A stretch of 64,000 bases of DNA, taken from contig JAFYYR010000029.1 of the NCBI GenBank assembly GCA_017557435.1, positions 186,001 to 250,000 on the forward strand, written 5' to 3'. Position 1 is the first letter of the stretch. The number at the start of each line of letters is the position of its first letter. The stretch is from Pseudobutyrivibrio sp. (lineage in GTDB: Bacteria; Bacillota; Clostridia; Lachnospirales; Lachnospiraceae). The position numbers and the translations under genes were made by a program. The notes under the pieces were generated by a model that was given only the letters and a program-made list of their open reading frames with translations, had not been told where the DNA came from and searched no databases. Below, piece by piece: positions 1 through 64,000 of this stretch.

Positions 1-1
1 T

Positions 2-730
2 GCAAAGGTTAATGGGGTAACCGATGTATATACAGAAGCTGCCATGTCTGATGAAGCTATCGAGGATAGCGTTTATGTTGTGGATAGTTCAGAGAACTTT
101 GCAGAGGTAGGGGATATTCCTATGGTTTATCTGACTTTTGATGATGGGCCTAGTGAGAATACTGAGCGGATTCTTGACATTCTAGACGACTACAATATAA
201 AAGCCACTTTCTTTGTTAACGGAAAAGAGGATGAGGATTCCTTAAATACCTATCGGCGTATAGTAGATGATGGTCATTCTATTGGCATGCATGGTTATAT
301 TCATGATTATGGTACCTTGTATGCTACAACAGATAGTTTTTCTGCTGATTATGACAAGATTCATCAATTGATACTAGATGCTACAGGTGTTGATACTCAT
401 TTATATAGATTTCCGGGCGGCTCAAGCAATACATTTCACACCACCCCAATGAGTGATTTGATTGGTGTGTTAAATGAAAAAGGTGCTGTATATTATGATT
501 GGAATGTACAGGCCGGAGATGCCACTAGATTAGCATTCACAGAGGATGACCTTATTGATAATGTAATGAATGATGTGGTACAATACAAGACGTCTGTGGT
601 ATTGCTTCACGAGAAGGATGTTACAGTGGAGAGCTTACCTAGACTGATAGAATCATTACAGCAAGCGGGAGTGATGATTCTACCAATCACTGATGAGACA
701 TACGTTATACATCACGTTAACGTAAAATAA
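2..730 (+). CDS. Polysaccharide deacetylase (NodB domain), 5' end missing
   Basis: The reading frame is open from base 2, so the true start lies upstream; the ATG at 44 is probably internal. The NodB homology domain of carbohydrate esterase family 4 is complete: TFDDGP holds the catalytic Asp and a metal-binding Asp, HSIGMH is the zinc-binding His pair, RFPGGSS is motif 3, DWNVQAGD is motif 4, and LLHEK near the end carries the motif 5 His. Such enzymes remove N-acetyl groups from peptidoglycan or other surface glycans and usually act outside the membrane. The missing N-terminus probably holds a signal peptide or anchor. It lies 19 bases upstream of the bactofilin gene, so the two may be co-transcribed. 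Substrate cannot be assigned. Confidence 0.9.
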   Translation, partial: AKVNGVTDVYTEAAMSDEAIEDSVYVVDSSENFAEVGDIPMVYLTFDDGPSENTERILDILDDYNIKATFFVNGKEDEDSLNTYRRIVDDGHSIGMHGYIHDYGTLYATTDSFSADYDKIHQLILDATGVDTHLYRFPGGSSNTFHTTPMSDLIGVLNEKGAVYYDWNVQAGDATRLAFTEDDLIDNVMNDVVQYKTSVVLLHEKDVTVESLPRLIESLQQAGVMILPITDETYVIHHVNVK

Positions 731-749
731 TTGTTATGGAGGAATTGTA

Positions 750-1514
750 ATGGGATTTTTTAAGGATTTCAAGGAGGATTTTAACGACGCGGTTAACGAG
801 CTTGTTCCAGGTGAGGGCGCTGCTTCTGAGGAAGTCATGGTTAATACCCTTGATGGTGATATTGACGTTGAGTCAGAGCTTAACAAGTTAGATGGTCTTC
901 TTGAACAAGTATCTAAGAAAGTTGATCAGCCAGCTGACGCACCAGCGGCTCCAGTTGAGGAGACAAAAGAGGAGAAGAAGTCATTCTTTTCTGATAAAAA
1001 AGAAAAAGTGGAGGCACCAAAGACTATGGATGTTATGGGAAATGTAGGGGAAACAAGAAGCGCAGCTTCTGATGAGAACGCAATTATCACTGGCGGTATG
1101 AAAGTTACAGGTAATGTTGAATCTGTTGGATCTATCGAGGTTCAGGGTGAGATTAATGGTGACGTTACATGTAATGGCAAGCTTACTGTTACTGGTAAGG
1201 TAAATGGTAATTCTTCATCAGCTGAGTTCTTTGCAGATGCTGCAAAGATCGAGGGTGAGGTAGTTACAACAGGTACAGCTAAGGTAGGCGTTGGTTCTGT
1301 TATCATTGGTAATATTACAGCTTCTTCAGCAGTTATCGCTGGCGCTGTTAAGGGTGATATCGATGTTAATGGTCCAGTTGTTGTTGATACTTCAGCTGTT
1401 GTTATGGGTAATATTAAGTCTCGTTCAGTACAGATTAACAATGGTGCTGTTATCGAAGGCTTCTGCTCACAGAGCTACTCAGATGTAGACGTAAATAGCG
1501 TATTTGCAGTCTAG
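750..1514 (+). CDS. Bactofilin (polymer-forming cytoskeletal protein)
   Basis: 254 residues. Residues 1-105 are acidic and Lys/Glu/Pro-rich, probably flexible. Residues 110-235 form the bactofilin beta-helix core, visible as regularly spaced Gly/Val repeats (GSIEVQGEINGDV, VIIGNITASSAVIAGAVKGD). Bactofilins self-assemble without nucleotide into filaments that position cell-wall enzymes. No membrane segment is present. The start is supported by GGAGG ten bases upstream. The disordered N-terminus is longer than in minimal bactofilins of 110-150 residues. An upstream wall-glycan deacetylase fits a wall-remodelling context, because bactofilin genes often sit beside peptidoglycan enzymes. Family confidence is high; the specific role is inferred. 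Confidence 0.9.
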   Translation: MGFFKDFKEDFNDAVNELVPGEGAASEEVMVNTLDGDIDVESELNKLDGLLEQVSKKVDQPADAPAAPVEETKEEKKSFFSDKKEKVEAPKTMDVMGNVGETRSAASDENAIITGGMKVTGNVESVGSIEVQGEINGDVTCNGKLTVTGKVNGNSSSAEFFADAAKIEGEVVTTGTAKVGVGSVIIGNITASSAVIAGAVKGDIDVNGPVVVDTSAVVMGNIKSRSVQINNGAVIEGFCSQSYSDVDVNSVFAV

Positions 1515-1543
1515 TCTGAAATAAAAATTTTTCGAGGTATTTC

Positions 1544-2239
1544 ATGAAGAGAGTATTACTTAAGCTTAGCGGAGAGGCACTTTCGGGGGATAAGGGCTTT
1601 GGATTTGATGAGGAGACATGTTTGATGGTTGCTCGTCAGGTTAAGAAGCTTGTTGATGACGGAGTTCAGGTTGGCGTTGTTATTGGCGGCGGCAATTTCT
1701 GGAGAGGTCGTTCATCAGAAAATATCGACAGAACTAAGGCAGATCAGATTGGCATGCTTGCCACTGTTATGAACTGTATCTATGTTTCTGAGATATTTAG
1801 AACAGTTGGTATGATGACTTCTGTTCTTACTCCATTTGAGTGCGGCAACTGCTCAAAGCTTTATTCTAAGGATAGAGCCAATAAGTACTTTGCGAGGGGC
1901 ATGGTTGTTTTCTTCGCAGGTGGTACAGGACATCCTTATTTCTCAACAGATACTGCTACAGTACTTCGTGCAGTTGAAATCGAGGCTGATGTTATTTTAC
2001 TTGCTAAGTCAATTGATGGTGTATACGATAGTGACCCAGCAAAGAATCCTAACGCTAAGCGTTATGATGAGATTAGCATCCAGGAGGTTCTCGATAAGAA
2101 GCTTCAGGTAGTAGATCTTACAGCATCTATTATTGCATTGGAGCAGAAGATGCCTATGTATGTATTCTCATTAAACGAAGAGGATTCAATTGTTAAGGCT
2201 ATCACAGGAAAATTCAATGGTACAATTGTTACCGTATAA
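1544..2239 (+). CDS. pyrH: UMP kinase
   Basis: 231 residues, typical of bacterial UMP kinases of the amino-acid-kinase fold. It phosphorylates UMP to UDP with ATP in cytosolic pyrimidine synthesis. The N-terminal KRVLLKLSGEAL is the phosphate-binding start, GVVIGGGNFWRG is the glycine-rich loop, and GTGHPYFSTDTAT with DGVYDSDPAKNP are the nucleotide-binding C-terminal motifs. The gene sits nine bases before frr; pyrH-frr is a nearly universal bacterial pair. The start follows a GAGG-like site. Nothing unusual. Confidence 0.97.
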   Translation: MKRVLLKLSGEALSGDKGFGFDEETCLMVARQVKKLVDDGVQVGVVIGGGNFWRGRSSENIDRTKADQIGMLATVMNCIYVSEIFRTVGMMTSVLTPFECGNCSKLYSKDRANKYFARGMVVFFAGGTGHPYFSTDTATVLRAVEIEADVILLAKSIDGVYDSDPAKNPNAKRYDEISIQEVLDKKLQVVDLTASIIALEQKMPMYVFSLNEEDSIVKAITGKFNGTIVTV

Positions 2240-2248
2240 GGAGGACTA

Positions 2249-2803
2249 ATGGATAATATACTTTCAGTTTTCGAAGAGAAAATGACTAAGAGTTATAACA
2301 ATCTCGAAAGTGAGTTTACAACAATCAGAGCAGGAAGAGCTAACCCACATATCTTAGATAAGATTACTGTTGATTACTATGGAGCACCAACTCCACTTCA
2401 GCAGGTAGCTAATATTTCTGTTCCAGAGCCACGTTTGATTCAGATTCAGCCTTGGGAAGCTTCTTTGGTTAAGGAAATCGAGAAGGCTATTAATATGTCT
2501 GATATAGGAATTAATCCTACAAATGATGGCAAGCTTATTCGCCTTGTATTCCCTGAGCTCACAGAGGAGCGTCGTAAGGAAATCGCTAAGGAAGTTAAGA
2601 AGCATGGCGAAGATGCTAAGGTTGCAATCAGAAATATCCGTAGAGACGCTATTGATACATTAAAGAAGCATTCCAAGGATGAGGGCGTTTCTGAGGATGA
2701 GATTAAGGACCTTGAAGATAAGTGCCAGAAGATGACTGATAAGTTCATCGCAGAGGTCGACAAAGCTGTAGAGGCTAAGACAAAAGAAATCATGACTGTT
2801 TAA
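2249..2803 (+). CDS. frr: Ribosome recycling factor
   Basis: 184 residues, the usual length. RRF, with EF-G, splits post-termination ribosomes. Diagnostic stretches are EFTTIRAGRANP near the N-terminus, the PLQQVANISVPEPR hinge region, and the C-terminal three-helix-bundle stretch with RNIRRDAID. An AAGGAGG ribosome site lies just before the ATG. It is transcribed with pyrH and followed by an intrinsic terminator, so pyrH-frr can end independently of uppS. Confidence 0.97.
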   Translation: MDNILSVFEEKMTKSYNNLESEFTTIRAGRANPHILDKITVDYYGAPTPLQQVANISVPEPRLIQIQPWEASLVKEIEKAINMSDIGINPTNDGKLIRLVFPELTEERRKEIAKEVKKHGEDAKVAIRNIRRDAIDTLKKHSKDEGVSEDEIKDLEDKCQKMTDKFIAEVDKAVEAKTKEIMTV

Positions 2804-2826
2804 CAGATAATAAATGACACTAATTT

Positions 2827-2851
2827 AAGGGGCACGAAAGTGCCCTTTTTT
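2827..2851 (+). terminator. Intrinsic terminator after frr
   Basis: GGGCAC, a GAAA tetraloop and GTGCCC form a GC-rich stem, with flanking A and T bases extending it, followed by six T. It lies between frr and uppS with only about 24 bases to the uppS start, so it probably attenuates rather than fully separates the units. Confidence 0.85.
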
Positions 2852-2874
2852 ATACTTTTGAATTTGGAGGCAAT

Positions 2875-3573
2875 ATGAACGTTCCAGAACATATAGCTAT
2901 TATACTTGACGGAAATGGCAGATGGGCTAAGGCTAAAGGAATGCCACGTACTTACGGTCATACAGTAGGTGCTAAAAATGTGGAGACCATTTGTAGAGCT
3001 GCCCATGATTTAGGCGTTAAATACGTTACCATGTATGCTTTTTCCACTGAAAATTGGTCACGACCAGCTGATGAGGTTAAGGCCCTTATGAAGCTGTTAG
3101 GAGAATATATTAAGACTTGTATGAGGACAGCAAAGAAAGACAACCTTAGGGTTAGATTTATTGGTGATCTTTCTAAGCTTGATGACAAGCTAAAGGCCAG
3201 CATTGATGAACTTACAGAGTATTCATCTCAGTTTACAGGTCTTACACTTACTATCGCTATTAATTATGGTAGTAGAGATGAGATGACTAGAGCAATCAGA
3301 AATGTAGCTTCAGATGTTAAGGCAGGAGAGATTCAGCCTGATGATATTTCAGAGGAGTTATTCTCTAGTTATTTGGATACTAAAGATATTCCAGACCCTG
3401 ATTTTATGATTCGTACATCAGGAGAGCAGAGATTATCTAATTATTTGTTGTGGCAACTTGCTTATGCGGAGTTTTATTTTACACCAGTGGCTTGGCCAGA
3501 CTTTACTCCTGATGAGCTGAAAAAGGCAATTGAGGAATACGATAAAAGAAATCGACGTTTTGGAGGTATTTAA
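2875..3573 (+). CDS. uppS: Isoprenyl transferase (undecaprenyl diphosphate synthase)
   Basis: 232 residues, typical of cis-prenyltransferases. It extends farnesyl diphosphate with isopentenyl diphosphate to make the C55 lipid carrier for peptidoglycan and surface polysaccharides. IILDGNGRWAK holds the catalytic Asp and phosphate-binding loop; YAFSTENW and the C-terminal RTSGEQRLSNYLLWQ and EFYFTPVAWPDF are family motifs. The start follows TTGGAGG. It lies five bases upstream of cdsA and belongs to the lipid/isoprenoid run uppS-cdsA-dxr-rseP-ispG. Confidence 0.97.
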   Translation: MNVPEHIAIILDGNGRWAKAKGMPRTYGHTVGAKNVETICRAAHDLGVKYVTMYAFSTENWSRPADEVKALMKLLGEYIKTCMRTAKKDNLRVRFIGDLSKLDDKLKASIDELTEYSSQFTGLTLTIAINYGSRDEMTRAIRNVASDVKAGEIQPDDISEELFSSYLDTKDIPDPDFMIRTSGEQRLSNYLLWQLAYAEFYFTPVAWPDFTPDELKKAIEEYDKRNRRFGGI

Positions 3574-3578
3574 AATCA

Positions 3579-4382
3579 ATGTTTGTTACAAGACTTATTA
3601 GCGGTATCGTGCTAGTAGCACTTGCATTACTATTTATTATCACTGGAGGAGATTTGCTCCTTGGAGTGATGCTTGTTCTTTCACTTATTGGAATGTTTGA
3701 GCTTTACAGAATATTTGATGTTGAGAAAAAGCTTCCTGGTATTTTAGGGTATTTGGCAGCTATAGCTTATTATCTTGATCTTAGATTTAAGTTCACTGGT
3801 GATAATATGGTTATTATGCTTGCTTTCCTTATTCTACTTCTTGCAGTGTTTGTGTTTAGCTATCCTAAGTTCCATAGCCATCAGGTTATGGCTGTGTTCT
3901 TTGGATTATTCTACGTAGGCGTTATGCTTTCATTTTTGTATCAGACAAGAATGCTTCCAAAGGGACAGTTTATTGTATGGCTTATTTTCCTTTGCTCTTG
4001 GGGATGTGATACTTGCGCATACTGTGTAGGCGTACTATTCGGAAAGCACAAGATGTCACCTATTTTATCACCTAAGAAATCAGTAGAGGGTGCAATAGGT
4101 GGTGTTGTAGGAGCATGCTTACTTACAGCTATTTACTGTGCAGTTATATCTAATGTATTTAATGTAGACGATTTTGCAATCCTTCCACTTGTTTGCATCT
4201 CAGCTGTAGGCGCTCTTATTTCAATGGTAGGAGATTTGGCTGCATCAGCAATCAAGCGTAATTTCGAGATTAAGGATTACGGCAAGCTTATTCCTGGACA
4301 CGGCGGTGTTCTTGATAGATTTGATAGTATTATTATCACAGCGCCAATTATCTATTTCTTGGCTAATTATTTTTACGTATAA
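3579..4382 (+). CDS. cdsA: Phosphatidate cytidylyltransferase
   Basis: 267 residues with seven to eight predicted membrane helices. It makes CDP-diacylglycerol from phosphatidic acid and CTP, the branch point of phospholipid synthesis. The C-terminal signature is clear: SPKKSVEGAIGG, GDLAASAIKRNFEIKD and PGHGGVLDRFDS, which hold the conserved Lys/Asp metal and CTP site. It directly follows uppS, and a short inverted repeat follows its stop. Confidence 0.96.
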   Translation: MFVTRLISGIVLVALALLFIITGGDLLLGVMLVLSLIGMFELYRIFDVEKKLPGILGYLAAIAYYLDLRFKFTGDNMVIMLAFLILLLAVFVFSYPKFHSHQVMAVFFGLFYVGVMLSFLYQTRMLPKGQFIVWLIFLCSWGCDTCAYCVGVLFGKHKMSPILSPKKSVEGAIGGVVGACLLTAIYCAVISNVFNVDDFAILPLVCISAVGALISMVGDLAASAIKRNFEIKDYGKLIPGHGGVLDRFDSIIITAPIIYFLANYFYV

Positions 4383-4390
4383 TTATTTTA

Positions 4391-4417
4391 GACTTTAGTT
4401 TTATATAGACTAAAGTC
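4391..4417 (+). terminator. Inverted repeat after cdsA, possible weak terminator
   Basis: GACTTTAGT and ACTAAAGTC form a perfect 9-bp stem with a 9-base loop. The stem is AT-rich and no continuous T run follows, so it may be a leaky terminator or a processing hairpin between cdsA and dxr. Confidence 0.4.
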
Positions 4418-4447
4418 TATTTAGAATTTATTTTTAGGAGTTTTAAA

Positions 4448-5596
4448 ATGGCACAGAAGATTGCTATTTTAGGGTCTACTGGTTCCATAGGAACTCAGAC
4501 TCTTGATATTGTTTCACAGAATCCTGATGACTTGCAGGTAGTTGCAATGTCATGCGGTTCTAATATTGATTTATTTGAAAAGCAGATCAGAAAGTACAAG
4601 CCAAGCCTTGTTTCAGTTGGAAATGAGAAGCTTGCTTCAGATTTAAAAACTAGACTTTCTGACATGGATATTGATATTCGCTACGGCATGGATGGACTTA
4701 TTGCAGTAGCTACTGCTGAGGAGGCAGATACTGTAGTTACAGCTGTTGTTGGTATGATTGGAGTTCAGCCTACTATAGCAGCCATTAATGCTAAAAAGAC
4801 AATTGCTCTTGCCAATAAGGAGACACTTGTTACAGCAGGTCATATTATTATGCCTCTTGCTAAGGAAAAGGGCGTATCTATCTTACCTGTAGATAGTGAG
4901 CATAGTGCTATTTTTCAGTCACTTAATGGAGAGAGACATAATCAGATTTCAAAGATTCTTCTTACAGCATCAGGTGGCCCTTTTAGAGGTAAGACACTTG
5001 ATGATTTGGAGAATGTTACACTTGCTGATGCTCTTAAGCATCCTAACTGGTCTATGGGAGCTAAAATCACAATTGATTCAGCTACCATGATTAATAAGGG
5101 TCTTGAGGTTATGGAGGCTAAGTGGCTTTTTGGAGTTAACCTTAATCAGGTTGAGGTTGTGGTTCATCCACAGAGTATATTACATTCTGCAGTTGAGTTT
5201 ATGGATGGAGCTGTTATTGGACAGATGGGTACTCCTGATATGAGATTGCCTATTTTATACGCACTGTTTTATCCAAATCGTAAGACACTTTATGCAGAGC
5301 CTCTTGATTTGTTCAAGGTAGGCACCCTTACTTTTGAGAAGCCTGATATGGAGACATTCTACGGACTTTCTCTTGCTTATGATGCAATGGATGCAGGTGG
5401 TAATGTTCCTACAGTTTTCAATGCAGCTAATGAAAATGCAGTTGCCAAGTTTTTAGATAATAAAATAAAGTTTTTAGAGATTCCAGAGATTGTTTCTGAG
5501 GCTATGATTAATGTGGACTTTATTCCAAATCCTACCATTGAACAGGTATTAGAGACAGAGCAGATGACGTATGACTTTATTGAGGGTAGGTGGTAG
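4448..5596 (+). CDS. dxr: 1-deoxy-D-xylulose 5-phosphate reductoisomerase
   Basis: 382 residues. It is the second enzyme of the MEP isoprenoid pathway, converting DXP to MEP with NADPH and a divalent metal. ILGSTGSIGTQTLDIV is the NADPH-binding loop, ALANKETLV is a conserved core motif, PVDSEHSAIFQ contains the metal-binding Asp and Glu, and ASGGPF with HPNWSMGAKITIDSATM is the substrate loop. It is grouped with ispG, a later enzyme of the same pathway, and with uppS, which uses the product. The stop codon is two bases before the chosen rseP start. Confidence 0.97.
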   Translation: MAQKIAILGSTGSIGTQTLDIVSQNPDDLQVVAMSCGSNIDLFEKQIRKYKPSLVSVGNEKLASDLKTRLSDMDIDIRYGMDGLIAVATAEEADTVVTAVVGMIGVQPTIAAINAKKTIALANKETLVTAGHIIMPLAKEKGVSILPVDSEHSAIFQSLNGERHNQISKILLTASGGPFRGKTLDDLENVTLADALKHPNWSMGAKITIDSATMINKGLEVMEAKWLFGVNLNQVEVVVHPQSILHSAVEFMDGAVIGQMGTPDMRLPILYALFYPNRKTLYAEPLDLFKVGTLTFEKPDMETFYGLSLAYDAMDAGGNVPTVFNAANENAVAKFLDNKIKFLEIPEIVSEAMINVDFIPNPTIEQVLETEQMTYDFIEGRW

Positions 5597-5598
5597 TT

Positions 5599-6636
5599 AT
5601 GAAAATAGTTATTGCTATTTTGATTTTTAGCTTTATTATAATTTTTCACGAGCTAGGACATTTTCTTTTTGCTAAGAAATTTGATGTAAAGGTTAATGAG
5701 TTTACACTTGGTCTTGGACCAACTCTTTTATCATGGGGTAAGGGAGAGACTAAGTACTGTTTAAAGGCTCTTCCATTTGGTGGCTCTTGTGTCATGGAGG
5801 GAGAGGACCAGGAAAGTGATAGCGATAGAGCTTTCAGTAAAAAGCCTCTGTGGCAGAGATTCTTAATTGTATTTGGTGGTCCATTATTTAATTTTATTTT
5901 GGCGTATATCCTTGCGGTGATTTTAATTGCTGTAGCTGGAGTTAATAAGCCGATTGTTACTTCTGTTTCAGAGGGGCTTCCTGCAGAGGCTGCTGGAATA
6001 GAGGCAGGAGATGAGATTGTTTCTTTAAACGGATACAATATTCATTTTTATGAGGAGATTTCTATCTATAATTTCCTTCATTCATCTGGAGATGATATTA
6101 CAGTTGAATATAAGCGAGATGGCAAGACTTATTCAACCACTTTAACTCCTTTCTATAATGAGGAGGAGGGCAGATATTTACTAGGCGTTAATAGGATGTC
6201 AGGACGTGACAAAATCACTAATCCTATCTCTATGGCTGCCTATGGTGGATATGAGATTAAATACCAGATATACATGACGGTTCAGAGTCTTAGAATGCTT
6301 TTCACTAATGAGATATCTGTAAAGGAAGTATCCGGTCCCGTAGGAGTGGTTTCGGCTATTTCTGACGTATATGATTCATCTATTTTAGATGGAGTGAAAT
6401 ACGTTATTCTAAACATGATGAACATAGCTATATTGTTGTCAGCCAACCTTGGAGTGATGAATCTCATTCCATTTCCAGCACTAGATGGAGGCAGACTTTT
6501 CATCTACATTATAGAGGCTGTTCGTCGCAAGAGAATGAAGCCAGAGATTGAAAATGGTATTAATCTTGTGGGCTTTGCTCTTTTAATGCTTTTGATGATC
6601 GTGGTTATGTACAACGATATTGCCAAAATTTTTTAG
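5599..6636 (+). CDS. rseP: RIP metalloprotease RseP (site-2 protease)
   Basis: 345 residues. It is an intramembrane zinc protease that releases membrane-tethered regulators by cleaving within the bilayer. HELGH at residues 17-21 is the zinc motif in the first membrane helix; a central PDZ domain includes GLPAEAAGIEAGDEIVSL; the NLIPFPALDGGR segment near the end supplies the third zinc ligand. I prefer the ATG at 5599 over the in-frame GTG at 5590, because the latter overlaps dxr and sits too close to the ribosome site. The dxr-rseP-ispG order is common in clostridia. The substrate is not identifiable here. Confidence 0.95.
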   Translation: MKIVIAILIFSFIIIFHELGHFLFAKKFDVKVNEFTLGLGPTLLSWGKGETKYCLKALPFGGSCVMEGEDQESDSDRAFSKKPLWQRFLIVFGGPLFNFILAYILAVILIAVAGVNKPIVTSVSEGLPAEAAGIEAGDEIVSLNGYNIHFYEEISIYNFLHSSGDDITVEYKRDGKTYSTTLTPFYNEEEGRYLLGVNRMSGRDKITNPISMAAYGGYEIKYQIYMTVQSLRMLFTNEISVKEVSGPVGVVSAISDVYDSSILDGVKYVILNMMNIAILLSANLGVMNLIPFPALDGGRLFIYIIEAVRRKRMKPEIENGINLVGFALLMLLMIVVMYNDIAKIF

Positions 6637-6645
6637 AGGTAAATC

Positions 6646-7695
6646 ATGAATACAAAAGAAGTTAAAATTGGAAATAGAGTAATCGGTGGAGGTAATCCTA
6701 TTCTTATCCAGTCTATGTGTAATACAAAGACTCAGGATGTGGATGCGACAGTTACTCAGATATTAGAGCTTGAAAAGGCAGGTTGCGACATTATTCGTGT
6801 TGCAGTTCCTGATATGGAAGCTGCTAAGGCTCTTTCAGAGATTAAAAAGCAGATTCATATTCCACTTGTTGCAGATATTCATTTTGATTATAGACTTGCC
6901 ATTGCGGCAATTGAAAACGGTGCTGATAAAATTCGTATTAATCCTGGTAACATAGGTAGCATTGATAGAATCAAGGCTGTTGTAGAGGCTGCTAAGGCTA
7001 AAAACATCCCTATTAGAGTTGGTGTTAACTCTGGCTCCTTAGAGAAGGATTTAGTTAAAAAATACGGTGGTGTTACAGCAGAAGGTCTTGTGGAATCAGC
7101 TCTTGATAAAGTTAAAATTATCGAGGATTTAGGCTATGACAATCTGGTTATCAGTATTAAATCATCTGATGTTATGATGTGCGTTAAGGCTCATGAGCTT
7201 ATTGCAGACAAGACTGAGCATCCACTTCATGTAGGTATTACTGAAGCTGGTACTGTCACTGCTGGTAATATTAAAAGTGCCTGTGGTCTTGCAATGATTT
7301 TATCTCAGGGTATTGGAGACACTATTAGAGTATCTCTTACAGGTGCACCTATTGAGGAGATTAAATCAGCAAAGCTTATTTTACGTACACTTGGACTTCG
7401 TAAAGGCGGTATTGAGGTTGTATCTTGCCCAACATGTGGTCGTACTCAGATAGACCTTATTGGACTTGCTAACAAGGTAGAGAACATGGTTGAGGAATTC
7501 TCAGACCTTAATATCAAGGTAGCTGTTATGGGCTGCGTTGTTAATGGCCCTGGAGAGGCTAAGGAAGCAGACTTAGGAGTTGCTGGTGGTATTGGAGAGG
7601 GCCTTCTCATTAAGCACGGCGAGATAGTTAAAAAGCTCCCAGAAGACCAGTTGCTCGATGCCCTTAGAGCAGAGCTTCTGGCATGGCCACGCTAA
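6646..7695 (+). CDS. ispG: 4-hydroxy-3-methylbut-2-enyl diphosphate synthase (flavodoxin type)
   Basis: 349 residues, the short bacterial form. It is an iron-sulfur enzyme of the MEP pathway that converts MEcPP to HMBPP. The N-terminal half is a TIM barrel (NPILIQSMCNT, VADIHFDYRLAI, RINPGNIG). The C-terminal half carries the 4Fe-4S cysteines in VSCPTCGRTQ and VMGCVVNGPGEA plus the conserved Glu. It closes the isoprenoid run; 191 noncoding bases with a large hairpin follow before polC. Confidence 0.97.
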   Translation: MNTKEVKIGNRVIGGGNPILIQSMCNTKTQDVDATVTQILELEKAGCDIIRVAVPDMEAAKALSEIKKQIHIPLVADIHFDYRLAIAAIENGADKIRINPGNIGSIDRIKAVVEAAKAKNIPIRVGVNSGSLEKDLVKKYGGVTAEGLVESALDKVKIIEDLGYDNLVISIKSSDVMMCVKAHELIADKTEHPLHVGITEAGTVTAGNIKSACGLAMILSQGIGDTIRVSLTGAPIEEIKSAKLILRTLGLRKGGIEVVSCPTCGRTQIDLIGLANKVENMVEEFSDLNIKVAVMGCVVNGPGEAKEADLGVAGGIGEGLLIKHGEIVKKLPEDQLLDALRAELLAWPR

Positions 7696-7778
7696 GTTCG
7701 TGGTGGCAGAAAAGCCGTATCTGAAAAGAATACTATTCTTGATGTAAAAATTATTATTTATCTACAAAATTTAAGTGA

Positions 7779-7862
7779 GGCAGTAGTCTGCAAGCTCTTA
7801 GGTTTCCAATCCGAAACGTGTAGTTGAGGATGGAAACTCTAAGGCTTGTAGGCGTAACTGCC
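7779..7862 (+). ncRNA. Long structured hairpin in the polC leader, family unknown
   Basis: The two arms are complementary over nearly their whole length. The pairs are GGCAGT (7779-7784) with ACTGCC (7857-7862), CAAGC (7791-7795) with GCTTG (7844-7848), CTTAG (7797-7801) with CTAAG (7839-7843), and TTTCCA (7803-7808) with TGGAAA (7831-7836). Only small bulges interrupt the stem, and a further TCC/GGA and AAC/GTT pairing occurs in the apex. There is no T run, so it is not a terminator. A weak promoter (TTGATG at 7739, TACAAA at 7763) would start transcripts just before the hairpin. The rest of the ispG-polC gap holds a 15-bp palindrome (7726-7740). The polC ribosome site at 7875 stays outside the stem. 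I do not recognise an RNA family; an RNA-stability or regulatory role is inference. Confidence 0.6.
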
Positions 7863-7886
7863 GGACTTCAACCTGGAGAATGATTT

Positions 7887-10800
7887 ATGGACCAAATGGG
7901 ATTCTTTGAAGTTTTCCCTAATATGAATACGGAGAGTGACTTAAGCACAGCTCTTAGTGATGCCACAATCACTAAGGTAAGTACAGGACGCTCAAAAGAC
8001 GATATTCGTATATACGTTACTTTCAATACATTGATTCCAAAGCGCAGAATCTGGCATTTGGAAAAGTCTATTAAAAAACAGTTTTTCCCAAACAACGGAG
8101 TTACAATTCGTATTTTCGAAGATTTTGACTTGTCTAGTCAGTACACTCCATCCAATTTATTAAGTTCATATAACGATAGTATTTTAGAGGAGCTAGAGGA
8201 GAAAAGTGCTCTTCTTTTTAACATATATAAAAAGGCTGATCTGGATTTTCCAGAGAATGGCCATTTGACTGTTACTATTGAGGATACTTTGATTGGCAAG
8301 GAGAAGGAGCAGGAGCTTCACGATATGCTTTATGCTATTTTAAATAGCCGTTGCCACCTTAATATGCCAATCGATTTTGAATATAAGGCACCTAAAAAGA
8401 GCAAGTACCTTGAGAATGCTCAGATGGAAATCGAAAACAGGATTGCAGCTATCAATGCTCGTACAGCAGGAGCAGGTCAGCAATCCGCCTCAGAAGAAAA
8501 GGAAGAAAAGCCAGCTAAATCAGAGGGCAAGAAATCCAATGAGGAGCCTAAATCAGAGGAGCCTGAGAAGAAATTCGTTAAGCCGCTTACTAAATCTGAT
8601 GACCCAGATATTATCATGGGTAATGAGATAGTTGAAAATGCAACTCCTATGGAGGAGATTACAGGTGAGTTACTTGGACCAATAGTTATTCGTGGTCAGC
8701 TTACAGCTCTTGAGTTTAGGGAGACTAAAAAAGGCGGCTATTTTGGTACTGGTTCCATGACTGATTTTACAGATTCTATTTCTGTTAAGTTTTGGTTTTC
8801 TGATTTGGAACAGGGCAAGGAATTCGAATCTAAATTTAAGGTAGGCGGATTCTATAAGGTATCAGGAAAGCTTGATGATGACCAGTTCTCTAAGGAGCTT
8901 ACTGTAGGTCGTATTAATGCAGTTCAAAAGATCAAGGATTTCAGAGTTGTAAGAACTGATACAGCTGTTGAGAAGCGTGTTGAGCTACATTGCCATACCA
9001 AGATGTCTGAGTTTGATGGTGTATCTGAGATTACATCTATTATTTCTCGTGCAAAGGATTGGGGCCACAAGGCCCTTGCCATTACAGACCACGGTGTTGT
9101 ACAGGCCTTTTGTGATGCAGACCATATGAAGGGCTTAGGAGACTTCAAGGTAATCTATGGTTGCGAGATTTATCTTGTAGATGATACTAAGCTTATTGTT
9201 ACCAATGACAAGGGGCAGAGCCTACAGGATGAGTACGTTGTTTTTGATATTGAGACAACTGGATTTAATCCTAGAAGCTGTAAGATTATCGAGATTGGTG
9301 CTGTAAAGATAGTAAATGGCGAGATAGTAGATAGATTTTCAGAGTTTGTTAATCCTCAGGTACCTATTCCTTATCGTATTACTGAGCTTACATCAATCAA
9401 GGACGAGATGGTTGAAAATGCTCCTACCATTGAGGAGATTTTACCTAGATTTATGGAATTCTGTAAGGGGACAGTGCTTGTTGCTCACAATGCTGGATTT
9501 GATACAGGATTCATTAAGTATAATTGCAAAAAGCTGGGCTTAGACTATGACTATACCCATGTTGATACAGTAGAGGTGGCAAGATATTTGCATCCTCACA
9601 TGGCTAGATTTAATCTTGATGCTGTATGTAAGGCTGAGAACCTTGTTAATGAGCATCATCACAGAGCTGTAGATGATGCAGAGGTTACTGCTAAAATCTG
9701 GAAGAAGTTCATAGAGAAGCTTGAAAATGAAAAGATTTACACGCTTACTGAGCTTAATGACCATAGTAAGCCTGGTCCAGAGCAGATTAAAAAGATGCGT
9801 GCTCACCATTGTATTGTTCTTGCTAAAAATGATTTGGGACGTATCAATTTATATAGACTTGTTTCTGAGTCTCACCTTAATTATTTCTCTAGATATCCTA
9901 GAGTGCCAAAGTCACTTCTTACAGAGTGTAGAGAGGGACTTATAATTGGTTCTGCCTGTGAGGCAGGTGAGTTATATGGAGCTATTGTTGACGGTCGAGA
10001 TGATTCTGAGATAGCCCGTATAGCAAATTACTATGATTATCTTGAGATTCAGCCTGTGGGTAATAATGAATTTATGATTCGCTCAGATAAGTATGAGGAC
10101 ATTAATTCAGTTAAGGATTTACAGGAGATTAATAAGCAAATTGTGGCTCTTGGTGAGGAGTTTAACAAGCCAGTTGTTGCTACTTGTGATGTGCATTTCC
10201 TTGACCCTGAGGACGAGATTTATCGTCGTATTATTATGGCCAACAAGGGCTTTGATGATGCAGACCAGCAGGCACCACTTTACTTACATTCTACTGATGA
10301 GATGCTTGAGGAATTTGCTTATCTTGGACTTGCCAAGTCTCATGAAGTAGTTATTGAAAATACTAATAAAATAGCAGACATGTGCGAGTACATTCACCCG
10401 GTTAGACCTGATAAGTGTCCTCCTGTTATTGAACACTCTGAGGAGGATTTGCGCCGTATATGCGAAACTAGAGCCCATGAAGTATATGGACCAGAGCTTC
10501 CTGAGATTGTTTCTGCGAGACTTGAGCGAGAGCTTAACTCAATCATTGGTAATGGATATTCCGTTATGTACATTATCGCTCAGAAGCTTGTTTGGAAATC
10601 AAATGAAGATGGATACCTTGTAGGTTCCCGTGGTTCCGTAGGTTCATCATTTGCCGCTACTATGGCTGGTATTACAGAGGTTAATCCGCTTCCTCCACAC
10701 TATAGATGTTCTAATTGCTTCTATGTGGATTTTGATGGACCAGAGGTTAAGGAGATTGTTAACCAGGGACTATCTGGTGTTGATATGCCTGATAAGATCT

Positions 10801-12329
10801 GTCCAAAATGCGGCAAGCCTCTTACCAAGGACGGATTTGATATTCCTTTCGAGACATTCCTTGGATTTAAGGGTGATAAGGAGCCTGATATCGATTTGAA
10901 CTTCTCAAATGAATATCAGTCAAAGGCTCATAAATATACAGAGGTTATCTTCGGTGAGGGCCAGACATTTAAGGCTGGTACAGTTTCTACTCTAGCGGAT
11001 AAGAACGCCGTAGGATACGTTCTCAAGTATTATGAAAAGCGTGATATGAGAAAGCGCCGTGCTGAAAATGAACGTATTGCAAAGGGAGTTGAAGGTGTTA
11101 AATCAACAACTGGTCAGCATCCTGGTGGTGTAGTAGTTCTTCCAAATGGTGAGGATATCTATTCATTTACACCAGTTCAGCATCCAGCTAACAAGGATAC
11201 AGATATTGTAACCACACACTTTGATTACCATAAAATCGATGCCAACCTTCTTAAGCTTGATATCTTAGGACACCTTGATCCTACTATGATTAAGCGACTT
11301 GAGGATTTGACTGGAATAGATGCAACTACCATTCCTTTCGATGACAAGGGAGTTATGTCATTATTTCAGAGCACTGAGGCTCTTGGTATTAAGCCAGAGG
11401 ATATTATGGGTACACCTCTTGGAACACTTGGTATACCAGAGTTTGGTACAGACTTTGCCATGCAGATGCTTGTTGAGGCCAAGCCTAAGTATTTTACCGA
11501 CTTGGTTCGTATTGCAGGTCTTGCCCATGGTACTGACGTATGGCTTGGTAATGCCCAGGACCTTATCTTAAGTGGTGTGGCTACTATCACAGAGGCTATT
11601 TGTACTCGAGATGATATTATGGTTTATCTGATTCACAAGGGTCTTGACCCAGCTGAGTCATTTACAATAATGGAGCGTGTACGAAAGGGTATTGTTGCTA
11701 AGGGTAAATGTGATGAATGGCCAGAGTACAAGCAGCACATGCAGGAGCACGGTGTACCTGATTGGTATATTGGTTCCTGTGAGAAAATTAAATACATGTT
11801 CCCTAAGGCCCATGCGGCTGCCTATGTTATGATGGCATGGCGAGTTGCTTATTGTAAGATTAATTATCCTTTGGCTTACTATGCAGCCTTTTTCTCAATC
11901 AGAGCAGGCGGTTTTGATTATGAGAAATGTTGTATGGGTAAGGCCAGATGTGAATCGGAGATTAAAAACTTAAAGGCTCAGTCAGATTTGTCTGCAACAG
12001 ACAAGGATGTGCTTATAGCACTTCGTCTTTGTCAGGAAATGTATGCCCGTGGATTTGAATTTTTACCTATGGACCTATACCAATCTGACTCAAGATACTT
12101 TAAAATAGTAGATGGAAAGATACTTCCTCCGTTCAACTCACTTCCAGGAATGGGTGATAAGGCTGCAGAGCAGTTACAGATTGCTGCATCTCAGGGTAAG
12201 TTCCTATCACTAGATGATATTAAGGACAGAGGAAAGGTTTCACAGACAATACTTGATACGATGGTTGAACTAGGTATTATTACTGATTTGCCTCAGTCTA
12301 ACCAGCTTTCAATCTTTGATTTTACTTAA
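7887..12329 (+). CDS. polC: DNA polymerase III alpha subunit, PolC type
   Basis: 1480 residues, the replicative polymerase of low-GC Gram-positives with built-in proofreading. Domains in order: the N-terminal domain; a charged linker (195-240); an OB fold (about 265-345); the PHP domain starting VELHCHTKMSEFDGV; and the DnaQ-like 3'-5' exonuclease inserted into PHP, beginning VVFDIETTGFNP at about residue 451 with a later HHRAVDDAE motif. The PHP remainder follows, then a zinc-binding segment (CSNC, CPKCGKP) and the polymerase core. In the core, EPDIDLNF near residue 1000 carries catalytic Asp residues, preceded by SRGSVGSS and followed by HPGGVVV. The start has GGAG eight bases upstream. It follows ispG, as in many Firmicutes. 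Confidence 0.98.
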   Translation: MDQMGFFEVFPNMNTESDLSTALSDATITKVSTGRSKDDIRIYVTFNTLIPKRRIWHLEKSIKKQFFPNNGVTIRIFEDFDLSSQYTPSNLLSSYNDSILEELEEKSALLFNIYKKADLDFPENGHLTVTIEDTLIGKEKEQELHDMLYAILNSRCHLNMPIDFEYKAPKKSKYLENAQMEIENRIAAINARTAGAGQQSASEEKEEKPAKSEGKKSNEEPKSEEPEKKFVKPLTKSDDPDIIMGNEIVENATPMEEITGELLGPIVIRGQLTALEFRETKKGGYFGTGSMTDFTDSISVKFWFSDLEQGKEFESKFKVGGFYKVSGKLDDDQFSKELTVGRINAVQKIKDFRVVRTDTAVEKRVELHCHTKMSEFDGVSEITSIISRAKDWGHKALAITDHGVVQAFCDADHMKGLGDFKVIYGCEIYLVDDTKLIVTNDKGQSLQDEYVVFDIETTGFNPRSCKIIEIGAVKIVNGEIVDRFSEFVNPQVPIPYRITELTSIKDEMVENAPTIEEILPRFMEFCKGTVLVAHNAGFDTGFIKYNCKKLGLDYDYTHVDTVEVARYLHPHMARFNLDAVCKAENLVNEHHHRAVDDAEVTAKIWKKFIEKLENEKIYTLTELNDHSKPGPEQIKKMRAHHCIVLAKNDLGRINLYRLVSESHLNYFSRYPRVPKSLLTECREGLIIGSACEAGELYGAIVDGRDDSEIARIANYYDYLEIQPVGNNEFMIRSDKYEDINSVKDLQEINKQIVALGEEFNKPVVATCDVHFLDPEDEIYRRIIMANKGFDDADQQAPLYLHSTDEMLEEFAYLGLAKSHEVVIENTNKIADMCEYIHPVRPDKCPPVIEHSEEDLRRICETRAHEVYGPELPEIVSARLERELNSIIGNGYSVMYIIAQKLVWKSNEDGYLVGSRGSVGSSFAATMAGITEVNPLPPHYRCSNCFYVDFDGPEVKEIVNQGLSGVDMPDKICPKCGKPLTKDGFDIPFETFLGFKGDKEPDIDLNFSNEYQSKAHKYTEVIFGEGQTFKAGTVSTLADKNAVGYVLKYYEKRDMRKRRAENERIAKGVEGVKSTTGQHPGGVVVLPNGEDIYSFTPVQHPANKDTDIVTTHFDYHKIDANLLKLDILGHLDPTMIKRLEDLTGIDATTIPFDDKGVMSLFQSTEALGIKPEDIMGTPLGTLGIPEFGTDFAMQMLVEAKPKYFTDLVRIAGLAHGTDVWLGNAQDLILSGVATITEAICTRDDIMVYLIHKGLDPAESFTIMERVRKGIVAKGKCDEWPEYKQHMQEHGVPDWYIGSCEKIKYMFPKAHAAAYVMMAWRVAYCKINYPLAYYAAFFSIRAGGFDYEKCCMGKARCESEIKNLKAQSDLSATDKDVLIALRLCQEMYARGFEFLPMDLYQSDSRYFKIVDGKILPPFNSLPGMGDKAAEQLQIAASQGKFLSLDDIKDRGKVSQTILDTMVELGIITDLPQSNQLSIFDFT

Positions 12330-12353
12330 TCTTTTCACGGGGAGGGCTTTTAA

Positions 12354-13367
12354 ATGAAGGTACTACGAAGGGTTATTGTAATTCTAGTTGTTTTAGGTAT
12401 TGCAGGTGGTTTAGGATATTACAAATACATTAACACCGTTACTCGGTATAATGAGCCAGGAACCAATGGTAACACCATCGGCAATCTCTATGGCAATGGT
12501 TTGTTCTGCGAATATGATGGAGTGGTTTATTTCGCCAATCCAAATGATGGCAGCAAGCTATATAAAATGAATCCAGACGAGAGTGATATTGATATTGTAA
12601 ACGGTGATTCAGTTTATTTTATAAATTCTGATGAGCACTATGTTTACTACAGCAGAAATAAAAGTAACTCAAGTTATGGTGGCTTTGATGTCAATGCCAA
12701 CAGTTTATGTCGCATGGCAAAGCGCAATGGTAAAATCCTTCTCTTAGATGTAGATGACTGTAATGCATGTGCATTGGCAGGCAATAGAATTGTCTACTTC
12801 CACTATGATGCTACGGAGGCTACCACACTTTATATAGTGGGTATCGATGGTGAGGACAAGCAGCAGCTTTCCACATCAGCCATAGATCCTAGATGTATGG
12901 TAGGAGAAAAGCTATATTATTCAGGTGTTAAAAATGATCACAATCTCCATGCCATGAATCTGGACACTAAGGATTCTTCATTTGTTTCAGATAAGAATCT
13001 TTGGATGCCAATTATTCTAGGGGATACACTTTACTACATGAACCTAGATGACAAGGAAAGAGTATATTCAGCACCACTTTCTGGTGGCGATGGCACCATG
13101 GTTACCCAATATGGCACATCTGGATACAATATATCTGGTAATTATCTTTACTATCAATCTATTAAGGGTAATCCTGATGGATTATATAGAGTGGATTTGA
13201 CATCAGGTGCTGAAGTGCTTATAAAAGAGGGAGAGTTTAACAACATTAACATAACTAGCGAATATGTATATTTCGCTGACTTTTTTTCAGGTAAAACATA
13301 CCATGTAAAAAATGGAGGAACAGAAGTAGGATTATTTGATCCACCGATTATTGAAATTGAAGAATAG
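12354..13367 (+). CDS. Membrane-anchored DUF5050-type beta-propeller-like protein
   Basis: 337 residues. Residues 5-25 form one N-terminal membrane segment with a short basic cytoplasmic start, so the rest should be extracytoplasmic. The body consists of repeats with recurring YF and YY plus DG or NG turns (VYFANPNDGSKLYKM, DSVYFINSDEHYVYYSR, RIVYFHYDATEATTLY, GNYLYYQSIKGNPDGLYRV), as in DUF5050/TolB-like propellers. Catalytic residues are not recognisable. It lies between polC and pheA, 24 bases after polC, behind a GGGGAGG ribosome site. Ligand and function are unknown. Confidence 0.75.
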   Translation: MKVLRRVIVILVVLGIAGGLGYYKYINTVTRYNEPGTNGNTIGNLYGNGLFCEYDGVVYFANPNDGSKLYKMNPDESDIDIVNGDSVYFINSDEHYVYYSRNKSNSSYGGFDVNANSLCRMAKRNGKILLLDVDDCNACALAGNRIVYFHYDATEATTLYIVGIDGEDKQQLSTSAIDPRCMVGEKLYYSGVKNDHNLHAMNLDTKDSSFVSDKNLWMPIILGDTLYYMNLDDKERVYSAPLSGGDGTMVTQYGTSGYNISGNYLYYQSIKGNPDGLYRVDLTSGAEVLIKEGEFNNINITSEYVYFADFFSGKTYHVKNGGTEVGLFDPPIIEIEE

Positions 13368-13374
13368 GAGCAAC

Positions 13375-14511
13375 ATGAGAGACTTAGCGGACATTAGAGA
13401 AGAAATTGATTCAGTAGACAAAGGCATTTTAGAATTATTTTTAAAGCGTATGGAGCTGGCATGCCAGGTTGCTGAATACAAGATTTCTACAGGCAAAAAG
13501 GTTTATGACAAACAGCGTGAGGAGGAAAAACTGGATAAATTATCATCATTTGTTTCAGATGATTTTTATGTTCAGGCAGTTCGCGAGTTATATACTCAGA
13601 TAATGTCTATTAGCCGTAAAAAGCAGTTTGCTATTTTAAGGGACAATGGATTTAGTTTCGATTCTGGTTTTAAGAGAGTTGATGATTTTGATTTTTCAGA
13701 TGCTGTAGTTTGTTTCCAGGGTGTTGAGGGAGCATATTCCCAGATTGCCATGGATGAGTTCTTCAAGGGACAGATGAAATCCAGCTTTCATGTGGATGCC
13801 TGGCGGGATGCTATGGAGGCTATTGTTAATGGCCAGGCTGACTATGCAGTACTTCCTATCGAGAATAGTCTTGCAGGTTCCATTGAGGAGAATTTTGATT
13901 TACTTTCAGAATACAATGTTGCTATTGTTGGTGAGCAGATTCTAAAGGTTGAGCATGCACTCCTTGGTCTTAAGGGTGCTAAAATAGAAGATATCAAAAC
14001 AGTCTATTCCCATGCTAAGGCTATTGCTCAGTGCGATGAGTATATTAGAACTCAGCACATGGATTGGGATGTTAAGAATCTTCATAACACTGCTGCAAGT
14101 GCTCAGAAGATTCGTGACGACCAGGATATTACACAGGCTGCAATTGGAAGCATTTTAAATTGCAAGCTTTATGACTTGGAAGTTCTTGAGGAGAGCATCC
14201 AGGATAACAAAGATAACGAGACAAGATTTGTCATCGTTTCAAAGGATAAAAAATATAAGGCAACTGCATCTCATATTAGTCTTTGTTTTGAGATTCCTCA
14301 TGAGCCAGGTAGCTTATATAGAGTTTTATCGAATCTCATGTTCAATGGTATCAATATGAATCGAATTGAATCTAGACCAATAAAGGGTGTTAATTGGCAG
14401 TATAGATTCTTTATAGATATTGACGGCAATCTCAATGATGAGGCCGTTTTAAATGTCCTTACAGGACTGAAAGAGGAGTGTGTTAGTCTTAGGGTTTTGG
14501 GTAATTATTAA
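13375..14511 (+). CDS. pheA: Bifunctional chorismate mutase / prephenate dehydratase
   Basis: 378 residues from the chosen start. It converts chorismate via prephenate to phenylpyruvate for phenylalanine synthesis. Residues 1-85 are an AroQ-type chorismate mutase (IREEIDSVDKGILELFLKRM). Residues 105-280 are the dehydratase (FQGVEGAYSQIA, VLPIENSLAGSI, NETRFVIVS). Residues 290-375 are an ACT domain with ESRP, the phenylalanine feedback site. The ATG at 13375 with TAGGAG five bases upstream is preferred over an in-frame start at 13336, which would overlap the previous gene. Other aromatic genes (tyrA, aroA) are about 40 kb away on the opposite strand. Confidence 0.95.
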   Translation: MRDLADIREEIDSVDKGILELFLKRMELACQVAEYKISTGKKVYDKQREEEKLDKLSSFVSDDFYVQAVRELYTQIMSISRKKQFAILRDNGFSFDSGFKRVDDFDFSDAVVCFQGVEGAYSQIAMDEFFKGQMKSSFHVDAWRDAMEAIVNGQADYAVLPIENSLAGSIEENFDLLSEYNVAIVGEQILKVEHALLGLKGAKIEDIKTVYSHAKAIAQCDEYIRTQHMDWDVKNLHNTAASAQKIRDDQDITQAAIGSILNCKLYDLEVLEESIQDNKDNETRFVIVSKDKKYKATASHISLCFEIPHEPGSLYRVLSNLMFNGINMNRIESRPIKGVNWQYRFFIDIDGNLNDEAVLNVLTGLKEECVSLRVLGNY

Positions 14512-14534
14512 TAATAAATATTGTGGGGGTTTAA

Positions 14535-16052
14535 ATGAAATTATTTGCTAGCATTTATATTGGGACTTATGAGACCACTTTAAAGGTTTTTGAGGTGGTA
14601 AAGCAAAAGGGTGCAAGGACAATAGACGTCCAGAAGATACAGTCAGACATTATCAAGGATATTCTTAGCAAAGGGATGATTCTGCCTGAGACAGTTGACA
14701 AACTATGCCGTATTTTAAATGACATGAAGCGTACCATCGAGGGCTATAAGGTTGATGCATTCTCAGTAGTAGCAGGTCCTAATATTCGCCAGGCATCTAA
14801 TGATTTAGTTGTTCTTGAGCAGATTAAAATGCGTACAGGTTTTGCCCCTATAGTTCTGTCCAATTCTGAGCAGAGATTTTTGGGCTATCAGGCTGTGGCT
14901 TCCACAGAAAATTTTGATGAAATGATTAATGACTCCGCCGTTCTTGTAGATGTAGGTGGAGTTTCTTTGCAAATTACTCTATTTTCAAAGGGTAAGATTA
15001 TCACTACCCAGCATCTTTCCTTGGGTACAGTTTCAATTAATGAGAATTTAAGAAAGCTTGGTTCTACTACAGGTAATTCCCTGGAGCAGACTTATGAAAT
15101 GATGTACAAGGAGCTTGATGTTTTTAAGACAATGTTCTTAAGAGATATTGAGCCAAAATACATGATTTTATATGGTGTTCAGGTTAATAGTATCACTGAA
15201 ATGATATCAAGCATATCTTCTAGAGGAATTAAGACAGGAGATTATCTTGAGTGCCTTAGCAAGATAAATAGGCAATACATCAAGAGACATGAAGACAGCA
15301 ATGATATTTACCTTGATAACGAAAATGTTATTGAGCCAGTTGTAATGCTTTATAAGGCACTTGCCGTGACTCTTAATCCTCAGATGATATTTACTCCTGG
15401 TGTATCTGTGGGTGAGGGTATGATGTACAATCACAGCTACCAGAAGAAATGGCTTGTTTCAAAGCATGATTTTGACAATGACATTATTACAGCTGCATGG
15501 TCAATTGCTAAGCGCTATGGCAGTTATCAGCCTCATCTTAAGGCTCTTTATCGACTATCTGGAGAGATATTTGATGCCATGAAAAAATACCATGGTCTCT
15601 CTAAGCGCCATAGAGTTTTGATGGAATGCATAGCTATTTTGCACGATTGTGGCAAGTATATTAGTTTGGCGGCGGCTTCTAGCTGTTCATATACAATTAT
15701 TATGACCTCTGAGATATTGGGGCTTAGCCATAAGGAGCGAGAGCTTGTTGCAACTACAGTAGAGTTTAATCGCAAACCTGTGGATCCTTATGATAATTTG
15801 TCAGATAGATTTACCCAGGAAGAGTATTTGACCATTTTAAAGCTTCTTGCAATTTTAAAAGTTGCCAATGCTCTTGATAGGTCACATAAGCAAAAGATTA
15901 AAAATGTATCTATGAAAGTAAAGGACAATGAGCTTGTGATAAATATTGAGGCCAATAGTTCTCTTGCCTTAGAGAAGGGACTTTTTAATAAAAACGCAAG
16001 TTATTTCCAGGAGATTTTTGGTATAAAGCCAGTGCTTAGAGAAAAGCAATAA
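14535..16052 (+). CDS. Ppx/GppA-like phosphatase with HD domain, altered active-site motifs
   Basis: 505 residues. The N-terminal part (1-300) has the ASKHA fold of exopolyphosphatase/pppGpp phosphatases and the C-terminal part (310-500) an HD-type helical domain with HDCGKY near residue 370. This matches long Ppx proteins. Two motifs depart from the family. The first phosphate loop, normally with Asp (as in AAIDIGSNS), reads ASIYIGTYE with Tyr8 in the Asp position. The second, normally GGGSTE, reads VDVGGVSLQ. The SEQRFLGYQ segment still matches the catalytic-Glu region. It sits directly before ppk1, which supports a polyphosphate role. It may be a slow enzyme or a nucleotide/polyphosphate sensor rather than a standard hydrolase. 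Confidence 0.8.
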   Translation: MKLFASIYIGTYETTLKVFEVVKQKGARTIDVQKIQSDIIKDILSKGMILPETVDKLCRILNDMKRTIEGYKVDAFSVVAGPNIRQASNDLVVLEQIKMRTGFAPIVLSNSEQRFLGYQAVASTENFDEMINDSAVLVDVGGVSLQITLFSKGKIITTQHLSLGTVSINENLRKLGSTTGNSLEQTYEMMYKELDVFKTMFLRDIEPKYMILYGVQVNSITEMISSISSRGIKTGDYLECLSKINRQYIKRHEDSNDIYLDNENVIEPVVMLYKALAVTLNPQMIFTPGVSVGEGMMYNHSYQKKWLVSKHDFDNDIITAAWSIAKRYGSYQPHLKALYRLSGEIFDAMKKYHGLSKRHRVLMECIAILHDCGKYISLAAASSCSYTIIMTSEILGLSHKERELVATTVEFNRKPVDPYDNLSDRFTQEEYLTILKLLAILKVANALDRSHKQKIKNVSMKVKDNELVINIEANSSLALEKGLFNKNASYFQEIFGIKPVLREKQ

Positions 16053-16066
16053 TTAAGGTGGGTATT

Positions 16067-18232
16067 ATGAAGACTAAGGTTAATATTTCAGACTTTAAAA
16101 ATTTTGATAATAGGGAATTAAGCTGGTTGAAATTTGAACAGCGCGTTTTAAATGAAGCTACTAATAAGGAGCTTCCGATATTAGAGCGCCTGAAATTTGT
16201 CTCTATCACATCCTCTAATTTGGATGAGTTTTTTATGGTTAGAGTTGCATCTCTTAAGGATATGGAGCATGCAGGCTACACTAAGCCAGATATTGCTGGT
16301 ATGACACCTACTGAGCAGCTTATTTTAATAAATGAAAAGACAAGAGAGCTTGTAGATTTTCAGTACAGTACTTTTAGTCGCAGCCTTATGCCGATTTTAA
16401 AGGAAAAGGGAATCCTTATATATGACAAATATGAGGATTTAAATGCTGAGCAGCTAAAATACATTGATTCATTTTTTATGAGCCAGGTATATCCAGTTCT
16501 CACACCTATGGCATTTGATGCATCTAGACCATTTCCTCTTATTAGGAATAAGTCTTTGAATATTGCAGCCTTGATAGAAAAGAAAAAGGATGCGCTTGTG
16601 GCAGGCTCTAATAATGATGATGTTGAGTTTGCAACTGTTCAGGTGCCTTCTGTACTTCCTAGATTTGTATCACTGCCTTCAGATGAGGGTAAGCATGATT
16701 GCTTTATTCTTTTGGAGCAGATTATTGAGCGCAACATGGATAAGCTGTTTTTGAACTACAATGTGGTTGCAGCTTCTCCATATCGTATTATGCGTAACGC
16801 TGACTTTTCAATTGATGAAGAGGGAGCTGAGGACTTGCTTCTTGAGATTGAAAAGCAGATTAAATCTCGCCAGTGGGGTGAGGTTATCCGTCTTGAGGTG
16901 GAGTCAACAATTAATAAAAAACTTCTTGCTATATTAAAAAAGAACCTAGGTGTCAACGAAATTGATATCTACAAGATAAAGGGACCTATTGATTTGACAT
17001 TCCTTATGAAGCTTTATGGAATCGAGGGGCATAATGAGCTGCGCTCACCAAGCTTTAAACCTCAGGACAATCCTAGACTTAAGCCGGGAGAAAAGATATT
17101 TGATGAAATTAAAAAGGGAGATATTTTACTTCATCACCCTTATGAGACCTTTGATCCTGTAGTTGATTTTATAGCTCAGGCCGCCTTTGATCCACAGGTT
17201 CTTGCTATCAAGCAGACACTTTATCGTGTCAGCGGTAATTCACCTATTATAGCAAGCCTTGCCCATGCTGCTGAAAATGGCAAACAGGTAACGGTTCTTG
17301 TTGAGCTTAAGGCTAGATTCGATGAGGAAAACAATATTATCTGGGCTAAGAAGCTTGAGAAGGCTGGTTGCCATGTAATCTATGGATTAGTTGGTCTTAA
17401 GACACATTGTAAGATAGCTCTTGTTGTGCGTAGAGAAGAGGATGGTATCAGAAGATATGTACATCTTGGTACTGGTAATTACAATGACTCTACTGCAAAG
17501 CTTTATACTGACTGTGGAATGCTTACCTGTCAGGATTCCTATGGTGAGGATGCTACAGCTGTGTTTAACATGCTTTCTGGTTACTCTGAGCCTGCAGCAT
17601 GGAATAAGCTAGTTGTGGCACCACTTTGGCTTAGAGATACATTTATTGCATTAATTAATAGGGAAATAGCTCATGCTAAGGATGGCAAGGAAGCGGCCAT
17701 TATAGCTAAAATGAATTCTCTATGTGACAAAGAGATAATAGAAAAGCTTTACGAGGCGAGCAATGCAGGAGTTAAAATAGAACTTATTGTAAGAGGTATA
17801 TGTTGCCTTAAGACAGGTATCCCTGGAGTTAGTGAGAATATTAAGGTCACATCTATTGTGGGAGCGTATCTTGAGCATGCTCGTATTTTCTATTTCTACA
17901 ACAATGGAGCTGAAAATATATATATGGGTTCTGCAGATTGGATGCCTCGTAATCTTGATAGAAGAGTGGAGATTATTTTCCCTGTAGAGGACGAAGTTTT
18001 AAAGTCAAAAGTAAAACACATTTTAGATGTGCAGCTTGCTGATACACTTAAGGCTTACGAGATGACAGAAGAGGCAAATTATGTTAAAGTAAAACCTCAA
18101 AGAGGAAAGAAGCCTGTGGGAGCACAGGATACATTTTGTAAAGAGGCTAAAAAGAGTAACGAGCAGGAGATAAATTTCTACCAGAGTAGGACATTTATTC
18201 CTAGACTTGCCAATGAGGTTTTCGATGAATAA
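16067..18232 (+). CDS. ppk1: Polyphosphate kinase 1
   Basis: 721 residues. PPK1 reversibly polymerises the gamma phosphate of ATP into polyphosphate. The N-terminal domain begins NRELSWLKFEQRVL. HPYETFDPVVDFI starts the catalytic part. The phospho-accepting His is expected in LKTHCKIALVVRRE (about residue 447), followed by HLGTGNYND. The second conserved His is in LEHARIFYF (about 604), followed by SADWMPRNLDRR. I chose the ATG at 16067, five bases from AAGGTGG, over the in-frame GTG at 16058. It follows the Ppx-like gene closely and overlaps the next gene by eight bases, indicating an operon. Confidence 0.96.
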   Translation: MKTKVNISDFKNFDNRELSWLKFEQRVLNEATNKELPILERLKFVSITSSNLDEFFMVRVASLKDMEHAGYTKPDIAGMTPTEQLILINEKTRELVDFQYSTFSRSLMPILKEKGILIYDKYEDLNAEQLKYIDSFFMSQVYPVLTPMAFDASRPFPLIRNKSLNIAALIEKKKDALVAGSNNDDVEFATVQVPSVLPRFVSLPSDEGKHDCFILLEQIIERNMDKLFLNYNVVAASPYRIMRNADFSIDEEGAEDLLLEIEKQIKSRQWGEVIRLEVESTINKKLLAILKKNLGVNEIDIYKIKGPIDLTFLMKLYGIEGHNELRSPSFKPQDNPRLKPGEKIFDEIKKGDILLHHPYETFDPVVDFIAQAAFDPQVLAIKQTLYRVSGNSPIIASLAHAAENGKQVTVLVELKARFDEENNIIWAKKLEKAGCHVIYGLVGLKTHCKIALVVRREEDGIRRYVHLGTGNYNDSTAKLYTDCGMLTCQDSYGEDATAVFNMLSGYSEPAAWNKLVVAPLWLRDTFIALINREIAHAKDGKEAAIIAKMNSLCDKEIIEKLYEASNAGVKIELIVRGICCLKTGIPGVSENIKVTSIVGAYLEHARIFYFYNNGAENIYMGSADWMPRNLDRRVEIIFPVEDEVLKSKVKHILDVQLADTLKAYEMTEEANYVKVKPQRGKKPVGAQDTFCKEAKKSNEQEINFYQSRTFIPRLANEVFDE

Positions 18233-19046
18233 TACAAAATTACTTGCTGTGGACATGGATGGAACACTTTTTGACGATGACAAGAACATCTCAAAAGAAA
18301 ATTTACATGCTATTACTAAGATGCTAGATGCAGGCAATGTATTTGCCTTTAACACAGGCAGACCTAATAACGCACTTAAGAGAATTCTTTCAATATATGA
18401 TGAATTTAAGCGGGATAATGTATATATGCTGGGATATCAGGGAGTAGTTGGTACTGAGATGAACAGCGACAAGGTCCTGTTTGAAGATTGCATTGATAAT
18501 GACACTGCACTTGAGCTTGTTTCTGAAATTTTAAAGGCAGATCTTACATGTCTGGTGTTTGATAACGGATGTATTTATACTTTCAATGAGAACTACTTCA
18601 TCGAAAGTTATAAGCAGGTTTCTAGAGAGTCATTGTTTTATATCACTGACATTAATACTCTAAAGGGCAAGAGCATCACTAAAATTATGGCTATTGAATA
18701 TGATAAGCCAGAGCGACTTGAGCAGTTTAGAGTAGATCATGCCAGTCAATTCGATGATAGATATGACAATTTTTTCTCTCATTATGCCTTCCTTGAGTAT
18801 GTAAAAAAGGGCACAGGCAAGGGCAATGGCGTCAAGGAGCTTGCTAAGCAGCTTAATATTTCACTTTCTAATGTGGTTGCCTGTGGCGACGAGGAAAATG
18901 ATATTAGCATGGTTCAGATAGCAGGTGTTGGTGTTGCAATGGCCAACGCCAGAAAAGAACTTAAGGACGCAGCTGATTATGTCACAGTAAATGACAATAA
19001 TCACAGCGGAATAGCAGAGGTTATCAATAAATTTATATTGAATTAA
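18225..19046 (+). CDS. HAD-family hydrolase, Cof type
   Basis: 273 residues. It is a cytosolic haloacid-dehalogenase-superfamily phosphatase of the Cof/YidA type, generally acting on sugar phosphates or related metabolites. Motif I is LAVDMDGTLFDDD, motif II is FNTGRP, the motif III Lys lies in GKGNGVKEL and motif IV is ACGDEENDISM; the cap domain is inserted in the middle. The ATG at 18225 lies six bases after GAGG and overlaps the end of ppk1, so translation is probably coupled. The substrate cannot be predicted; the polyphosphate context is suggestive only. Confidence 0.9.
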   Translation: MNNTKLLAVDMDGTLFDDDKNISKENLHAITKMLDAGNVFAFNTGRPNNALKRILSIYDEFKRDNVYMLGYQGVVGTEMNSDKVLFEDCIDNDTALELVSEILKADLTCLVFDNGCIYTFNENYFIESYKQVSRESLFYITDINTLKGKSITKIMAIEYDKPERLEQFRVDHASQFDDRYDNFFSHYAFLEYVKKGTGKGNGVKELAKQLNISLSNVVACGDEENDISMVQIAGVGVAMANARKELKDAADYVTVNDNNHSGIAEVINKFILN

Positions 19047-19060
19047 TTTTGCAAAATATG

Positions 19061-19089
19061 TTGACGGTGACGGATTTATATGTTAAATT
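19061..19089 (+). promoter_or_regulatory. Promoter of the infC-rpmI-rplT operon
   Basis: TTGACG at 19061-19066 and TTAAAT/TAAATT at about 19083-19089 with a 16-17 base spacer. It lies just after the HAD gene and upstream of the structured infC leader. Confidence 0.65.
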
Positions 19090-19094
19090 ATCAC

Positions 19095-19246
19095 TGTTGT
19101 GAAAACAAAGTAGAGTATCCACTCTCACCTTAGCACGTATGAGTACTGTGACTTGGGTCTTATATTTCACACAAACCTTGTTTGTGATGATTTATGGTGG
19201 ATATTCTGTATCCACTATTTTTTTTATTTTTTTTGGAGGTAGTACC
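19095..19246 (+). promoter_or_regulatory. infC leader with antiterminator/terminator switch (L20-leader-like)
   Basis: GTGGATA (19197-19203) can pair with TATCCAC at 19209-19215, giving a hairpin with loop TTCTG followed by a long T-rich run: an intrinsic terminator before infC. The same GTGGATA can instead pair with TATCCAC at 19116-19122, which would prevent the terminator. A third stem, CACAAAC/GTTTGTG (19170-19186), stacks between them, and AGAGT/ACTCT (19112-19125) can sequester the upstream copy. This is the expected layout of infC leaders controlled by ribosomal protein L20 in Bacillus-type bacteria. L20 binding itself is inferred. Confidence 0.8.
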
Positions 19247-19756
19247 ATTAGCGATTTAATGATTAATGAGCAGATTCGCGATAAAGAAGTTCGTGTTATT
19301 GGCTCAGATGGGGAACAGCTTGGCATCATGTCAGCGCGCGAGGCGCAGAAACTTGCAGACGACGAGGGCTTAGATCTCGTCAAGATTTCACCAAAGGCTA
19401 ATCCACCTGTGTGCAAAATTGTTGATTACGGTAAGTTCCGTTATGAGCAAGCACGCAAGGAGAAGGAAGCTAAGAAAAAGCAGCACGTTGTTGAAGTTAA
19501 AGAGATTCGTATGTCTCCAAACATCGATGCTAATGATATGAACACAAAGGTTAACGCAGCTAAGAAGTTCATCTCTAAGGGCGACAAAGTTAAGGTAACA
19601 CTTCGTTTCCGTGGCCGTGAGATGGCTCACATGCAGTCCTCTAAGCATATTCTTGATGATTTTGCAGAGGCACTTGCAGAAGTTGCAGTAGTGGAAAAGG
19701 CACCTAAGATTGAAGGACGTAGTATGTCATTGGTGCTTACAGAAAAGAAATCTTAA
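19247..19756 (+). CDS. infC: Translation initiation factor IF-3, ATT start
   Basis: 169 residues. IF-3 binds the 30S subunit, blocks premature 50S joining and checks start-codon choice. INEQIRDKEVRVI opens the N-terminal domain, KEIRMSPNID lies in the linker/C-terminal domain, and KVTLRFRGREMAH is the ribosome-binding signature. The ribosome site GGAGG (19235-19239) is seven bases before ATT at 19247 but 19 bases before the first good ATG (19259), so ATT is the likely start, as known for infC elsewhere. A rare start codon allows IF-3 to repress its own translation. A longer frame opens upstream at 19139 but runs through the leader terminator. Confidence 0.93.
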   Translation: MSDLMINEQIRDKEVRVIGSDGEQLGIMSAREAQKLADDEGLDLVKISPKANPPVCKIVDYGKFRYEQARKEKEAKKKQHVVEVKEIRMSPNIDANDMNTKVNAAKKFISKGDKVKVTLRFRGREMAHMQSSKHILDDFAEALAEVAVVEKAPKIEGRSMSLVLTEKKS

Positions 19757-19774
19757 ATTCAGGAGGAAATTATC

Positions 19775-19972
19775 ATGCCAAAGATGAAGACAAGAAGAGC
19801 AGCTGCAAAGCGCTTTAAGGTAACAGGAACAGGAAAGCTTAAGAGAAATAAGGCATACAAGAGCCATATCTTAACCAAGAAGACTACAAAGAGAAAGAGA
19901 AATCTTCGTCAGTCTGCAATCGTTGATTCAACAAATGTAAAGAACATGAAGAAAGTACTTCCATATCTTTAA
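19775..19972 (+). CDS. rpmI: 50S ribosomal protein L35
   Basis: 65 residues, very basic, the usual length for bL35. Diagnostic stretches are [20 protein letters not shown] and a C-terminal Lys/Arg-rich part with [12 protein letters not shown]. It has an AGGAGG ribosome site and lies in the canonical infC-rpmI-rplT order, so it falls under the same leader control. Confidence 0.97.
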
Positions 19973-20013
19973 GATTGGTTGTTAATTATTAGTTTGGTTA
20001 GGAGGAATTTAAA

Positions 20014-20373
20014 ATGGCAAGAGTTAAAGGCGGATTAAACGCTAAGAAAAGACACAATAGAACATTAAAGTTAGCAAAGGGTTACAGAGGCGCTAGAAGC
20101 AAGCAGTATCGTGTTGCAAAGCAGTCAGTTATGCGTGCCCTTACATCATCATATGCTGGTAGAAAGCAGAAGAAGAGACAGTTCAGACAGCTTTGGATCG
20201 CTCGTATCAATGCTGCAGCTCGTATCAATGGACTTTCATACTCTAAGTTCATGTATGGTCTCAAGCTCGCTGGTGTTGAGATGAACAGAAAGATGCTCGC
20301 TGAGCTCGCTGTTAACGATGCTGAAGGTTTTGCAAAGCTTGTTGACGTTGCAAAGTCTAAGGTAGCAGCTTAA
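20014..20373 (+). CDS. rplT: 50S ribosomal protein L20
   Basis: 119 residues. bL20 is an early 23S rRNA-binding assembly protein and, in Bacillus-type bacteria, the feedback regulator of this operon through the infC leader. Signatures are [30 protein letters not shown] and [17 protein letters not shown]. It is the last gene of the operon and is followed by a strong terminator. Confidence 0.97.
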
Positions 20374-20391
20374 TTTATTTAAGAATTTAAG

Positions 20392-20419
20392 GAGTCTTGG
20401 TTTGCCAAGGCTCTTTTTT
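20392..20419 (+). terminator. Intrinsic terminator after rplT
   Basis: GAGTCTTGG, loop TTTG and CCAAGGCTC form a 9-bp stem followed by six T. It ends the ribosomal operon. Confidence 0.9.
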
Positions 20420-20628
20420 CTTGCTTTTTTATCAGGTTAGAGAAAAATAAATTCCTGTCTTAAATACGACACATAGATGCAATAAATATGCAATAGAAAG
20501 GTAATATAAAGTCAATATTTAATTTATTAAATGTGAAAATTCTGTGAACAGTGAGATTTCTCAAATAAGAAATGATATAATCCTTTTCGTTGCTTAATAC
20601 ACGGTTACTAGAATTGGGGCATTTACTT
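20420..20628 (+). other. AT-rich intergenic region before the glycan cluster
   Basis: No gene is seen in this stretch. It contains a TATAAT at 20576-20581 without a convincing -35 box, and an inverted repeat ATTTCT/AGAAAT (20556-20573) immediately upstream of it that could be a repressor site. It is probably the promoter region of the accessory cluster that follows. Confidence 0.4.
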
Positions 20629-20907
20629 ATGAGACTAGAATTTAGAGTTCCTGTTATTTTAATTAAAGAAAATGAATTTTTTGTAGGGAGAGTGTCTTCT
20701 TTTGATGCCTCTCTTAGAGATTGTAGTGCGGTTAATTATAGCTTGTTTTTTCAAAAAGCTATTAGCCGCACTTTCTTTTTTTATAAGTATAAGCTTATAT
20801 GTCTAGCGGATTTTTCTAAAATTCGTTTTCCGCCCCAGTTATGGAACCATCTAAAAGAATTAGCTAATAATATATATTTTACTGGCGAAATCCGGCAACT
20901 TTATTAA
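20629..20907 (+). CDS. Hypothetical 92-residue protein
   Basis: Starts MRLEFRVPVILIKENEFFVG; an in-frame TTG at 20590 would add 13 residues. It is rich in Phe, Leu and Tyr, with no signal peptide, clear membrane helix or motif I recognise. The upstream GGGG is a poor ribosome site. It precedes the glycosyltransferase-GH3 gene by 47 bases and lies downstream of a possible -10 box, so it may be the first gene of that unit. Coding status is uncertain; the main support is an open frame of this length in AT-rich DNA. Confidence 0.35.
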   Translation: MRLEFRVPVILIKENEFFVGRVSSFDASLRDCSAVNYSLFFQKAISRTFFFYKYKLICLADFSKIRFPPQLWNHLKELANNIYFTGEIRQLY

Positions 20908-20954
20908 GGGAAATGTATATGAAAAATTATTAGTACAACTGAAAGGGAGAGTTA

Positions 20955-23096
20955 ATGAGTAAATTTATTATTTCGGTGATTACACCATTTCATAATGTTG
21001 ATTTTACGATGTTTAATTGCTGCGTACATAGCATGTTGAAGCAGACCATCGGTTTTGAAAATATTGAATGGATTATTGCATTACATAACTGCGATAAGGA
21101 GCATGTAGATTATGCGAAGGAAAAATTATCCAAATATGAAAACGTTATTTTAAAGGAGGTTAACAACGACAGTAGAACACCTTCTAGTCCAAGAAACGTA
21201 GGACTTGATCTTGCAACTTCAGAGTATGTAGCTTTTCTTGATGGAGATGATAAGTTTAGAGAAGATGCCTTGGAGAAAATTATTTATTACTTCAAGAAGA
21301 GCAATTCACAGATACTTGTATTTCGAAGAGAGTTTGAGCTGGAACATCCAGATATGTTAGCTCTTTCTGAGACTGTTACCTGGGATACAACTAGGGAGAT
21401 GATTATCGTGGATATGAAAGATTCAGTTGATAATCGAAATTATAATAGCTTCCCATTTTTCGTTACAAATAGAGCATTTAAAAGAGACTTTTTAAATGAA
21501 AACCATATTAGATTTGATGAGGATATTGATAATGCCGAGGATTGTTATTTCAATCTACAGACAATTCACTTAGCAGATAGTATGTGTTTCTTACCTCAGC
21601 TGATTGGATATACATATTACATTAATTCCAAATCGATCCTAAGTACAGATAAGTCTGATGAAGACATACTTCATATGCTTCGTAATTCCCAGAGAATCAT
21701 TGAAGATGCATTGGATTACGGCTTATATGTTAACAATATTATTCTGGCTCTTGGTTTTGTTATGAGCAGATATCTGGCAGAGCCTAACGTAAAGATGGAG
21801 ACCAGAATGATTGTAAAGGAAACATTTGAGCCATATCTTAAAATGACTACACTTATACCTGCAGGTAGATTTATGGATCCATTTAGAAGCATGATGAACA
21901 TACTTCCATTTGAAATTTTACTTAACACAAAGAGATTTGAAAATCAAAGTTCAATTCAAAATGGCTTTGATGTGTTAGCTGGGATTTTAAAGGAAAATGA
22001 AAATACTCATTTTGGTAGCCGCTATCATTTTGAGGATATTTTATCTATCAGAGGTTTCCAGTCTCAGGTGCCTATCGAAAGCCTTGAAACTTATCAGCCA
22101 ATGGTTGATGCGGAAAAGAGTATTGGCGATATCAACATTTACGCAAGTAAAAAGCCGAGTTGGTATACAAAGCTGATAAATGGAATGTATATGCCTGTTT
22201 CTGAAAAGCAAGCTATAAGTTATGCTGATGCATTTCAAAATGTATTGAAGGGTAACAATATTTTGGTTTTCTCTGAGGCTGACAATCCTATTGTTCGTTT
22301 TAATAATGGAGTACTTGGCAGCACAATTTCGGGTATTACACTAGATGGTTATTACAGAAAATATAGATATACACTTTCTGAGCTTACCAGAAAATTTGTA
22401 ATTCCTCGCGAGATTTACTATCAGATTGATGAAAATGCCGATGACAATCCGGAATTCGAAATGGCAAGAAAATATTTATTTATCCTTATGAGTGTAAAAA
22501 ATAAGGACGTAGATCAAATTGTGCTATTTGGTGCTACGGATTTTAAGAATTTTCAGGATGACATATATAAATTCTTGCCAGAATTGATTGAGGATATTGA
22601 GACCGGTAAATTACACAAGGATTATGGATTTAACGATGCAGTCAAACAGTATTTGGCCCTGCATTTAAAGCGAAATCCTAAAAGAGCAAATGAACTTAGG
22701 GAAATTTATAACACTAAGAAAAATGTAACTCTTACTGATATATGGAAAAAACTAACAGACATTACTCTTATTGATGACCAGCCTACTTCAAACAGTATTG
22801 ATGAATGTTCTGGAATAAAAATTAATAAAGCAATGGTTATGAGCGAGGAAGGCATTATTGGTACCGCTTCAGAAGAGAATGGAAGTTATGTTTTAAACAG
22901 AGACAACAAATTTTACGAGTTCATACATTATAAGGATAATGACTCCCATATTATTTTATCTGATGAATTAAAACCTGGTGATGTTGTACGTCCGGTAATA
23001 ACAAGTGATGCTGGCTTATACAGAGTACCACTTCGTTTTAAGATTAAAATCAGTGATATCGATGATGGAAATATTATTTTTAAGGATTGCGTATAG
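20955..23096 (+). CDS. Family 2 glycosyltransferase fused to a degenerate GH3-like adenylase domain
   Basis: 713 residues, no signal peptide. Residues 1-320 are a GT-A glycosyltransferase: ISVITPFHNV start, then SSPRNVGLDLATSEYVAFLDGDD with the metal-binding acidic motif. From about residue 338 the sequence follows GH3 acyl-acid amido synthetases in order: ILKENENTHFGSRYHFEDI, FQSQVPIESLETY, YLFILMSVKNKDVDQIV, ELIEDIETGKL, IWKKLTDIT, VMSEEGIIGTA, NKFYEFI and GLYR. The ATP motifs are eroded: the Ser/Thr/Gly-rich loop reads SWYTKLINGMYMPVSE (about 401-416), and the YRxGD-type motif after GLYR lacks Gly-Asp. The family's small C-terminal domain is absent. The GH3 part may bind an acyl or amino-acid ligand without adenylating it. 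It heads a run with acyltransferase and exporter genes. The GH3 assignment is from pattern recognition. Confidence 0.78.
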   Translation: MSKFIISVITPFHNVDFTMFNCCVHSMLKQTIGFENIEWIIALHNCDKEHVDYAKEKLSKYENVILKEVNNDSRTPSSPRNVGLDLATSEYVAFLDGDDKFREDALEKIIYYFKKSNSQILVFRREFELEHPDMLALSETVTWDTTREMIIVDMKDSVDNRNYNSFPFFVTNRAFKRDFLNENHIRFDEDIDNAEDCYFNLQTIHLADSMCFLPQLIGYTYYINSKSILSTDKSDEDILHMLRNSQRIIEDALDYGLYVNNIILALGFVMSRYLAEPNVKMETRMIVKETFEPYLKMTTLIPAGRFMDPFRSMMNILPFEILLNTKRFENQSSIQNGFDVLAGILKENENTHFGSRYHFEDILSIRGFQSQVPIESLETYQPMVDAEKSIGDINIYASKKPSWYTKLINGMYMPVSEKQAISYADAFQNVLKGNNILVFSEADNPIVRFNNGVLGSTISGITLDGYYRKYRYTLSELTRKFVIPREIYYQIDENADDNPEFEMARKYLFILMSVKNKDVDQIVLFGATDFKNFQDDIYKFLPELIEDIETGKLHKDYGFNDAVKQYLALHLKRNPKRANELREIYNTKKNVTLTDIWKKLTDITLIDDQPTSNSIDECSGIKINKAMVMSEEGIIGTASEENGSYVLNRDNKFYEFIHYKDNDSHIILSDELKPGDVVRPVITSDAGLYRVPLRFKIKISDIDDGNIIFKDCV

Positions 23097-23116
23097 AGAG
23101 AAAGAAGGAGAAAGAG

Positions 23117-24307
23117 ATGGCAGTTAGAAAAAGATTTGATGCATTACAGACTTTGCGATTTATTTGTTTTTTGATTGTATTTGGTGAACACAGTGGTTTC
23201 TTTAGATTATTAGGCGTGCCTATTTTCTTTGAAATATCCATTATGAGTGTTTTCTTAATGATGTCAGGATTTTTAATGTATTACACATACTCAGAAAGAG
23301 AATTATCATTAAACCCTGTTAAAAATGTTAAATTTTCTTATGGAAGACTTAAAAAGCTTTATCCACTTCATGTGGAAACAGCTTTAATCCAGCTTTTATT
23401 CGTGATAGTTTTCTTTTTTGATTATTTTAAAACTAATCCAGAGGGATTTGGCTATTTTTCATTTAGAGTTGGTATTAATTTGGCTTTATTACAGGCTTGG
23501 TTCCCTAACTTAGAGCAATTTACTTTCTTCTTGAATGGTCCTTCTTGGTTCCTTTCAGTTATGGTTTTTGCTTACTTTATGTTCCCATATGTTGTAAAGC
23601 TTCTTAAGAAGCTTAAGACAGTCAGAAATGGCTTGATTGCTGCAGCCTTATTATTTGCAGTTTCTTTTATAGTAACTGTTGCTATAGGCTCAAAGGTTGG
23701 ATATTTGGATAGCGAATTCTTTATTTGGTTTACAATGAATTCTCCAATAATGAGAACAACTGATTTTATTCTTGGATGTATTATTGGATTTATCTATGTG
23801 GAAAGAAGAAAAACTAATGATGTAGATGCTAAGGCTTATTCAAAAGGATTATGGACTTTCTATGAAATAATGTCCTTCCTCTTATTACAGGTGTTTAGCG
23901 TATTTATTGTAGCTGGTGTTTATTTGATTGGTGGCAATATCGGCATTGCACTTGCATATTGTACAGTAGGCTTGCCATGTTTGATTGGATTGCCTATCTT
24001 ACTTGTTTGTATATACGGTAGAGGTTACATGTCAAAGCTATTCGCCTGGAAGCCACTTGTATATCTTGGTGACATCTCAATGTATACTTACCTGATTCAT
24101 TATATTTATACACAGCTTTGGGCATATCTTCAGGATTATGTATTTGGAATTGATAAATCTGATTCTCGAAATTTCTATATGGTGCCTGTTGAATTTGTAC
24201 TTACTATTATTACTGCAATTCTATATGACAAGTTTAGAAAGAAGAGAGCTGCAGCTGCAAAAGCCCGCATTGCAAGTCCAGTTACAGGTCAAGTTGAAGG
24301 GGCTTAA
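23117..24307 (+). CDS. Acyltransferase family 3 membrane protein
   Basis: 396 residues with about ten hydrophobic helices, as in OafA/YrhL/WecH-type O-acyltransferases. These transfer acetyl or other acyl groups onto sugars of surface glycans across or at the membrane. The N-terminal helix has the family pattern LQTLRFICFLIVFGEH, with the conserved Arg and His. The ATG at 23117 has AAGGAG six bases upstream and is preferred over an in-frame start at 23087 overlapping the previous gene. It ends two bases before the first ABC gene, so it is co-transcribed with the exporter. The acyl donor and acceptor are unknown. Confidence 0.88.
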   Translation: MAVRKRFDALQTLRFICFLIVFGEHSGFFRLLGVPIFFEISIMSVFLMMSGFLMYYTYSERELSLNPVKNVKFSYGRLKKLYPLHVETALIQLLFVIVFFFDYFKTNPEGFGYFSFRVGINLALLQAWFPNLEQFTFFLNGPSWFLSVMVFAYFMFPYVVKLLKKLKTVRNGLIAAALLFAVSFIVTVAIGSKVGYLDSEFFIWFTMNSPIMRTTDFILGCIIGFIYVERRKTNDVDAKAYSKGLWTFYEIMSFLLLQVFSVFIVAGVYLIGGNIGIALAYCTVGLPCLIGLPILLVCIYGRGYMSKLFAWKPLVYLGDISMYTYLIHYIYTQLWAYLQDYVFGIDKSDSRNFYMVPVEFVLTIITAILYDKFRKKRAAAAKARIASPVTGQVEGA

Positions 24308-24309
24308 TA

Positions 24310-26049
24310 ATGAAATTACTAGGAAGTTTTTTGCTTAAGCAAAAAAGGGGATTATTGTTGCTAGTATTTTGTTCAATTGTGGTAGTTGGGCTATCCATGC
24401 TAAATACAAGTTATATAGCTAAAGTGACTGATGATACCTACAGCGTCACAACAGGTGTCATCGGTAAGGATGCCTATTTAAGTAGTCTTACTGATGTAAC
24501 CATTATCATGGTTATTATTATGGTTGCCATGGCAATTTCCAATATTGCAAGTGGTTACTTGGCAGGTAAAATTACCATCTCAATTGCTGAAGAAATTCGC
24601 AATAAAATTTATGATAAGGCTTTGACATTTTCCCTAAAGGAAATGAATGATATTTCTATTCCTTCCATGATAACTAGAAGCACTGGCGATGTTATTTCTA
24701 TTCAAGGAGCCCTGTATTTAACATTGACCACAGCACTTTCAGTTCCATTTTTGATCATTGGTGGAGTGCTTGGTGTGCTTTCGCTGGGAAAAATACTTCT
24801 TGCTTTACTTATATTAGGCGTTGTTCTTGTAATCGGCTTATTTATAGCTCTTGTGATTAAACTAGGTCCCCTATATGGTTCATTTATGAGCCTTATTGAT
24901 GGACTAAGCAAAGTCACAAGAGAAGGTTTGTCAGGAATACAGATTCTTAGAGCTTTAAATCGAGAAAAATGGAACAGCAGTCGTATTTGCAAGACCAGTG
25001 AAGAAATAAAAGATATTTCATTATCTGTAGATATTTCCCAGGCCATAATGCAGCCTTCCATGTATCTTGTGATAAATATCATAGATATTTTGGCAATTTG
25101 GGTTTGTGGTTATTTTTCTGGAAAGGGCCTATTTGAAATAGGAGATATTGTAGCATTTATTAATTATCTCTTTATGACTTTGTCTGGAATAATTATGGGT
25201 GCAATGGTTGGGATTCAGTTGCCAAGCGCAATGATTTGTATGAAAAGAATTAATGAGGTTCTTGAAAAGGAAGTCTCTATTAAGGATGGAAAGGGAGAAG
25301 ATGTTTCTAATTTATCTAATTACGATGTTCGCTTTGATAATGTAAGTTTTAGATATGGTGAGGACTCAGGGATGGTTGTAAGAAATGTTTCTTTTACAGC
25401 TAAGCAGGGAGAACTTACTGTTATTACAGGAAATACAGGCTGTGGAAAGACTACGCTTATGCAGCTTATTCCAAGACTTTATGATGCAACAGAAGGAGTC
25501 ATAACTATCGGTGGCGTAGATGTGAAAGATATGAAATTATCAGACCTTAGGTCACTTATAGGTTATGTTCCACAGCGAGTCTTTCTCCATACTGGGGATG
25601 TTCGCTTTAATATTTCATATAGAGACAAGAACTACAGCGATGAAACTGTTTTAAAATCAGCAGAATTATCTCAGTCATTACTTTTTATTCATGAAAAGGA
25701 AAAGAAATTTAAAGAATGGATTTCTCAGGGAGGAAGCAATTTTTCTGGAGGTCAAAAGCAGCGATTGACTATAGCTAGAGCTTTGTCTGGGTCTCCTAAA
25801 ATATTGATTTTAGATGACAGTGCATCAGCCCTTGATTTGGAGACAGGATTAAAACTAAGAGATAGTCTTTTAAGCATTTTAGATGATATTGCAATTATAT
25901 TTATCACTCAGCGATTATCCATTATTAAAAATGCTGACAAGGTGATTTTAATGAAAGACGGAGAGATTTGCGAAGAGGGGTCATTTAAGGGACTATCGGA
26001 GAATAGTGATACCTTCCGCGAAATAGTGCAATCTCAAATGGGGGCTTAA
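24310..26049 (+). CDS. ABC exporter subunit with degenerate ATP site
   Basis: 579 residues: six membrane helices (1-310) fused to a nucleotide-binding domain, the half-transporter layout. Walker A is GNTGCGKTT (about 374), the Q loop is YVPQRVF, the signature is FSGGQKQRL (about 478) and Walker B is ILILDDSAS (about 498). Two catalytic positions are changed: Asp replaces the Glu after Walker B, and the switch His is Gln (ITQRLS, about 533). Its signature motif is intact. This is the non-catalytic partner pattern of heterodimeric exporters such as TM287/288 or TmrAB. It pairs with the next gene three bases downstream and probably moves a lipid-linked or acylated product outward. Confidence 0.92.
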   Translation: MKLLGSFLLKQKRGLLLLVFCSIVVVGLSMLNTSYIAKVTDDTYSVTTGVIGKDAYLSSLTDVTIIMVIIMVAMAISNIASGYLAGKITISIAEEIRNKIYDKALTFSLKEMNDISIPSMITRSTGDVISIQGALYLTLTTALSVPFLIIGGVLGVLSLGKILLALLILGVVLVIGLFIALVIKLGPLYGSFMSLIDGLSKVTREGLSGIQILRALNREKWNSSRICKTSEEIKDISLSVDISQAIMQPSMYLVINIIDILAIWVCGYFSGKGLFEIGDIVAFINYLFMTLSGIIMGAMVGIQLPSAMICMKRINEVLEKEVSIKDGKGEDVSNLSNYDVRFDNVSFRYGEDSGMVVRNVSFTAKQGELTVITGNTGCGKTTLMQLIPRLYDATEGVITIGGVDVKDMKLSDLRSLIGYVPQRVFLHTGDVRFNISYRDKNYSDETVLKSAELSQSLLFIHEKEKKFKEWISQGGSNFSGGQKQRLTIARALSGSPKILILDDSASALDLETGLKLRDSLLSILDDIAIIFITQRLSIIKNADKVILMKDGEICEEGSFKGLSENSDTFREIVQSQMGA

Positions 26050-26052
26050 GTT

Positions 26053-27810
26053 ATGGTAAACAAAAAAGAAAAACCTATTATAAGACTTTTAAGATTGCTA
26101 GGTAGAGATAGGTTAAAGGTGGCGCTTTCATTTGTTTTTGCTTTCTTTTATTCCATTACCCAAGTGGCAGGACCAGTGTTCTTGGGCCAATCAATTACTG
26201 TGTTTGCAACAGGAATGACAACAGTTCTTGGGGATAAAGGAGCTTTTCCCTATGATGAATTGATTTTTTCTTTAGCTTTATGTGGCGGCTCCTTTGTTTT
26301 GAATTGGCTATTTTTACTTTTGCAGAATTATGTACTTATAAATGTTACTCAAAAAATGGTGTTTAGGCTTAGGCTTGAGATAGCTGAGAAGATATCAAAG
26401 CTTCCTCTTAGCTACTATGAAAGCCATCCTTACGGGGATATTTTATCTACCCTTACTAATGATGTGAATGTTCTTTCAATGAACTTTCGTACATTTTTAA
26501 TTCAGATTGCAGATGCGCCCATCTATCTTATTTTGATGATAGTTGTAATGTTTATTAAGAGCCCTATTCTTGCAGTTGTTGTTATTTTAAGCGTTCCTGT
26601 TAGTGCCATTGCATCAAGAATTGTTCTTTCTAAATCACAGCAATATTTTGATGATCAGCAAGGGGTTCTTGGCGAGCTAAATGGAATTGTGGAGGAAAAC
26701 TATACTGGCTTTGATGTGGTAAAGCTTTTTGGCCACGAAGAAGAGGATAAGGCTTTATTTAGAAAGACAAATAGAAAATTATCTGATGCCAGTGAAAAGG
26801 CTTTGTTTCGTTCCTATTTACTGACTCCAATTGTCACATTGGTAGGTAATATAGCCCATATTGTTGTGCTTATGGTAGGAGCTTTTCTTACTTTTCTTGG
26901 CAAGATTGCAATTGGTGACATTCAGACATTTCTTAATTTTGTAAACAGTATTTCTGAACCAATGAAGCAAATCGCAAGACTTGGAAGCGTCTATCAAAGC
27001 TTTATAGCTGCTGAAAATAGAGTGTTTAATTTTATTGATGAAAAGGAAGAAATAGATATAGAAAATTCCAGTGAAGCTGCTGAGAATTTAAGTGTTTCTT
27101 TTAAAAATATCTCCTTTGGATATTCAAAGGACAAAGTTATTATTAATAATTTTTCCTTTGATGTTAAAGAAGGTGAGCATATTGCTATCGTTGGTCCAAC
27201 AGGTGCAGGCAAAACAACTCTTATCAAACTTTTGATGCGTTTTTATGACGTACTAGAAGGGAAGATTACCCTGGGCAATGTTGCAATCAATGATTTTAAA
27301 AGAGCTGATTTGCATGAAATGATTGGAATTGTTCCACAGGATATATGGTTCTTTGAAGGCTCTATTGCAGACAATCTTAGACTTGGAAGAGCCAATGCTA
27401 CAGATGAAGAATTGCAGCTTGCGCTAGAGGAAGTTGGTGCTGATTATTTTGTAAATCTTTTGCCAAAAGGAATGGATTTTATATTGGCAGAAAATGGTTC
27501 AAATATATCTGCGGGCCAAAGACAGCTACTTGCAATTGCAAGAGCTTTTATAGCAAATCGTCCTATTCTTATTTTGGATGAGGCTACCTCATGTGTTGAT
27601 ACACAGACAGAGAGACGTCTTCAAAAAGCTATGGTCAAGCTTATGGAAGGTAAAACCACTTTTATTATTGCTCATCGTCTTAGCACTATTATCGATGCAG
27701 ATAAAATTTTATATCTACAGGATGGAGATGTTAAGGAACAGGGTACCCATCAGCAATTGATGAACATGGGAGGATTATATAGAAAAATGTTTGATTCCCA
27801 ATATGTATAG
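26053..27810 (+). CDS. ABC exporter subunit with complete catalytic residues
   Basis: 585 residues with six membrane helices and a C-terminal ATPase domain. Walker A is GPTGAGKTT (about 381), the Q loop is GIVPQDIWFF, Walker B is ILILDEATS with the catalytic Glu, and the switch His is in IIAHRLSTI. The signature is weakened to ISAGQRQLL (SAGQ in place of SGGQ). Together with the previous subunit this gives one consensus ATP site (this Walker A/B plus the partner's SGGQ) and one degenerate site. The substrate is not predictable from sequence; the neighbours suggest a glycolipid or acylated glycan. Confidence 0.93.
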   Translation: MVNKKEKPIIRLLRLLGRDRLKVALSFVFAFFYSITQVAGPVFLGQSITVFATGMTTVLGDKGAFPYDELIFSLALCGGSFVLNWLFLLLQNYVLINVTQKMVFRLRLEIAEKISKLPLSYYESHPYGDILSTLTNDVNVLSMNFRTFLIQIADAPIYLILMIVVMFIKSPILAVVVILSVPVSAIASRIVLSKSQQYFDDQQGVLGELNGIVEENYTGFDVVKLFGHEEEDKALFRKTNRKLSDASEKALFRSYLLTPIVTLVGNIAHIVVLMVGAFLTFLGKIAIGDIQTFLNFVNSISEPMKQIARLGSVYQSFIAAENRVFNFIDEKEEIDIENSSEAAENLSVSFKNISFGYSKDKVIINNFSFDVKEGEHIAIVGPTGAGKTTLIKLLMRFYDVLEGKITLGNVAINDFKRADLHEMIGIVPQDIWFFEGSIADNLRLGRANATDEELQLALEEVGADYFVNLLPKGMDFILAENGSNISAGQRQLLAIARAFIANRPILILDEATSCVDTQTERRLQKAMVKLMEGKTTFIIAHRLSTIIDADKILYLQDGDVKEQGTHQQLMNMGGLYRKMFDSQYV

Positions 27811-27850
27811 ATGAGGATTTTATATAAGTATTAATAAGGAGGATAGAGTA

Positions 27851-29155
27851 ATGAAATTAGGGGCATCGGATAAGTTTTTTTACTATGTTTTATCTGGTAG
27901 ATCCACAATAGATATTATTTGCGATATGCATTTTAAAGAGGAGTTTGATTTATCAGTAATGAAACAATGTGCTGATGAGGCACTTGAATATATTCCAGAA
28001 TTTAACAAAAGAATAAATGTTAATAATGGCAAACTTGAAGCCAGTGTGGGTTCAGGTGATGTGGCTTTTTTGCCTTATGAAACAGAAAGAATTGTACATT
28101 TTGGTTCAGATGAAACTAATGGGCTGCTGTTTTATTTTTCCTATAAGGATAAGTTCTTGAAATATAGCGGATTCCATGGAGTCTCAGATGGAGCTGGCAC
28201 CGTATCATACATCAAGACTGTGCTTTATCTATATATGCAAAAAATCGGAATGGATATCAGTGATGAAGATCTTGCATACTATACAAGAAATATCAGAACA
28301 AGTAAGCCAACAGCTAGTTATTTAGAGGATGAAAATCTCTACTTGCCTTATGAAAAATACGGAGATTCTTCAGTTAATCCGATTTTTAAGAATAACAATT
28401 TAAATGCTTTTTCAATACCAGAAGTGCCATACGATAATAGCTGCAAGTATACACATATTTGCAAGGCTAAGATTTCCCTGAAGCAGTTCAATGAATTGAA
28501 GGAAAAAACAGGAGTATCTTTACTGCCTTTTGTATCAGATATTGTTTCCATGGCTATTCATAAGCATTTTGATAAGGGAAATGAACCTATTATTTTAATG
28601 TCTGGTGTGGATCAAAGACCTATGTTTAAAGCTGATACATTTGTGAATTGTTCGGATAGCATTTTCCTTTCCTTTTCTAGTGATTTATTTAAGGAAGATG
28701 AAAAGACCCGTTGTCTTCATATAAAAAAGAATATGAAAGACCAGCTTGAGGCAGCGTTTCATGTAAAGCTTGCAGGAGATAGAGCAGAGCTTGTTGAAAG
28801 CTTTGAGGCAGATCCAAATGGAGTGGTTGCTATTGCTGATAAGCTTGCTAATATACCATCTGCTGACAATTTTAATCCTATGACTATGGTTATTACAAAT
28901 ATGGCTGATATAACCATGGGTAATGCGGTTAATGACTTGTTTGAGGATTTCTTAATCTATGATTCGGCACGAGCTAATTACGCTATTTTCTGTTCTTTTG
29001 GAGATTATATGCATTTAATTGTAGGTAATCAAAATGATAGTTCAAAAATTATTGAAAGCATTGTTAGCGAGTTAGGTGACAGAGGTCTAGATGCAGAAAT
29101 TTATAGTGATGAGCACTACTACTCAGATGTGTTTGATTTTGATTTGATAGATTGA
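27851..29155 (+). CDS. Condensation-fold acyltransferase (alcohol-acetyltransferase/PapA-like)
   Basis: 434 residues, no signal peptide or membrane helix. The sequence resembles the chloramphenicol-acetyltransferase-like fold shared by NRPS condensation domains, PapA and alcohol acetyltransferases. HGVSDG at residues 109-114 fits the catalytic HxxxDG motif with general-base His109. A second half with SLKQFNELKEKTGVS and a late FNPMTMVITNMAD segment is consistent with the two-lobed fold. Such enzymes join an acyl-CoA or carrier-bound acyl group to an alcohol or amine. Between an exporter and two glycosyltransferases it probably acylates the sugar product. It has a GGAGG site and lies 40 bases after the exporter. 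The exact reaction is unknown. Confidence 0.72.
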   Translation: MKLGASDKFFYYVLSGRSTIDIICDMHFKEEFDLSVMKQCADEALEYIPEFNKRINVNNGKLEASVGSGDVAFLPYETERIVHFGSDETNGLLFYFSYKDKFLKYSGFHGVSDGAGTVSYIKTVLYLYMQKIGMDISDEDLAYYTRNIRTSKPTASYLEDENLYLPYEKYGDSSVNPIFKNNNLNAFSIPEVPYDNSCKYTHICKAKISLKQFNELKEKTGVSLLPFVSDIVSMAIHKHFDKGNEPIILMSGVDQRPMFKADTFVNCSDSIFLSFSSDLFKEDEKTRCLHIKKNMKDQLEAAFHVKLAGDRAELVESFEADPNGVVAIADKLANIPSADNFNPMTMVITNMADITMGNAVNDLFEDFLIYDSARANYAIFCSFGDYMHLIVGNQNDSSKIIESIVSELGDRGLDAEIYSDEHYYSDVFDFDLID

Positions 29156-29175
29156 ATTTAGGGAGGAGAATAAGT

Positions 29176-30189
29176 ATGAACCCATTTTTTAGCATTTTAA
29201 TTCCAGTGTTTAATCAAGTGGGATTGATGGACCATTGTATTGAAACTATTAAAAATCAGACTTTTAAGGATTTTGAGGTTATCCTAGTTGATGATGGTTC
29301 TACAGATGATTCTTATAATATGTGCCTTGGTTTTTGCATGTCAGATGATAGGTTTAAGGTCTTTAGACATGGGAAAAATGGCTCATTAGTTGCAGCTAGA
29401 TATACAGGTATGAAGGAGTGCAGAGGCAAGTACATCCTTTTTGTAGATAGCGATGACTATTTAGAAACAAATGCTCTTGAATTACTTAAAGATAGTTTAG
29501 AAAAGAATCCTGTAGATATTCTTAGATTTGGATTTATTAAGGAGTTTTCAGATGATATGGAGGGGGGATTTGGTCTTGTTACTGAAAATCAGGAGGTGCC
29601 TCCACTTCATACTAAAGAGCCGCTTCATGCAATGATGACAGACGAATTAGTTCCTAATGTATGGAAAAACTGTTATAGCAGTATAGTAATAAAAGAGGCT
29701 GTAAAAAGAGTTGAGCCATTTTATTGCAATATGGGAGAGGATGTTTTCTGGAGCAGTGTATTCTTTACTTGTGCAAAAAGCGATGGAATCCTGGAAAATT
29801 GCTTATACCATTACATAATTGGCACAGGCATGTCTACCCAGGCTAAAAATCAAAATGTAGAAAAGCTACAAACACATGTAAATAACATAAAGGCTTGTGT
29901 TGATCACATGAGAGAATTTTTTTCCAAATATAATCCTGAGTATTTAGATATGCTTGATGAAAAAGCTATATCTATGTATTGCTTTGTTTTGATTATGTTT
30001 ATGAAGGATGAAAAAGACTATAGAAAGATTGTCGATTATCTAAAGGTATTCGATAAGTCTGGTCTTGAAATGGTATACGACTATGGATGCAACAAGGCTT
30101 TACTTTTCAAATTTAGATTTGAATACAATATTACAGATGAGATGCTTGATGAATTAGGAGTTAAATACGATAAGTTTTCATTGAAATAA
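29176..30189 (+). CDS. Family 2 glycosyltransferase
   Basis: 337 residues from ATG 29176, which has GGGAGGAG upstream (an in-frame start at 29152 overlaps the preceding gene). The GT-A fold shows SILIPVFNQVGLMDHCIE, ILVDDGSTDDS, SLVAARYTGMKE and FVDSDDYLE, the last holding the DxD-type motif. A helical C-terminal part carries NMGEDVFW. It transfers an unidentified nucleotide sugar to a surface glycan or lipid acceptor on the cytoplasmic side. It is clearly a paralogue of the next gene (GEDxFxS, TFKDFEV and VDDGSTD are shared), so the two may add consecutive sugars. Confidence 0.9.
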   Translation: MNPFFSILIPVFNQVGLMDHCIETIKNQTFKDFEVILVDDGSTDDSYNMCLGFCMSDDRFKVFRHGKNGSLVAARYTGMKECRGKYILFVDSDDYLETNALELLKDSLEKNPVDILRFGFIKEFSDDMEGGFGLVTENQEVPPLHTKEPLHAMMTDELVPNVWKNCYSSIVIKEAVKRVEPFYCNMGEDVFWSSVFFTCAKSDGILENCLYHYIIGTGMSTQAKNQNVEKLQTHVNNIKACVDHMREFFSKYNPEYLDMLDEKAISMYCFVLIMFMKDEKDYRKIVDYLKVFDKSGLEMVYDYGCNKALLFKFRFEYNITDEMLDELGVKYDKFSLK

Positions 30190-30199
30190 AGGAGGAGTT

Positions 30200-31177
30200 A
30201 TGTATTTTAGTGTACTTGTTCCTGTTTATAATCAAATGGGAAAAATGGATAAATGTATAGATTCATTATTGATTCAGACTTTTAAGGATTTTGAGGTAAT
30301 TTTTGTTGATGATGGTTCTACAGATGGCTCCTCAGAGTTTTTAGATAAGCTGTGCTCAGAAAATGACAAGTTTTTGGTTTATCATCATGGAAATAATAAG
30401 TCACTAACTGCTGCACGTTTTACAGGAATGGAGCATGCAAATGGAAGTCATATTTTCTTTTTAGATAGTGATGATTTTCTAGAATATACTGCACTTGAAG
30501 ATTTGAAAAATGAGTTCGATAGAAGTAGCGCTGATATAATACGCTTTGGTGTTTTGATGGAGCCTATGGGAGTTACTGTAATGCCTCCTGAGACAGATGA
30601 TTTCTTAACCAGTTTTATGAATGGACATATTCCACCGGCTATTTGGAAAAATGCCTATGATGCTAGAGTTATTAAGGGCGTATTAGATAAGTGCTCATCA
30701 TTTTATTGCAATATGGGAGAGGATAGCTTTTTCTCAACAGTGTTCTTTGGCAACTCAAATAAAGTGATTTCTCTAAACAAGGTACTTTATCATTATGATG
30801 CTTTGTCTGGCATGTCCCAGACTAGCCAGGTTAGCACAATGGCAAAAATGGAAAAGGATTATGAAAGTGCCCATGCATCAGGACAGAATATTCTTCAGTT
30901 TATAAAGAAATATAAGCCTGAATATTTAGACCTTGCCAAAAAGTCAATTCGTCATATGTATAGATACATTCTTTGCCAAAATATTTTATATGCTAAGGAT
31001 TGCTTGGATGTATCTTCTTATCTTAATTTTTTTAAAGATAAAGGCGAGAAATTGGTATATGAATTTGGCTGTAAGGAGCTTATTCCTTATAAGGTAAAGT
31101 TTGACTTAAAGAGAACTGATGAAAGATTTTCTGAAATAGAATTAGAGGATCTATTTACCCTTTTACCAGAAAAATAA
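30200..31177 (+). CDS. Family 2 glycosyltransferase, paralogue of the preceding gene
   Basis: 325 residues. FSVLVPVYNQMGKMDKCID, FVDDGSTDGS, SLTAARFTGMEHANG and FLDSDDFLE define the GT-A catalytic domain. The C-terminal half keeps FYCNMGEDSFFSTVFF, aligned with the upstream copy. Ten bases separate the genes and an AAGGAGG site precedes the ATG. Gene duplication within the cluster is evident from collinear motifs. Donor and acceptor sugars are unknown. galE follows after about 70 bases, suggesting UDP-galactose may be one donor. Confidence 0.9.
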   Translation: MYFSVLVPVYNQMGKMDKCIDSLLIQTFKDFEVIFVDDGSTDGSSEFLDKLCSENDKFLVYHHGNNKSLTAARFTGMEHANGSHIFFLDSDDFLEYTALEDLKNEFDRSSADIIRFGVLMEPMGVTVMPPETDDFLTSFMNGHIPPAIWKNAYDARVIKGVLDKCSSFYCNMGEDSFFSTVFFGNSNKVISLNKVLYHYDALSGMSQTSQVSTMAKMEKDYESAHASGQNILQFIKKYKPEYLDLAKKSIRHMYRYILCQNILYAKDCLDVSSYLNFFKDKGEKLVYEFGCKELIPYKVKFDLKRTDERFSEIELEDLFTLLPEK

Positions 31178-31246
31178 ATTTTCACTTTAATATTAGGTTG
31201 ATATTTGCTAATCTATTCATAGCTTAAATTTAGGAGGTTCTTTATT

Positions 31247-32263
31247 ATGGCAATTTTAGTTACAGGTGGAGCCGGCTTCATTGGAAGTCATACTTGTGTT
31301 GAGCTTCAGCAGGCGGGTTACGACGTTGTCGTTTACGATAATCTTTGCAATTCATCTGAAGAATCACTTAAGAGAGTAGAGGCTCTTACAGGTAAAGCAG
31401 TTAAGTTTTACAAGGGTGATATCTTAGACAGAGATAGATTAAATGAAGTATTTGAAAAGGAAGATATTGATTCATGCATTCATTTTGCAGGCCTTAAGGC
31501 AGTAGGCGAGTCAGTTCAGAAGCCTTGGGAGTACTATGAGAACAATATCGCAGGTACACTTACACTTGTTGATGTTATGAGACAACACAATTGCAAGAAT
31601 ATTATTTTCTCATCATCAGCTACTGTTTACGGTGATCCAGCAGAGATTCCTATTACAGAGAATTGTCCAAAGGGTCAGTGTACTAACCCATACGGATGGA
31701 CAAAGTCTATGCTTGAGCAGATTCTTACAGATATCCAGAAGGCAGATAGTGAGTGGAATGTAGTTCTTCTTCGTTATTTCAATCCTATCGGAGCACATCC
31801 ATCAGGCACAATGGGAGAGAATCCAAATGGTATTCCTAACAACTTGATGCCTTATATTACTCAGGTAGCTGTTGGTAAGCTTCCAGAGCTTGGTGTATTT
31901 GGTAATGATTATGATACTCCAGACGGTACTGGCGTACGTGATTACATCCACGTAGTTGACCTTGCTAAGGGTCATGTTAAGGCTCTTAAGAAAATTGAAG
32001 ATAACTCAGGCCTTAGCATTTACAATCTTGGTACAGGGGTAGGCTACTCAGTTCTTGATATCGTTAAGAACTTTGAGGAAGCTAATAATATTAAGATTCC
32101 TTATTCAATCAAGCCACGTCGTGCTGGTGATATTGCCACATGCTACTCAGATGCTACAAAAGCTGAAGAGGAGCTTGGCTGGACTGCAGAGTACGGCATT
32201 AAGGAAATGTGTGCTGATTCTTGGAGATGGCAGAAGAATAATCCAAATGGATATAGCAAATAA
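31247..32263 (+). CDS. galE: UDP-glucose 4-epimerase
   Basis: 338 residues, a short-chain dehydrogenase-type epimerase that interconverts UDP-glucose and UDP-galactose through bound [15 protein letters not shown] is the NAD loop, SSSATVYG carries the catalytic Ser, and [12 protein letters not shown] carries the YxxxK pair. The length is standard. It has a strong AGGAGG site and codon choice like the highly expressed core genes, unlike the AT-rich glycosyltransferases before it. It may supply UDP-Gal to the cluster but may equally serve general metabolism. The upstream gap has TTGATA at 31198 without a clear -10 box. Confidence 0.95.
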
Positions 32264-32320
32264 TAAACAAATATCTGAATGTTTGAATTATTCTGAAAAT
32301 AAAATTTTTGAGAAAAGGGG

Positions 32321-32349
32321 TTGACGAAACCCATTTAGCATAGTAATAT
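32321..32349 (+). promoter_or_regulatory. Promoter of the tRNA-Glu gene
   Basis: TTGACG (32321-32326), a 17-base spacer and TAATAT (32344-32349). Between it and the tRNA, TGTC-rich and GACA-rich arms (32351-32388) can form an imperfect hairpin in the tRNA 5' leader. Confidence 0.75.
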
Positions 32350-32390
32350 ATGTCTTGTCGTTGAGATACATAACCAGCGACAGACAATAT

Positions 32391-32462
32391 GGTTCCTTGG
32401 TCAAGCGGTTAAGACGTCGCCCTCTCACGGCGAAAACAGCGGTTCGATTCCGCTAGGAACTG
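32391..32462 (+). tRNA. tRNA-Glu (anticodon CTC)
   Basis: Full cloverleaf: acceptor GGTTCCT with AGGAACT, a D arm with GTC/GAC around AAGCGGTTAA, anticodon stem TCGCC/GGCGA with loop CTCTCAC (anticodon CTC at 32424-32426), and T arm AGCGG-TTCGATT-CCGCT. The discriminator base is G and CCA is not encoded. The first pair is G-T, a wobble at the acceptor end. It has its own promoter and terminator. Confidence 0.95.
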
Positions 32463-32466
32463 CGAA

Positions 32467-32496
32467 AGCGTCATCGTTAGATGACGCTATTATTTT
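32467..32496 (+). terminator. Intrinsic terminator after tRNA-Glu
   Basis: AGCGTCATC, loop GTTA and GATGACGCT form a perfect 9-bp stem followed by ATTATTTT. Confidence 0.88.
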
Positions 32497-32506
32497 GCCC
32501 AAAAAC

Positions 32507-32534
32507 TTGAATTTTTTAGGTTTTCTGTTATAAT
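32507..32534 (+). promoter_or_regulatory. Promoter of the rimP-nusA-infB operon
   Basis: TTGAAT (32507-32512), a 16-base spacer and a perfect TATAAT (32529-32534), about 128 bases upstream of rimP. Confidence 0.75.
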
Positions 32535-32563
32535 AGCTATTGTTGATGAAGAGAACGACTGAG

Positions 32564-32593
32564 GAGAGAGCTAATTGCTCTCTCTTTATTTAT
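32564..32593 (+). promoter_or_regulatory. Terminator-like hairpin in the rimP-nusA leader
   Basis: GAGAGAGC, loop TAATT and GCTCTCTC form a perfect 8-bp stem followed by TTTATTTAT, only about 25 bases downstream of the expected transcription start. A second stem, CAAATG/CATTTG, lies at 32616-32632. This could attenuate the nusA operon, whose products control termination. Regulation is inferred from layout only. Confidence 0.55.
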
Positions 32594-32661
32594 GCTCTTT
32601 CAATTATAACTGAATCAAATGAACTTCATTTGGTTCCTACAACTGAATAAGGAGGACGATA

Positions 32662-33132
32662 ATGTCAAAACACACCGATTACGAAAAACGTACGGAAGAA
32701 TTGATTACTCCTATTCTTGAAGAGTTAGGCTTTGAGCTTTATGACGTAGAATACGTTAAGGAAGGCACAGAATATTACCTTAGAGCCTACATTGACAAGG
32801 ATGGAGGTATCACAATTGACGATTGTGTGGAAGTCAGCAGAAGAATGAATGATCTTCTCGATGCAGAGCCTCAGATAGGCGGCGACGAGGGATACATCTT
32901 CGAAGTTAGCTCACCAGGACTTGGTAGAGTACTAAAAAAAGATAAGCATTTTGAAAAAGCTATAGGTCAGGATGTAGACATCAAGACTTATAAGCCAGTT
33001 AATGGAGCAAAAGAATTTACTGGTATGCTCAAGGCATTTGATAAGGATACCCTTACCATCGAGTTTGAAGATGGCACAGAGGTTTTCTCTAGATCAGATG
33101 TTGCACAGGTTAAATTATCAATAGATTTTTAA
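32662..33132 (+). CDS. rimP: Ribosome maturation factor RimP
   Basis: 156 residues, the usual length. RimP assists 30S assembly. The N-terminal domain contains FELYDVEYVKEG and DKDGGITIDDCVEVSRRMNDLLD; the motif VSSPGLGRVL and the C-terminal Sm-like barrel follow. It is first in the rimP-nusA-ylxR-ylxQ-infB-rbfA order conserved in Firmicutes, with a strong AAGGAGG site. Confidence 0.97.
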   Translation: MSKHTDYEKRTEELITPILEELGFELYDVEYVKEGTEYYLRAYIDKDGGITIDDCVEVSRRMNDLLDAEPQIGGDEGYIFEVSSPGLGRVLKKDKHFEKAIGQDVDIKTYKPVNGAKEFTGMLKAFDKDTLTIEFEDGTEVFSRSDVAQVKLSIDF

Positions 33133-33158
33133 ATTATTCTTGTATATAAGGAGGAATT

Positions 33159-34358
33159 ATGGCAAATACAAATGATTTTTGGGATGCTCTTACTGATCTT
33201 GCAAAAGAGAAAAATATTAGCATGGATGTGTTAATTGAGACAATTGAGAATTCACTTCTCATCGCTTGCAAGAACAACTATGGAAAGGGTAAGGACCCTA
33301 ACGGCAAAGGTAAGGAAGTTAACGCTTCTGTAGAAATCGATAGAAACTCTGGTGAGTATCATGTATACCTTATCAAGACTGTTGTTGATGAGGTTCAGGA
33401 TTCAGTTGAGGAGATTTCACTTACAGATGCTCACAATATCGACGGCAAGCTTCAGGTAGGTGATGTTGTTAAAATCGAAGTTAAGTCTAAGGAGTTCGGT
33501 AGAATCGCAGCTACAGCAGCTAAGAACACTATCACTCAGAAGATTCGTGAGGAAGAGAGAAATGTACTTTACAAAGAGTACTATGAGCTTCAGCACAAGG
33601 TTGTTACTGGTGTTGTTACACGTTTTTCTGGCAACAATATCCATGTTAACCTTGGCAAGCTTGAGGGATTCCTTTCAGAGTCTGAGCAGGTTAAGGGCGA
33701 GTTCTACAAGATTCAGGACAGAATTAAGGTATATATCGTAGAGGTTAAGATGTCTAGCAAAGGACCTCGTATCGTTGTTTCACGTACTCATCCAGAGCTT
33801 GTTAAGAAGCTTTTCGAAGAGGAGGTTTCTGAGGTTAGAGATGGTATCGTTGAGATTAAGTCAATCTCACGTGAGGCTGGCAGCCGTACAAAAATTGCTG
33901 TTTGGTCAAATGATGAGGATGTAGATCCAGTAGGTGCTTGCGTAGGTCAGAATGGTGCACGTGTTAATGCAATCGTTAATGAGCTTCGCGGCGAGAAAAT
34001 CGATATTGTTGAGTGGGATGAGAACCCAGCTTACCTTATCGAGAATGCACTTTCACCAGCTAAGGTTGTTGCAGTTGTTGCTGATGCTGATGAGAAGAGC
34101 GCTCGTGTAGTTGTTCCTGATTACCAGCTTTCACTTGCTATTGGTAAGGAAGGTCAGAATGCTCGCCTTGCTGCACGTCTTACAGGCTTCAAGATCGACA
34201 TTAAGAGCGAGACACAGGCTAGAGAGGCTGGCGATTTCCTCGATTACGAAGAGGATTATGATGATGACGAGTACTACGATGAAGATGAGTACTACGATGA
34301 GGATGGCGAGTATGATGAGGCTGAGGCTGATTCAGAAGAGTCTTCAGAGGAAGAGTAA
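33159..34358 (+). CDS. nusA: Transcription termination/antitermination factor NusA
   Basis: 399 residues. Domains in order: the RNA-polymerase-binding N-terminal domain (1-130), an S1 domain (about 135-200) and two KH domains with PVGACVGQNGARV and LAIGKEGQNARLAARLTG. Like other Gram-positive NusA proteins it lacks the AR repeats of E. coli. It adds a C-terminal tail of about 35 residues made almost wholly of Asp, Glu and Tyr, which should be disordered and strongly negative. Its stop codon overlaps the ylxR start by one base (TAATG). Confidence 0.97.
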   Translation: MANTNDFWDALTDLAKEKNISMDVLIETIENSLLIACKNNYGKGKDPNGKGKEVNASVEIDRNSGEYHVYLIKTVVDEVQDSVEEISLTDAHNIDGKLQVGDVVKIEVKSKEFGRIAATAAKNTITQKIREEERNVLYKEYYELQHKVVTGVVTRFSGNNIHVNLGKLEGFLSESEQVKGEFYKIQDRIKVYIVEVKMSSKGPRIVVSRTHPELVKKLFEEEVSEVRDGIVEIKSISREAGSRTKIAVWSNDEDVDPVGACVGQNGARVNAIVNELRGEKIDIVEWDENPAYLIENALSPAKVVAVVADADEKSARVVVPDYQLSLAIGKEGQNARLAARLTGFKIDIKSETQAREAGDFLDYEEDYDDDEYYDEDEYYDEDGEYDEAEADSEESSEEE

Positions 34359-34624
34359 TGACAAATAAGACAATACCTCTTAGAAAATGCGTTGCATGTG
34401 GGCAGATGGTTCCCAAGGACGAACTATATAGAGTTGTAAGAACAGAAGAAGGCATTCAGCTTGATTTGACTTACAAGGCTCAGGGCCGTGGCGCCTATGT
34501 TTGTCGTAAGGAAGAATGCATTGAGCTTGCAGACAAGAAAAAGGCATTTAACAGGTCACTTAGATGTGCTGTTTCTCAAGAGGTGATTGAAAGCTTATAT
34601 ACGGAGTTTAAAAATGATAGATAA
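34358..34624 (+). CDS. ylxR: YlxR family RNA-binding protein (RNase P modulator type)
   Basis: 88 residues. The YlxR signature is RKCVACGQMVPKDELYRVV, then GRGAYVCRKEECIELA and KKAFNRSLR. Members of this family have recently been described as RNase P modulators (RnpM). The start overlaps the nusA stop by one base and its 3' end overlaps ylxQ by 11 bases, so all three are translationally coupled. Confidence 0.94.
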   Translation: MTNKTIPLRKCVACGQMVPKDELYRVVRTEEGIQLDLTYKAQGRGAYVCRKEECIELADKKKAFNRSLRCAVSQEVIESLYTEFKNDR

Positions 34625-34916
34625 AGCACTTAATATGATTAGCTTAGCTATGAAGGCTGGCGCTTTAGCTAGCGGAGAGTTTGCTTGCGAGGAGGCAATT
34701 AAGGGAGGCAGTGGTTTCCTTTGTATAGTTGCTACTGATGCATCTGCTAACACTAAGAAATCATTTTCGAATTCCTGTGAGTTCTACGGAGTTGATTATG
34801 TAGAATATGGCACTAAGGAATCTTTAGGTCAGGCAATTGGCAAAGAATATCGGGCATCTATCGTAGTGTGCGATGAAAATTTATCCTTAAGTATTCTAAA
34901 TAAGATACGCAGTTAA
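34614..34916 (+). CDS. ylxQ: L7Ae-family ribosomal-like protein YlxQ
   Basis: 100 residues from the ATG at 34614, which has GGAG 7-10 bases upstream inside ylxR; the longer in-frame start at 34587 is less likely. The L7Ae/L30e fold is suggested by ALNMISLAMKAGALASGEFAC at the N-terminus (lengthwise the first helix and turn) and IVATDASANTKKSF. The family binds kink-turn RNA. It sits in its standard place between ylxR and infB. Confidence 0.92.
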   Translation: MIDKALNMISLAMKAGALASGEFACEEAIKGGSGFLCIVATDASANTKKSFSNSCEFYGVDYVEYGTKESLGQAIGKEYRASIVVCDENLSLSILNKIRS

Positions 34917-34936
34917 GTAGTTGAGGAGGATATTAG

Positions 34937-37609
34937 ATGGCAAAAATTAAAGTACATGAATTAGCCAAAGAGCTTGGTAAAGAAAGCAAGGACGTAATCG
35001 CTTTCTTAAGCTCTAATGGTATAGAAGCAAAGGCCCAGAGCGGCGTTGAAGAAGATATGGCAGCAAAGGTCAGAGCAAATTTTGGTGGCGCTTCAGAGAG
35101 GCCAGCAGCAAAGGAAGCGGTTCCTGAGAAGAAGGAAGCTTCTGCTGTCAAGGATGCAGCTAAGAAAGCTCGTCCTGTTGACAAGGAAGGCAACCCAATC
35201 AAGAAAAAGAAGAATGTCTTTGTTGTAACTCGTGATAGAGACGACAGAAGAAGACGTGGTTCTGATTCTTCTCGTTCAGAGAATAGAGATGGTGGCAGAG
35301 ACAAGAGAAATAATGGCTCTCAGCCACAGCAGCAGCGTGGTCCGATCAGACCTCGTACATTTGCTGACGGTGTTCGTCCATCCCAGAGAGCATCTGCTCA
35401 GTCTAATGATACAGAGTATGTATCAAAGAAGAAGCCAGTAGAGTCTGAGGCTCCACGTCAGGCTAAGAGACCAGAGCGCCCAGATCGTTCAGAACGCCCA
35501 GAGAGAAGCGAGCGTCCAGAGCGTCCAAACAGAGGCGATAATAGAAATGATAATAGAAGCGACAATAGAGGTCAGCGTTCTGATAGACCTGCTAGAGATG
35601 ATAGAAATGGCGCTTCTAGACCAGATAAGAGAAACGATAGAAATAATAATCGTCCATCACAGGCTCCAGCTGCTGATATGTCACCAGCTTCAAGTGGCAA
35701 GGGTGGTCGTCGTGATGACAAGAAAAAGAAAAATAATAACGATAGAGAGAACAACTTAGGCGGCAAGAAGCAGGAGCGTTTCATCAATCTTGAGAAGAAT
35801 GGTGGAAAGAAGAAAAAGAACAATGCTCCTAAGGCTCCAGAACGTGATATGAATGAGGTTCTTACTATCACAATCCCTGATAGAATTACTATCAAGGATC
35901 TTGCAGACAAGATGAAGGTTCAGTCTTCTGCAGTTGTTAAGACTCTTTTCATGAAGGGCAAGATGGTTACTGTTAACCAGGAAGTTGATTTCGAAGAGGC
36001 TTCTGAGATTGCTCTTGAGTTTAACTGCATCTGTGAAGAAGAGGAGAAAATCGATGTTATCGCAGAGCTTCTTAAGGAAGAGGATGAGGATTCATCAAGC
36101 TTCCCATCACGTCCACCTGTTGTCTGCGTAATGGGTCACGTTGATCACGGTAAGACATCACTTCTTGATGCTATTCGTGATACAAAGGTTACAGACCGTG
36201 AGGCTGGTGGTATCACACAGCACATCGGTGCATATACAGTATCTATTAATGGTCAGGATATTACATTCCTTGATACTCCTGGTCATGAGGCATTTACAGC
36301 TATGCGTATGCGTGGTGCTAACTCTACAGATATCGCTATTCTTGTAGTAGCTGCTGATGACGGTGTTATGCCACAGACAGTAGAAGCTATCAACCATGCT
36401 AAGGCTGCTGGAATCGAAATTATCGTTGCAATTAATAAGATTGATAAGCCTAATGCTAATATTGATAGAGTTAAGCAGGAGCTTTCTGAGTACCAGCTTA
36501 TCCCTGAGGATTGGGGCGGAAGCACAGTATTCTGTCCTGTATCAGCTCACACTAAAGAGGGTATCGATAACCTCCTTGAGATGATTCTTCTTACAGCAGA
36601 GGTACTTGAGCTTAAGGCTAATCCAAATCGTAAGGCTCGTGGTCTTGTTATCGAGGCTCAGCTTGATAAGGGACGCGGTGCTGTTGCTACAGTACTTGTT
36701 CAGAAGGGTACACTTCACGTAGGTGATCCTGTTGCCTGCGGTAGCTGCTACGGTAAGGTTAGAGCTATGCTTGATGATACAGGTGCTCGTGTTAAGAGTG
36801 CAGGCCCTTCAGTTCCTGTTGAGATCCTTGGTCTTTCTGAGGTTCCAAATGCAGGTGAAGTATTAATGTCATTTGATTCTGAGAAGGAAGCACATGCATT
36901 TGCAGATACATTCGTTGCAGAGCACAAGAACAAGCTTGTTGAGCAGACTAAGTCTAAGATGTCTCTTGATGCACTCTTTAGTGAGATTGAATCAGGAAAT
37001 CTTAAGGAGCTTGATATTATCGTTAAGGCTGATGTTCAGGGTTCTGTTGAGGCTGTTAAGCAGTCACTTGAGAAACTTTCTAATGAAGAGGTTGTTGTTA
37101 AGACTATCCACGGTGGTGTTGGTACAATCAATGAGTCCGATGTAGTTCTTGCTTCAGCTTCAAATGCTATCATCATCGGTTTCAACGTTCGTGTTGATCC
37201 ACAGGCTAAGATGACAGCAGATAGAGAAGGTGTTGACCTTCGACTTTACAAAGTAATCTACGATGCAATCAATGATGTTGAGTCTGCTATGAAGGGTATG
37301 CTTGATCCAATCTTCGAGGAGAAGGTTATCGGTCATGCAGAGGTTCGTCAGATATTCAAGGCATCTGGTGTTGGTAACATCGCAGGTTCTTATGTTACTG
37401 ATGGTTACTTCCAGAGAGATTGTATGGTTCGTGTTACTCGTGAAGGCGAGCTTATTCACGAAGGTAAGCTTGGTTCTCTTAAGAGATTCAAGGATGATGT
37501 CAAGGAAGTTAAGTCTAACTTCGAGTGTGGTCTCGTAATTGAAGATTTCAATGATGTTCAGGAGATGGATATTATCGAGGCTTACATTATGGTTGAGGTA
37601 CCTAGATAA
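34937..37609 (+). CDS. infB: Translation initiation factor IF-2
   Basis: 890 residues. IF-2 is the GTPase that brings initiator tRNA to the 30S subunit and promotes subunit joining. Residues 1-50 are the IF2-N domain. Residues 55-300 are a low-complexity charged linker with repeated [16 protein letters not shown] and [12 protein letters not shown] segments. A second IF2-N-like domain spans about 305-385. The G domain begins at 394 with GHVDHGKTS (G1), then DTPGHEAF (G3) and NKID (G4). Domains II, III and the initiator-tRNA-binding IV follow. The stop overlaps the rbfA start. Confidence 0.97.
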
Positions 37610-37980
37610 TGAGAAAGAATTCAGTTAAGAATATTCGCATAAACGAAGAGGTTATGCGTGAGCTTTCCAATATTATTCGTCTAGAGGTTAAGGATCCACG
37701 TATATCACCGGTTACATCGGTGGTATCTGTGGAGGTTGCCCCAGACCTTAAGACTTGCAAAGCTTATATTTCTGTTCTCGGTGATGATGAGGCTGTTAAG
37801 AAGACTATTGAGGGTCTTAAGAGTTCAGCTGGATTCATCAGAAGAGAGCTTGCTAGACGAATCAATCTTAGAAATACACCTGAGATTACATTCGTAAGCG
37901 ACCAGTCAATTGCTTATGCTGCTAAGATGAGCAAGCTTATTGACGAGGTTAACGCACCACTTCATAAGGATGAAGAATAG
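37609..37980 (+). CDS. rbfA: 30S ribosome-binding factor A
   Basis: 123 residues. RbfA is a KH-type 30S maturation and cold-adaptation factor. RINEEVMRELSNIIRLEVKDPR is characteristic (residues about 10-31), followed by CKAYISVLG and the C-terminal RRELARRINLRNTPEITF. The ATG overlaps the last base of the infB stop. Confidence 0.96.
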   Translation: MRKNSVKNIRINEEVMRELSNIIRLEVKDPRISPVTSVVSVEVAPDLKTCKAYISVLGDDEAVKKTIEGLKSSAGFIRRELARRINLRNTPEITFVSDQSIAYAAKMSKLIDEVNAPLHKDEE

Positions 37981-38026
37981 ATTTTAGCTTTATCTATTTA
38001 ATAATTGGTGAAATAAGGAGAAGACA

Positions 38027-39004
38027 ATGATAGACAATTTTAATGAACTTATCTCTAATTCTAAGACAATTGCCATTTCTGGTCATATACGTCCAGACGG
38101 CGATTGTGTTGGCTCATGTATGGCTGTATACAATTACATTGCCACATATTTTCCAGAGGTAGATGTTCATGTCTATCTTGATCCTATCCCTAATATTTTT
38201 AAATTTCTTAAGAACACAGATAAGATCGAAGACATTCATACACTTTCAGAGGATACAGTCTTTGACTTATATATTGCACTTGATTGTAGTGAGGGTTCTA
38301 GACTTGGTGATGCATGCGCCTTTTTTGAAAAGGCAACTCACACAGTTTGCATTGACCATCATATGACTAATGGTGGATTTGCTGAGTTTAGTTATATTAT
38401 TCCTGATGATAGCTCTACTTGTGAGCTTGTCTACAATCAGTTTGGCAAAGATAAAATTACTAAGGATATTGCAGAATGCCTTTACCTTGGAATTATCCAT
38501 GATACAGGTGTTTTCCAGTATTCATGCACAACAGAGGCTACAATGGCAGCTGCTGGCTTTTTAATGACTAAGGGAATCGATTATCCAAAGATTTGTACTG
38601 ACACATATTATGCCAAGACTATGATTCAAAATAAGATGCTTGGTACAGCTCTTTTAAACTGCAAGACATTTGATGATGGCAAAATTATCGCTGCTGTTAT
38701 TACTGCAGAGGATATGGCAGAATATGGGGCTCAGAGCAAGCATTTAGAGGGCATTGTTCAACAGCTTAGAGATACAACTGGTGTTGAGGTTGCTGTATTC
38801 CTATACGAGTTAGAGGACGGAGATTTCAAGGGTAGCACTAGAGCTACAGGAGATGTGGACCTTACAGTTATTACCGGTAAATACGGTGGCGGTGGTCACA
38901 AAAAAGCAGCTGGATTTTCTGTAAATACAAAAGAACCATGGACTATTATCGCTGAGATAGTAGAGATGATTGAAGAACAGTTTAAACAGTTAGGAATCAA
39001 TTAA
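38027..39004 (+). CDS. nrnA: DHH/DHHA1 phosphoesterase, NrnA-type nanoRNase
   Basis: 325 residues. It degrades very short RNAs and probably pAp or linear cyclic-dinucleotide products in the cytosol. Metal-binding motifs are GHIRPDGDCVGS, ALDCSEGSRLGD and IDHHMTNGG (the DHH triad); the DHHA1 domain ends with KYGGGGHKKAAGF. It lies between rbfA and truB, the usual place in Firmicutes. The stop overlaps the truB start by one base. Confidence 0.95.
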   Translation: MIDNFNELISNSKTIAISGHIRPDGDCVGSCMAVYNYIATYFPEVDVHVYLDPIPNIFKFLKNTDKIEDIHTLSEDTVFDLYIALDCSEGSRLGDACAFFEKATHTVCIDHHMTNGGFAEFSYIIPDDSSTCELVYNQFGKDKITKDIAECLYLGIIHDTGVFQYSCTTEATMAAAGFLMTKGIDYPKICTDTYYAKTMIQNKMLGTALLNCKTFDDGKIIAAVITAEDMAEYGAQSKHLEGIVQQLRDTTGVEVAVFLYELEDGDFKGSTRATGDVDLTVITGKYGGGGHKKAAGFSVNTKEPWTIIAEIVEMIEEQFKQLGIN

Positions 39005-39909
39005 TGAATAGCGGCATTATTAATGTCTACAAGGAAGCTGGTTTTACATCATTTGATGTAGTTGCCAAGCTACGTGGAATTTTAAAGATAAAGAAAATTG
39101 GGCACACTGGTACTTTAGATCCTGATGCTACCGGTGTGCTTCCTGTATGTGTCGGTAAGGCAACTAAGCTTTGTGATATGCTTACTGACAAGGATAAGGT
39201 ATATGAGTGCGTAATGCTACTTGGTACTGAGACTGACACATATGATATGAGCGGTAGGATTTTATCTCGTAAATCTGTTACCGCCACAGAATCACAGGTG
39301 ACAGAGGCTATTAATAGCTTCGTAGGTGACATAATGCAGGTTCCTCCTATGTATTCTGCTCTCAAAGTTAATGGCAAGAAGCTTTATGAGCTTGCTAGAG
39401 AGGGAAAGGAGGTTGAGCGTAAGGCTAGACCTGTTACAATTTTTAGTATTGATATTTTAGAGATGAATTTGCCAGAGGTGGCTATCAGGATTCACTGCAG
39501 CAAGGGCACATACATCAGGTCTCTTTGCCATGATATAGGTGAGAAGCTTGGCTGTGGCTGTGCTATGAAATCTCTTGTTAGAACTAGAGTTAGTCAATTT
39601 GATATTTCAGATGCTAAGACACTAGATGAGATAGAGCGAATCGTCAAAAATGGCAATATAGATGGTATAATGATGCCAATTGCACAGGCTTTTGAGGGGA
39701 TGGGGACAGTTTTTGTTATCCCTACTGAGGAAGCTATATTACATGCAGTTAATGGGGCACCTATACCTGAGACCAATGTATTCGCTGAGGCTATCAGTTC
39801 TTTTGAAGAGGGAGATAATTATAGGATTTTCCTTCCTGATAATAGATTCATCGGCGTCTACAGATATCAAGAATCTCAATTTGTTTTGGAGAAAATGTTT
39901 TTAGAGTAA
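39004..39909 (+). CDS. truB: tRNA pseudouridine 55 synthase
   Basis: 301 residues. TruB makes pseudouridine 55 in the T loop of tRNAs. The catalytic Asp is in GTLDPDATGVLPVCVG; GINVYKE-type N-terminal motif reads GIINVYKEAGFTSFD; PPMYSALKVNGKKLYELAREG and CSKGTYIRSLCHDIG are further family motifs. The C-terminal 60 residues are a shortened PUA-like region. It is coupled to nrnA and precedes ribF. Confidence 0.96.
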   Translation: MNSGIINVYKEAGFTSFDVVAKLRGILKIKKIGHTGTLDPDATGVLPVCVGKATKLCDMLTDKDKVYECVMLLGTETDTYDMSGRILSRKSVTATESQVTEAINSFVGDIMQVPPMYSALKVNGKKLYELAREGKEVERKARPVTIFSIDILEMNLPEVAIRIHCSKGTYIRSLCHDIGEKLGCGCAMKSLVRTRVSQFDISDAKTLDEIERIVKNGNIDGIMMPIAQAFEGMGTVFVIPTEEAILHAVNGAPIPETNVFAEAISSFEEGDNYRIFLPDNRFIGVYRYQESQFVLEKMFLE

Positions 39910-39911
39910 TT

Positions 39912-40832
39912 ATGGAATATATACATTCTTTATTTAATACTACAATTAAAGAACCTACTGCAATTACAGTGGGCAAGTTCGATGGTATTCACAAGGGACA
40001 TCACCTTTTGACTTCAGATATTATTTCAAAAGAGTCTTCTGGTCTTAAGTCTTGCATGATTACCTTCACTAATTCTCCTAGAATTGCTTTGACAGATGAT
40101 AAGTCACCTACACTTATCACTAATAAAGAGCGCGTTTTTATGCTTGATAACAATGGACTTGATTATCTGATTGAGTGCCCATTTGACAAGCAGCTTATGG
40201 AGACCGATGCTAGGAGTTTTATTGCTTATCTTGTTAATAATCTCAATATGAAATATATGGTTGCCGGCTCAGATTTTACATTTGGATATAAGGGCGCTGG
40301 CAATGTAGAAATGCTTAGGGAGCTTTCTAAAGAGATGGGATTTGAGCTTAGAATTATAGATAAAATCAAGCTTAATGACAGGGATATAAGCAGTACTTAT
40401 ATTAGAGAAGAGCTTAAACTTGGACATATTGATACAGTTAACGAGATGCTTGGATACGAGTATTTCGTATGGGGAGAAGTAGTTCACGGTGCACACTTAG
40501 GACATACAATTGGTATTCCAACTATCAATATTATGCCTGAGGCATCAAAACTTGTGCCAAAATTTGGAGTTTATGTTACTACAATAGATTTTGATGGTAG
40601 AATATATCATGGTGTGACTAATGTAGGCACCAAGCCATCTGTTTCAGATGAGAATATTGTTGGTATAGAGACACATATTTTGGATTACAACGGGGATTTA
40701 TACGGTAAATTTGTCAGGGTGACATTTGTTTCATTCCTTAGACCTGAGATGAAGTTTAATTCAATCGATGAACTTAAGGCTCAGATGAGTAGGGATAAGG
40801 TAACAGCCAAGGATTTCTTTAACAAAAGATAG
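39912..40832 (+). CDS. ribF: Bifunctional riboflavin kinase / FAD synthetase
   Basis: 306 residues. The N-terminal adenylyltransferase has VGKFDGIHKGHHLL (HxGH-type nucleotide site) and VAGSDFTFGYKGAGN; the C-terminal flavokinase has GRxxGHTIGIPTINI-type LGHTIGIPTINI and GVTNVGTKPSV. It converts riboflavin to FMN and FAD. The truB-ribF pair is conserved in bacteria. It ends the nusA-infB operon; no strong terminator follows before the next promoter. Confidence 0.96.
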   Translation: MEYIHSLFNTTIKEPTAITVGKFDGIHKGHHLLTSDIISKESSGLKSCMITFTNSPRIALTDDKSPTLITNKERVFMLDNNGLDYLIECPFDKQLMETDARSFIAYLVNNLNMKYMVAGSDFTFGYKGAGNVEMLRELSKEMGFELRIIDKIKLNDRDISSTYIREELKLGHIDTVNEMLGYEYFVWGEVVHGAHLGHTIGIPTINIMPEASKLVPKFGVYVTTIDFDGRIYHGVTNVGTKPSVSDENIVGIETHILDYNGDLYGKFVRVTFVSFLRPEMKFNSIDELKAQMSRDKVTAKDFFNKR

Positions 40833-40849
40833 TAAAAAAATCAGGCAAA

Positions 40850-40878
40850 TGTTACGCAAATGTTACGGTTATTGTTAC
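40850..40878 (+). promoter_or_regulatory. Three TGTTAC repeats matching the WalR box
   Basis: TGTTAC occurs at 40850-40855, 40861-40866 and 40873-40878. The first two are separated by exactly five bases, giving TGTWAH-N5-TGTWAH, the established binding consensus of the WalR (YycF) response regulator; the third copy follows after six bases. They end six bases before the -35 box of a wall-hydrolase gene, a typical class of WalR target. No walR gene is in the window. Confidence 0.7.
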
Positions 40879-40884
40879 AAAACA

Positions 40885-40913
40885 TTGACAAATATCGAAT
40901 GAGTTGATATAAT
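40885..40913 (+). promoter_or_regulatory. Consensus sigma-A promoter of the NlpC/P60 gene
   Basis: TTGACA (40885-40890), a 17-base spacer and TATAAT (40908-40913), both hexamers perfect. The 5' leader is about 35 bases and ends with the ribosome site TTGGAGG. Confidence 0.92.
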
Positions 40914-40954
40914 AACTTAGTTGCGTTTATTAGTATTTTTGATTTGGAGGTTTT

Positions 40955-42028
40955 ATGAAAAAACGCATTATTTCAGCTTTTTCTATTGTTTGCGCGTTGG
41001 CACTTATCATCGATCATAGTATCGATTCTAAAAATAAAATAATTGATAATTCTGCAGATGGTGATTATACAGCTACAGCTGGTGTTATTACAGCAGCAGC
41101 TTTTGATGAAGATGCTCTTGCATCTATTTCTGTGACAGATTCACAGGCTATTGCTACTGCAAAGTCACTTGGTGATATTTATGGATACGATAATATCGGT
41201 ATCTGTAATGTTTCAGAGGGTAACCTTAACATCCGTGAGAGTGCTTCTACAGATGGTAAGCTTGTTGGTAAGTTCCCAGCTAATGCAGCCTGCGAGATTC
41301 TTAAGACTGAGGGTGAGTGGAGCTACATTAAGTCTGGCGAGGTAGAGGGTTACGTTCTCTCTGAGTATCTTATTACTGGTGATGATGCATGGGATAAGGC
41401 ATTAGAGCTTGCAGAGTATGTTGCTACATCTAAAACAGGTGGTCTTAGAGTTAGAGTTGAGCCTAATACAGATTGTGAGATTATTTACCAGCTTGCAGAC
41501 GGAGAGGAAGTTCCTATCCTTAACAATACTCAGGATGAGGACTGGATTGAGGTCGATGTAGATGGTGATTCAGGTTATGTATCTGCAGAATATGTAGATG
41601 TTGATTTATCACTTACTACAGCTATGACACTTACAGAGGCTCGCTATGGTGCAGGTATTTCTGATGTTCGTATGGCAGCTTGTGACTATGCTCTTCAGTT
41701 CGTTGGTAACCGCTATGTATGGGGCGGTACATCACTTACTAATGGTGTTGACTGCTCAGGATTTACAATGCAGGTTATGGCTCAGTACGGTGTTAGACTT
41801 TCTCATTCTTCTAGAGCTCAGGCTAATGAAGGTACTACAATTTCTACATCAGAGCTTAAGCCAGGCGATTTGATTTTCTATGGTAGAGGTGGTGGTTCTA
41901 TTAATCACGTAGCTATCTATATTGGTGGAGGTCAGATTGTTCATGCATCTAACAAGCGTGACGGTATCAAGATTTCTAATTACATGTACCGTACACCAGT
42001 TAAGTGTGTAAGAGTTTTATATGACTAA
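40955..42028 (+). CDS. Secreted NlpC/P60 cell-wall endopeptidase with two SH3 domains
   Basis: 357 residues. An N-terminal signal peptide (MKKRIISAFSIVCALALI) directs export. Residues about 85-145 and 155-210 are two bacterial SH3 domains (NLNIRESASTDGKLVGKF; GLRVRVEPNTDCEIIYQL) that bind wall peptides. Residues 240-357 are the NlpC/P60 peptidase: catalytic Cys in DCSGFTMQ, His in NHVAIYIGGGQ and a third polar/His site in VHASN. Such enzymes cut gamma-D-Glu-diamino-acid bonds in peptidoglycan. The gene is monocistronic with a perfect promoter, WalR-like boxes and a terminator, so it is probably under wall-homeostasis control. Confidence 0.93.
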   Translation: MKKRIISAFSIVCALALIIDHSIDSKNKIIDNSADGDYTATAGVITAAAFDEDALASISVTDSQAIATAKSLGDIYGYDNIGICNVSEGNLNIRESASTDGKLVGKFPANAACEILKTEGEWSYIKSGEVEGYVLSEYLITGDDAWDKALELAEYVATSKTGGLRVRVEPNTDCEIIYQLADGEEVPILNNTQDEDWIEVDVDGDSGYVSAEYVDVDLSLTTAMTLTEARYGAGISDVRMAACDYALQFVGNRYVWGGTSLTNGVDCSGFTMQVMAQYGVRLSHSSRAQANEGTTISTSELKPGDLIFYGRGGGSINHVAIYIGGGQIVHASNKRDGIKISNYMYRTPVKCVRVLYD

Positions 42029-42072
42029 ATGCGAGCCTGGATGGTGAGTATTCCATTATTAAATTAGATGTT

Positions 42073-42106
42073 AAAGGCTAGAAAACGTATGTTATCTAGC
42101 CTTTTA
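42073..42106 (+). terminator. Intrinsic terminator after the NlpC/P60 gene
   Basis: AAAGGCTAGA and TCTAGCCTTT form a perfect 10-bp stem with a 12-base loop, followed by a short T-rich run (TATTATT). Confidence 0.8.
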
Positions 42107-42116
42107 TTATTGGTTA

Positions 42117-42144
42117 TGATATAATTTTCATCGTGGCATGCCAC
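42117..42144 (+). promoter_or_regulatory. Extended -10 promoter with adjacent 12-bp palindrome
   Basis: TGATATAAT (42117-42125) is an extended -10 element with perfect TATAAT and no clear -35 box. Eight bases later lies the perfect palindrome GTGGCATGCCAC (42133-42144), at the expected transcription start. Its position suggests a repressor operator for the SEC-C gene. Confidence 0.6.
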
Positions 42145-42178
42145 ATAATTTTGATTATTTATTGGAGAGGAATTTAAA

Positions 42179-42688
42179 ATGAGTTTATTAGAACAATGGC
42201 AGAAAATTGCCTACAACCAGAATCAGTCACAGGCTGATTTACAGAGATTTTGGCAGAATTACTTCTTGCTTGAAAAGGGAGTTTACGAGCAGCTTTTAGA
42301 TGACCCTGATACAGAGGTTAAGGGCACAGTTAAGGAGCTAGCTGATAAATATAAATTAGACATTATGCCAATGGTTGGTTTCCTTGATGGTATTAATGAT
42401 TCACTTGTAACACCTAATCCTATCGAGACTATGGAAGAGGATACAGTAGTATCTCTTAAGTTTGACAAGGAAAAGCTTTACAAGAACATGATTGATGCTA
42501 AGGCAGATTGGTTATACGGACTTCCACAGTGGGAGGAGATCTTCGATGAGGAGCAGTTAAAGGCCCTTACAAAGGAAGCTAAGAATATGCACACTATCGT
42601 ACGTACTGAGAAAAAGGTAGGACGTAATGATCCATGCCCATGTGGTTCTGGTAAGAAGTATAAGCACTGCTGCATGAACAAAAAATAA
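42179..42688 (+). CDS. SEC-C metal-binding domain protein
   Basis: 169 residues. The last 23 residues are a SEC-C motif ([19 protein letters not shown]), the zinc-binding module also found at the end of SecA. The first 145 residues are helical and acidic ([19 protein letters not shown]) and lack a membrane segment or signal peptide, and I know no specific function for them. The gene stands alone between its own promoter and a strong terminator. The domain call is firm; the role is unknown. Confidence 0.88.
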
Positions 42689-42706
42689 TTGTATATTTCA
42701 TGTTTA

Positions 42707-42731
42707 ACGCACCCTGGTGGGTGCGTTTTTT
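42707..42731 (+). terminator. Intrinsic terminator after the SEC-C gene
   Basis: ACGCACCC, loop TGGT and GGGTGCGT form a strong stem followed by six T. A near-identical terminator occurs at 44008. Confidence 0.92.
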
Positions 42732-42746
42732 GTACTTATAATAACA

Positions 42747-42777
42747 TTGACAAGGTTGTACATAAGTACTAAAATAC
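42747..42777 (+). promoter_or_regulatory. Promoter with palindromic -10 (shared element, copy 1)
   Basis: TTGACA (42747-42752), 17-base spacer, TAAAAT (42770-42775). The -10 sits inside GTACTAAAATAC (42766-42777), a one-mismatch copy of GTATTANAATAC, followed by TAC and two more ACTAC-type repeats. The same arrangement occurs at 44043 and 59440. Confidence 0.75.
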
Positions 42778-42878
42778 TACTATACTACTATACCAATAAA
42801 CTATAAATTGAGGTATGATATTTTTGCAAGCCTCTGATGGGTAGATTTGTAGATTAAATATAGAGAGGGAATAAGATT

Positions 42879-43955
42879 ATGAAAATTAAAAAGATATTTG
42901 TGCTTTTGGCTTGTTCGATGATGGGGCTTTATTTGTGTTCGTGTGGGAAAAATATAACAGAAGAGAAAGACGAGGCAATAGATGAAGCCACCGAAATCTC
43001 TGTAGAGGAAGAGGTGGTAGATGCAGATGAGGATTCCTCGGAGGAAGAGGATACTGTAAATTACATAGATGATGTGGTTAATGCTGATTTAAATGCAAAT
43101 GACTATACGCATGTAGTCTCTGCGACAAATGAAATTAATGATGATTTTACGCTAGTAAGTTTTGTAGTGGATTTAGATAATGACGGGGCAGAAGAGGCAT
43201 TTGTTTTAGAAGCTTATTGGGATGAGAATAACAATACTGCGCTAACGGAAGATTCCACATTTGATACTACAAGAATATGGTTTGTAGATGAAAAAGGAGA
43301 TGGAACAGAGCTTCATGATTTTGCAGAGGATGGACCAGTTAGTATTCATGAAACACTTCAGCTTATAACTATAGGGGATAATAGTTATGTTTTTGTTTCT
43401 GCATATGGTCAGATGGCTGCATACGACCAGACAGTTATATACACAGAAAAATACAATGCAATTACTAATGCAACTGACTTACCTTGTTATGGTTCTAAAT
43501 ATTTTGTTGATGGTGATGTGGTCTGGTATAAGGAAATGTATGGCATGCAGATTGATAGAGAGGATGATTTGCCATTAATAGATTCAGGTCTTACAATGGG
43601 ACATTGCTTTATTCCTTATCATTTATATTTGGATGATTCCGATAATACTTTTAAATTATATGGAGCCAAGGAGATATCCCTAGAGGAGGCAGAAGAAATT
43701 ACTGGTCTTGATTTTTCGGATATCCTCTCTGATGCTACAGAATATGAATTTATACTACGTGATAACAATGAACTGGATGTAAATATAGCTACTGCTTGTG
43801 AGCCTTCATTTAATGATGATGGTGAATCCTATGAATTTATATGTTATTCATACTTTTTACAGGATAATGGCCAGTGGGAATCTGATGATTATATAGAAGG
43901 ATATTACCTTATTGATCCAGTTGAATTTACAAATGTGTGGGGTTTTTTACAATAA
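42879..43955 (+). CDS. Lipoprotein of unknown function
   Basis: 358 residues. The N-terminal hydrophobic signal ends in LCSCGK, a lipobox-like sequence, so the mature protein should be lipid-anchored outside the membrane. A Glu/Asp-rich linker (20-55) follows. The folded part begins near residue 80 with SFVVDLDNDGAEEAFVL, a DxDNDG calcium-loop-like motif of VCBS/FG-GAP type seen in several neighbours. No catalytic motif is visible. It forms a single-gene unit between a shared-type promoter and a strong terminator. The leader is about 100 bases with an AGAGAGGGA ribosome site. Sequence use is more AT-rich than in the core genes. Confidence 0.75.
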   Translation: MKIKKIFVLLACSMMGLYLCSCGKNITEEKDEAIDEATEISVEEEVVDADEDSSEEEDTVNYIDDVVNADLNANDYTHVVSATNEINDDFTLVSFVVDLDNDGAEEAFVLEAYWDENNNTALTEDSTFDTTRIWFVDEKGDGTELHDFAEDGPVSIHETLQLITIGDNSYVFVSAYGQMAAYDQTVIYTEKYNAITNATDLPCYGSKYFVDGDVVWYKEMYGMQIDREDDLPLIDSGLTMGHCFIPYHLYLDDSDNTFKLYGAKEISLEEAEEITGLDFSDILSDATEYEFILRDNNELDVNIATACEPSFNDDGESYEFICYSYFLQDNGQWESDDYIEGYYLIDPVEFTNVWGFLQ

Positions 43956-44007
43956 TAAAAGTAAATTTTTTTAATGCTTATGCTTGATTTTTGAGGACTA
44001 TTTTAAG

Positions 44008-44032
44008 CGCACCCTGATGGGTGCGTTTTTTT
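44008..44032 (+). terminator. Intrinsic terminator after the 42.9 kb lipoprotein gene
   Basis: CGCACCC, loop TGAT and GGGTGCG followed by seven T. It differs from the terminator at 42707 by one loop base and one flanking base. Confidence 0.92.
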
Positions 44033-44042
44033 GTTTTTATTA

Positions 44043-44073
44043 TTGATTTATAATGTAAAAAGTATTACAATAC
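44043..44073 (+). promoter_or_regulatory. Promoter with palindromic -10 (shared element, copy 2)
   Basis: TTGATT (44043-44048), 17-base spacer, TACAAT (44066-44071) inside the perfect palindrome GTATTACAATAC (44062-44073), followed by TACC. The spacing is identical to copies 1 and 3. Confidence 0.75.
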
Positions 44074-44174
44074 TACCTAGAATAAATTTATATATTAGGG
44101 GATATATAGAATTAAATTAATGTAATAGATATTTAGTTTTGGGAATTATTCACTTTTAAGTAGGGAGGATACTT

Positions 44175-45671
44175 ATGAAGAGGAAGGTTGCTTTTTTCCT
44201 TATACTGACACTTGCTTTAACAGGATGTGGTAAGAAGCCTGTTGTTGAAGAAGAAGAGGATGATGAAGATGTTCCTGTAGTTGTTAAGGAGGCTGATTGG
44301 AATGCTGTTTTAGATGACAAGCAAGAGTTTATAGGACTTGATGAGAAATCCTATAAAGTTAGCACTTTGCCAGATAATGATAAATACTATTTTACCTTAG
44401 CAGATGTTGATGGGGATGAAAAAGATGAGCTATGTATTAAGACTCGCACATCTTTTTATGTAATCAATTATACAGATAAAGAATATAAAGTTATCTATGA
44501 GGGCAGTATATATGAGGAGCCTGTAGATGCTCCTGAAAAGCACGGAATCTTTATGTATATTAAAGGCGAAGCTCCAGATAATGAACGATTTAAATTTACT
44601 GAGATAGATGATGAAGGCACTGTTATTAGTGAAGCATACGCTTCTAGATATGATGCTAATGACAATGGCATTTTTGATGAAGCGGATATGTATTTTGTGG
44701 ATGCGGATGATGCTACTCCAGTTGATGAGCCTACCTGGAAGAGTAAGGCTGGTGGAATATACAACTATGTAGAAAACTATGCTCCATATACTCATCCTGT
44801 TAAGTGGATGGAAAATAATGGAATTAGAGATGTGACATGGAATAACAGCTTTGATCCATCAGGAGAGGGTTATTCCGAAAATACGGTAATCACATTTACT
44901 TCTGATGATGGTTCAACACAGGATATTGATACGGGTCATGCTTTTGGGGTTCAGAAGTTAGACCTAATTGATATTGATAATGATGGCGCAGACGAATTTA
45001 TCATTTACGGAGCCTTAGGAAATGAATCCTATAATGTTGCAGCTTTTATTTTTAAACTTGCAGATGGAACAGTAACTCAAATAGATTACAAATCTAGTAT
45101 AGATGGAATTAGAGATTCAGCTGTATATACTGCAAATTACGATACTGTTTATTACTACGGTAATGTATATAGTGGACTTGCAGTTACTTCTCCTGGTGAG
45201 CAAACTGTATATAATTTTTATGAGAATTATGGCAGCACAATCTATTTTGCAGATGGACAATGGCATGAATTTTTAGGTCATTATGTGCCAGTTATTAAGG
45301 AATACACTTGTGATGACTGCGGCGAAGTTATGTGTAGATCATACGAGGAAGTATTTGTTTTAAACGAGGGATATTCTGAGTTTACAGAGCAAATCAATCA
45401 ACTTATTTTAGAAGATCTGACAATAGATGGTTTGCCATATATTTACAATGATTACAGTGCTCCTTGTGGTGAGCATTCTAGTGAATATACTGAGTACTAT
45501 TGCATGATTTCTGATTATAGTCTTGTAGATAGTACCAGATATTTAAAAATTGATGTGTCTTACATGACACAGCTTGCATCTGCGCCAGCTCCATGGAGAG
45601 ATCAAGAATCTTTCTACTATGATTTACAGACAGGTGAACGTATATCGGAAGAAGATATTCATAATGTATAA
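44175..45671 (+). CDS. Lipoprotein with DxDNDG repeats
   Basis: 498 residues. The signal peptide ends with the lipobox LTGC, then an acidic linker. FTLADVDGDEKDELCIK (about 75) and LIDIDNDGADEFIIYG (about 265) are two DxDxDG calcium-loop-like motifs in beta-rich surroundings. A central stretch around NTVITFTSDDGSTQDID matches the lipoprotein at 49.7 kb (NTVITFDFSDGTSQEFD), so the two are paralogues. A CDDCGEVMC segment near residue 378 could bind metal. It is followed after five bases by the activase-like gene, suggesting one transcript. Function is unknown; surface sensing or binding is plausible. Confidence 0.75.
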   Translation: MKRKVAFFLILTLALTGCGKKPVVEEEEDDEDVPVVVKEADWNAVLDDKQEFIGLDEKSYKVSTLPDNDKYYFTLADVDGDEKDELCIKTRTSFYVINYTDKEYKVIYEGSIYEEPVDAPEKHGIFMYIKGEAPDNERFKFTEIDDEGTVISEAYASRYDANDNGIFDEADMYFVDADDATPVDEPTWKSKAGGIYNYVENYAPYTHPVKWMENNGIRDVTWNNSFDPSGEGYSENTVITFTSDDGSTQDIDTGHAFGVQKLDLIDIDNDGADEFIIYGALGNESYNVAAFIFKLADGTVTQIDYKSSIDGIRDSAVYTANYDTVYYYGNVYSGLAVTSPGEQTVYNFYENYGSTIYFADGQWHEFLGHYVPVIKEYTCDDCGEVMCRSYEEVFVLNEGYSEFTEQINQLILEDLTIDGLPYIYNDYSAPCGEHSSEYTEYYCMISDYSLVDSTRYLKIDVSYMTQLASAPAPWRDQESFYYDLQTGERISEEDIHNV

Positions 45672-45676
45672 AGGGT

Positions 45677-46882
45677 ATGTATAAGATAGATGAATCTAAG
45701 GATAGAGAAAAGTACATATTGTTAATACCAGCCATGCTTGATTATCATTTTCCGCTGATGAAGTATGCCTTTTATTCCAAGAATTATCATCCTGTAATTA
45801 TTGATTTGGAAGATAATGTTGAAAATATTGGTCTTAAGTATGTGAACAATGATATGTGTTATCCTGCCATCATGAATGTTGGTCAGATTATAGCAGCTCT
45901 TCAATCTGGCAAATATGATTTAAAGCGTACTAGGGTTTTGATGGCTACAGCCGGTGATGCATGTCGAGGTTCTAATTATATTGGAACCTTAAAAAGAGGT
46001 CTTAAGAAAGCTGGATTTGAGGATGTTCCTGTTTTAAATATTAATGTCCAGGGCATAGCAAAAGAAGAGACTATGAAGGTTGATATTGGTATGGCAATTA
46101 GAGCCTTAGTGTCTGTTTGTTATGGGGATATCCTTATGATTCTATACAACAATGTTCTACCTAATGAAAAAAATGCTGGTGAGACTAAGGCTAAATATGA
46201 CCATTGGATGGAGGTATTATCCAATGATCTAAAACAGGGTAGGCATTTATCAATTAGATGGATGAAAAAGCGATTCATGCAAATATCAGATGATTTTGCT
46301 TCTATAGAAATGAATCCCCATAAAAAGCAGCTTGTTGGAATTGCAGGTGAGATATATATGAAGTATTGTCATCTTGGCAATTGGGATTTAGAAAAATATC
46401 TTCAGGAAAATAATTGCCAGGCTCATACCAATGGTGTGACCTGGTATATGCTTTATTACATGGACACTCATCTATTAAACAAGAAGTCTATCATTACTCC
46501 TTTCTGTAAGATTGGCCAGTCTATACTTGCTGGCATACAAAAGAGTATGGTTGAAGCCATTAGAAAAAATGGATTTTTCACACTAGATGATTTTATAACT
46601 TTAAAAGAAAAAGTTAGACCATATATTAGCATGAATTATTCTATGGGAGATGGATGGCTTGTTGGTATGGAATGCGCAGGATTTCTGCTTTCTGATTGCA
46701 GGAAAGTAATGTCTGTTCAAAGCTTTTGCTGTATGGTAATGCAGACCTGTGGTAAGGGCATGTACTCAGTAATTGAGCGGCGGCTATCAGGAAAAGGACA
46801 TATCGCAAATGCGGATATTGATACAAGTGGATCTAGGATGAATTATTACAATAGAGTACATTTATTAATTCATCAGAACTAA
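45677..46882 (+). CDS. Standalone CoA-dehydratase-activase-related domain protein
   Basis: 401 residues, cytosolic. It matches the C-terminal part of large activators of 2-hydroxyacyl-CoA dehydratase type (COG3581-like): KYVNNDMCYPAIMNVGQI with Cys61, ATAGDACRGSNYIG with Cys96, a middle GIAGEIYMKYCHLGNWDLEKYL, and a late GDGWLVGMECAGFL plus DIDTSGSRMNYYNRVHLL. Normal members are about 1000-1400 residues with one or two N-terminal ATPase domains; none is present here. The late Cys segment (VQSFCCMVMQTCGKGM) diverges from the family's QPFGCLPNHV pattern. The ribosome site is weak and close. Its place beside a lipoprotein gene is unexpected. Function is unknown; an iron-sulfur-binding domain is possible. 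Confidence 0.68.
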   Translation: MYKIDESKDREKYILLIPAMLDYHFPLMKYAFYSKNYHPVIIDLEDNVENIGLKYVNNDMCYPAIMNVGQIIAALQSGKYDLKRTRVLMATAGDACRGSNYIGTLKRGLKKAGFEDVPVLNINVQGIAKEETMKVDIGMAIRALVSVCYGDILMILYNNVLPNEKNAGETKAKYDHWMEVLSNDLKQGRHLSIRWMKKRFMQISDDFASIEMNPHKKQLVGIAGEIYMKYCHLGNWDLEKYLQENNCQAHTNGVTWYMLYYMDTHLLNKKSIITPFCKIGQSILAGIQKSMVEAIRKNGFFTLDDFITLKEKVRPYISMNYSMGDGWLVGMECAGFLLSDCRKVMSVQSFCCMVMQTCGKGMYSVIERRLSGKGHIANADIDTSGSRMNYYNRVHLLIHQN

Positions 46883-46892
46883 TATTAATAAA

Positions 46893-46997
46893 ATGTTAAC
46901 TGTTGTTCCTCCTGGAGGAATAACTGGATCCCATGCAGGACTCAGTTATTTTACAGGTGGAATGATTCGAAAATCAGAGTTTAATGATTTGAATTAG
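46893..46997 (+). pseudogene. 34-codon open frame, possible gene remnant
   Basis: ATG at 46893 opens a short frame (MLTVVPPGGITGSHAGLSYF and on to KSEFNDLN) of plausible protein composition with no ribosome site. It may be the tail of a lost gene. The same DNA contains the palindrome TTCCTCC-T-GGAGGAA (46906-46920). Confidence 0.3.
46919..46954 (+). terminator. Possible terminator after the activase-like gene
   Basis: AATAACTG (46919-46926) pairs with CAGTTATT (46943-46950), and inner TCC/GGA pairs extend the stem; TTTA follows. The T run is short, so function is uncertain. The palindrome at 46906-46920 directly precedes it. Confidence 0.45.
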
Positions 46998-47031
46998 TTT
47001 TAAATTTCAGGGAGATTAATAATATTTAGGC

Positions 47032-49569
47032 ATGAAGTTATTAAAGAAATTATTATACGTATTTGCGATATTTAATTTGATAAATGTGAGCGCACATGTG
47101 TTGAATTGTTTTAGACCTTTCTTTGGAGAAGGGATTGATAACTTTATATATTTCTTGCGGCTTTCTATAAGTCTTGGAATATATTTTGTTATAAAAAGAC
47201 AGAAAGACTATCGTTTTAATTCTTTAAATTTGATAATGAAGATTTATATTTTTGTTATTGCGATAGAGACTATTTTGTCAATGTTTCATGGTACATCTTA
47301 TAGTTATAGCTTTTATAAATATTTTGTCATTTGTATACTCTTAGAGTTTGTTATTGGTTATTTGTTTTGGAGAAAATTATTAATTTCATGCGATGAAGCA
47401 TATTATTGCATAATAAGTGAACAGACTCTGTATTTTCGATTACTTGGATTAGGTTTTTGTAATGCCTTGGTTATTTTGTCGCTAGCCTTTATAAAACAAT
47501 ATAATAGCATTGCTATTATTATTGTTCCTTTTTGTACTTATTTATTAAGACAGCTCCATGTTATATTTCTAATTAAAACGAGTATTACAGAATTTGATAA
47601 AGTAGAGGAAGATGCTAAGGCTGTTTTTGAGGAAACGAATAATAAGATAAATATATCAAAAAAATTATTATTTAGTTTTATTTTTGTTATCGCTTTTTTT
47701 ACATGTTTAATTTATAGATTCGGTAAAGTAGAGGGAGAATTTCAACTTAAAGATTCTAAAGGTAATGTAATTTCTGAAATACATTCAACAACAGAATTTG
47801 AAACGGTTGGTGATGATGTATTTGTATATTCTGTTGACAATAAAATGGCAGCTGGATCCTTTTTTTATGAACGAAAATACGGAATTCTTGATTTGAAAAA
47901 TAATAAGGATACTGGTGCTATTTATGATGAAGCACCTAGATTTGATTCAAATGGTCTCGCCTGGGATTATATTTCCAACTTCATTGACTATGATGGGAAT
48001 ATAGTAATAACTGTTGATAGTAATATAACAATTAATAATTCTTATCGTCAGCGGATTATTAATAATTATGTTAAAGATCATTTTCCAGGTTACTATCATT
48101 ATGCGTATGATTTAATTGGAGAAACTGGACCTGCAATTAATAGAGAAATAGATAATTATTTTAAGAATGATTATTGTCCATTTTATTCTGAGGCTTATGG
48201 TGCTTGGGGGCTTGTCAATAATAATGGAGAGGTTCTTATTGAACCTAATTATAAAATCCCTGATAGGCTTTATGGTAATGATGTAATTATCTTTAATAAT
48301 ATATCTGATGATAAGTATTACCTTATTGATGAGCAAGCAAAAAAATGCGAGCTAGATTTTGAAGTGAACGAGGGGGAGTATATTAGGGAAATTGAAAGCT
48401 TTTCTGATTTAAATACTTTAGCTATAAGCATTCGGGGAAGAAAAGATTTATATGATTATGTATATTTATTTGATTGTCACGGTAATTCGTTAGGAGACAA
48501 AGCAGGTTATTGGTCTGCAGAAAGATCTCCATTATTAGCGGGAGATATTCTTTCATTGATGAAAGAATCTTCGGGAGAGTATGTTGCTATAGGTGAAAAT
48601 GGAAATGAAATATTCTCCAGTGATTTGTATGACGGTGGCTATTATGCTCTTGTTGATGCTGAAGGAAATATTAATATGATAATTGCTTCTACATCGTCAG
48701 ATAATAAATCATATTTATTAAACTTGGATGGTTCAAATGTACTTGATGAGTCTATCGATGATATTGAAGTTGAGGTTAATGAAATTACTAAAGAAAAATA
48801 TTATTTAGTTACGGTTTCAGAAGATAAAAAATTAGTTGTTTTATTGGATGGAACAATATTTGATGCTGAAGACTATCTTACCAATGAAGACTATCTTACC
48901 AATGAAGATATTGAAATAGATCTATCAGCAATGGGGCAAATGCAAATTATATATGATAATAAAAATCTTTGGTATAAAGGAAATCCGGAAGATGAGGAAA
49001 TTTCTGATAATTATAAATATGCTGTATGCGATCTTGATAATGATGGTTTACTAGAAGTTATAAATGCAGTGACAAAAGAAGAGTCTTATAAATCAGAAAA
49101 CCAATTTTTTGAAGTAACCAAAGATGGAAGCCTTGCGGAAATTGATAATTCTGATATGTATTGTTTATCTATTGAGCCTGACTTGAAATATAATAGAACA
49201 GGTATTGTTTTATATAAAAATTCCTCTAAACAGTACGCTTTTTTAGCTCCCGATTACGTTAAACATGCAAAGAAGGATACGGAAATTTTTTCATACAAAA
49301 TATATTTGGGTAATAACAAAGTTGTTTGCCAAAAACTAGGAAGTGAAAGAATATTAGTTGAGGGGGATACTGTTCAACATATTTATACTGATTATGAAGG
49401 TAATATTTTAGAATCAAGAGCTGATTATGAATCAATGATTAATAAGAATTTTACTGGTTATGAGATAACTGAAAATAATATAGTCTTTGATGAACCAGGA
49501 CTTTATGATTCTTTCGAGGTTTTCTTTGGTGCTGGGCCATATGATTATCATGATTTATCAGTGAAATAA
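47032..49569 (+). CDS. Large membrane protein with WG-repeat-like extracytoplasmic domain
   Basis: 845 residues. The first 180 residues contain about five hydrophobic helices with Phe/Ile/Tyr-rich composition, followed by a further helix (about 208-228, LLFSFIFVIAFFTCLIYRF). The remaining 600 residues are beta-rich and acidic with WG-repeat-like units (KYGILDLKNNKDTGAIYDE; AYGAWGLVNNNGEVLIEP) and a DLDNDGLLE loop near residue 665. An in-frame 18-base tandem duplication lies at 48871-48906. The gene at 62081 has the same architecture, so they are paralogues. The sequence is strongly AT-rich. The ribosome site is weak (TTAGG beside the ATG). Function is unknown; the topology suggests a surface receptor or scaffold. 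Confidence 0.72.
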   Translation: MKLLKKLLYVFAIFNLINVSAHVLNCFRPFFGEGIDNFIYFLRLSISLGIYFVIKRQKDYRFNSLNLIMKIYIFVIAIETILSMFHGTSYSYSFYKYFVICILLEFVIGYLFWRKLLISCDEAYYCIISEQTLYFRLLGLGFCNALVILSLAFIKQYNSIAIIIVPFCTYLLRQLHVIFLIKTSITEFDKVEEDAKAVFEETNNKINISKKLLFSFIFVIAFFTCLIYRFGKVEGEFQLKDSKGNVISEIHSTTEFETVGDDVFVYSVDNKMAAGSFFYERKYGILDLKNNKDTGAIYDEAPRFDSNGLAWDYISNFIDYDGNIVITVDSNITINNSYRQRIINNYVKDHFPGYYHYAYDLIGETGPAINREIDNYFKNDYCPFYSEAYGAWGLVNNNGEVLIEPNYKIPDRLYGNDVIIFNNISDDKYYLIDEQAKKCELDFEVNEGEYIREIESFSDLNTLAISIRGRKDLYDYVYLFDCHGNSLGDKAGYWSAERSPLLAGDILSLMKESSGEYVAIGENGNEIFSSDLYDGGYYALVDAEGNINMIIASTSSDNKSYLLNLDGSNVLDESIDDIEVEVNEITKEKYYLVTVSEDKKLVVLLDGTIFDAEDYLTNEDYLTNEDIEIDLSAMGQMQIIYDNKNLWYKGNPEDEEISDNYKYAVCDLDNDGLLEVINAVTKEESYKSENQFFEVTKDGSLAEIDNSDMYCLSIEPDLKYNRTGIVLYKNSSKQYAFLAPDYVKHAKKDTEIFSYKIYLGNNKVVCQKLGSERILVEGDTVQHIYTDYEGNILESRADYESMINKNFTGYEITENNIVFDEPGLYDSFEVFFGAGPYDYHDLSVK
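48871..48906 (+). repeat. 18-base in-frame tandem duplication
   Basis: GACTATCTTACCAATGAA occurs twice with no gap, coding for DYLTNE twice. Identical copies suggest a recent slippage or a length-variable site. Confidence 0.95.
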
Positions 49570-49571
49570 AG

Positions 49572-49700
49572 CTATATAAAAAGCTAGAGTCCAGATATGA
49601 TTATGTTAGGCAGTATGGTCATGTAAGAAAGTATAACAATGGATATTACGAAGATGACTATAATCTTATTGATGTTTATGAGGTTAAGGAGAATCGTTAA
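49572..49700 (+). pseudogene. Coding remnant without a start codon
   Basis: Right after the 845-residue gene, a different frame stays open for 42 codons and ends at TAA (49698-49700). The translation (KKLESRYDYVRQYGHVRKYN, then NGYYEDDYNLIDVYEVKENR) is Tyr/Asp/Arg-rich like the local proteins and unlike noncoding AT-rich DNA. No ATG or ribosome site opens it. It is probably the 3' end of a deleted gene or of an alternative end of the preceding gene. Confidence 0.45.
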
Positions 49701-49747
49701 TATATCTCGTTTACATCATAGAAATAAAATTACTTGAGGTTTAATTG

Positions 49748-50959
49748 ATGCATAATATAAATAAATATTTTTTAGTATTTGTTTGTTGTTCTCTTGTTTT
49801 TTCAGCCTGTAAACAGGAGGATAATGGTCAAGACAATACTAAATTAGAACAGTCTAGAATAGAGGATAATAACGAATCAAATATTACAAAGGAAATAAGT
49901 AATGTATCCTGGTCTTTTGATTCTATAGATGAGGATAAGAATTATTCAGGGGAAAATACAGTTATAACATTTGATTTTTCAGATGGTACATCACAAGAAT
50001 TTGATCTTAATGTACCATGTTCTGTGGATTCAATGGAGATGCTTGATATTGATAATGATGGAGCTGATGATTATGTATTTCAGTGCTATTTTCCAAATAC
50101 AGCTCTTGAATATAATCTAATTTTTGCTTATAGCTTTAAGGATGACAAGCTGGATCAAATATTCCCATTTACTCAATTGTCAGAGGAGACGGGGGATAGT
50201 TTACTATATTGTGAACTGAATGAAATAGAGGTTCCTTCTGATAGTGAAAAGGATAATATCGCAAATGCGATACAAGTAGCTACTGTTGATAAGGCAACTA
50301 TTACTGATGGTCCTTTAGCATATTATTCATATACAGCAACAGCATATTGCTTAGGTGGTCAGTGGTACATAAAGGATGTCCAGTATAAAACCTATGACAA
50401 GTCCATTGATGAAGTTGCTGCCAAATTAGATGTCCCAGATGGTGCGGAAATCGAATATGAAGATTGGGTAGACTCTGAGCACACTGTATACAGAGTTGCT
50501 CTGCAAAGAACAGAGGAAGATCCTGATGAATATTTGCATTTAATGGATTATTTTCTATTTCAAGAAGAGGATGGCTCCGTACTTACCATAAAAGTAGATT
50601 ATCCATCAAAGAATGATAGCTTGTATTCGGATAGATATATTGGGGCTGTTTGTGAGTTTGATGCAGAGCTTGTAGATGTGACTTTTGATGGTCATAAGGA
50701 CTTAGTTATTTCATTAGGTAATTTTGGCGCTCAAGGTGCTGCAGGGCATTGTGCTTATGTCTATGAAGATGGTGAATACATTTACAAGAAATCATTTGAG
50801 GAAATTCCAAACTATGTTATCGATGAACCAAATCATTGTATTACAGGTTCTTCTCGTGGAAATGCAGTAACTTACTACGACTATATTTATGAATATATAG
50901 ATGGTGAATTCGTAAATACGGATACACAGGAAACAGTTTATGACGGTCAGGATAGTTAA
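49748..50959 (+). CDS. Lipoprotein, paralogue of the 44.2 kb lipoprotein
   Basis: 403 residues from ATG 49748 with TGAGG eight bases upstream. The signal peptide ends in LVFSACKQ, a lipobox. The region NTVITFDFSDGTSQEFD followed by MLDIDNDGADDYVFQC (near residue 100) aligns with the 44.2 kb lipoprotein. A second half contains DVTFDGHKDLVISLG, another calcium-loop-like segment, then GAQGAAGHCAYVYEDGEY. No enzyme motif is seen. It is followed at 16 bases by another lipoprotein gene, so they probably share a transcript. Function is unknown. Confidence 0.75.
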   Translation: MHNINKYFLVFVCCSLVFSACKQEDNGQDNTKLEQSRIEDNNESNITKEISNVSWSFDSIDEDKNYSGENTVITFDFSDGTSQEFDLNVPCSVDSMEMLDIDNDGADDYVFQCYFPNTALEYNLIFAYSFKDDKLDQIFPFTQLSEETGDSLLYCELNEIEVPSDSEKDNIANAIQVATVDKATITDGPLAYYSYTATAYCLGGQWYIKDVQYKTYDKSIDEVAAKLDVPDGAEIEYEDWVDSEHTVYRVALQRTEEDPDEYLHLMDYFLFQEEDGSVLTIKVDYPSKNDSLYSDRYIGAVCEFDAELVDVTFDGHKDLVISLGNFGAQGAAGHCAYVYEDGEYIYKKSFEEIPNYVIDEPNHCITGSSRGNAVTYYDYIYEYIDGEFVNTDTQETVYDGQDS

Positions 50960-50975
50960 TAGCGGAGTGTTTGTT

Positions 50976-52058
50976 ATGAAGAAAAAACTTATTGCAATTC
51001 TTTTTTCTAGTGTTTTTGTTCTTACTTCTTGTGGTAATAATACTGATGTTAAGCAAGAAGTTACTGAAAAAGAAGAATTATCAGAAGAATCGGCAGGTGG
51101 CGGGGAATCTAAATTATCAATTGATTGGGCCTCTTACGAAGAATTAATGTCTTCTGATGAATCAAAAGATTTTCAAGAATTTTTGACTGTTTTAAATAAT
51201 GAAGAATCATTTACTTGTTTTAACTGGGGAGATGATGAATATTATTTTGATGGTTATTTACAATCAATTGAATCAGATGATGAACCTGATATTGAAGGTA
51301 TAGCATTGGTTGATTTAGATAATCAAAATGGCAAAGAGCTTATACTAAATATTTATGAGGGCGGTGGAAATTATCTTATACTGACAAGAGATAATGGTAA
51401 GTTTTATGGCACCAGCTTGGGTTGCAGGTTATTTGAAAATCTACAAAAAGATGGAAGATATATTGCTGCTGGCGGTGCAGGAAATGGAAATATATACTCT
51501 ATGAAAATTGATAGTACTGGAGTAGAAGAAAAACTTCTTGGTCAGTACGAGGGTAAAGAACAAGATGATGGTTCGGTCCAGACCATTTTAGAATCAGATG
51601 GAAGCACAGAAGTTATAGATGATTTTGAAATCTGGCTTAATGAAACTTTTAATGAACCAGCACAATGGGTTTCGGTTACTGAAGATTCTAATGCAGATAA
51701 GAATCAGGCCAGCGCAAATGCTATTGAAGAGGATGACTTTAATGATTTTGTAGAGGTTTCATTTAAACATAAGGATTATCCGTCTACAGAGGACGGCAAG
51801 CCTGATTATAGTGGCGTGTATTGTCTAGATACTTATTCTACTACATACGGATGTTGTAATTTAATAAAGCAAGAAGACGGCTATTACTATTGTTATCTAT
51901 ATCTTTATGCCAGTATAGAAGCAGAGGTTTGGGGGCCGGATTCTGAGGTATTATCATTTACACAGGGATATAAAGGCGATAAGTATGTAGTTATCCGATT
52001 TGAGGGAAATACACCATATGTTTACTTTAAAACTTATAATCCAGTGGTAATGCACTAA
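50976..52058 (+). CDS. Lipoprotein of unknown function
   Basis: 360 residues from ATG 50976, with CGGAG eight bases upstream; the in-frame start at 50940 overlaps the previous gene and would bury the signal peptide. The signal ends with the lipobox LTSCGN. An acidic Ser-rich linker follows. GIALVDLDNQNGKELILNI (about 110) is a variant of the DxDNDG loop found in neighbouring proteins. GRYIAAGGAGNGNIYSM is a Gly-rich turn segment. No catalytic residues are recognisable. It is transcribed with the lipase gene seven to thirteen bases downstream. Confidence 0.72.
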   Translation: MKKKLIAILFSSVFVLTSCGNNTDVKQEVTEKEELSEESAGGGESKLSIDWASYEELMSSDESKDFQEFLTVLNNEESFTCFNWGDDEYYFDGYLQSIESDDEPDIEGIALVDLDNQNGKELILNIYEGGGNYLILTRDNGKFYGTSLGCRLFENLQKDGRYIAAGGAGNGNIYSMKIDSTGVEEKLLGQYEGKEQDDGSVQTILESDGSTEVIDDFEIWLNETFNEPAQWVSVTEDSNADKNQASANAIEEDDFNDFVEVSFKHKDYPSTEDGKPDYSGVYCLDTYSTTYGCCNLIKQEDGYYYCYLYLYASIEAEVWGPDSEVLSFTQGYKGDKYVVIRFEGNTPYVYFKTYNPVVMH

Positions 52059-52071
52059 CAGGAGAATGAAA

Positions 52072-53253
52072 ATGTATCAGCTTGAAAAAGAGAAAAAAAG
52101 ATTAAGTAAACTAGGACTGGGTTGTCTTATTTTAATTGTATTTTTGTTTTCATGTACAGTTTCAATTTATTATGTTGCCAAAGAGATTATGAGACAAGAA
52201 GTTGCTTGGTATATAGTGGCGGCTCACATAATCATATTAGTTTTAGTACTCTCAGTAGTCTTTTGGATTGGTATTTATTTTGTATATAGATACGCTGTGC
52301 AATTAGGTCTTAGATGGAGAATTATCGGTGCTATTTGTGGCTGGATGCCAGGGGTTAATTTGATTGCCCTTGGGATTATTTTAACTATTTCCATTAGAGA
52401 ATATTTCTTCGAAAAGAAAAAGATTAAAGTTAATGAATATAGATTAATTGAACGTATATGCGATACAAGGTATCCAATTCTTATGGTTCATGGTGTTTTC
52501 TTTAGAGACTTCAGATATTTAAATTACTGGGGTCGAATTCCAGAGCAGCTTGAGATAAATGGCGCAAAAGTCTTTTATGGATATCAGCAGTCAGCTGCTT
52601 CAGTTAAAGATTGTGGGCAAGAATTGGCAGATAGAATCAAAGAAATTTGTAATGAAACAGGTTCTGATAAAGTAAATATTATTGCTCATTCTAAGGGTGG
52701 ACTAGATAGTCGTTATGCTCTTACAATTGGAGATACTGCGTCCCATGTGGCAAGTTTAACTACAATAAACACTCCACACAGGGGCTGTATTTTCGCTGAT
52801 TATTTGCTTGAAAAGATAGGTGAGAAGACTCAGAAATCAGTGGCCAAGGCCTATAATTCTACATTACGCAAACTAGGAGATTATAACCCAGATTTCTTGG
52901 CGGCTGTATATGATTTAACGGCAAGCTACTGTGAGAAATTTAATACGGAATGTCAGAATGTTCCTGGAGTATATTATCAAAGTGTAGGCTCGAAAATGAA
53001 TGTAGCTAGAGGTGGGCGTTTTCCTCTTAATTACTCCACCCATTTAGTTAAATATTTTGATGGCCCTAATGACGGTTTAGTAGGAGAGAATTCCTGTCAG
53101 TGGGGAGATGATTTCCAGTTCTTAACTGTCAAAGGCAAAAGAGGTATTTCTCATGGTGATGTTATTGATTTAAATCGTGAGAATATATCTGAATTTGATG
53201 TAAGAGAATTTTATGTGCAGCTTGTAGCCAACCTGAAGAATAAAGGGTTTTAG
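52072..53253 (+). CDS. Membrane-anchored triacylglycerol-lipase-like alpha/beta hydrolase
   Basis: 393 residues. Residues 13-37, 45-74 and 83-108 are membrane helices; the C-terminal 270 residues are a lipase domain. MVHGVFFRDFRYLNYWG has the HG oxyanion motif, NIIAHSKGGLDSRYAL holds nucleophile Ser207, FDGPNDGLVGENS supplies the acid Asp and GISHGDVIDL the catalytic His, the order seen in Pseudomonas/Burkholderia-type lipases. The ATG at 52072 is seven bases from AGGAG and is better than the ATG at 52066, one base away. Location within lipoprotein genes suggests action on surface lipids or acylated glycans. The side of the membrane is not certain. Confidence 0.85.
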   Translation: MYQLEKEKKRLSKLGLGCLILIVFLFSCTVSIYYVAKEIMRQEVAWYIVAAHIIILVLVLSVVFWIGIYFVYRYAVQLGLRWRIIGAICGWMPGVNLIALGIILTISIREYFFEKKKIKVNEYRLIERICDTRYPILMVHGVFFRDFRYLNYWGRIPEQLEINGAKVFYGYQQSAASVKDCGQELADRIKEICNETGSDKVNIIAHSKGGLDSRYALTIGDTASHVASLTTINTPHRGCIFADYLLEKIGEKTQKSVAKAYNSTLRKLGDYNPDFLAAVYDLTASYCEKFNTECQNVPGVYYQSVGSKMNVARGGRFPLNYSTHLVKYFDGPNDGLVGENSCQWGDDFQFLTVKGKRGISHGDVIDLNRENISEFDVREFYVQLVANLKNKGF

Positions 53254-53272
53254 ATATTATTGGAGAATTTTT

Positions 53273-54034
53273 GTGAAAAGTATGAAATACAATACTATTA
53301 AAAAAATAATATATGGTGTTGCGTTTGTTGTGGTTCTTGTGATGATGTTTTTTATTCATAAAGGCCAAAAGAATGTTATGAAGTTTTTCGATGTGCAAAA
53401 GCAGAAATATGTCACTATTAGTGTTAAGGGAGATAATCCAGTAAGAGGTAACTATACTTCATTACACACCGCTGCTATTGGAAAATATGTTGATTATGGA
53501 TTTACAGAAGATATATCATTCAGAGAACCCACTTTTGATGTACAAAATATTAATGGATCTTTACCTATAGTATTTTATAACGATTCATTAAACTTGTATG
53601 GTTATATGGATATTAATGGAAATATACTTTTTGAGCCCCAGTTTTATTCAGCGGATGATTTCTATTCAGAAGGCTGTGCCAGAGTTAGAATGACTTGTTA
53701 TAACGAAGAAGGTGAAAAATATGCACACCCACGTAGTGGAGTTGTTAATCAAGGGGGGAGATTTATAATTGATCCAGCCAATCCAGATGAGTCTCCCTTT
53801 GGTTTAATAATTGACCCTAAATATGATCTTATTTTTGCTGAGTATTATAATGGTAATGGTGGACAATATTTTGTTTATAGCCTTGATGGGGAAAAAAGCC
53901 AAGAGCTAACTAGCGATGATTTTAATAATTGTGTAAATAGACATTTCCTGCAGCATATGGCAGATGATCAGTACTCAATTAATTATGATGGTTTAGATGA
54001 TTTTGTTAATCAAATAGATTTTGGAGGTCAATAA
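53273..54034 (+). CDS. Membrane-anchored WG-repeat protein, GTG start
   Basis: 253 residues. GTG at 53273 is seven bases from TGGAGA; the ATG at 53282 is too far, so GTG is preferred. Residues 11-30 are one membrane segment (IIYGVAFVVVLVMMFFIH). The body contains WG-repeat units, best seen in YGYMDINGNILFEPQFYSAD followed by DFYSEGCARVRM, and RSGVVNQGGRFIIDP. WG repeats form beta-rich binding surfaces in bacterial envelope proteins. It sits between the lipase and another membrane protein, each 20 bases or less apart, so the group from 49.7 kb is probably one operon. Function is unknown. Confidence 0.75.
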   Translation: MKSMKYNTIKKIIYGVAFVVVLVMMFFIHKGQKNVMKFFDVQKQKYVTISVKGDNPVRGNYTSLHTAAIGKYVDYGFTEDISFREPTFDVQNINGSLPIVFYNDSLNLYGYMDINGNILFEPQFYSADDFYSEGCARVRMTCYNEEGEKYAHPRSGVVNQGGRFIIDPANPDESPFGLIIDPKYDLIFAEYYNGNGGQYFVYSLDGEKSQELTSDDFNNCVNRHFLQHMADDQYSINYDGLDDFVNQIDFGGQ

Positions 54035-54035
54035 A

Positions 54036-54665
54036 ATGACATTTTTGCTTAATCTAAAAAATAAACTTTTGATTAATCCCATTTTTAATTACGCAATTAC
54101 TGTATCGATTATATTTCTTTTAGAGTCAATCAATACGCATCCAATGGTATATATTGGACAGAATGTTTTTTTTCTTTTGAATATTGCTAGGACTTGTTTT
54201 GCTGCATTAATCTGTATTCGCACAAAAGAATACAATGATATTAAAGCGATTAATAATCGTGTAAATAATGCTTCTATAATTTTTGGAGTTTTATCGTTTG
54301 TTTCTTTAACTGATTGCTTAGTTTCTGCATTTTCAACTATTTTTTCATTCTATGGATTTGCAGAGATTTATATTTGGGTTGTTATAATTGAGCACCTTTT
54401 GTTTTTTATAGGTGTATTGTTTTTGCAAATGTATAGAGATAAAGGTGTTGCTTTTTGGGTGTTGGTTCATGCTATTCAATTAACAATTTATGCTGTGATG
54501 AATATAGTTTATTTTGTTGAAAAATATCAAAGTGATAAACAGAATTGGTTTAGATATTTTATATTTACTAGTGCTATAGTGCTTATAGTTCATTTATTTT
54601 ATAGCTATGATTTAGGAATAATATATCTGCCGGATGAGGAGTTAGAAATTGATAGAAAGGATTAA
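54036..54665 (+). CDS. Multi-pass membrane protein of unknown function
   Basis: 209 residues from ATG 54036 with TTGGAGG upstream. Five to six hydrophobic helices span most of the protein (for instance YAITVSIIFLLE, IYIWVVIIEHLLFFIGVLFL, YFIFTSAIVLIVHLFYS), with a short acidic C-terminal tail. Phe/Ile/Tyr composition and helix pattern resemble the membrane part of the 845-residue protein, but I see no firm homology. It is last in the island's first block, and a terminator shared with the convergent aroA unit follows. Confidence 0.7.
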   Translation: MTFLLNLKNKLLINPIFNYAITVSIIFLLESINTHPMVYIGQNVFFLLNIARTCFAALICIRTKEYNDIKAINNRVNNASIIFGVLSFVSLTDCLVSAFSTIFSFYGFAEIYIWVVIIEHLLFFIGVLFLQMYRDKGVAFWVLVHAIQLTIYAVMNIVYFVEKYQSDKQNWFRYFIFTSAIVLIVHLFYSYDLGIIYLPDEELEIDRKD

Positions 54666-54694
54666 AAAAGCTCTATCAATTAACGATAGAGCTT
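54662..54694 (-). terminator. Intrinsic terminator of the tyrA-aroA unit
   Basis: Read on the - strand: AAGCTCTATC, loop GTTAATT and GATAGAGCTT form a 10-bp stem followed by a T run (complement of AAAAAA at 54664-54669). It lies between convergent genes and may also slow + strand transcription. Confidence 0.85.
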
Positions 54695-54716
54695 GATGAT
54701 TCGATGCTATTAAGAT

Positions 54717-55997
54717 TTATTTATTTACAATTGAGCTAAGTGTTTCAAAGAAAGTTGGGTATGAGATACAGCAGCAGCTTTCGTCGTCAAAGGTAGTTTC
54801 TCCTTCGGCTACAAGACCAGCTATGGCAAATGACATTGCAATTCGATGATCAAGATATGTTTTGATGGTAGTTCCCTTGAGACACTGACCACCATTAATT
54901 ATCATACCGTCATCAGTTGGAGTGATATCACAGCCCATATTTTTCAAATTCTCAGTGACCGTAGCGATGCGGTCACTTTCTTTTACCTTAAGTTCAGCGG
55001 CATCCTTGATAGTGGTAGTGCCATCTGCGCATGCTGCCATGACAGCAATAACTGGAAGCTCATCTATAAGAGTAGGAATGATGTCTCCTGACACTTCGCA
55101 GCCCTGAAGCTGACTTGTGGTTACATGAATATCTGCAACAGGTTCGCCACTGACAATTCTTTCGTTTAGAAGTTCGATATTACCGCCCATATCCTGAGCA
55201 ACTTTTATAATTCCAGCACGTGTTGGATTCGTATTTACGTTTTTAATTAAAACATCTGAGTTTGGACAGATGAGACCTGCAACAATAAAGTAAGCAGCAG
55301 AAGATATATCACCAGGTACTTCTATTTTTTGTCCATATAATTTTGGCCCACCAACAATTGAAGCTGTAAGACCCTCTGATTTAATATCAGCTCCAAATCC
55401 TGAAAGCATAAGCTCAGTGTGATTTCTAGAAACAACTGGCTCTGTGACAGAAGTAACGCCATCTGCGTACAATCCAGCAAGTAATACACATGATTTAACC
55501 TGTGCGCTGGCAACAGGAGAATTGTAGTGGATTGCTTTTAATGGTGCACCGCCGATTTCTAGTGGGGCGCATCCGTTATCCTTAATTGAGCGAATATGAG
55601 CACCCATTTGAGTAAGAGGAGTAATGATTCTGCCCATAGGTCTTTTCTGAATTGATTCATCGCCGTTGAGAGAAGATATAAATGGCTGACCAACAAGTAT
55701 ACCCGATATAAGACGTGTGGTAGTTCCACTGTTTCCAACGTCAAGTATCTGACTAGGCGCCTTAAGTCCGTGGAGCCCCTTGCCATGAATGATAACATGG
55801 TCTGCATCTTGTGAAATATCAATACCCATGGCTCTAAAACAACCTATAGTAGAGCGACAGTCTGCACCGTCTAAAAATCCAGTTAACTCGGTGGTTCCCT
55901 CTGAAATAGCTCCAAACATAACCCCGCGGTGGCTGATAGATTTGTCTCCAGAAACTTTTATTTCACCTTTTAAGCTATTTGCTTTTGTTATTGCCAT
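54717..55997 (-). CDS. aroA: 3-phosphoshikimate 1-carboxyvinyltransferase (EPSP synthase)
   Basis: 426 residues. It joins PEP to shikimate 3-phosphate in the shikimate pathway. Substrate motifs are GDKSISHRGVMFGAISEG near the N-terminus, LDVGNSGTTTRLISGIL with the PEP-binding loop, KESDRIATV and the C-terminal DHRIAMSFAIAGLV. The loop at the glyphosate-interacting position reads NSGTTTR rather than NAGTAMR, as in class II-type enzymes of Gram-positives. The start overlaps the tyrA stop by one base, so the pair is coupled. Confidence 0.95.
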   Translation of the reverse strand: MAITKANSLKGEIKVSGDKSISHRGVMFGAISEGTTELTGFLDGADCRSTIGCFRAMGIDISQDADHVIIHGKGLHGLKAPSQILDVGNSGTTTRLISGILVGQPFISSLNGDESIQKRPMGRIITPLTQMGAHIRSIKDNGCAPLEIGGAPLKAIHYNSPVASAQVKSCVLLAGLYADGVTSVTEPVVSRNHTELMLSGFGADIKSEGLTASIVGGPKLYGQKIEVPGDISSAAYFIVAGLICPNSDVLIKNVNTNPTRAGIIKVAQDMGGNIELLNERIVSGEPVADIHVTTSQLQGCEVSGDIIPTLIDELPVIAVMAACADGTTTIKDAAELKVKESDRIATVTENLKNMGCDITPTDDGMIINGGQCLKGTTIKTYLDHRIAMSFAIAGLVAEGETTFDDESCCCISYPTFFETLSSIVNK

Positions 55998-57097
55998 TAA
56001 TTTGTCCTCTGTCTTACGTAATAATTATTGTGTGTGAGAGTGGTCTGAGCCTTTTTCATAGCGTCCTCTGTGTAGAACTCAATTCGAAGTACACCAGGTT
56101 CAAACTCTCTATTGTGAATGATATCGATATTCTTAACACTGATATCTGCATCAGCCAGTAGCTGAAGTACTCCTACTAAAGTACCAGGCTTATCATCGAT
56201 ATCACAGTATAATTCGTAAAAGCGAATTAAAGCATTTTCTGGAATAGTAATAGAATCTCTGTAGTCCTTAGCCTTTGACCAAAGCTTAAGAATCTCGTCG
56301 GCATCAGAATCTTCGATTGCTTTTCTAAATGTCTCAAGCTCCTCTTTATAAGCATCCATGAGCTTTAAAATAGCAGTACGGTTGCTAAGGAATATGTGCT
56401 GCCACATAGTAGGAGAGCCAGATGCGATTCTCGTGATGTCCTTAAAGCCACCTGCTGCAATAGTTTTACATGTGGTCCTCTCGTCATCATTGTCCTGAAC
56501 AAGATTTACAAGGGAAGCAGCTATTACATGTGGTAAATGAGATACAGCTGCTGTAGCCTCATCATGCTCCTCAGGAGAAAGTTTGATAGGTATAGCGCCT
56601 AAAGACTTAATATAGTCACCAAACTCATTATATGTATCCTGATTCATATCTGAATCTGCAGTGAGAATATAATATGCATTCTCAAGTAGTAGAGCATCAG
56701 AGTGTTCAAGACCTGTAAGCTCAGACCCTGTCATAGGATGACCACCAATGAACTGATTTGTGATGCCAAGCTCTCTTGCAACTGCAGTAATATCTCCCTT
56801 AACAGAGCCTACGTCTGTGATGATACAGTCAGGCTTAACAACATCCTTAAGCTGGCGTAAATAATCACAGTTAATTTTTACAGGACTGCAAAGGAAAATA
56901 ATATCACACTGACCGAACTGATGGATTTTAAGAAGTCCATTATTGTCGATTAGATGCTCCTCATAAGCAGCTTCAACGGTAGACTCTCTAGAAGCTGTAG
57001 CAAGAATCTTAGTATTTGGATATTTTTTCAAAATGGCCTTAGCTATACTTCCGCCGATTAATCCAAGGCCTACAAATCCGATTGTTTTAGATTTCAT
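55997..57097 (-). CDS. tyrA: Prephenate dehydrogenase with ACT domain
   Basis: 366 residues. It oxidatively decarboxylates prephenate to 4-hydroxyphenylpyruvate for tyrosine synthesis using NAD. GFVGLGLIGGSIAKAIL is the NAD-binding fold, FIGGHPMTGSELTG and AAVSHLPHVIAASL the active-site helices, and residues about 295-366 an ACT domain (DKPGTLVGVLQLLADADISV) for feedback control. Two bases of its stop codon are followed by the aroA ATG. Clustering tyrA-aroA is usual in Firmicutes; pheA is separate at 13.4 kb. Confidence 0.95.
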   Translation of the reverse strand: MKSKTIGFVGLGLIGGSIAKAILKKYPNTKILATASRESTVEAAYEEHLIDNNGLLKIHQFGQCDIIFLCSPVKINCDYLRQLKDVVKPDCIITDVGSVKGDITAVARELGITNQFIGGHPMTGSELTGLEHSDALLLENAYYILTADSDMNQDTYNEFGDYIKSLGAIPIKLSPEEHDEATAAVSHLPHVIAASLVNLVQDNDDERTTCKTIAAGGFKDITRIASGSPTMWQHIFLSNRTAILKLMDAYKEELETFRKAIEDSDADEILKLWSKAKDYRDSITIPENALIRFYELYCDIDDKPGTLVGVLQLLADADISVKNIDIIHNREFEPGVLRIEFYTEDAMKKAQTTLTHNNYYVRQRTN

Positions 57098-57165
57098 AAG
57101 AATTATCCCCCTGTGGTTGAAGAAAATGCTAGATACACTTCAACGCTTTAAAGTAAGAATATATT

Positions 57166-57194
57166 TATATAATAGCATATATTTTCATTGTAAA
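57166..57194 (-). promoter_or_regulatory. Probable promoter of tyrA-aroA
   Basis: On the - strand: TTTACA (57194-57189), a 17-base spacer and TATATA (57171-57166), about 70 bases before the tyrA start. The AT-rich gap also serves the divergent EF-G-like gene, whose promoter I cannot place. Confidence 0.5.
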
Positions 57195-57286
57195 TAGTCT
57201 GAATATTGATTAAAATAAAATTAAGTTTTTACACAGCAAGGCGCGGCGGGGTTAAGGCGTCAAATAATTATTGGGAGGTAAGACAC

Positions 57287-59383
57287 ATGAAGGTTTTTAC
57301 TACGGACAAAATTAGAAACGTTGTGTTACTTGGTCACAGCGGGGCGGGCAAAACCAGTCTCATCGAATCAATGGCTTTTCTAGCTGGTCAGATCAGTAAG
57401 CCAGGCACTATCGAGGCTGGTAATACCATTAGTGACTATGACAAATTGGAGCAGAAAAATAAGTTTTCTATTTACACTTCTTTAGTTCCAATCATTTGGG
57501 GCGATACTAAGATTAATTTCCTAGACACACCAGGATATTTTGATTTCATCGGAGAAGCTGAAGAGGCTGTTTCTGCAGCTGATGCGGCTATTATTGTTAT
57601 TTCTGGTAAAAGTGGAATTGAGGTTGGTACAAAGAGAGCTTGGGAGATGTGCGATAAATTCAATCTTCCTAGAATGGTATTTGTAACTGACATGGATATA
57701 GATGATGCCAGCTATAGAGAAATCGTTGAGGAACTTCAGAGTTTATACGGTAAAAAGATTGCTCCTTTCCATCTTCCAATTAGAGAAAATGGAGAGTTTG
57801 TTGGCTATGTAAATGTTATTCAGCAAATGGGTAAGCGCTGGAAAGCTGATGGTACAGTAGAGCATAGCGATGTGCCAGATTACAATCAGGAATACTTAGA
57901 GAAATATCGTGAAGCTCTTATGGAATCTGTTGCTGAGACATCGGAAGAGTTCATGGATAGATATTTCGGTGGAGAAGAGTTCTCTGAGGATGAGATTAGA
58001 CAGGCACTTCGAGTAAACGTGGCATCTGGTGATATTGTACCTGTTATGATGGGCTCTAATCTTACTAATAGAGGCCAGTATACAATGCTTACTGATGTGG
58101 TTAAGTATTTACCTTCTCCAGCTGATTGTGTTATTACTGGAATTAACGCAAATACGAATGAGGTTTATGAGGCAAATTATGATTTCTCTAAGCCTAAGTC
58201 TGCTTATGTTTTCAAAACAATTGTTGATCCATTTGTAGGAAAATATTCTCTTATTAAAGTTAATTCAGGTGTATTAAAAACTGATGATTTGCTTTACAAC
58301 AAGCACAAGGAATCAGAGGAGAAAATTGGTAAGCTTTACATTTTAACTGGTAGCAAGCCAGAGGAAGTACCTGAGGTACATGCCGGTGATATCTGTGCAC
58401 TTTCTAAGCTACAGAAGGTTGCTACTACAGATTCTCTTTCTACAAAGGCTAATCCTATTCTTTATATTAGAACTCCACTTTCTGTGCCATACACTTACAA
58501 GCGATACAAAGCAAAGAACAAGGGAGATGAAGATAAAATCGCTCAGGCTATGGCAAAGCTTTGTGCAGAGGATTTGACTATTAAGGCTGTCAATGATGGC
58601 GAAAACAGCCAGTCACTTATTTATGGTATTGGTGACAGACATATTGATATGCTTGTTCAGAAGCTTAATGAAAAATATAAAGTAGACATTGAGCTTAGCC
58701 AGCCAAAGATTGCTTTCAAAGAGACTATCAGAGGTAAGGCTGATGTGGAGTACAAATATAAGAAACAGACAGGTGGTCATGGACAGTATGGACATGTAAA
58801 GATGACATTTGAGCCTTCTGGAAATATGGAAGAGCATTATAACTTTACTGAATCAGTAGTTGGTGGTGCAGTTCCTAAGAATTATTTCCCTGCTGTTGAA
58901 AAAGGATTGCAGGAAGCAGTTCTTGCAGGCCCACTTGCAGCTTATCCAGTAGTTGGTATCCACGCTAATCTATACGATGGAAGTTATCACCCAGTTGATT
59001 CTTCCGAGATGGCATTTAAAGTAGCTGCTAAGGGTGCATTCAAGGATGGTATCATGAAGGCTAATCCAATTCTTTTGGAACCTATTGAGACACTGAAAGT
59101 TGTTGTACCTGATACATACACCGGCGATGTAATGGGCGATTTGAATAAGAGACGTGGTCGTGTACTAGGCATGAATCCTACAGAGACTGGTGGTAAGACA
59201 GAAGTTCTTGCAGAGGTTCCTATGGCAGAGCTTTACGGATATGACACACAGCTTCGTTCTATGACAGGAGGTTATGGCACATTCTCTTATGAGTTAGCTC
59301 GTTATGAGCAGGTTCCATCTGACGTTCAGGCTAAGGAGGTTGAGAGAAGGGCTAATAAGCTAAAGGATGTAGAAGAGGAATAA
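57287..59383 (+). CDS. EF-G-like translational GTPase (FusA2 type)
   Basis: 698 residues from ATG 57287, eight bases after GGGAGG; an in-frame extension from 57206 lacks a ribosome site. All five EF-G domains are present: P loop GHSGAGKTS (16-24), DTPGYFDF (G3), domain IV with KQTGGHGQYGHVKMTFEP, and the C-terminal LNKRRGRVLGMNPTETGG. It belongs to the paralogous group whose P loop is GHSGAGKT instead of AHIDAGKT. The guanine-specificity motif NKxD reads TDMD (FVTDMDIDD), which is unusual. It is probably not the main EF-G. A role in stress translation or ribosome rescue is possible but not shown. It has its own terminator. Confidence 0.88.
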   Translation: MKVFTTDKIRNVVLLGHSGAGKTSLIESMAFLAGQISKPGTIEAGNTISDYDKLEQKNKFSIYTSLVPIIWGDTKINFLDTPGYFDFIGEAEEAVSAADAAIIVISGKSGIEVGTKRAWEMCDKFNLPRMVFVTDMDIDDASYREIVEELQSLYGKKIAPFHLPIRENGEFVGYVNVIQQMGKRWKADGTVEHSDVPDYNQEYLEKYREALMESVAETSEEFMDRYFGGEEFSEDEIRQALRVNVASGDIVPVMMGSNLTNRGQYTMLTDVVKYLPSPADCVITGINANTNEVYEANYDFSKPKSAYVFKTIVDPFVGKYSLIKVNSGVLKTDDLLYNKHKESEEKIGKLYILTGSKPEEVPEVHAGDICALSKLQKVATTDSLSTKANPILYIRTPLSVPYTYKRYKAKNKGDEDKIAQAMAKLCAEDLTIKAVNDGENSQSLIYGIGDRHIDMLVQKLNEKYKVDIELSQPKIAFKETIRGKADVEYKYKKQTGGHGQYGHVKMTFEPSGNMEEHYNFTESVVGGAVPKNYFPAVEKGLQEAVLAGPLAAYPVVGIHANLYDGSYHPVDSSEMAFKVAAKGAFKDGIMKANPILLEPIETLKVVVPDTYTGDVMGDLNKRRGRVLGMNPTETGGKTEVLAEVPMAELYGYDTQLRSMTGGYGTFSYELARYEQVPSDVQAKEVERRANKLKDVEEE

Positions 59384-59403
59384 TTATTATTGCTATAGTT
59401 TAT

Positions 59404-59436
59404 AAAGGGCTACCAATTTGGTAGCCCTTTCTTTTG
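59404..59436 (+). terminator. Intrinsic terminator after the EF-G-like gene
   Basis: AAAGGGCTACC, loop AATTT and GGTAGCCCTTT form a perfect 11-bp stem followed by CTTTT. Confidence 0.9.
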
Positions 59437-59439
59437 GTC

Positions 59440-59470
59440 TTGACAAATATCTTAGAAGGTATTAGAATAC
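59440..59470 (+). promoter_or_regulatory. Promoter with palindromic -10 (shared element, copy 3)
   Basis: TTGACA (59440-59445), 17-base spacer, TAGAAT (59463-59468) inside the perfect palindrome GTATTAGAATAC (59459-59470), followed by TACCC. It matches copies at 42747 and 44043 in spacing and sequence. Confidence 0.78.
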
Positions 59471-59513
59471 TACCCATATTATGGAGCTAAATTGATTAAT
59501 AAGGAGAATATCT

Positions 59514-60233
59514 ATGAAAGGCTTTATAACACGGTACCCCTTGGTTTTTGCGGGCATAATTTTATGGTTTGTTGGTATTCCATTTTTGATAATTGGATTA
59601 CTGATGGGCATACATGAAAAGAATTTTCGGGATAATGCTGTTGAAGTACAAGGTATTATTGAGACTATTGCAATAGATAGACATGGAGATGAGACGGATT
59701 ATGATGTTTTTGTCGCTTATGATTATGATGGTTATGACTATTCCAATGTAAGGATTAATTCATATTCAAGTGCTATGTATGAGGGAGCAGAGATTACATT
59801 ACTTGTAAATCCAGACAATCCTAGAGAGGTTGAAACTGAAAATGCAGGTATCATTTTAGCAGCTGTTTTTGGCGGTATGGGCTTTCTTATTACGCTAATT
59901 GGCTTGATTTTATTCATTATTTCAGGTTCGAGAAATAGACGTAATAAGAATCTTATGGAAACAGGGCAGCATGTATATGGGGAAATTGAATCTTTGGAGA
60001 GAGATACCTCAGTCACCATTAACGGAAGACATCCCTATAGAATTTATTGTAAATATCAAGATCCTAAAACAGGTTATATTTACAAATTTAAAAGTAGAAT
60101 TTTAGATTTTAATCCAAATGATTCTTATAAAATTGGAGATCAAATAGGTATCTATTTAGAGCCTGGTAATTTTAAACATTATTATGTTGATGCCGTAGAT
60201 AAAATGGCTGATATGACTTTTGATTTTACTTAA
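59514..60233 (+). CDS. DUF3592-like membrane protein
   Basis: 239 residues. Two membrane helices (about 10-31 and 110-135) flank an extracytoplasmic domain with DYDVFVAYDYDGYDYSNVRI and ITLLVNPDNPREV, the pattern of DUF3592 proteins. A second, similar beta segment follows the second helix (GEIESLERDTSVTINGRHPY; GDQIGIYLEPGN), so the fold looks duplicated. It is the first gene of the unit driven by the third palindromic promoter, with an AAGGAGA ribosome site. Function is unknown. Confidence 0.72.
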   Translation: MKGFITRYPLVFAGIILWFVGIPFLIIGLLMGIHEKNFRDNAVEVQGIIETIAIDRHGDETDYDVFVAYDYDGYDYSNVRINSYSSAMYEGAEITLLVNPDNPREVETENAGIILAAVFGGMGFLITLIGLILFIISGSRNRRNKNLMETGQHVYGEIESLERDTSVTINGRHPYRIYCKYQDPKTGYIYKFKSRILDFNPNDSYKIGDQIGIYLEPGNFKHYYVDAVDKMADMTFDFT

Positions 60234-60263
60234 AATATGGACTTAATTAATGGAGAATAATTT

Positions 60264-61157
60264 ATGAGACGAAAGATTTTTTACTTGTTGGCAACGCTAT
60301 TTTTATTTTTTACTATGACACCTTTTGACAGCCAGGCTACTGAAGTGGACACAGTAGAAGATGCTGAAGAAAATATGGATGAAGATGATTTTGTATTATC
60401 TAAGTTTGGTATAGAAGCAAGCTTCCCTGAAAAATACAGATATATCTATGATGAGAATCAAGGATACAGAGATGAGGCTCTTGACATTGGTATTCACACA
60501 AATGAAATTACATCAACAATAAAAGAAAATAATATGTCTTATGATGCTTTTTATATTGATGATGAAGGTTATTTAAATGAAGCATACATGTCATATGATA
60601 TGCAATTTGGTACTTCTTTTGATATGAAAGAAGCTTCTGAGGATGAATTGCAAGATTTAATAAAACAGATGGAAAAAAATTCTTCTATCTCTGCACTTTA
60701 TGGAGTTTCATCTGAGTATATTGATACTTACCGTACTAATGATGGAGAAGTATATCTTTTGTATGATATGGAAAGCCAAAGGGAAGAAGGGGGCTTTCGT
60801 TCAGCCTGCTATTTTACACTTGTAAATGGCAGTAGTTATTATTTTTATTTTAGATCCTACAATCCAAATACTTTAATTGATGATTTGATTGAAGAGGGAA
60901 AAGTATTTTTAGAGGGCGTTAAATTTACATGTAGAGCTGAAAAGATGGAAAATACTGAAGACAGTTCTACTGATGTATCTGATTCAAGCAATTCTACTAA
61001 TACCTCTAACATAATTACAGGACCAAAAACTAAAGTACCAAAGACAACTAATAGATCAATTTCTTCTCGTATTATTGGCCGTGCTGCTGGTGTTGGAATC
61101 ATGGCAGCTATAGGCTTTTTGGTAAATGCAGTGAAAAGAAAAAAGAATGATAAATAA
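60264..61157 (+). CDS. Secreted protein with C-terminal membrane anchor
   Basis: 297 residues. A signal peptide (FYLLATLFLFFTMTPFDSQA) is followed by an acidic stretch, then a domain starting FGIEASFPEKYRYIYDEN and ending YYFYFRSYNPN. A Ser/Thr-rich linker (about 230-260) leads to one C-terminal helix (IIGRAAGVGIMAAIGFLVNAV) and a basic tail RKKNDK, so it should be anchored with the domain outside. The next gene is a paralogue with the same order of elements. No enzyme motif is seen. Genes at 59.5, 60.3 and 61.2 kb are about 30-45 bases apart and form an operon. Confidence 0.75.
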   Translation: MRRKIFYLLATLFLFFTMTPFDSQATEVDTVEDAEENMDEDDFVLSKFGIEASFPEKYRYIYDENQGYRDEALDIGIHTNEITSTIKENNMSYDAFYIDDEGYLNEAYMSYDMQFGTSFDMKEASEDELQDLIKQMEKNSSISALYGVSSEYIDTYRTNDGEVYLLYDMESQREEGGFRSACYFTLVNGSSYYFYFRSYNPNTLIDDLIEEGKVFLEGVKFTCRAEKMENTEDSSTDVSDSSNSTNTSNIITGPKTKVPKTTNRSISSRIIGRAAGVGIMAAIGFLVNAVKRKKNDK

Positions 61158-61202
61158 TAAGTGCTGAGTTTGTAAAAATGATAGTGAAATAGGAGAACAG
61201 TT

Positions 61203-62015
61203 ATGAAAAAGAGTATTATGCTTTCAATGGTATTAGCAACTGTGCTTGCAGTGGGGCATTCCACTGTTTCTAAGGCTGCTTCAGGAGTTGAACTTAATTA
61301 TGAGAATATAGGTATATCAGTTACTCTTAGCGATAAGTACAACTATGTATACGATGCAGACAATATTTATGGAGATGATATTTCTGAGTACGGCATCAAT
61401 CCTGATACATTTGTAAAGAAAATTAAGTCTACACCAGAGGCATATTTTGTTGCTTTGTATGTGGATGATAATAATTATTTTAGAGAGTCTGGCTTGAAAT
61501 TTTTTGAAGGTGAAGAGAAAATTGGTCATTTGAAGGACTATTCAAAAGAAGAAGTTGCTGAATTAGCGGAAAATAGTTCTAAGGAAAGTGAAGAGTGGGT
61601 AGGAAAGTATGGCATAAAAAGCGTTGAATACAAAGATATCTTCTATACAGAGGGTGGGTTGCCATATTTCCAGACTATAATTACCGGAACTAATGAACAG
61701 GGCGATTATACTGCTGGATGTTTATATACCATAGCTAATAACAACTATTATTATTTCTATACTCGTTCTTATGCCCCTTCGGTGGATGCAGATTCAGTAT
61801 TAAAGGATTCACAGGAATTGGTTGAGGGTGTTGAGATTACATACGATAAGACCATTAAATCCAATGCCAACATTTCTGGAGGCATAGATTGGGAACAGGT
61901 AGGCGCTAAATCTGCATATGGAGCAGTTATTGGTGCTGTAGTAGGTGGTGTTGGAGTTAGATTTGGCAGAAAGATTAAAAAGAATAAGGTAAAAAATACT
62001 GTGGAGAAAGCATAG
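61203..62015 (+). CDS. Secreted protein with C-terminal anchor, paralogue of the preceding gene
   Basis: 270 residues. The signal peptide (MKKSIMLSMVLATVLAVGH) ends near SKAAS. The external domain aligns with the upstream gene: IGISVTLSDKYNYVYDADN versus IEASFPEKYRYIYDEN, and NNYYYFYTRSYAPS versus SSYYFYFRSYNPN. A C-terminal Gly-rich helix (YGAVIGAVVGGVGVRFG) with small-residue packing motifs and a Lys-rich tail anchors it. Its linker is shorter than in the paralogue. Function is unknown; tandem paralogues suggest a two-subunit surface assembly or diversification. Confidence 0.75.
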   Translation: MKKSIMLSMVLATVLAVGHSTVSKAASGVELNYENIGISVTLSDKYNYVYDADNIYGDDISEYGINPDTFVKKIKSTPEAYFVALYVDDNNYFRESGLKFFEGEEKIGHLKDYSKEEVAELAENSSKESEEWVGKYGIKSVEYKDIFYTEGGLPYFQTIITGTNEQGDYTAGCLYTIANNNYYYFYTRSYAPSVDADSVLKDSQELVEGVEITYDKTIKSNANISGGIDWEQVGAKSAYGAVIGAVVGGVGVRFGRKIKKNKVKNTVEKA

Positions 62016-62033
62016 TGTCTATTTGGGATTATT

Positions 62034-62061
62034 AATAAACCTGCCATATGGCGGGTTTATT
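62034..62061 (+). terminator. Hairpin after the 61.2 kb gene, possible terminator
   Basis: AATAAACCTGCC, loop ATAT and GGCGGGTTTATT form a 12-bp stem with one G-T pair. No long T run follows, and the ribosome site of the next gene is only about 12 bases further, so read-through into that gene is likely. Confidence 0.5.
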
Positions 62062-62080
62062 CCATATTATGTAGAGGAGA

Positions 62081-64000
62081 ATGAAGGTTTTGAAATCATC
62101 GGTTAAGGCTAAGTTAAGTAAGATTAATATATCAGTAGTTATTTTTGTGCTTACTATTTGGAATTTCATTAATGTTGCATCTCATATATTCAGTTATTAT
62201 CATCCGTTTATAACAGATAAAGTTGATTATTTGTTTTATGGTTTCGAAATGGTACTGCTTGCGGTTTTGAGTTTAATATCCAGATGTAATCCGAATAAAC
62301 GAATTCAAATTATTTCATCTTTGATAAATAGCATTAATTTTTTTAATGTGGTTGAACTATATATTTCTCTTTTTGCTTATAATACTGCGGCAGATTTCAT
62401 AACTTTTATTTATGTGATTTCATTTATTTACAGGGTTTTTGCCAATGTGTGTATCTATAATTCCTTTTTGGGTGAAGCCATATACCAAGATGAATTGTTT
62501 CACATTTCTGAAGATGCTAAAACTCCTAAATGCTTGAAAGCTGATTGTATTTATTTTGTTGTTGTTTTTGCAACTCTTTTAATTCCTGTTTATTTTTTTA
62601 AAGATTTTTTGATTGTTGAGTATCCTATATGTATATTATTCTTTGTTTTTTTACTATATTGTTGCTATGCCTTAAAGGACTATTTTAACAATATAGGTCC
62701 TACCAGTGATAAATATTATTTTAAGGGGGTCCTTGGACCAATAGATTTTTTTGATTCTAATATATTTAAGAATAGCGTGAGAGTAATTAAGTATTCATTT
62801 TTATTATGCATTGCAGTATTAGGTGTTGTAGTTCTTAAGAAGAGAAATACATATGAAACCCTAGATATAAAATCAATGACTAAGGAACAAATTACATCTT
62901 CCAAGAGAGAAACTATTCTGGATTTTTTATTTGAAGGGAATGGGTATTATAGATATGGCATTAAAAATGAAATGCCAGATTGGTCAGGCTTTAATCATAA
63001 TAAATATGGTTTAGTTAATGTTGAAACAGGTGAATATACTGAGGCTATTTATAATGGACCTTTATATTTCGATAGAGATGGTATTAGTCCAGATCATGAA
63101 GGACATTTTATAAATTACGAAGGCGAAATTGTTTTTGATATACCAACAACTATCTATAGGAAAAAATCTTCTCGTCAGAAGCTTATAGATAATAACCTTG
63201 CATCGATTCTTGACAAGAGAATTCTTTTCAATGAGTATTTGGTAAGAAGAGATGACTCATATTCTTCCAATAGATATGAAGAATCGGTTTTCTTTTTATC
63301 ATTGGATACCGAATTAAATGATTGTTTTGTTGTGGCGCCTATATTTAACTCTGATTGGGAGAATATACCGGCGAGAGCTTATTTTGATGAAGGAATTGCA
63401 ATATATTTTTCTGAAATGGATAATGGTTTTGGATTTATATCTGAAGATGGAACTATTTTAACTGATCCAATTTACACTCGCGTTGAGACTAATAATTATG
63501 GGTACAAAGTAATTCCTGTATCTAATGAAGAGGATGGTTTTAATGTTATTAATTCAGATATGAAACTACTTATTGATGAAGAAAATGTTGATCTTAATGA
63601 TATAGACTACAAATTAGGCTTATTATGTTTAACTACTTGGGAAACAGATGGTTCTAAAATATATATTATGGATTCTTCTGGTAATAAATTGGAGGGGTAT
63701 TATAAGAATCCCGATGATGAATCACCATTTAAGCCTCTTTTAAGTGATTATATGAATTTAATCAAATGTGTAGATAATAAAGAAACCGCTGTAATTATTT
63801 ATAAAGGCGAAATAATTTTTGAAACCGACGAATATAAAGCTGTATATGCTAATGTTGATTCTAAAAAGAAACCTTTGTTTATAAAGGCTCAGGATTTTTC
63901 TGATTATTATCACATTATTGATTATGAGGGCAATGAAATTATTCCAGGAAAATATACGCAGTGCTTTGTAGATTCAGAGAATATTTTATATCTTGAATGT
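62081..64000 (+). CDS. Large membrane protein, paralogue of the 47 kb gene, 3' end missing
   Basis: At least 640 codons, open to the window edge. ATG 62081 follows AGAGGAGA. The first 240 residues contain six or more hydrophobic helices (VVIFVLTIWNFINVASHIF; MVLLAVLSLIS; YFVVVFATLLIPVYFF; FVFLLYCCYALKDYF; YSFLLCIAVLGVVVL). The rest is external and beta-rich with WG-like units (NKYGLVNVETGEYTEAIYN; GFGFISEDGTILTDPIY; IIDYEGNEIIPGKY). Order and motifs match the 845-residue protein at 47 kb. It is strongly AT-rich. Its end and any partner genes lie outside the window. Function is unknown. Confidence 0.75.
   Translation, partial: MKVLKSSVKAKLSKINISVVIFVLTIWNFINVASHIFSYYHPFITDKVDYLFYGFEMVLLAVLSLISRCNPNKRIQIISSLINSINFFNVVELYISLFAYNTAADFITFIYVISFIYRVFANVCIYNSFLGEAIYQDELFHISEDAKTPKCLKADCIYFVVVFATLLIPVYFFKDFLIVEYPICILFFVFLLYCCYALKDYFNNIGPTSDKYYFKGVLGPIDFFDSNIFKNSVRVIKYSFLLCIAVLGVVVLKKRNTYETLDIKSMTKEQITSSKRETILDFLFEGNGYYRYGIKNEMPDWSGFNHNKYGLVNVETGEYTEAIYNGPLYFDRDGISPDHEGHFINYEGEIVFDIPTTIYRKKSSRQKLIDNNLASILDKRILFNEYLVRRDDSYSSNRYEESVFFLSLDTELNDCFVVAPIFNSDWENIPARAYFDEGIAIYFSEMDNGFGFISEDGTILTDPIYTRVETNNYGYKVIPVSNEEDGFNVINSDMKLLIDEENVDLNDIDYKLGLLCLTTWETDGSKIYIMDSSGNKLEGYYKNPDDESPFKPLLSDYMNLIKCVDNKETAVIIYKGEIIFETDEYKAVYANVDSKKKPLFIKAQDFSDYYHIIDYEGNEIIPGKYTQCFVDSENILYLEC

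Follow-up and report, generated by a model that had tools for sequence, protein, structure and literature searches.

Organization of the locus

The stretch of DNA analyzed here, referred to as the window, comprises 64,000 nucleotides from a Pseudobutyrivibrio sp., a member of the gut-dwelling family Lachnospiraceae. At positions 20955-23096 of its forward strand, an open reading frame (ORF) encodes a 713-residue fusion of a GT2 glycosyltransferase and a GH3-like domain, and this gene heads a closely spaced run of eight genes on one strand. Downstream of the fusion gene follow genes for an acyltransferase-3 protein, two ABC exporter halves, an HxxxD condensation-like protein, two further GT2 glycosyltransferases and an epimerase. 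The features are:

20955..21659, + strand: GT2 glycosyltransferase catalytic domain, residues 1-235 (Pfam PF00535, 3.9e-14; D96/D98/D99 and E195/D196)
21660..21944, + strand: helical linker, residues 236-330 (falls inside the stretch aligned with RmlT/TarP/TarS)
21945..23093, + strand: pseudo-GH3 domain, residues 331-713 (GH3 N-terminal and middle domains, no lid)
23117..24307, + strand: acyltransferase-3 protein (Pfam PF01757, 4.5e-20)
24310..26049, + strand: ABC exporter half 1 (Pfam PF00005/PF00664)
26053..27810, + strand: ABC exporter half 2 (Pfam PF00664/PF00005)
27851..29155, + strand: condensation-like protein, candidate acyl or peptidyl transferase (FHxxxDG motif, profile match)
29152..30189, + strand: GT2 glycosyltransferase (Pfam PF00535, 7.2e-31)
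30200..31177, + strand: GT2 glycosyltransferase (Pfam PF00535, 1e-29)
31247..32263, + strand: NAD-dependent sugar epimerase/dehydratase (Pfam PF16363, PF01370; galE-like is a label only)

For the acyltransferase-3 gene, a TTG start at 23087 is reported by the ORF tool; the ATG at 23117, which is preceded by AAGGAG, appears the likelier start. A 105-residue ORF with a TTG start (20590-20907), located just upstream of the fusion gene and devoid of a Pfam match, is probably not a gene. Terminator-like hairpins are found before the operon (20389-20416) and after it (32467-32488 and 32560-32588); the hairpin evidence is weak, because the count in the region, 9, is not clearly above that in shuffles (6.5, sd 2.7). 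Among the best 25 of 186 NCBIfam matches of the first ABC half, models of lipid A and glucan exporters lead, and none of the 25 is above its cut-off.

The HxxxD protein is marked by its FHxxxDG motif, of which H109 and D113 are invariant in seven relatives. Its profile matches five condensation-type (NRPS) sequences of related loci (probability 95.4, E 2e-8), of which L072 has a Pfam Condensation match (2.4e-31) and the others were picked by BLAST or position. The protein itself is matched by neither Pfam nor NCBIfam, a profile search of PDB gave no lead, and Pfam on the seven relatives returned weak matches only, the nearest in theme being PapA_C at 0.19.

Architecture and predicted fold of the fusion protein

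All three Pfam assignments of the fusion protein are above curated cut-offs, namely the GT2 domain at residues 7-180, the GH3 N-terminal domain in two stretches (2.8e-20) and the GH3 middle domain at residues 645-691 (2.9e-8); the scores for PF03321 and PF23571 are 73.2 and 34.1 bits, respectively, with cut-offs of 23.6. The residues D96, D98, D99, E195 and D196, which we take to be the acidic donor/catalytic residues of the GT2 domain, are invariant in all ten aligned fusions, and D196 is nearly invariant in a separate alignment of 12 rows. With residues 331-713 as a single-sequence query against PDB, only a weak match to GH3.12 was obtained (0.18); with a profile of 12 family members, the window protein being the first, plant GH3 enzymes were matched at 4.5e-47. 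The predicted model of this half matches the GH3 fold and ends at residue 416 of GH3.12, and in the full-length predicted model the GT2 half and the linker align with RmlT/TarP/TarS. From the model, the C-terminal half is predicted to be a GH3 fold. The readings of this half as something other than GH3, or as an ordinary GT2 tail, were both rejected on the matches to GH3 chains in Pfam, PDB profile and predicted fold; PaaK-type AMP ligases match clearly more weakly than GH3.

A sequence-only reading had proposed a GT2-GH3 fusion in which the landmarks of GH3 enzymes follow in order and the ATP motifs are eroded. The fusion is borne out by Pfam GT2 and GH3 domains in one 713-residue ORF, the named landmarks are present in the translation, and the GH3 match by profile and predicted structure spans the whole segment of residues 330-713.

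Judged by sequence, both halves belong to known families. Identity to the glycosyltransferases RmlT, TarP and TarS, presumably of wall teichoic acid role, is only 15-22%, and, unlike in these, the second half of the window protein matches GH3 chains, with the fusion family occurring also in Prevotella. The N-terminal and middle fold and the landmarks are common to the window protein and the GH3 acyl acid amido synthetases (plant GH3.12/PBS3, JAR1; PF03321), from which it differs by loss of motif I and of the motif III Asp, by absence of the lid and by its position behind a GT2 domain. In GH3 enzymes, according to excerpts of PMC11253546, the acid is adenylated and then transferred to an amine as the C-terminal domain swings, and in the plant enzymes this lid closes the site for the transfer step. 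A bacterial GH3, as is the window domain, has been described in OlsH, a GH3-like N-acyl-ornithine synthetase; the authors of that paper (PMC12493201) suggest that bacterial GH3s have broader roles in amino lipids. Unlike the window protein, OlsH has 526 residues with recognizable nucleotide motifs (PMC12493201). A term search of that paper gave no mention of a glycosyltransferase or fusion. The window protein scores 16.2 bits with the OlsH model NF052613, whose cut-off is 620 bits, and is not a member. No GT2-GH3 protein was found in the open-licence literature searched, whose long result lists were covered in part, and the architecture together with the loss of ATP residues within a kept fold appears undescribed there.

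Loss of ATP motifs and lid

Reference motifs of GH3 enzymes (SSGTSQGRPK, YGSSE and GLYRYRLGD types) were taken from PMC12493201. In the window protein, the S, G, T and K columns of motif I are all lost and the loop is shortened. Motif II reads MVMSEEG, with the Glu kept and the Ser hinging on a one-residue alignment shift, and motif III reads GLYRVPLRF, with GLYR retained and Phe in the Asp column. The lid domain PF23572 has no match in the protein, and the sequence immediately after it, read in frame, does not encode a lid either. The replaced ATP loop, the replaced motif after GLYR and the missing small C-terminal domain had all been pointed out in the sequence-only reading, and all are found. 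With phosphate loop, motif III Asp and lid absent, adenylation is no longer expected of the window protein, in which the parts serving this first step are missing and the lid is missing for both steps.

Nine residues (motif I S, G, T, K; motif II S, E; motif III R, D; lid K) were scored in 44 GH3 proteins, comprising 20 fused, two split and 22 without GT2, the latter being 21 stand-alone proteins and one fused to an ATP-grasp domain. L235 was counted as fused from its linker, its contig ending before the GT2 part; the 254-residue fragment L063 and some further stand-alone GH3 genes were left out. All nine residues are kept in 21 of the 22 proteins without GT2 and eight in the remaining one, as against three of the 20 fused proteins with all nine (L044, L089, L233). 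A further fused protein, L085, keeps seven, and the other 16 keep one to five, L084, cut by its contig, being scorable at four only. The split members keep four and two, and the copies of the window and its orthologue G013 two each. Among 42 columns conserved in the 22 proteins without GT2, the seven ATP-motif columns show 37% retention over the cells of 15 eroded fusions, compared with 71% in the 35 others; the permutation p of 0.014 is a guide only, because the rows are related. Losses in these fusions extend to some of the conserved columns elsewhere in the domain. L341, P414, A578, W597, E655, G687 and R690 are retained in 15 of 15 rows, and the motif III Asp is absent in 14.

In a tree of 43 rows and 375 columns, from which motif and lid columns were omitted, a single branch separates the fused and split members from all others (100/100; 200/200 bootstrap trees). 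The window pair, on a long branch (1.99), groups with Prevotella members (95/88), all of them lidless; support is under 80 at 10 of 40 inner forks. The intact state (at least seven residues) requires at least three changes, a count which does not give direction, and loss of the lid, coded by hand, at least four. On this tree, parts of the GH3 half would have been lost more than once within the fused family.

In the Fretibacterium fusion L081 (10001-12325), the frame continues past an in-frame TAA into lid-like sequence, for which a recent truncation, recoding or an error of assembly may account.

Relatives and distribution

In 61 genomes including that of the window, the full protein has two relatives, the near-identical orthologue G013 (94%) and the distant G016 (30% over residues 2-442; aligned over residues 1-710 in another comparison); at genus level, three of 29 genomes have a GH3 match. 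The same fusion is present in other Lachnospiraceae: in 397 family genomes, where counts are lower bounds because up to three candidates per genome were scored, the fused-GH3 profile matches in at least 48. These include at least nine fusion-length genes in at least seven genomes (G000, G187, G238, G241 and G431, and two each in G104 and G358), all nine of which also match the GT2 half. G292 has a split GT2/GH3 pair and G075 a contig-cut member. Among 398 phylum genomes, with up to three candidates each scored, a fusion-length frame was found in the window genome only.

In a contig scan, the best 80 loci were taken from at least 590 matching stretches and at least 365 relatives. The top 11 comprise eight loci with a fused ORF (L079-L083, L085, L086, L089), the fused, contig-cut L084, the split pair L087 and L088, a 200-residue GT2 piece near a contig end with no visible GH3; the remaining 69 loci have a match to the GT2 half alone. 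The taxa of the top 11 are Selenomonadaceae, Synergistaceae, Fretibacterium, Prevotella/Prevotellaceae, Bacteroidales, Lachnospiraceae, Eubacterium and Ruminococcaceae. For L086 the source is a strain, and the others appear metagenome-assembled or uncultured; L083, L086 and L072 are the G104, G431 and G187 loci, respectively. The GT2-GH3 fusion is a multi-phylum family, with all nine ATP/lid residues in three scored members. Transfer between phyla is only suggested by 78% protein identity between a Selenomonadaceae and a Synergistaceae MAG contig, which could be due to mis-binning.

Obligate pairing with a motif-keeping GH3 of the same genome was rejected, since in the window genome the fusion is the sole GH3 match. 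No motif-keeping GH3 was seen alongside in G104, G238, G241 and G431 (up to three candidates per genome scored); G358, G187, G292 and G016 do have one. In the Prevotellaceae locus L087 (6842-8799), GT2 and a lidless GH3 are two genes overlapping by 4 bases.

A search with the GT2 half in the 397 family genomes (E up to 1e-18, up to five candidates scored per genome) gave at least 13 places in at least eight genomes. Nine of the ten strongest matches lie in GH3 fusions and one beside a split GH3 gene. The remaining three matches, weaker at 4e-30 to 1e-23, all come from G187, have no GH3 and lie beside or inside NRPS-like genes, as judged by eye from the translations. Taken together, the fusion, split and NRPS-like settings suggest that this GT2 type tends to accompany amide-forming enzymes. 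The G187 relatives are L248, L247 and L246; by eye, one is in frame behind NRPS-like sequence, one is located between AMP-ligase-like and adenylation-like genes, and one follows a carrier/condensation-like ORF.

By BLAST with the window operon, an HxxxD relative is found near the fusion in nine of 19 fused loci, namely the window, G013, G238, G241, G104 (which holds two fusions), G358 (C20, a weak match of 24% coverage), L234, L081 and L084. The stretches read of the other ten, several on short contigs, contain none. The ABC pair lies beside the fusion in five of the 19 (window, G013, G238, G241, G104), and in G016 about 9 kb upstream, across NRPS-type genes. NRPS-type or AMP-ligase genes adjoin the members of G187, G016, G075, L081, L084 and the split G292 by BLAST; of these neighbours, those of L072 (G187) and L081 were checked by Pfam and the G016 protein L075 by NCBIfam.

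Selection on the GH3 half

For the window and G013, a single orthologue pair with dS of about 1.2, near saturation, dN/dS is 0.027 for the GT2 domain (residues 1-235), 0.042 for the linker and 0.029 for the GH3 half, which is therefore held as tightly as GT2. By part, the GH3 half gives 0.009 for residues 331-450, which contain the replaced loop, 0.037 for 451-620 and 0.052 for 621-713. Values for the six operon neighbours are 0.061-0.093, for the epimerase 0.024 and for an upstream gene labelled ppk (label only) 0.013. The pseudo-GH3 domain of the window looks to be under strong purifying selection; the same signal would be expected of a purely structural domain. In L079 and L080, the eroded GH3 half is held somewhat less tightly than the GT2 half (0.138 and 0.099, respectively); in the motif-keeping pair L072/L089, the value for the GH3 body is 0.118 and the GT2 dS is saturated. 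With its catalytic residues lost and its fold kept under selection, the GH3 half of the window protein is a pseudoenzyme domain; its pseudo-enzyme character had been put forward in the sequence-only reading, a proposal in agreement with the missing ATP and lid residues, the kept fold and the dN/dS of the one orthologue pair.

Putative role of the pseudo-GH3 domain

The most likely of the readings considered, to which we give about even credence, is that the window protein is a GT2 glycosyltransferase whose pseudo-GH3 domain is kept as a working part, putatively for acceptor binding. The ancestor would have coupled amide-bond formation to glycosylation, and in the eroded lineages the GH3 body would have been retained to bind an acylated or amide-containing acceptor. 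Other enzymes would produce this acceptor (in the window, the HxxxD condensation-like protein and the acyltransferase are plausible makers), and the GH3 body would present it to the GT2 site; eventually, the ABC pair would export the glycosylated product. A recruiting role for an acyl group or acceptor, as had been proposed, would fit the operon.

Next in rank, and rather unlikely, comes a structural or oligomerization domain which positions the GT2 half without small-molecule binding, a role played by accessory C-terminal domains in some wall-polymer GT2 enzymes; a substrate-linked role fits somewhat better with a whole ligase body kept with conserved residues and with the related GT2s that, in one genome, lie by eye beside or inside NRPS-like parts, although both observations are also compatible with a scaffold. 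Third, and improbable, is ATP-free catalysis, for instance the second half-reaction, in which an amine attacks a partner-supplied acyl thioester or acyl adenylate. The much-preserved scaffold around the ATP site would speak for it, as would the condensation-like, NRPS-type or AMP-ligase genes near several members, but the motif III Asp is gone in nearly all eroded rows and the window protein lacks the lid which, according to PMC11253546, closes the plant GH3 site for transfer. A reading in which the motif-keeping fusions act as bifunctional amide synthetase-glycosyltransferases and the eroded members are relics losing the domain is very improbable. The three fully motif-keeping fused members, the repeated lid loss on the tree and the stop before the lid of L081 would be in line with such decay, which is opposed by the low dN/dS between window and G013 across the GH3 half and, above all, in its first 120 residues.

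If the acceptor-binding reading holds, a ligase fold turned acceptor-recognition module of a GT2 enzyme might, tentatively, point to a new class of exported glycosylated acyl-amides in gut bacteria, with the motif-keeping fusions as the bifunctional ancestral state. The finding draws attention to an export operon that includes a condensation-like protein, and the series from motif-keeping to eroded fusions offers material on how a ligase becomes a binding domain.

Further gene arrangements were observed in related loci. L074 (2873-5419) encodes an 848-residue RimK-type ATP-grasp-GH3 fusion which keeps all nine residues and is neighboured by two ABC halves, a stand-alone GH3 and a 2384-residue ORF. 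Related ORFs lie near GT2-GH3 or GH3 genes in L071 (5363-6529; antagonist and kinase-like NCBIfam models, below cut-off), L075 (2537-3730; kinship to the other two by BLAST) and L080 (3610-4800; STAS and APH Pfam domains). In L079 (7045-8799), a MatE transporter is joined to HATPase_c_2, and the start of this ORF overlaps the end of the GT2-GH3 gene.
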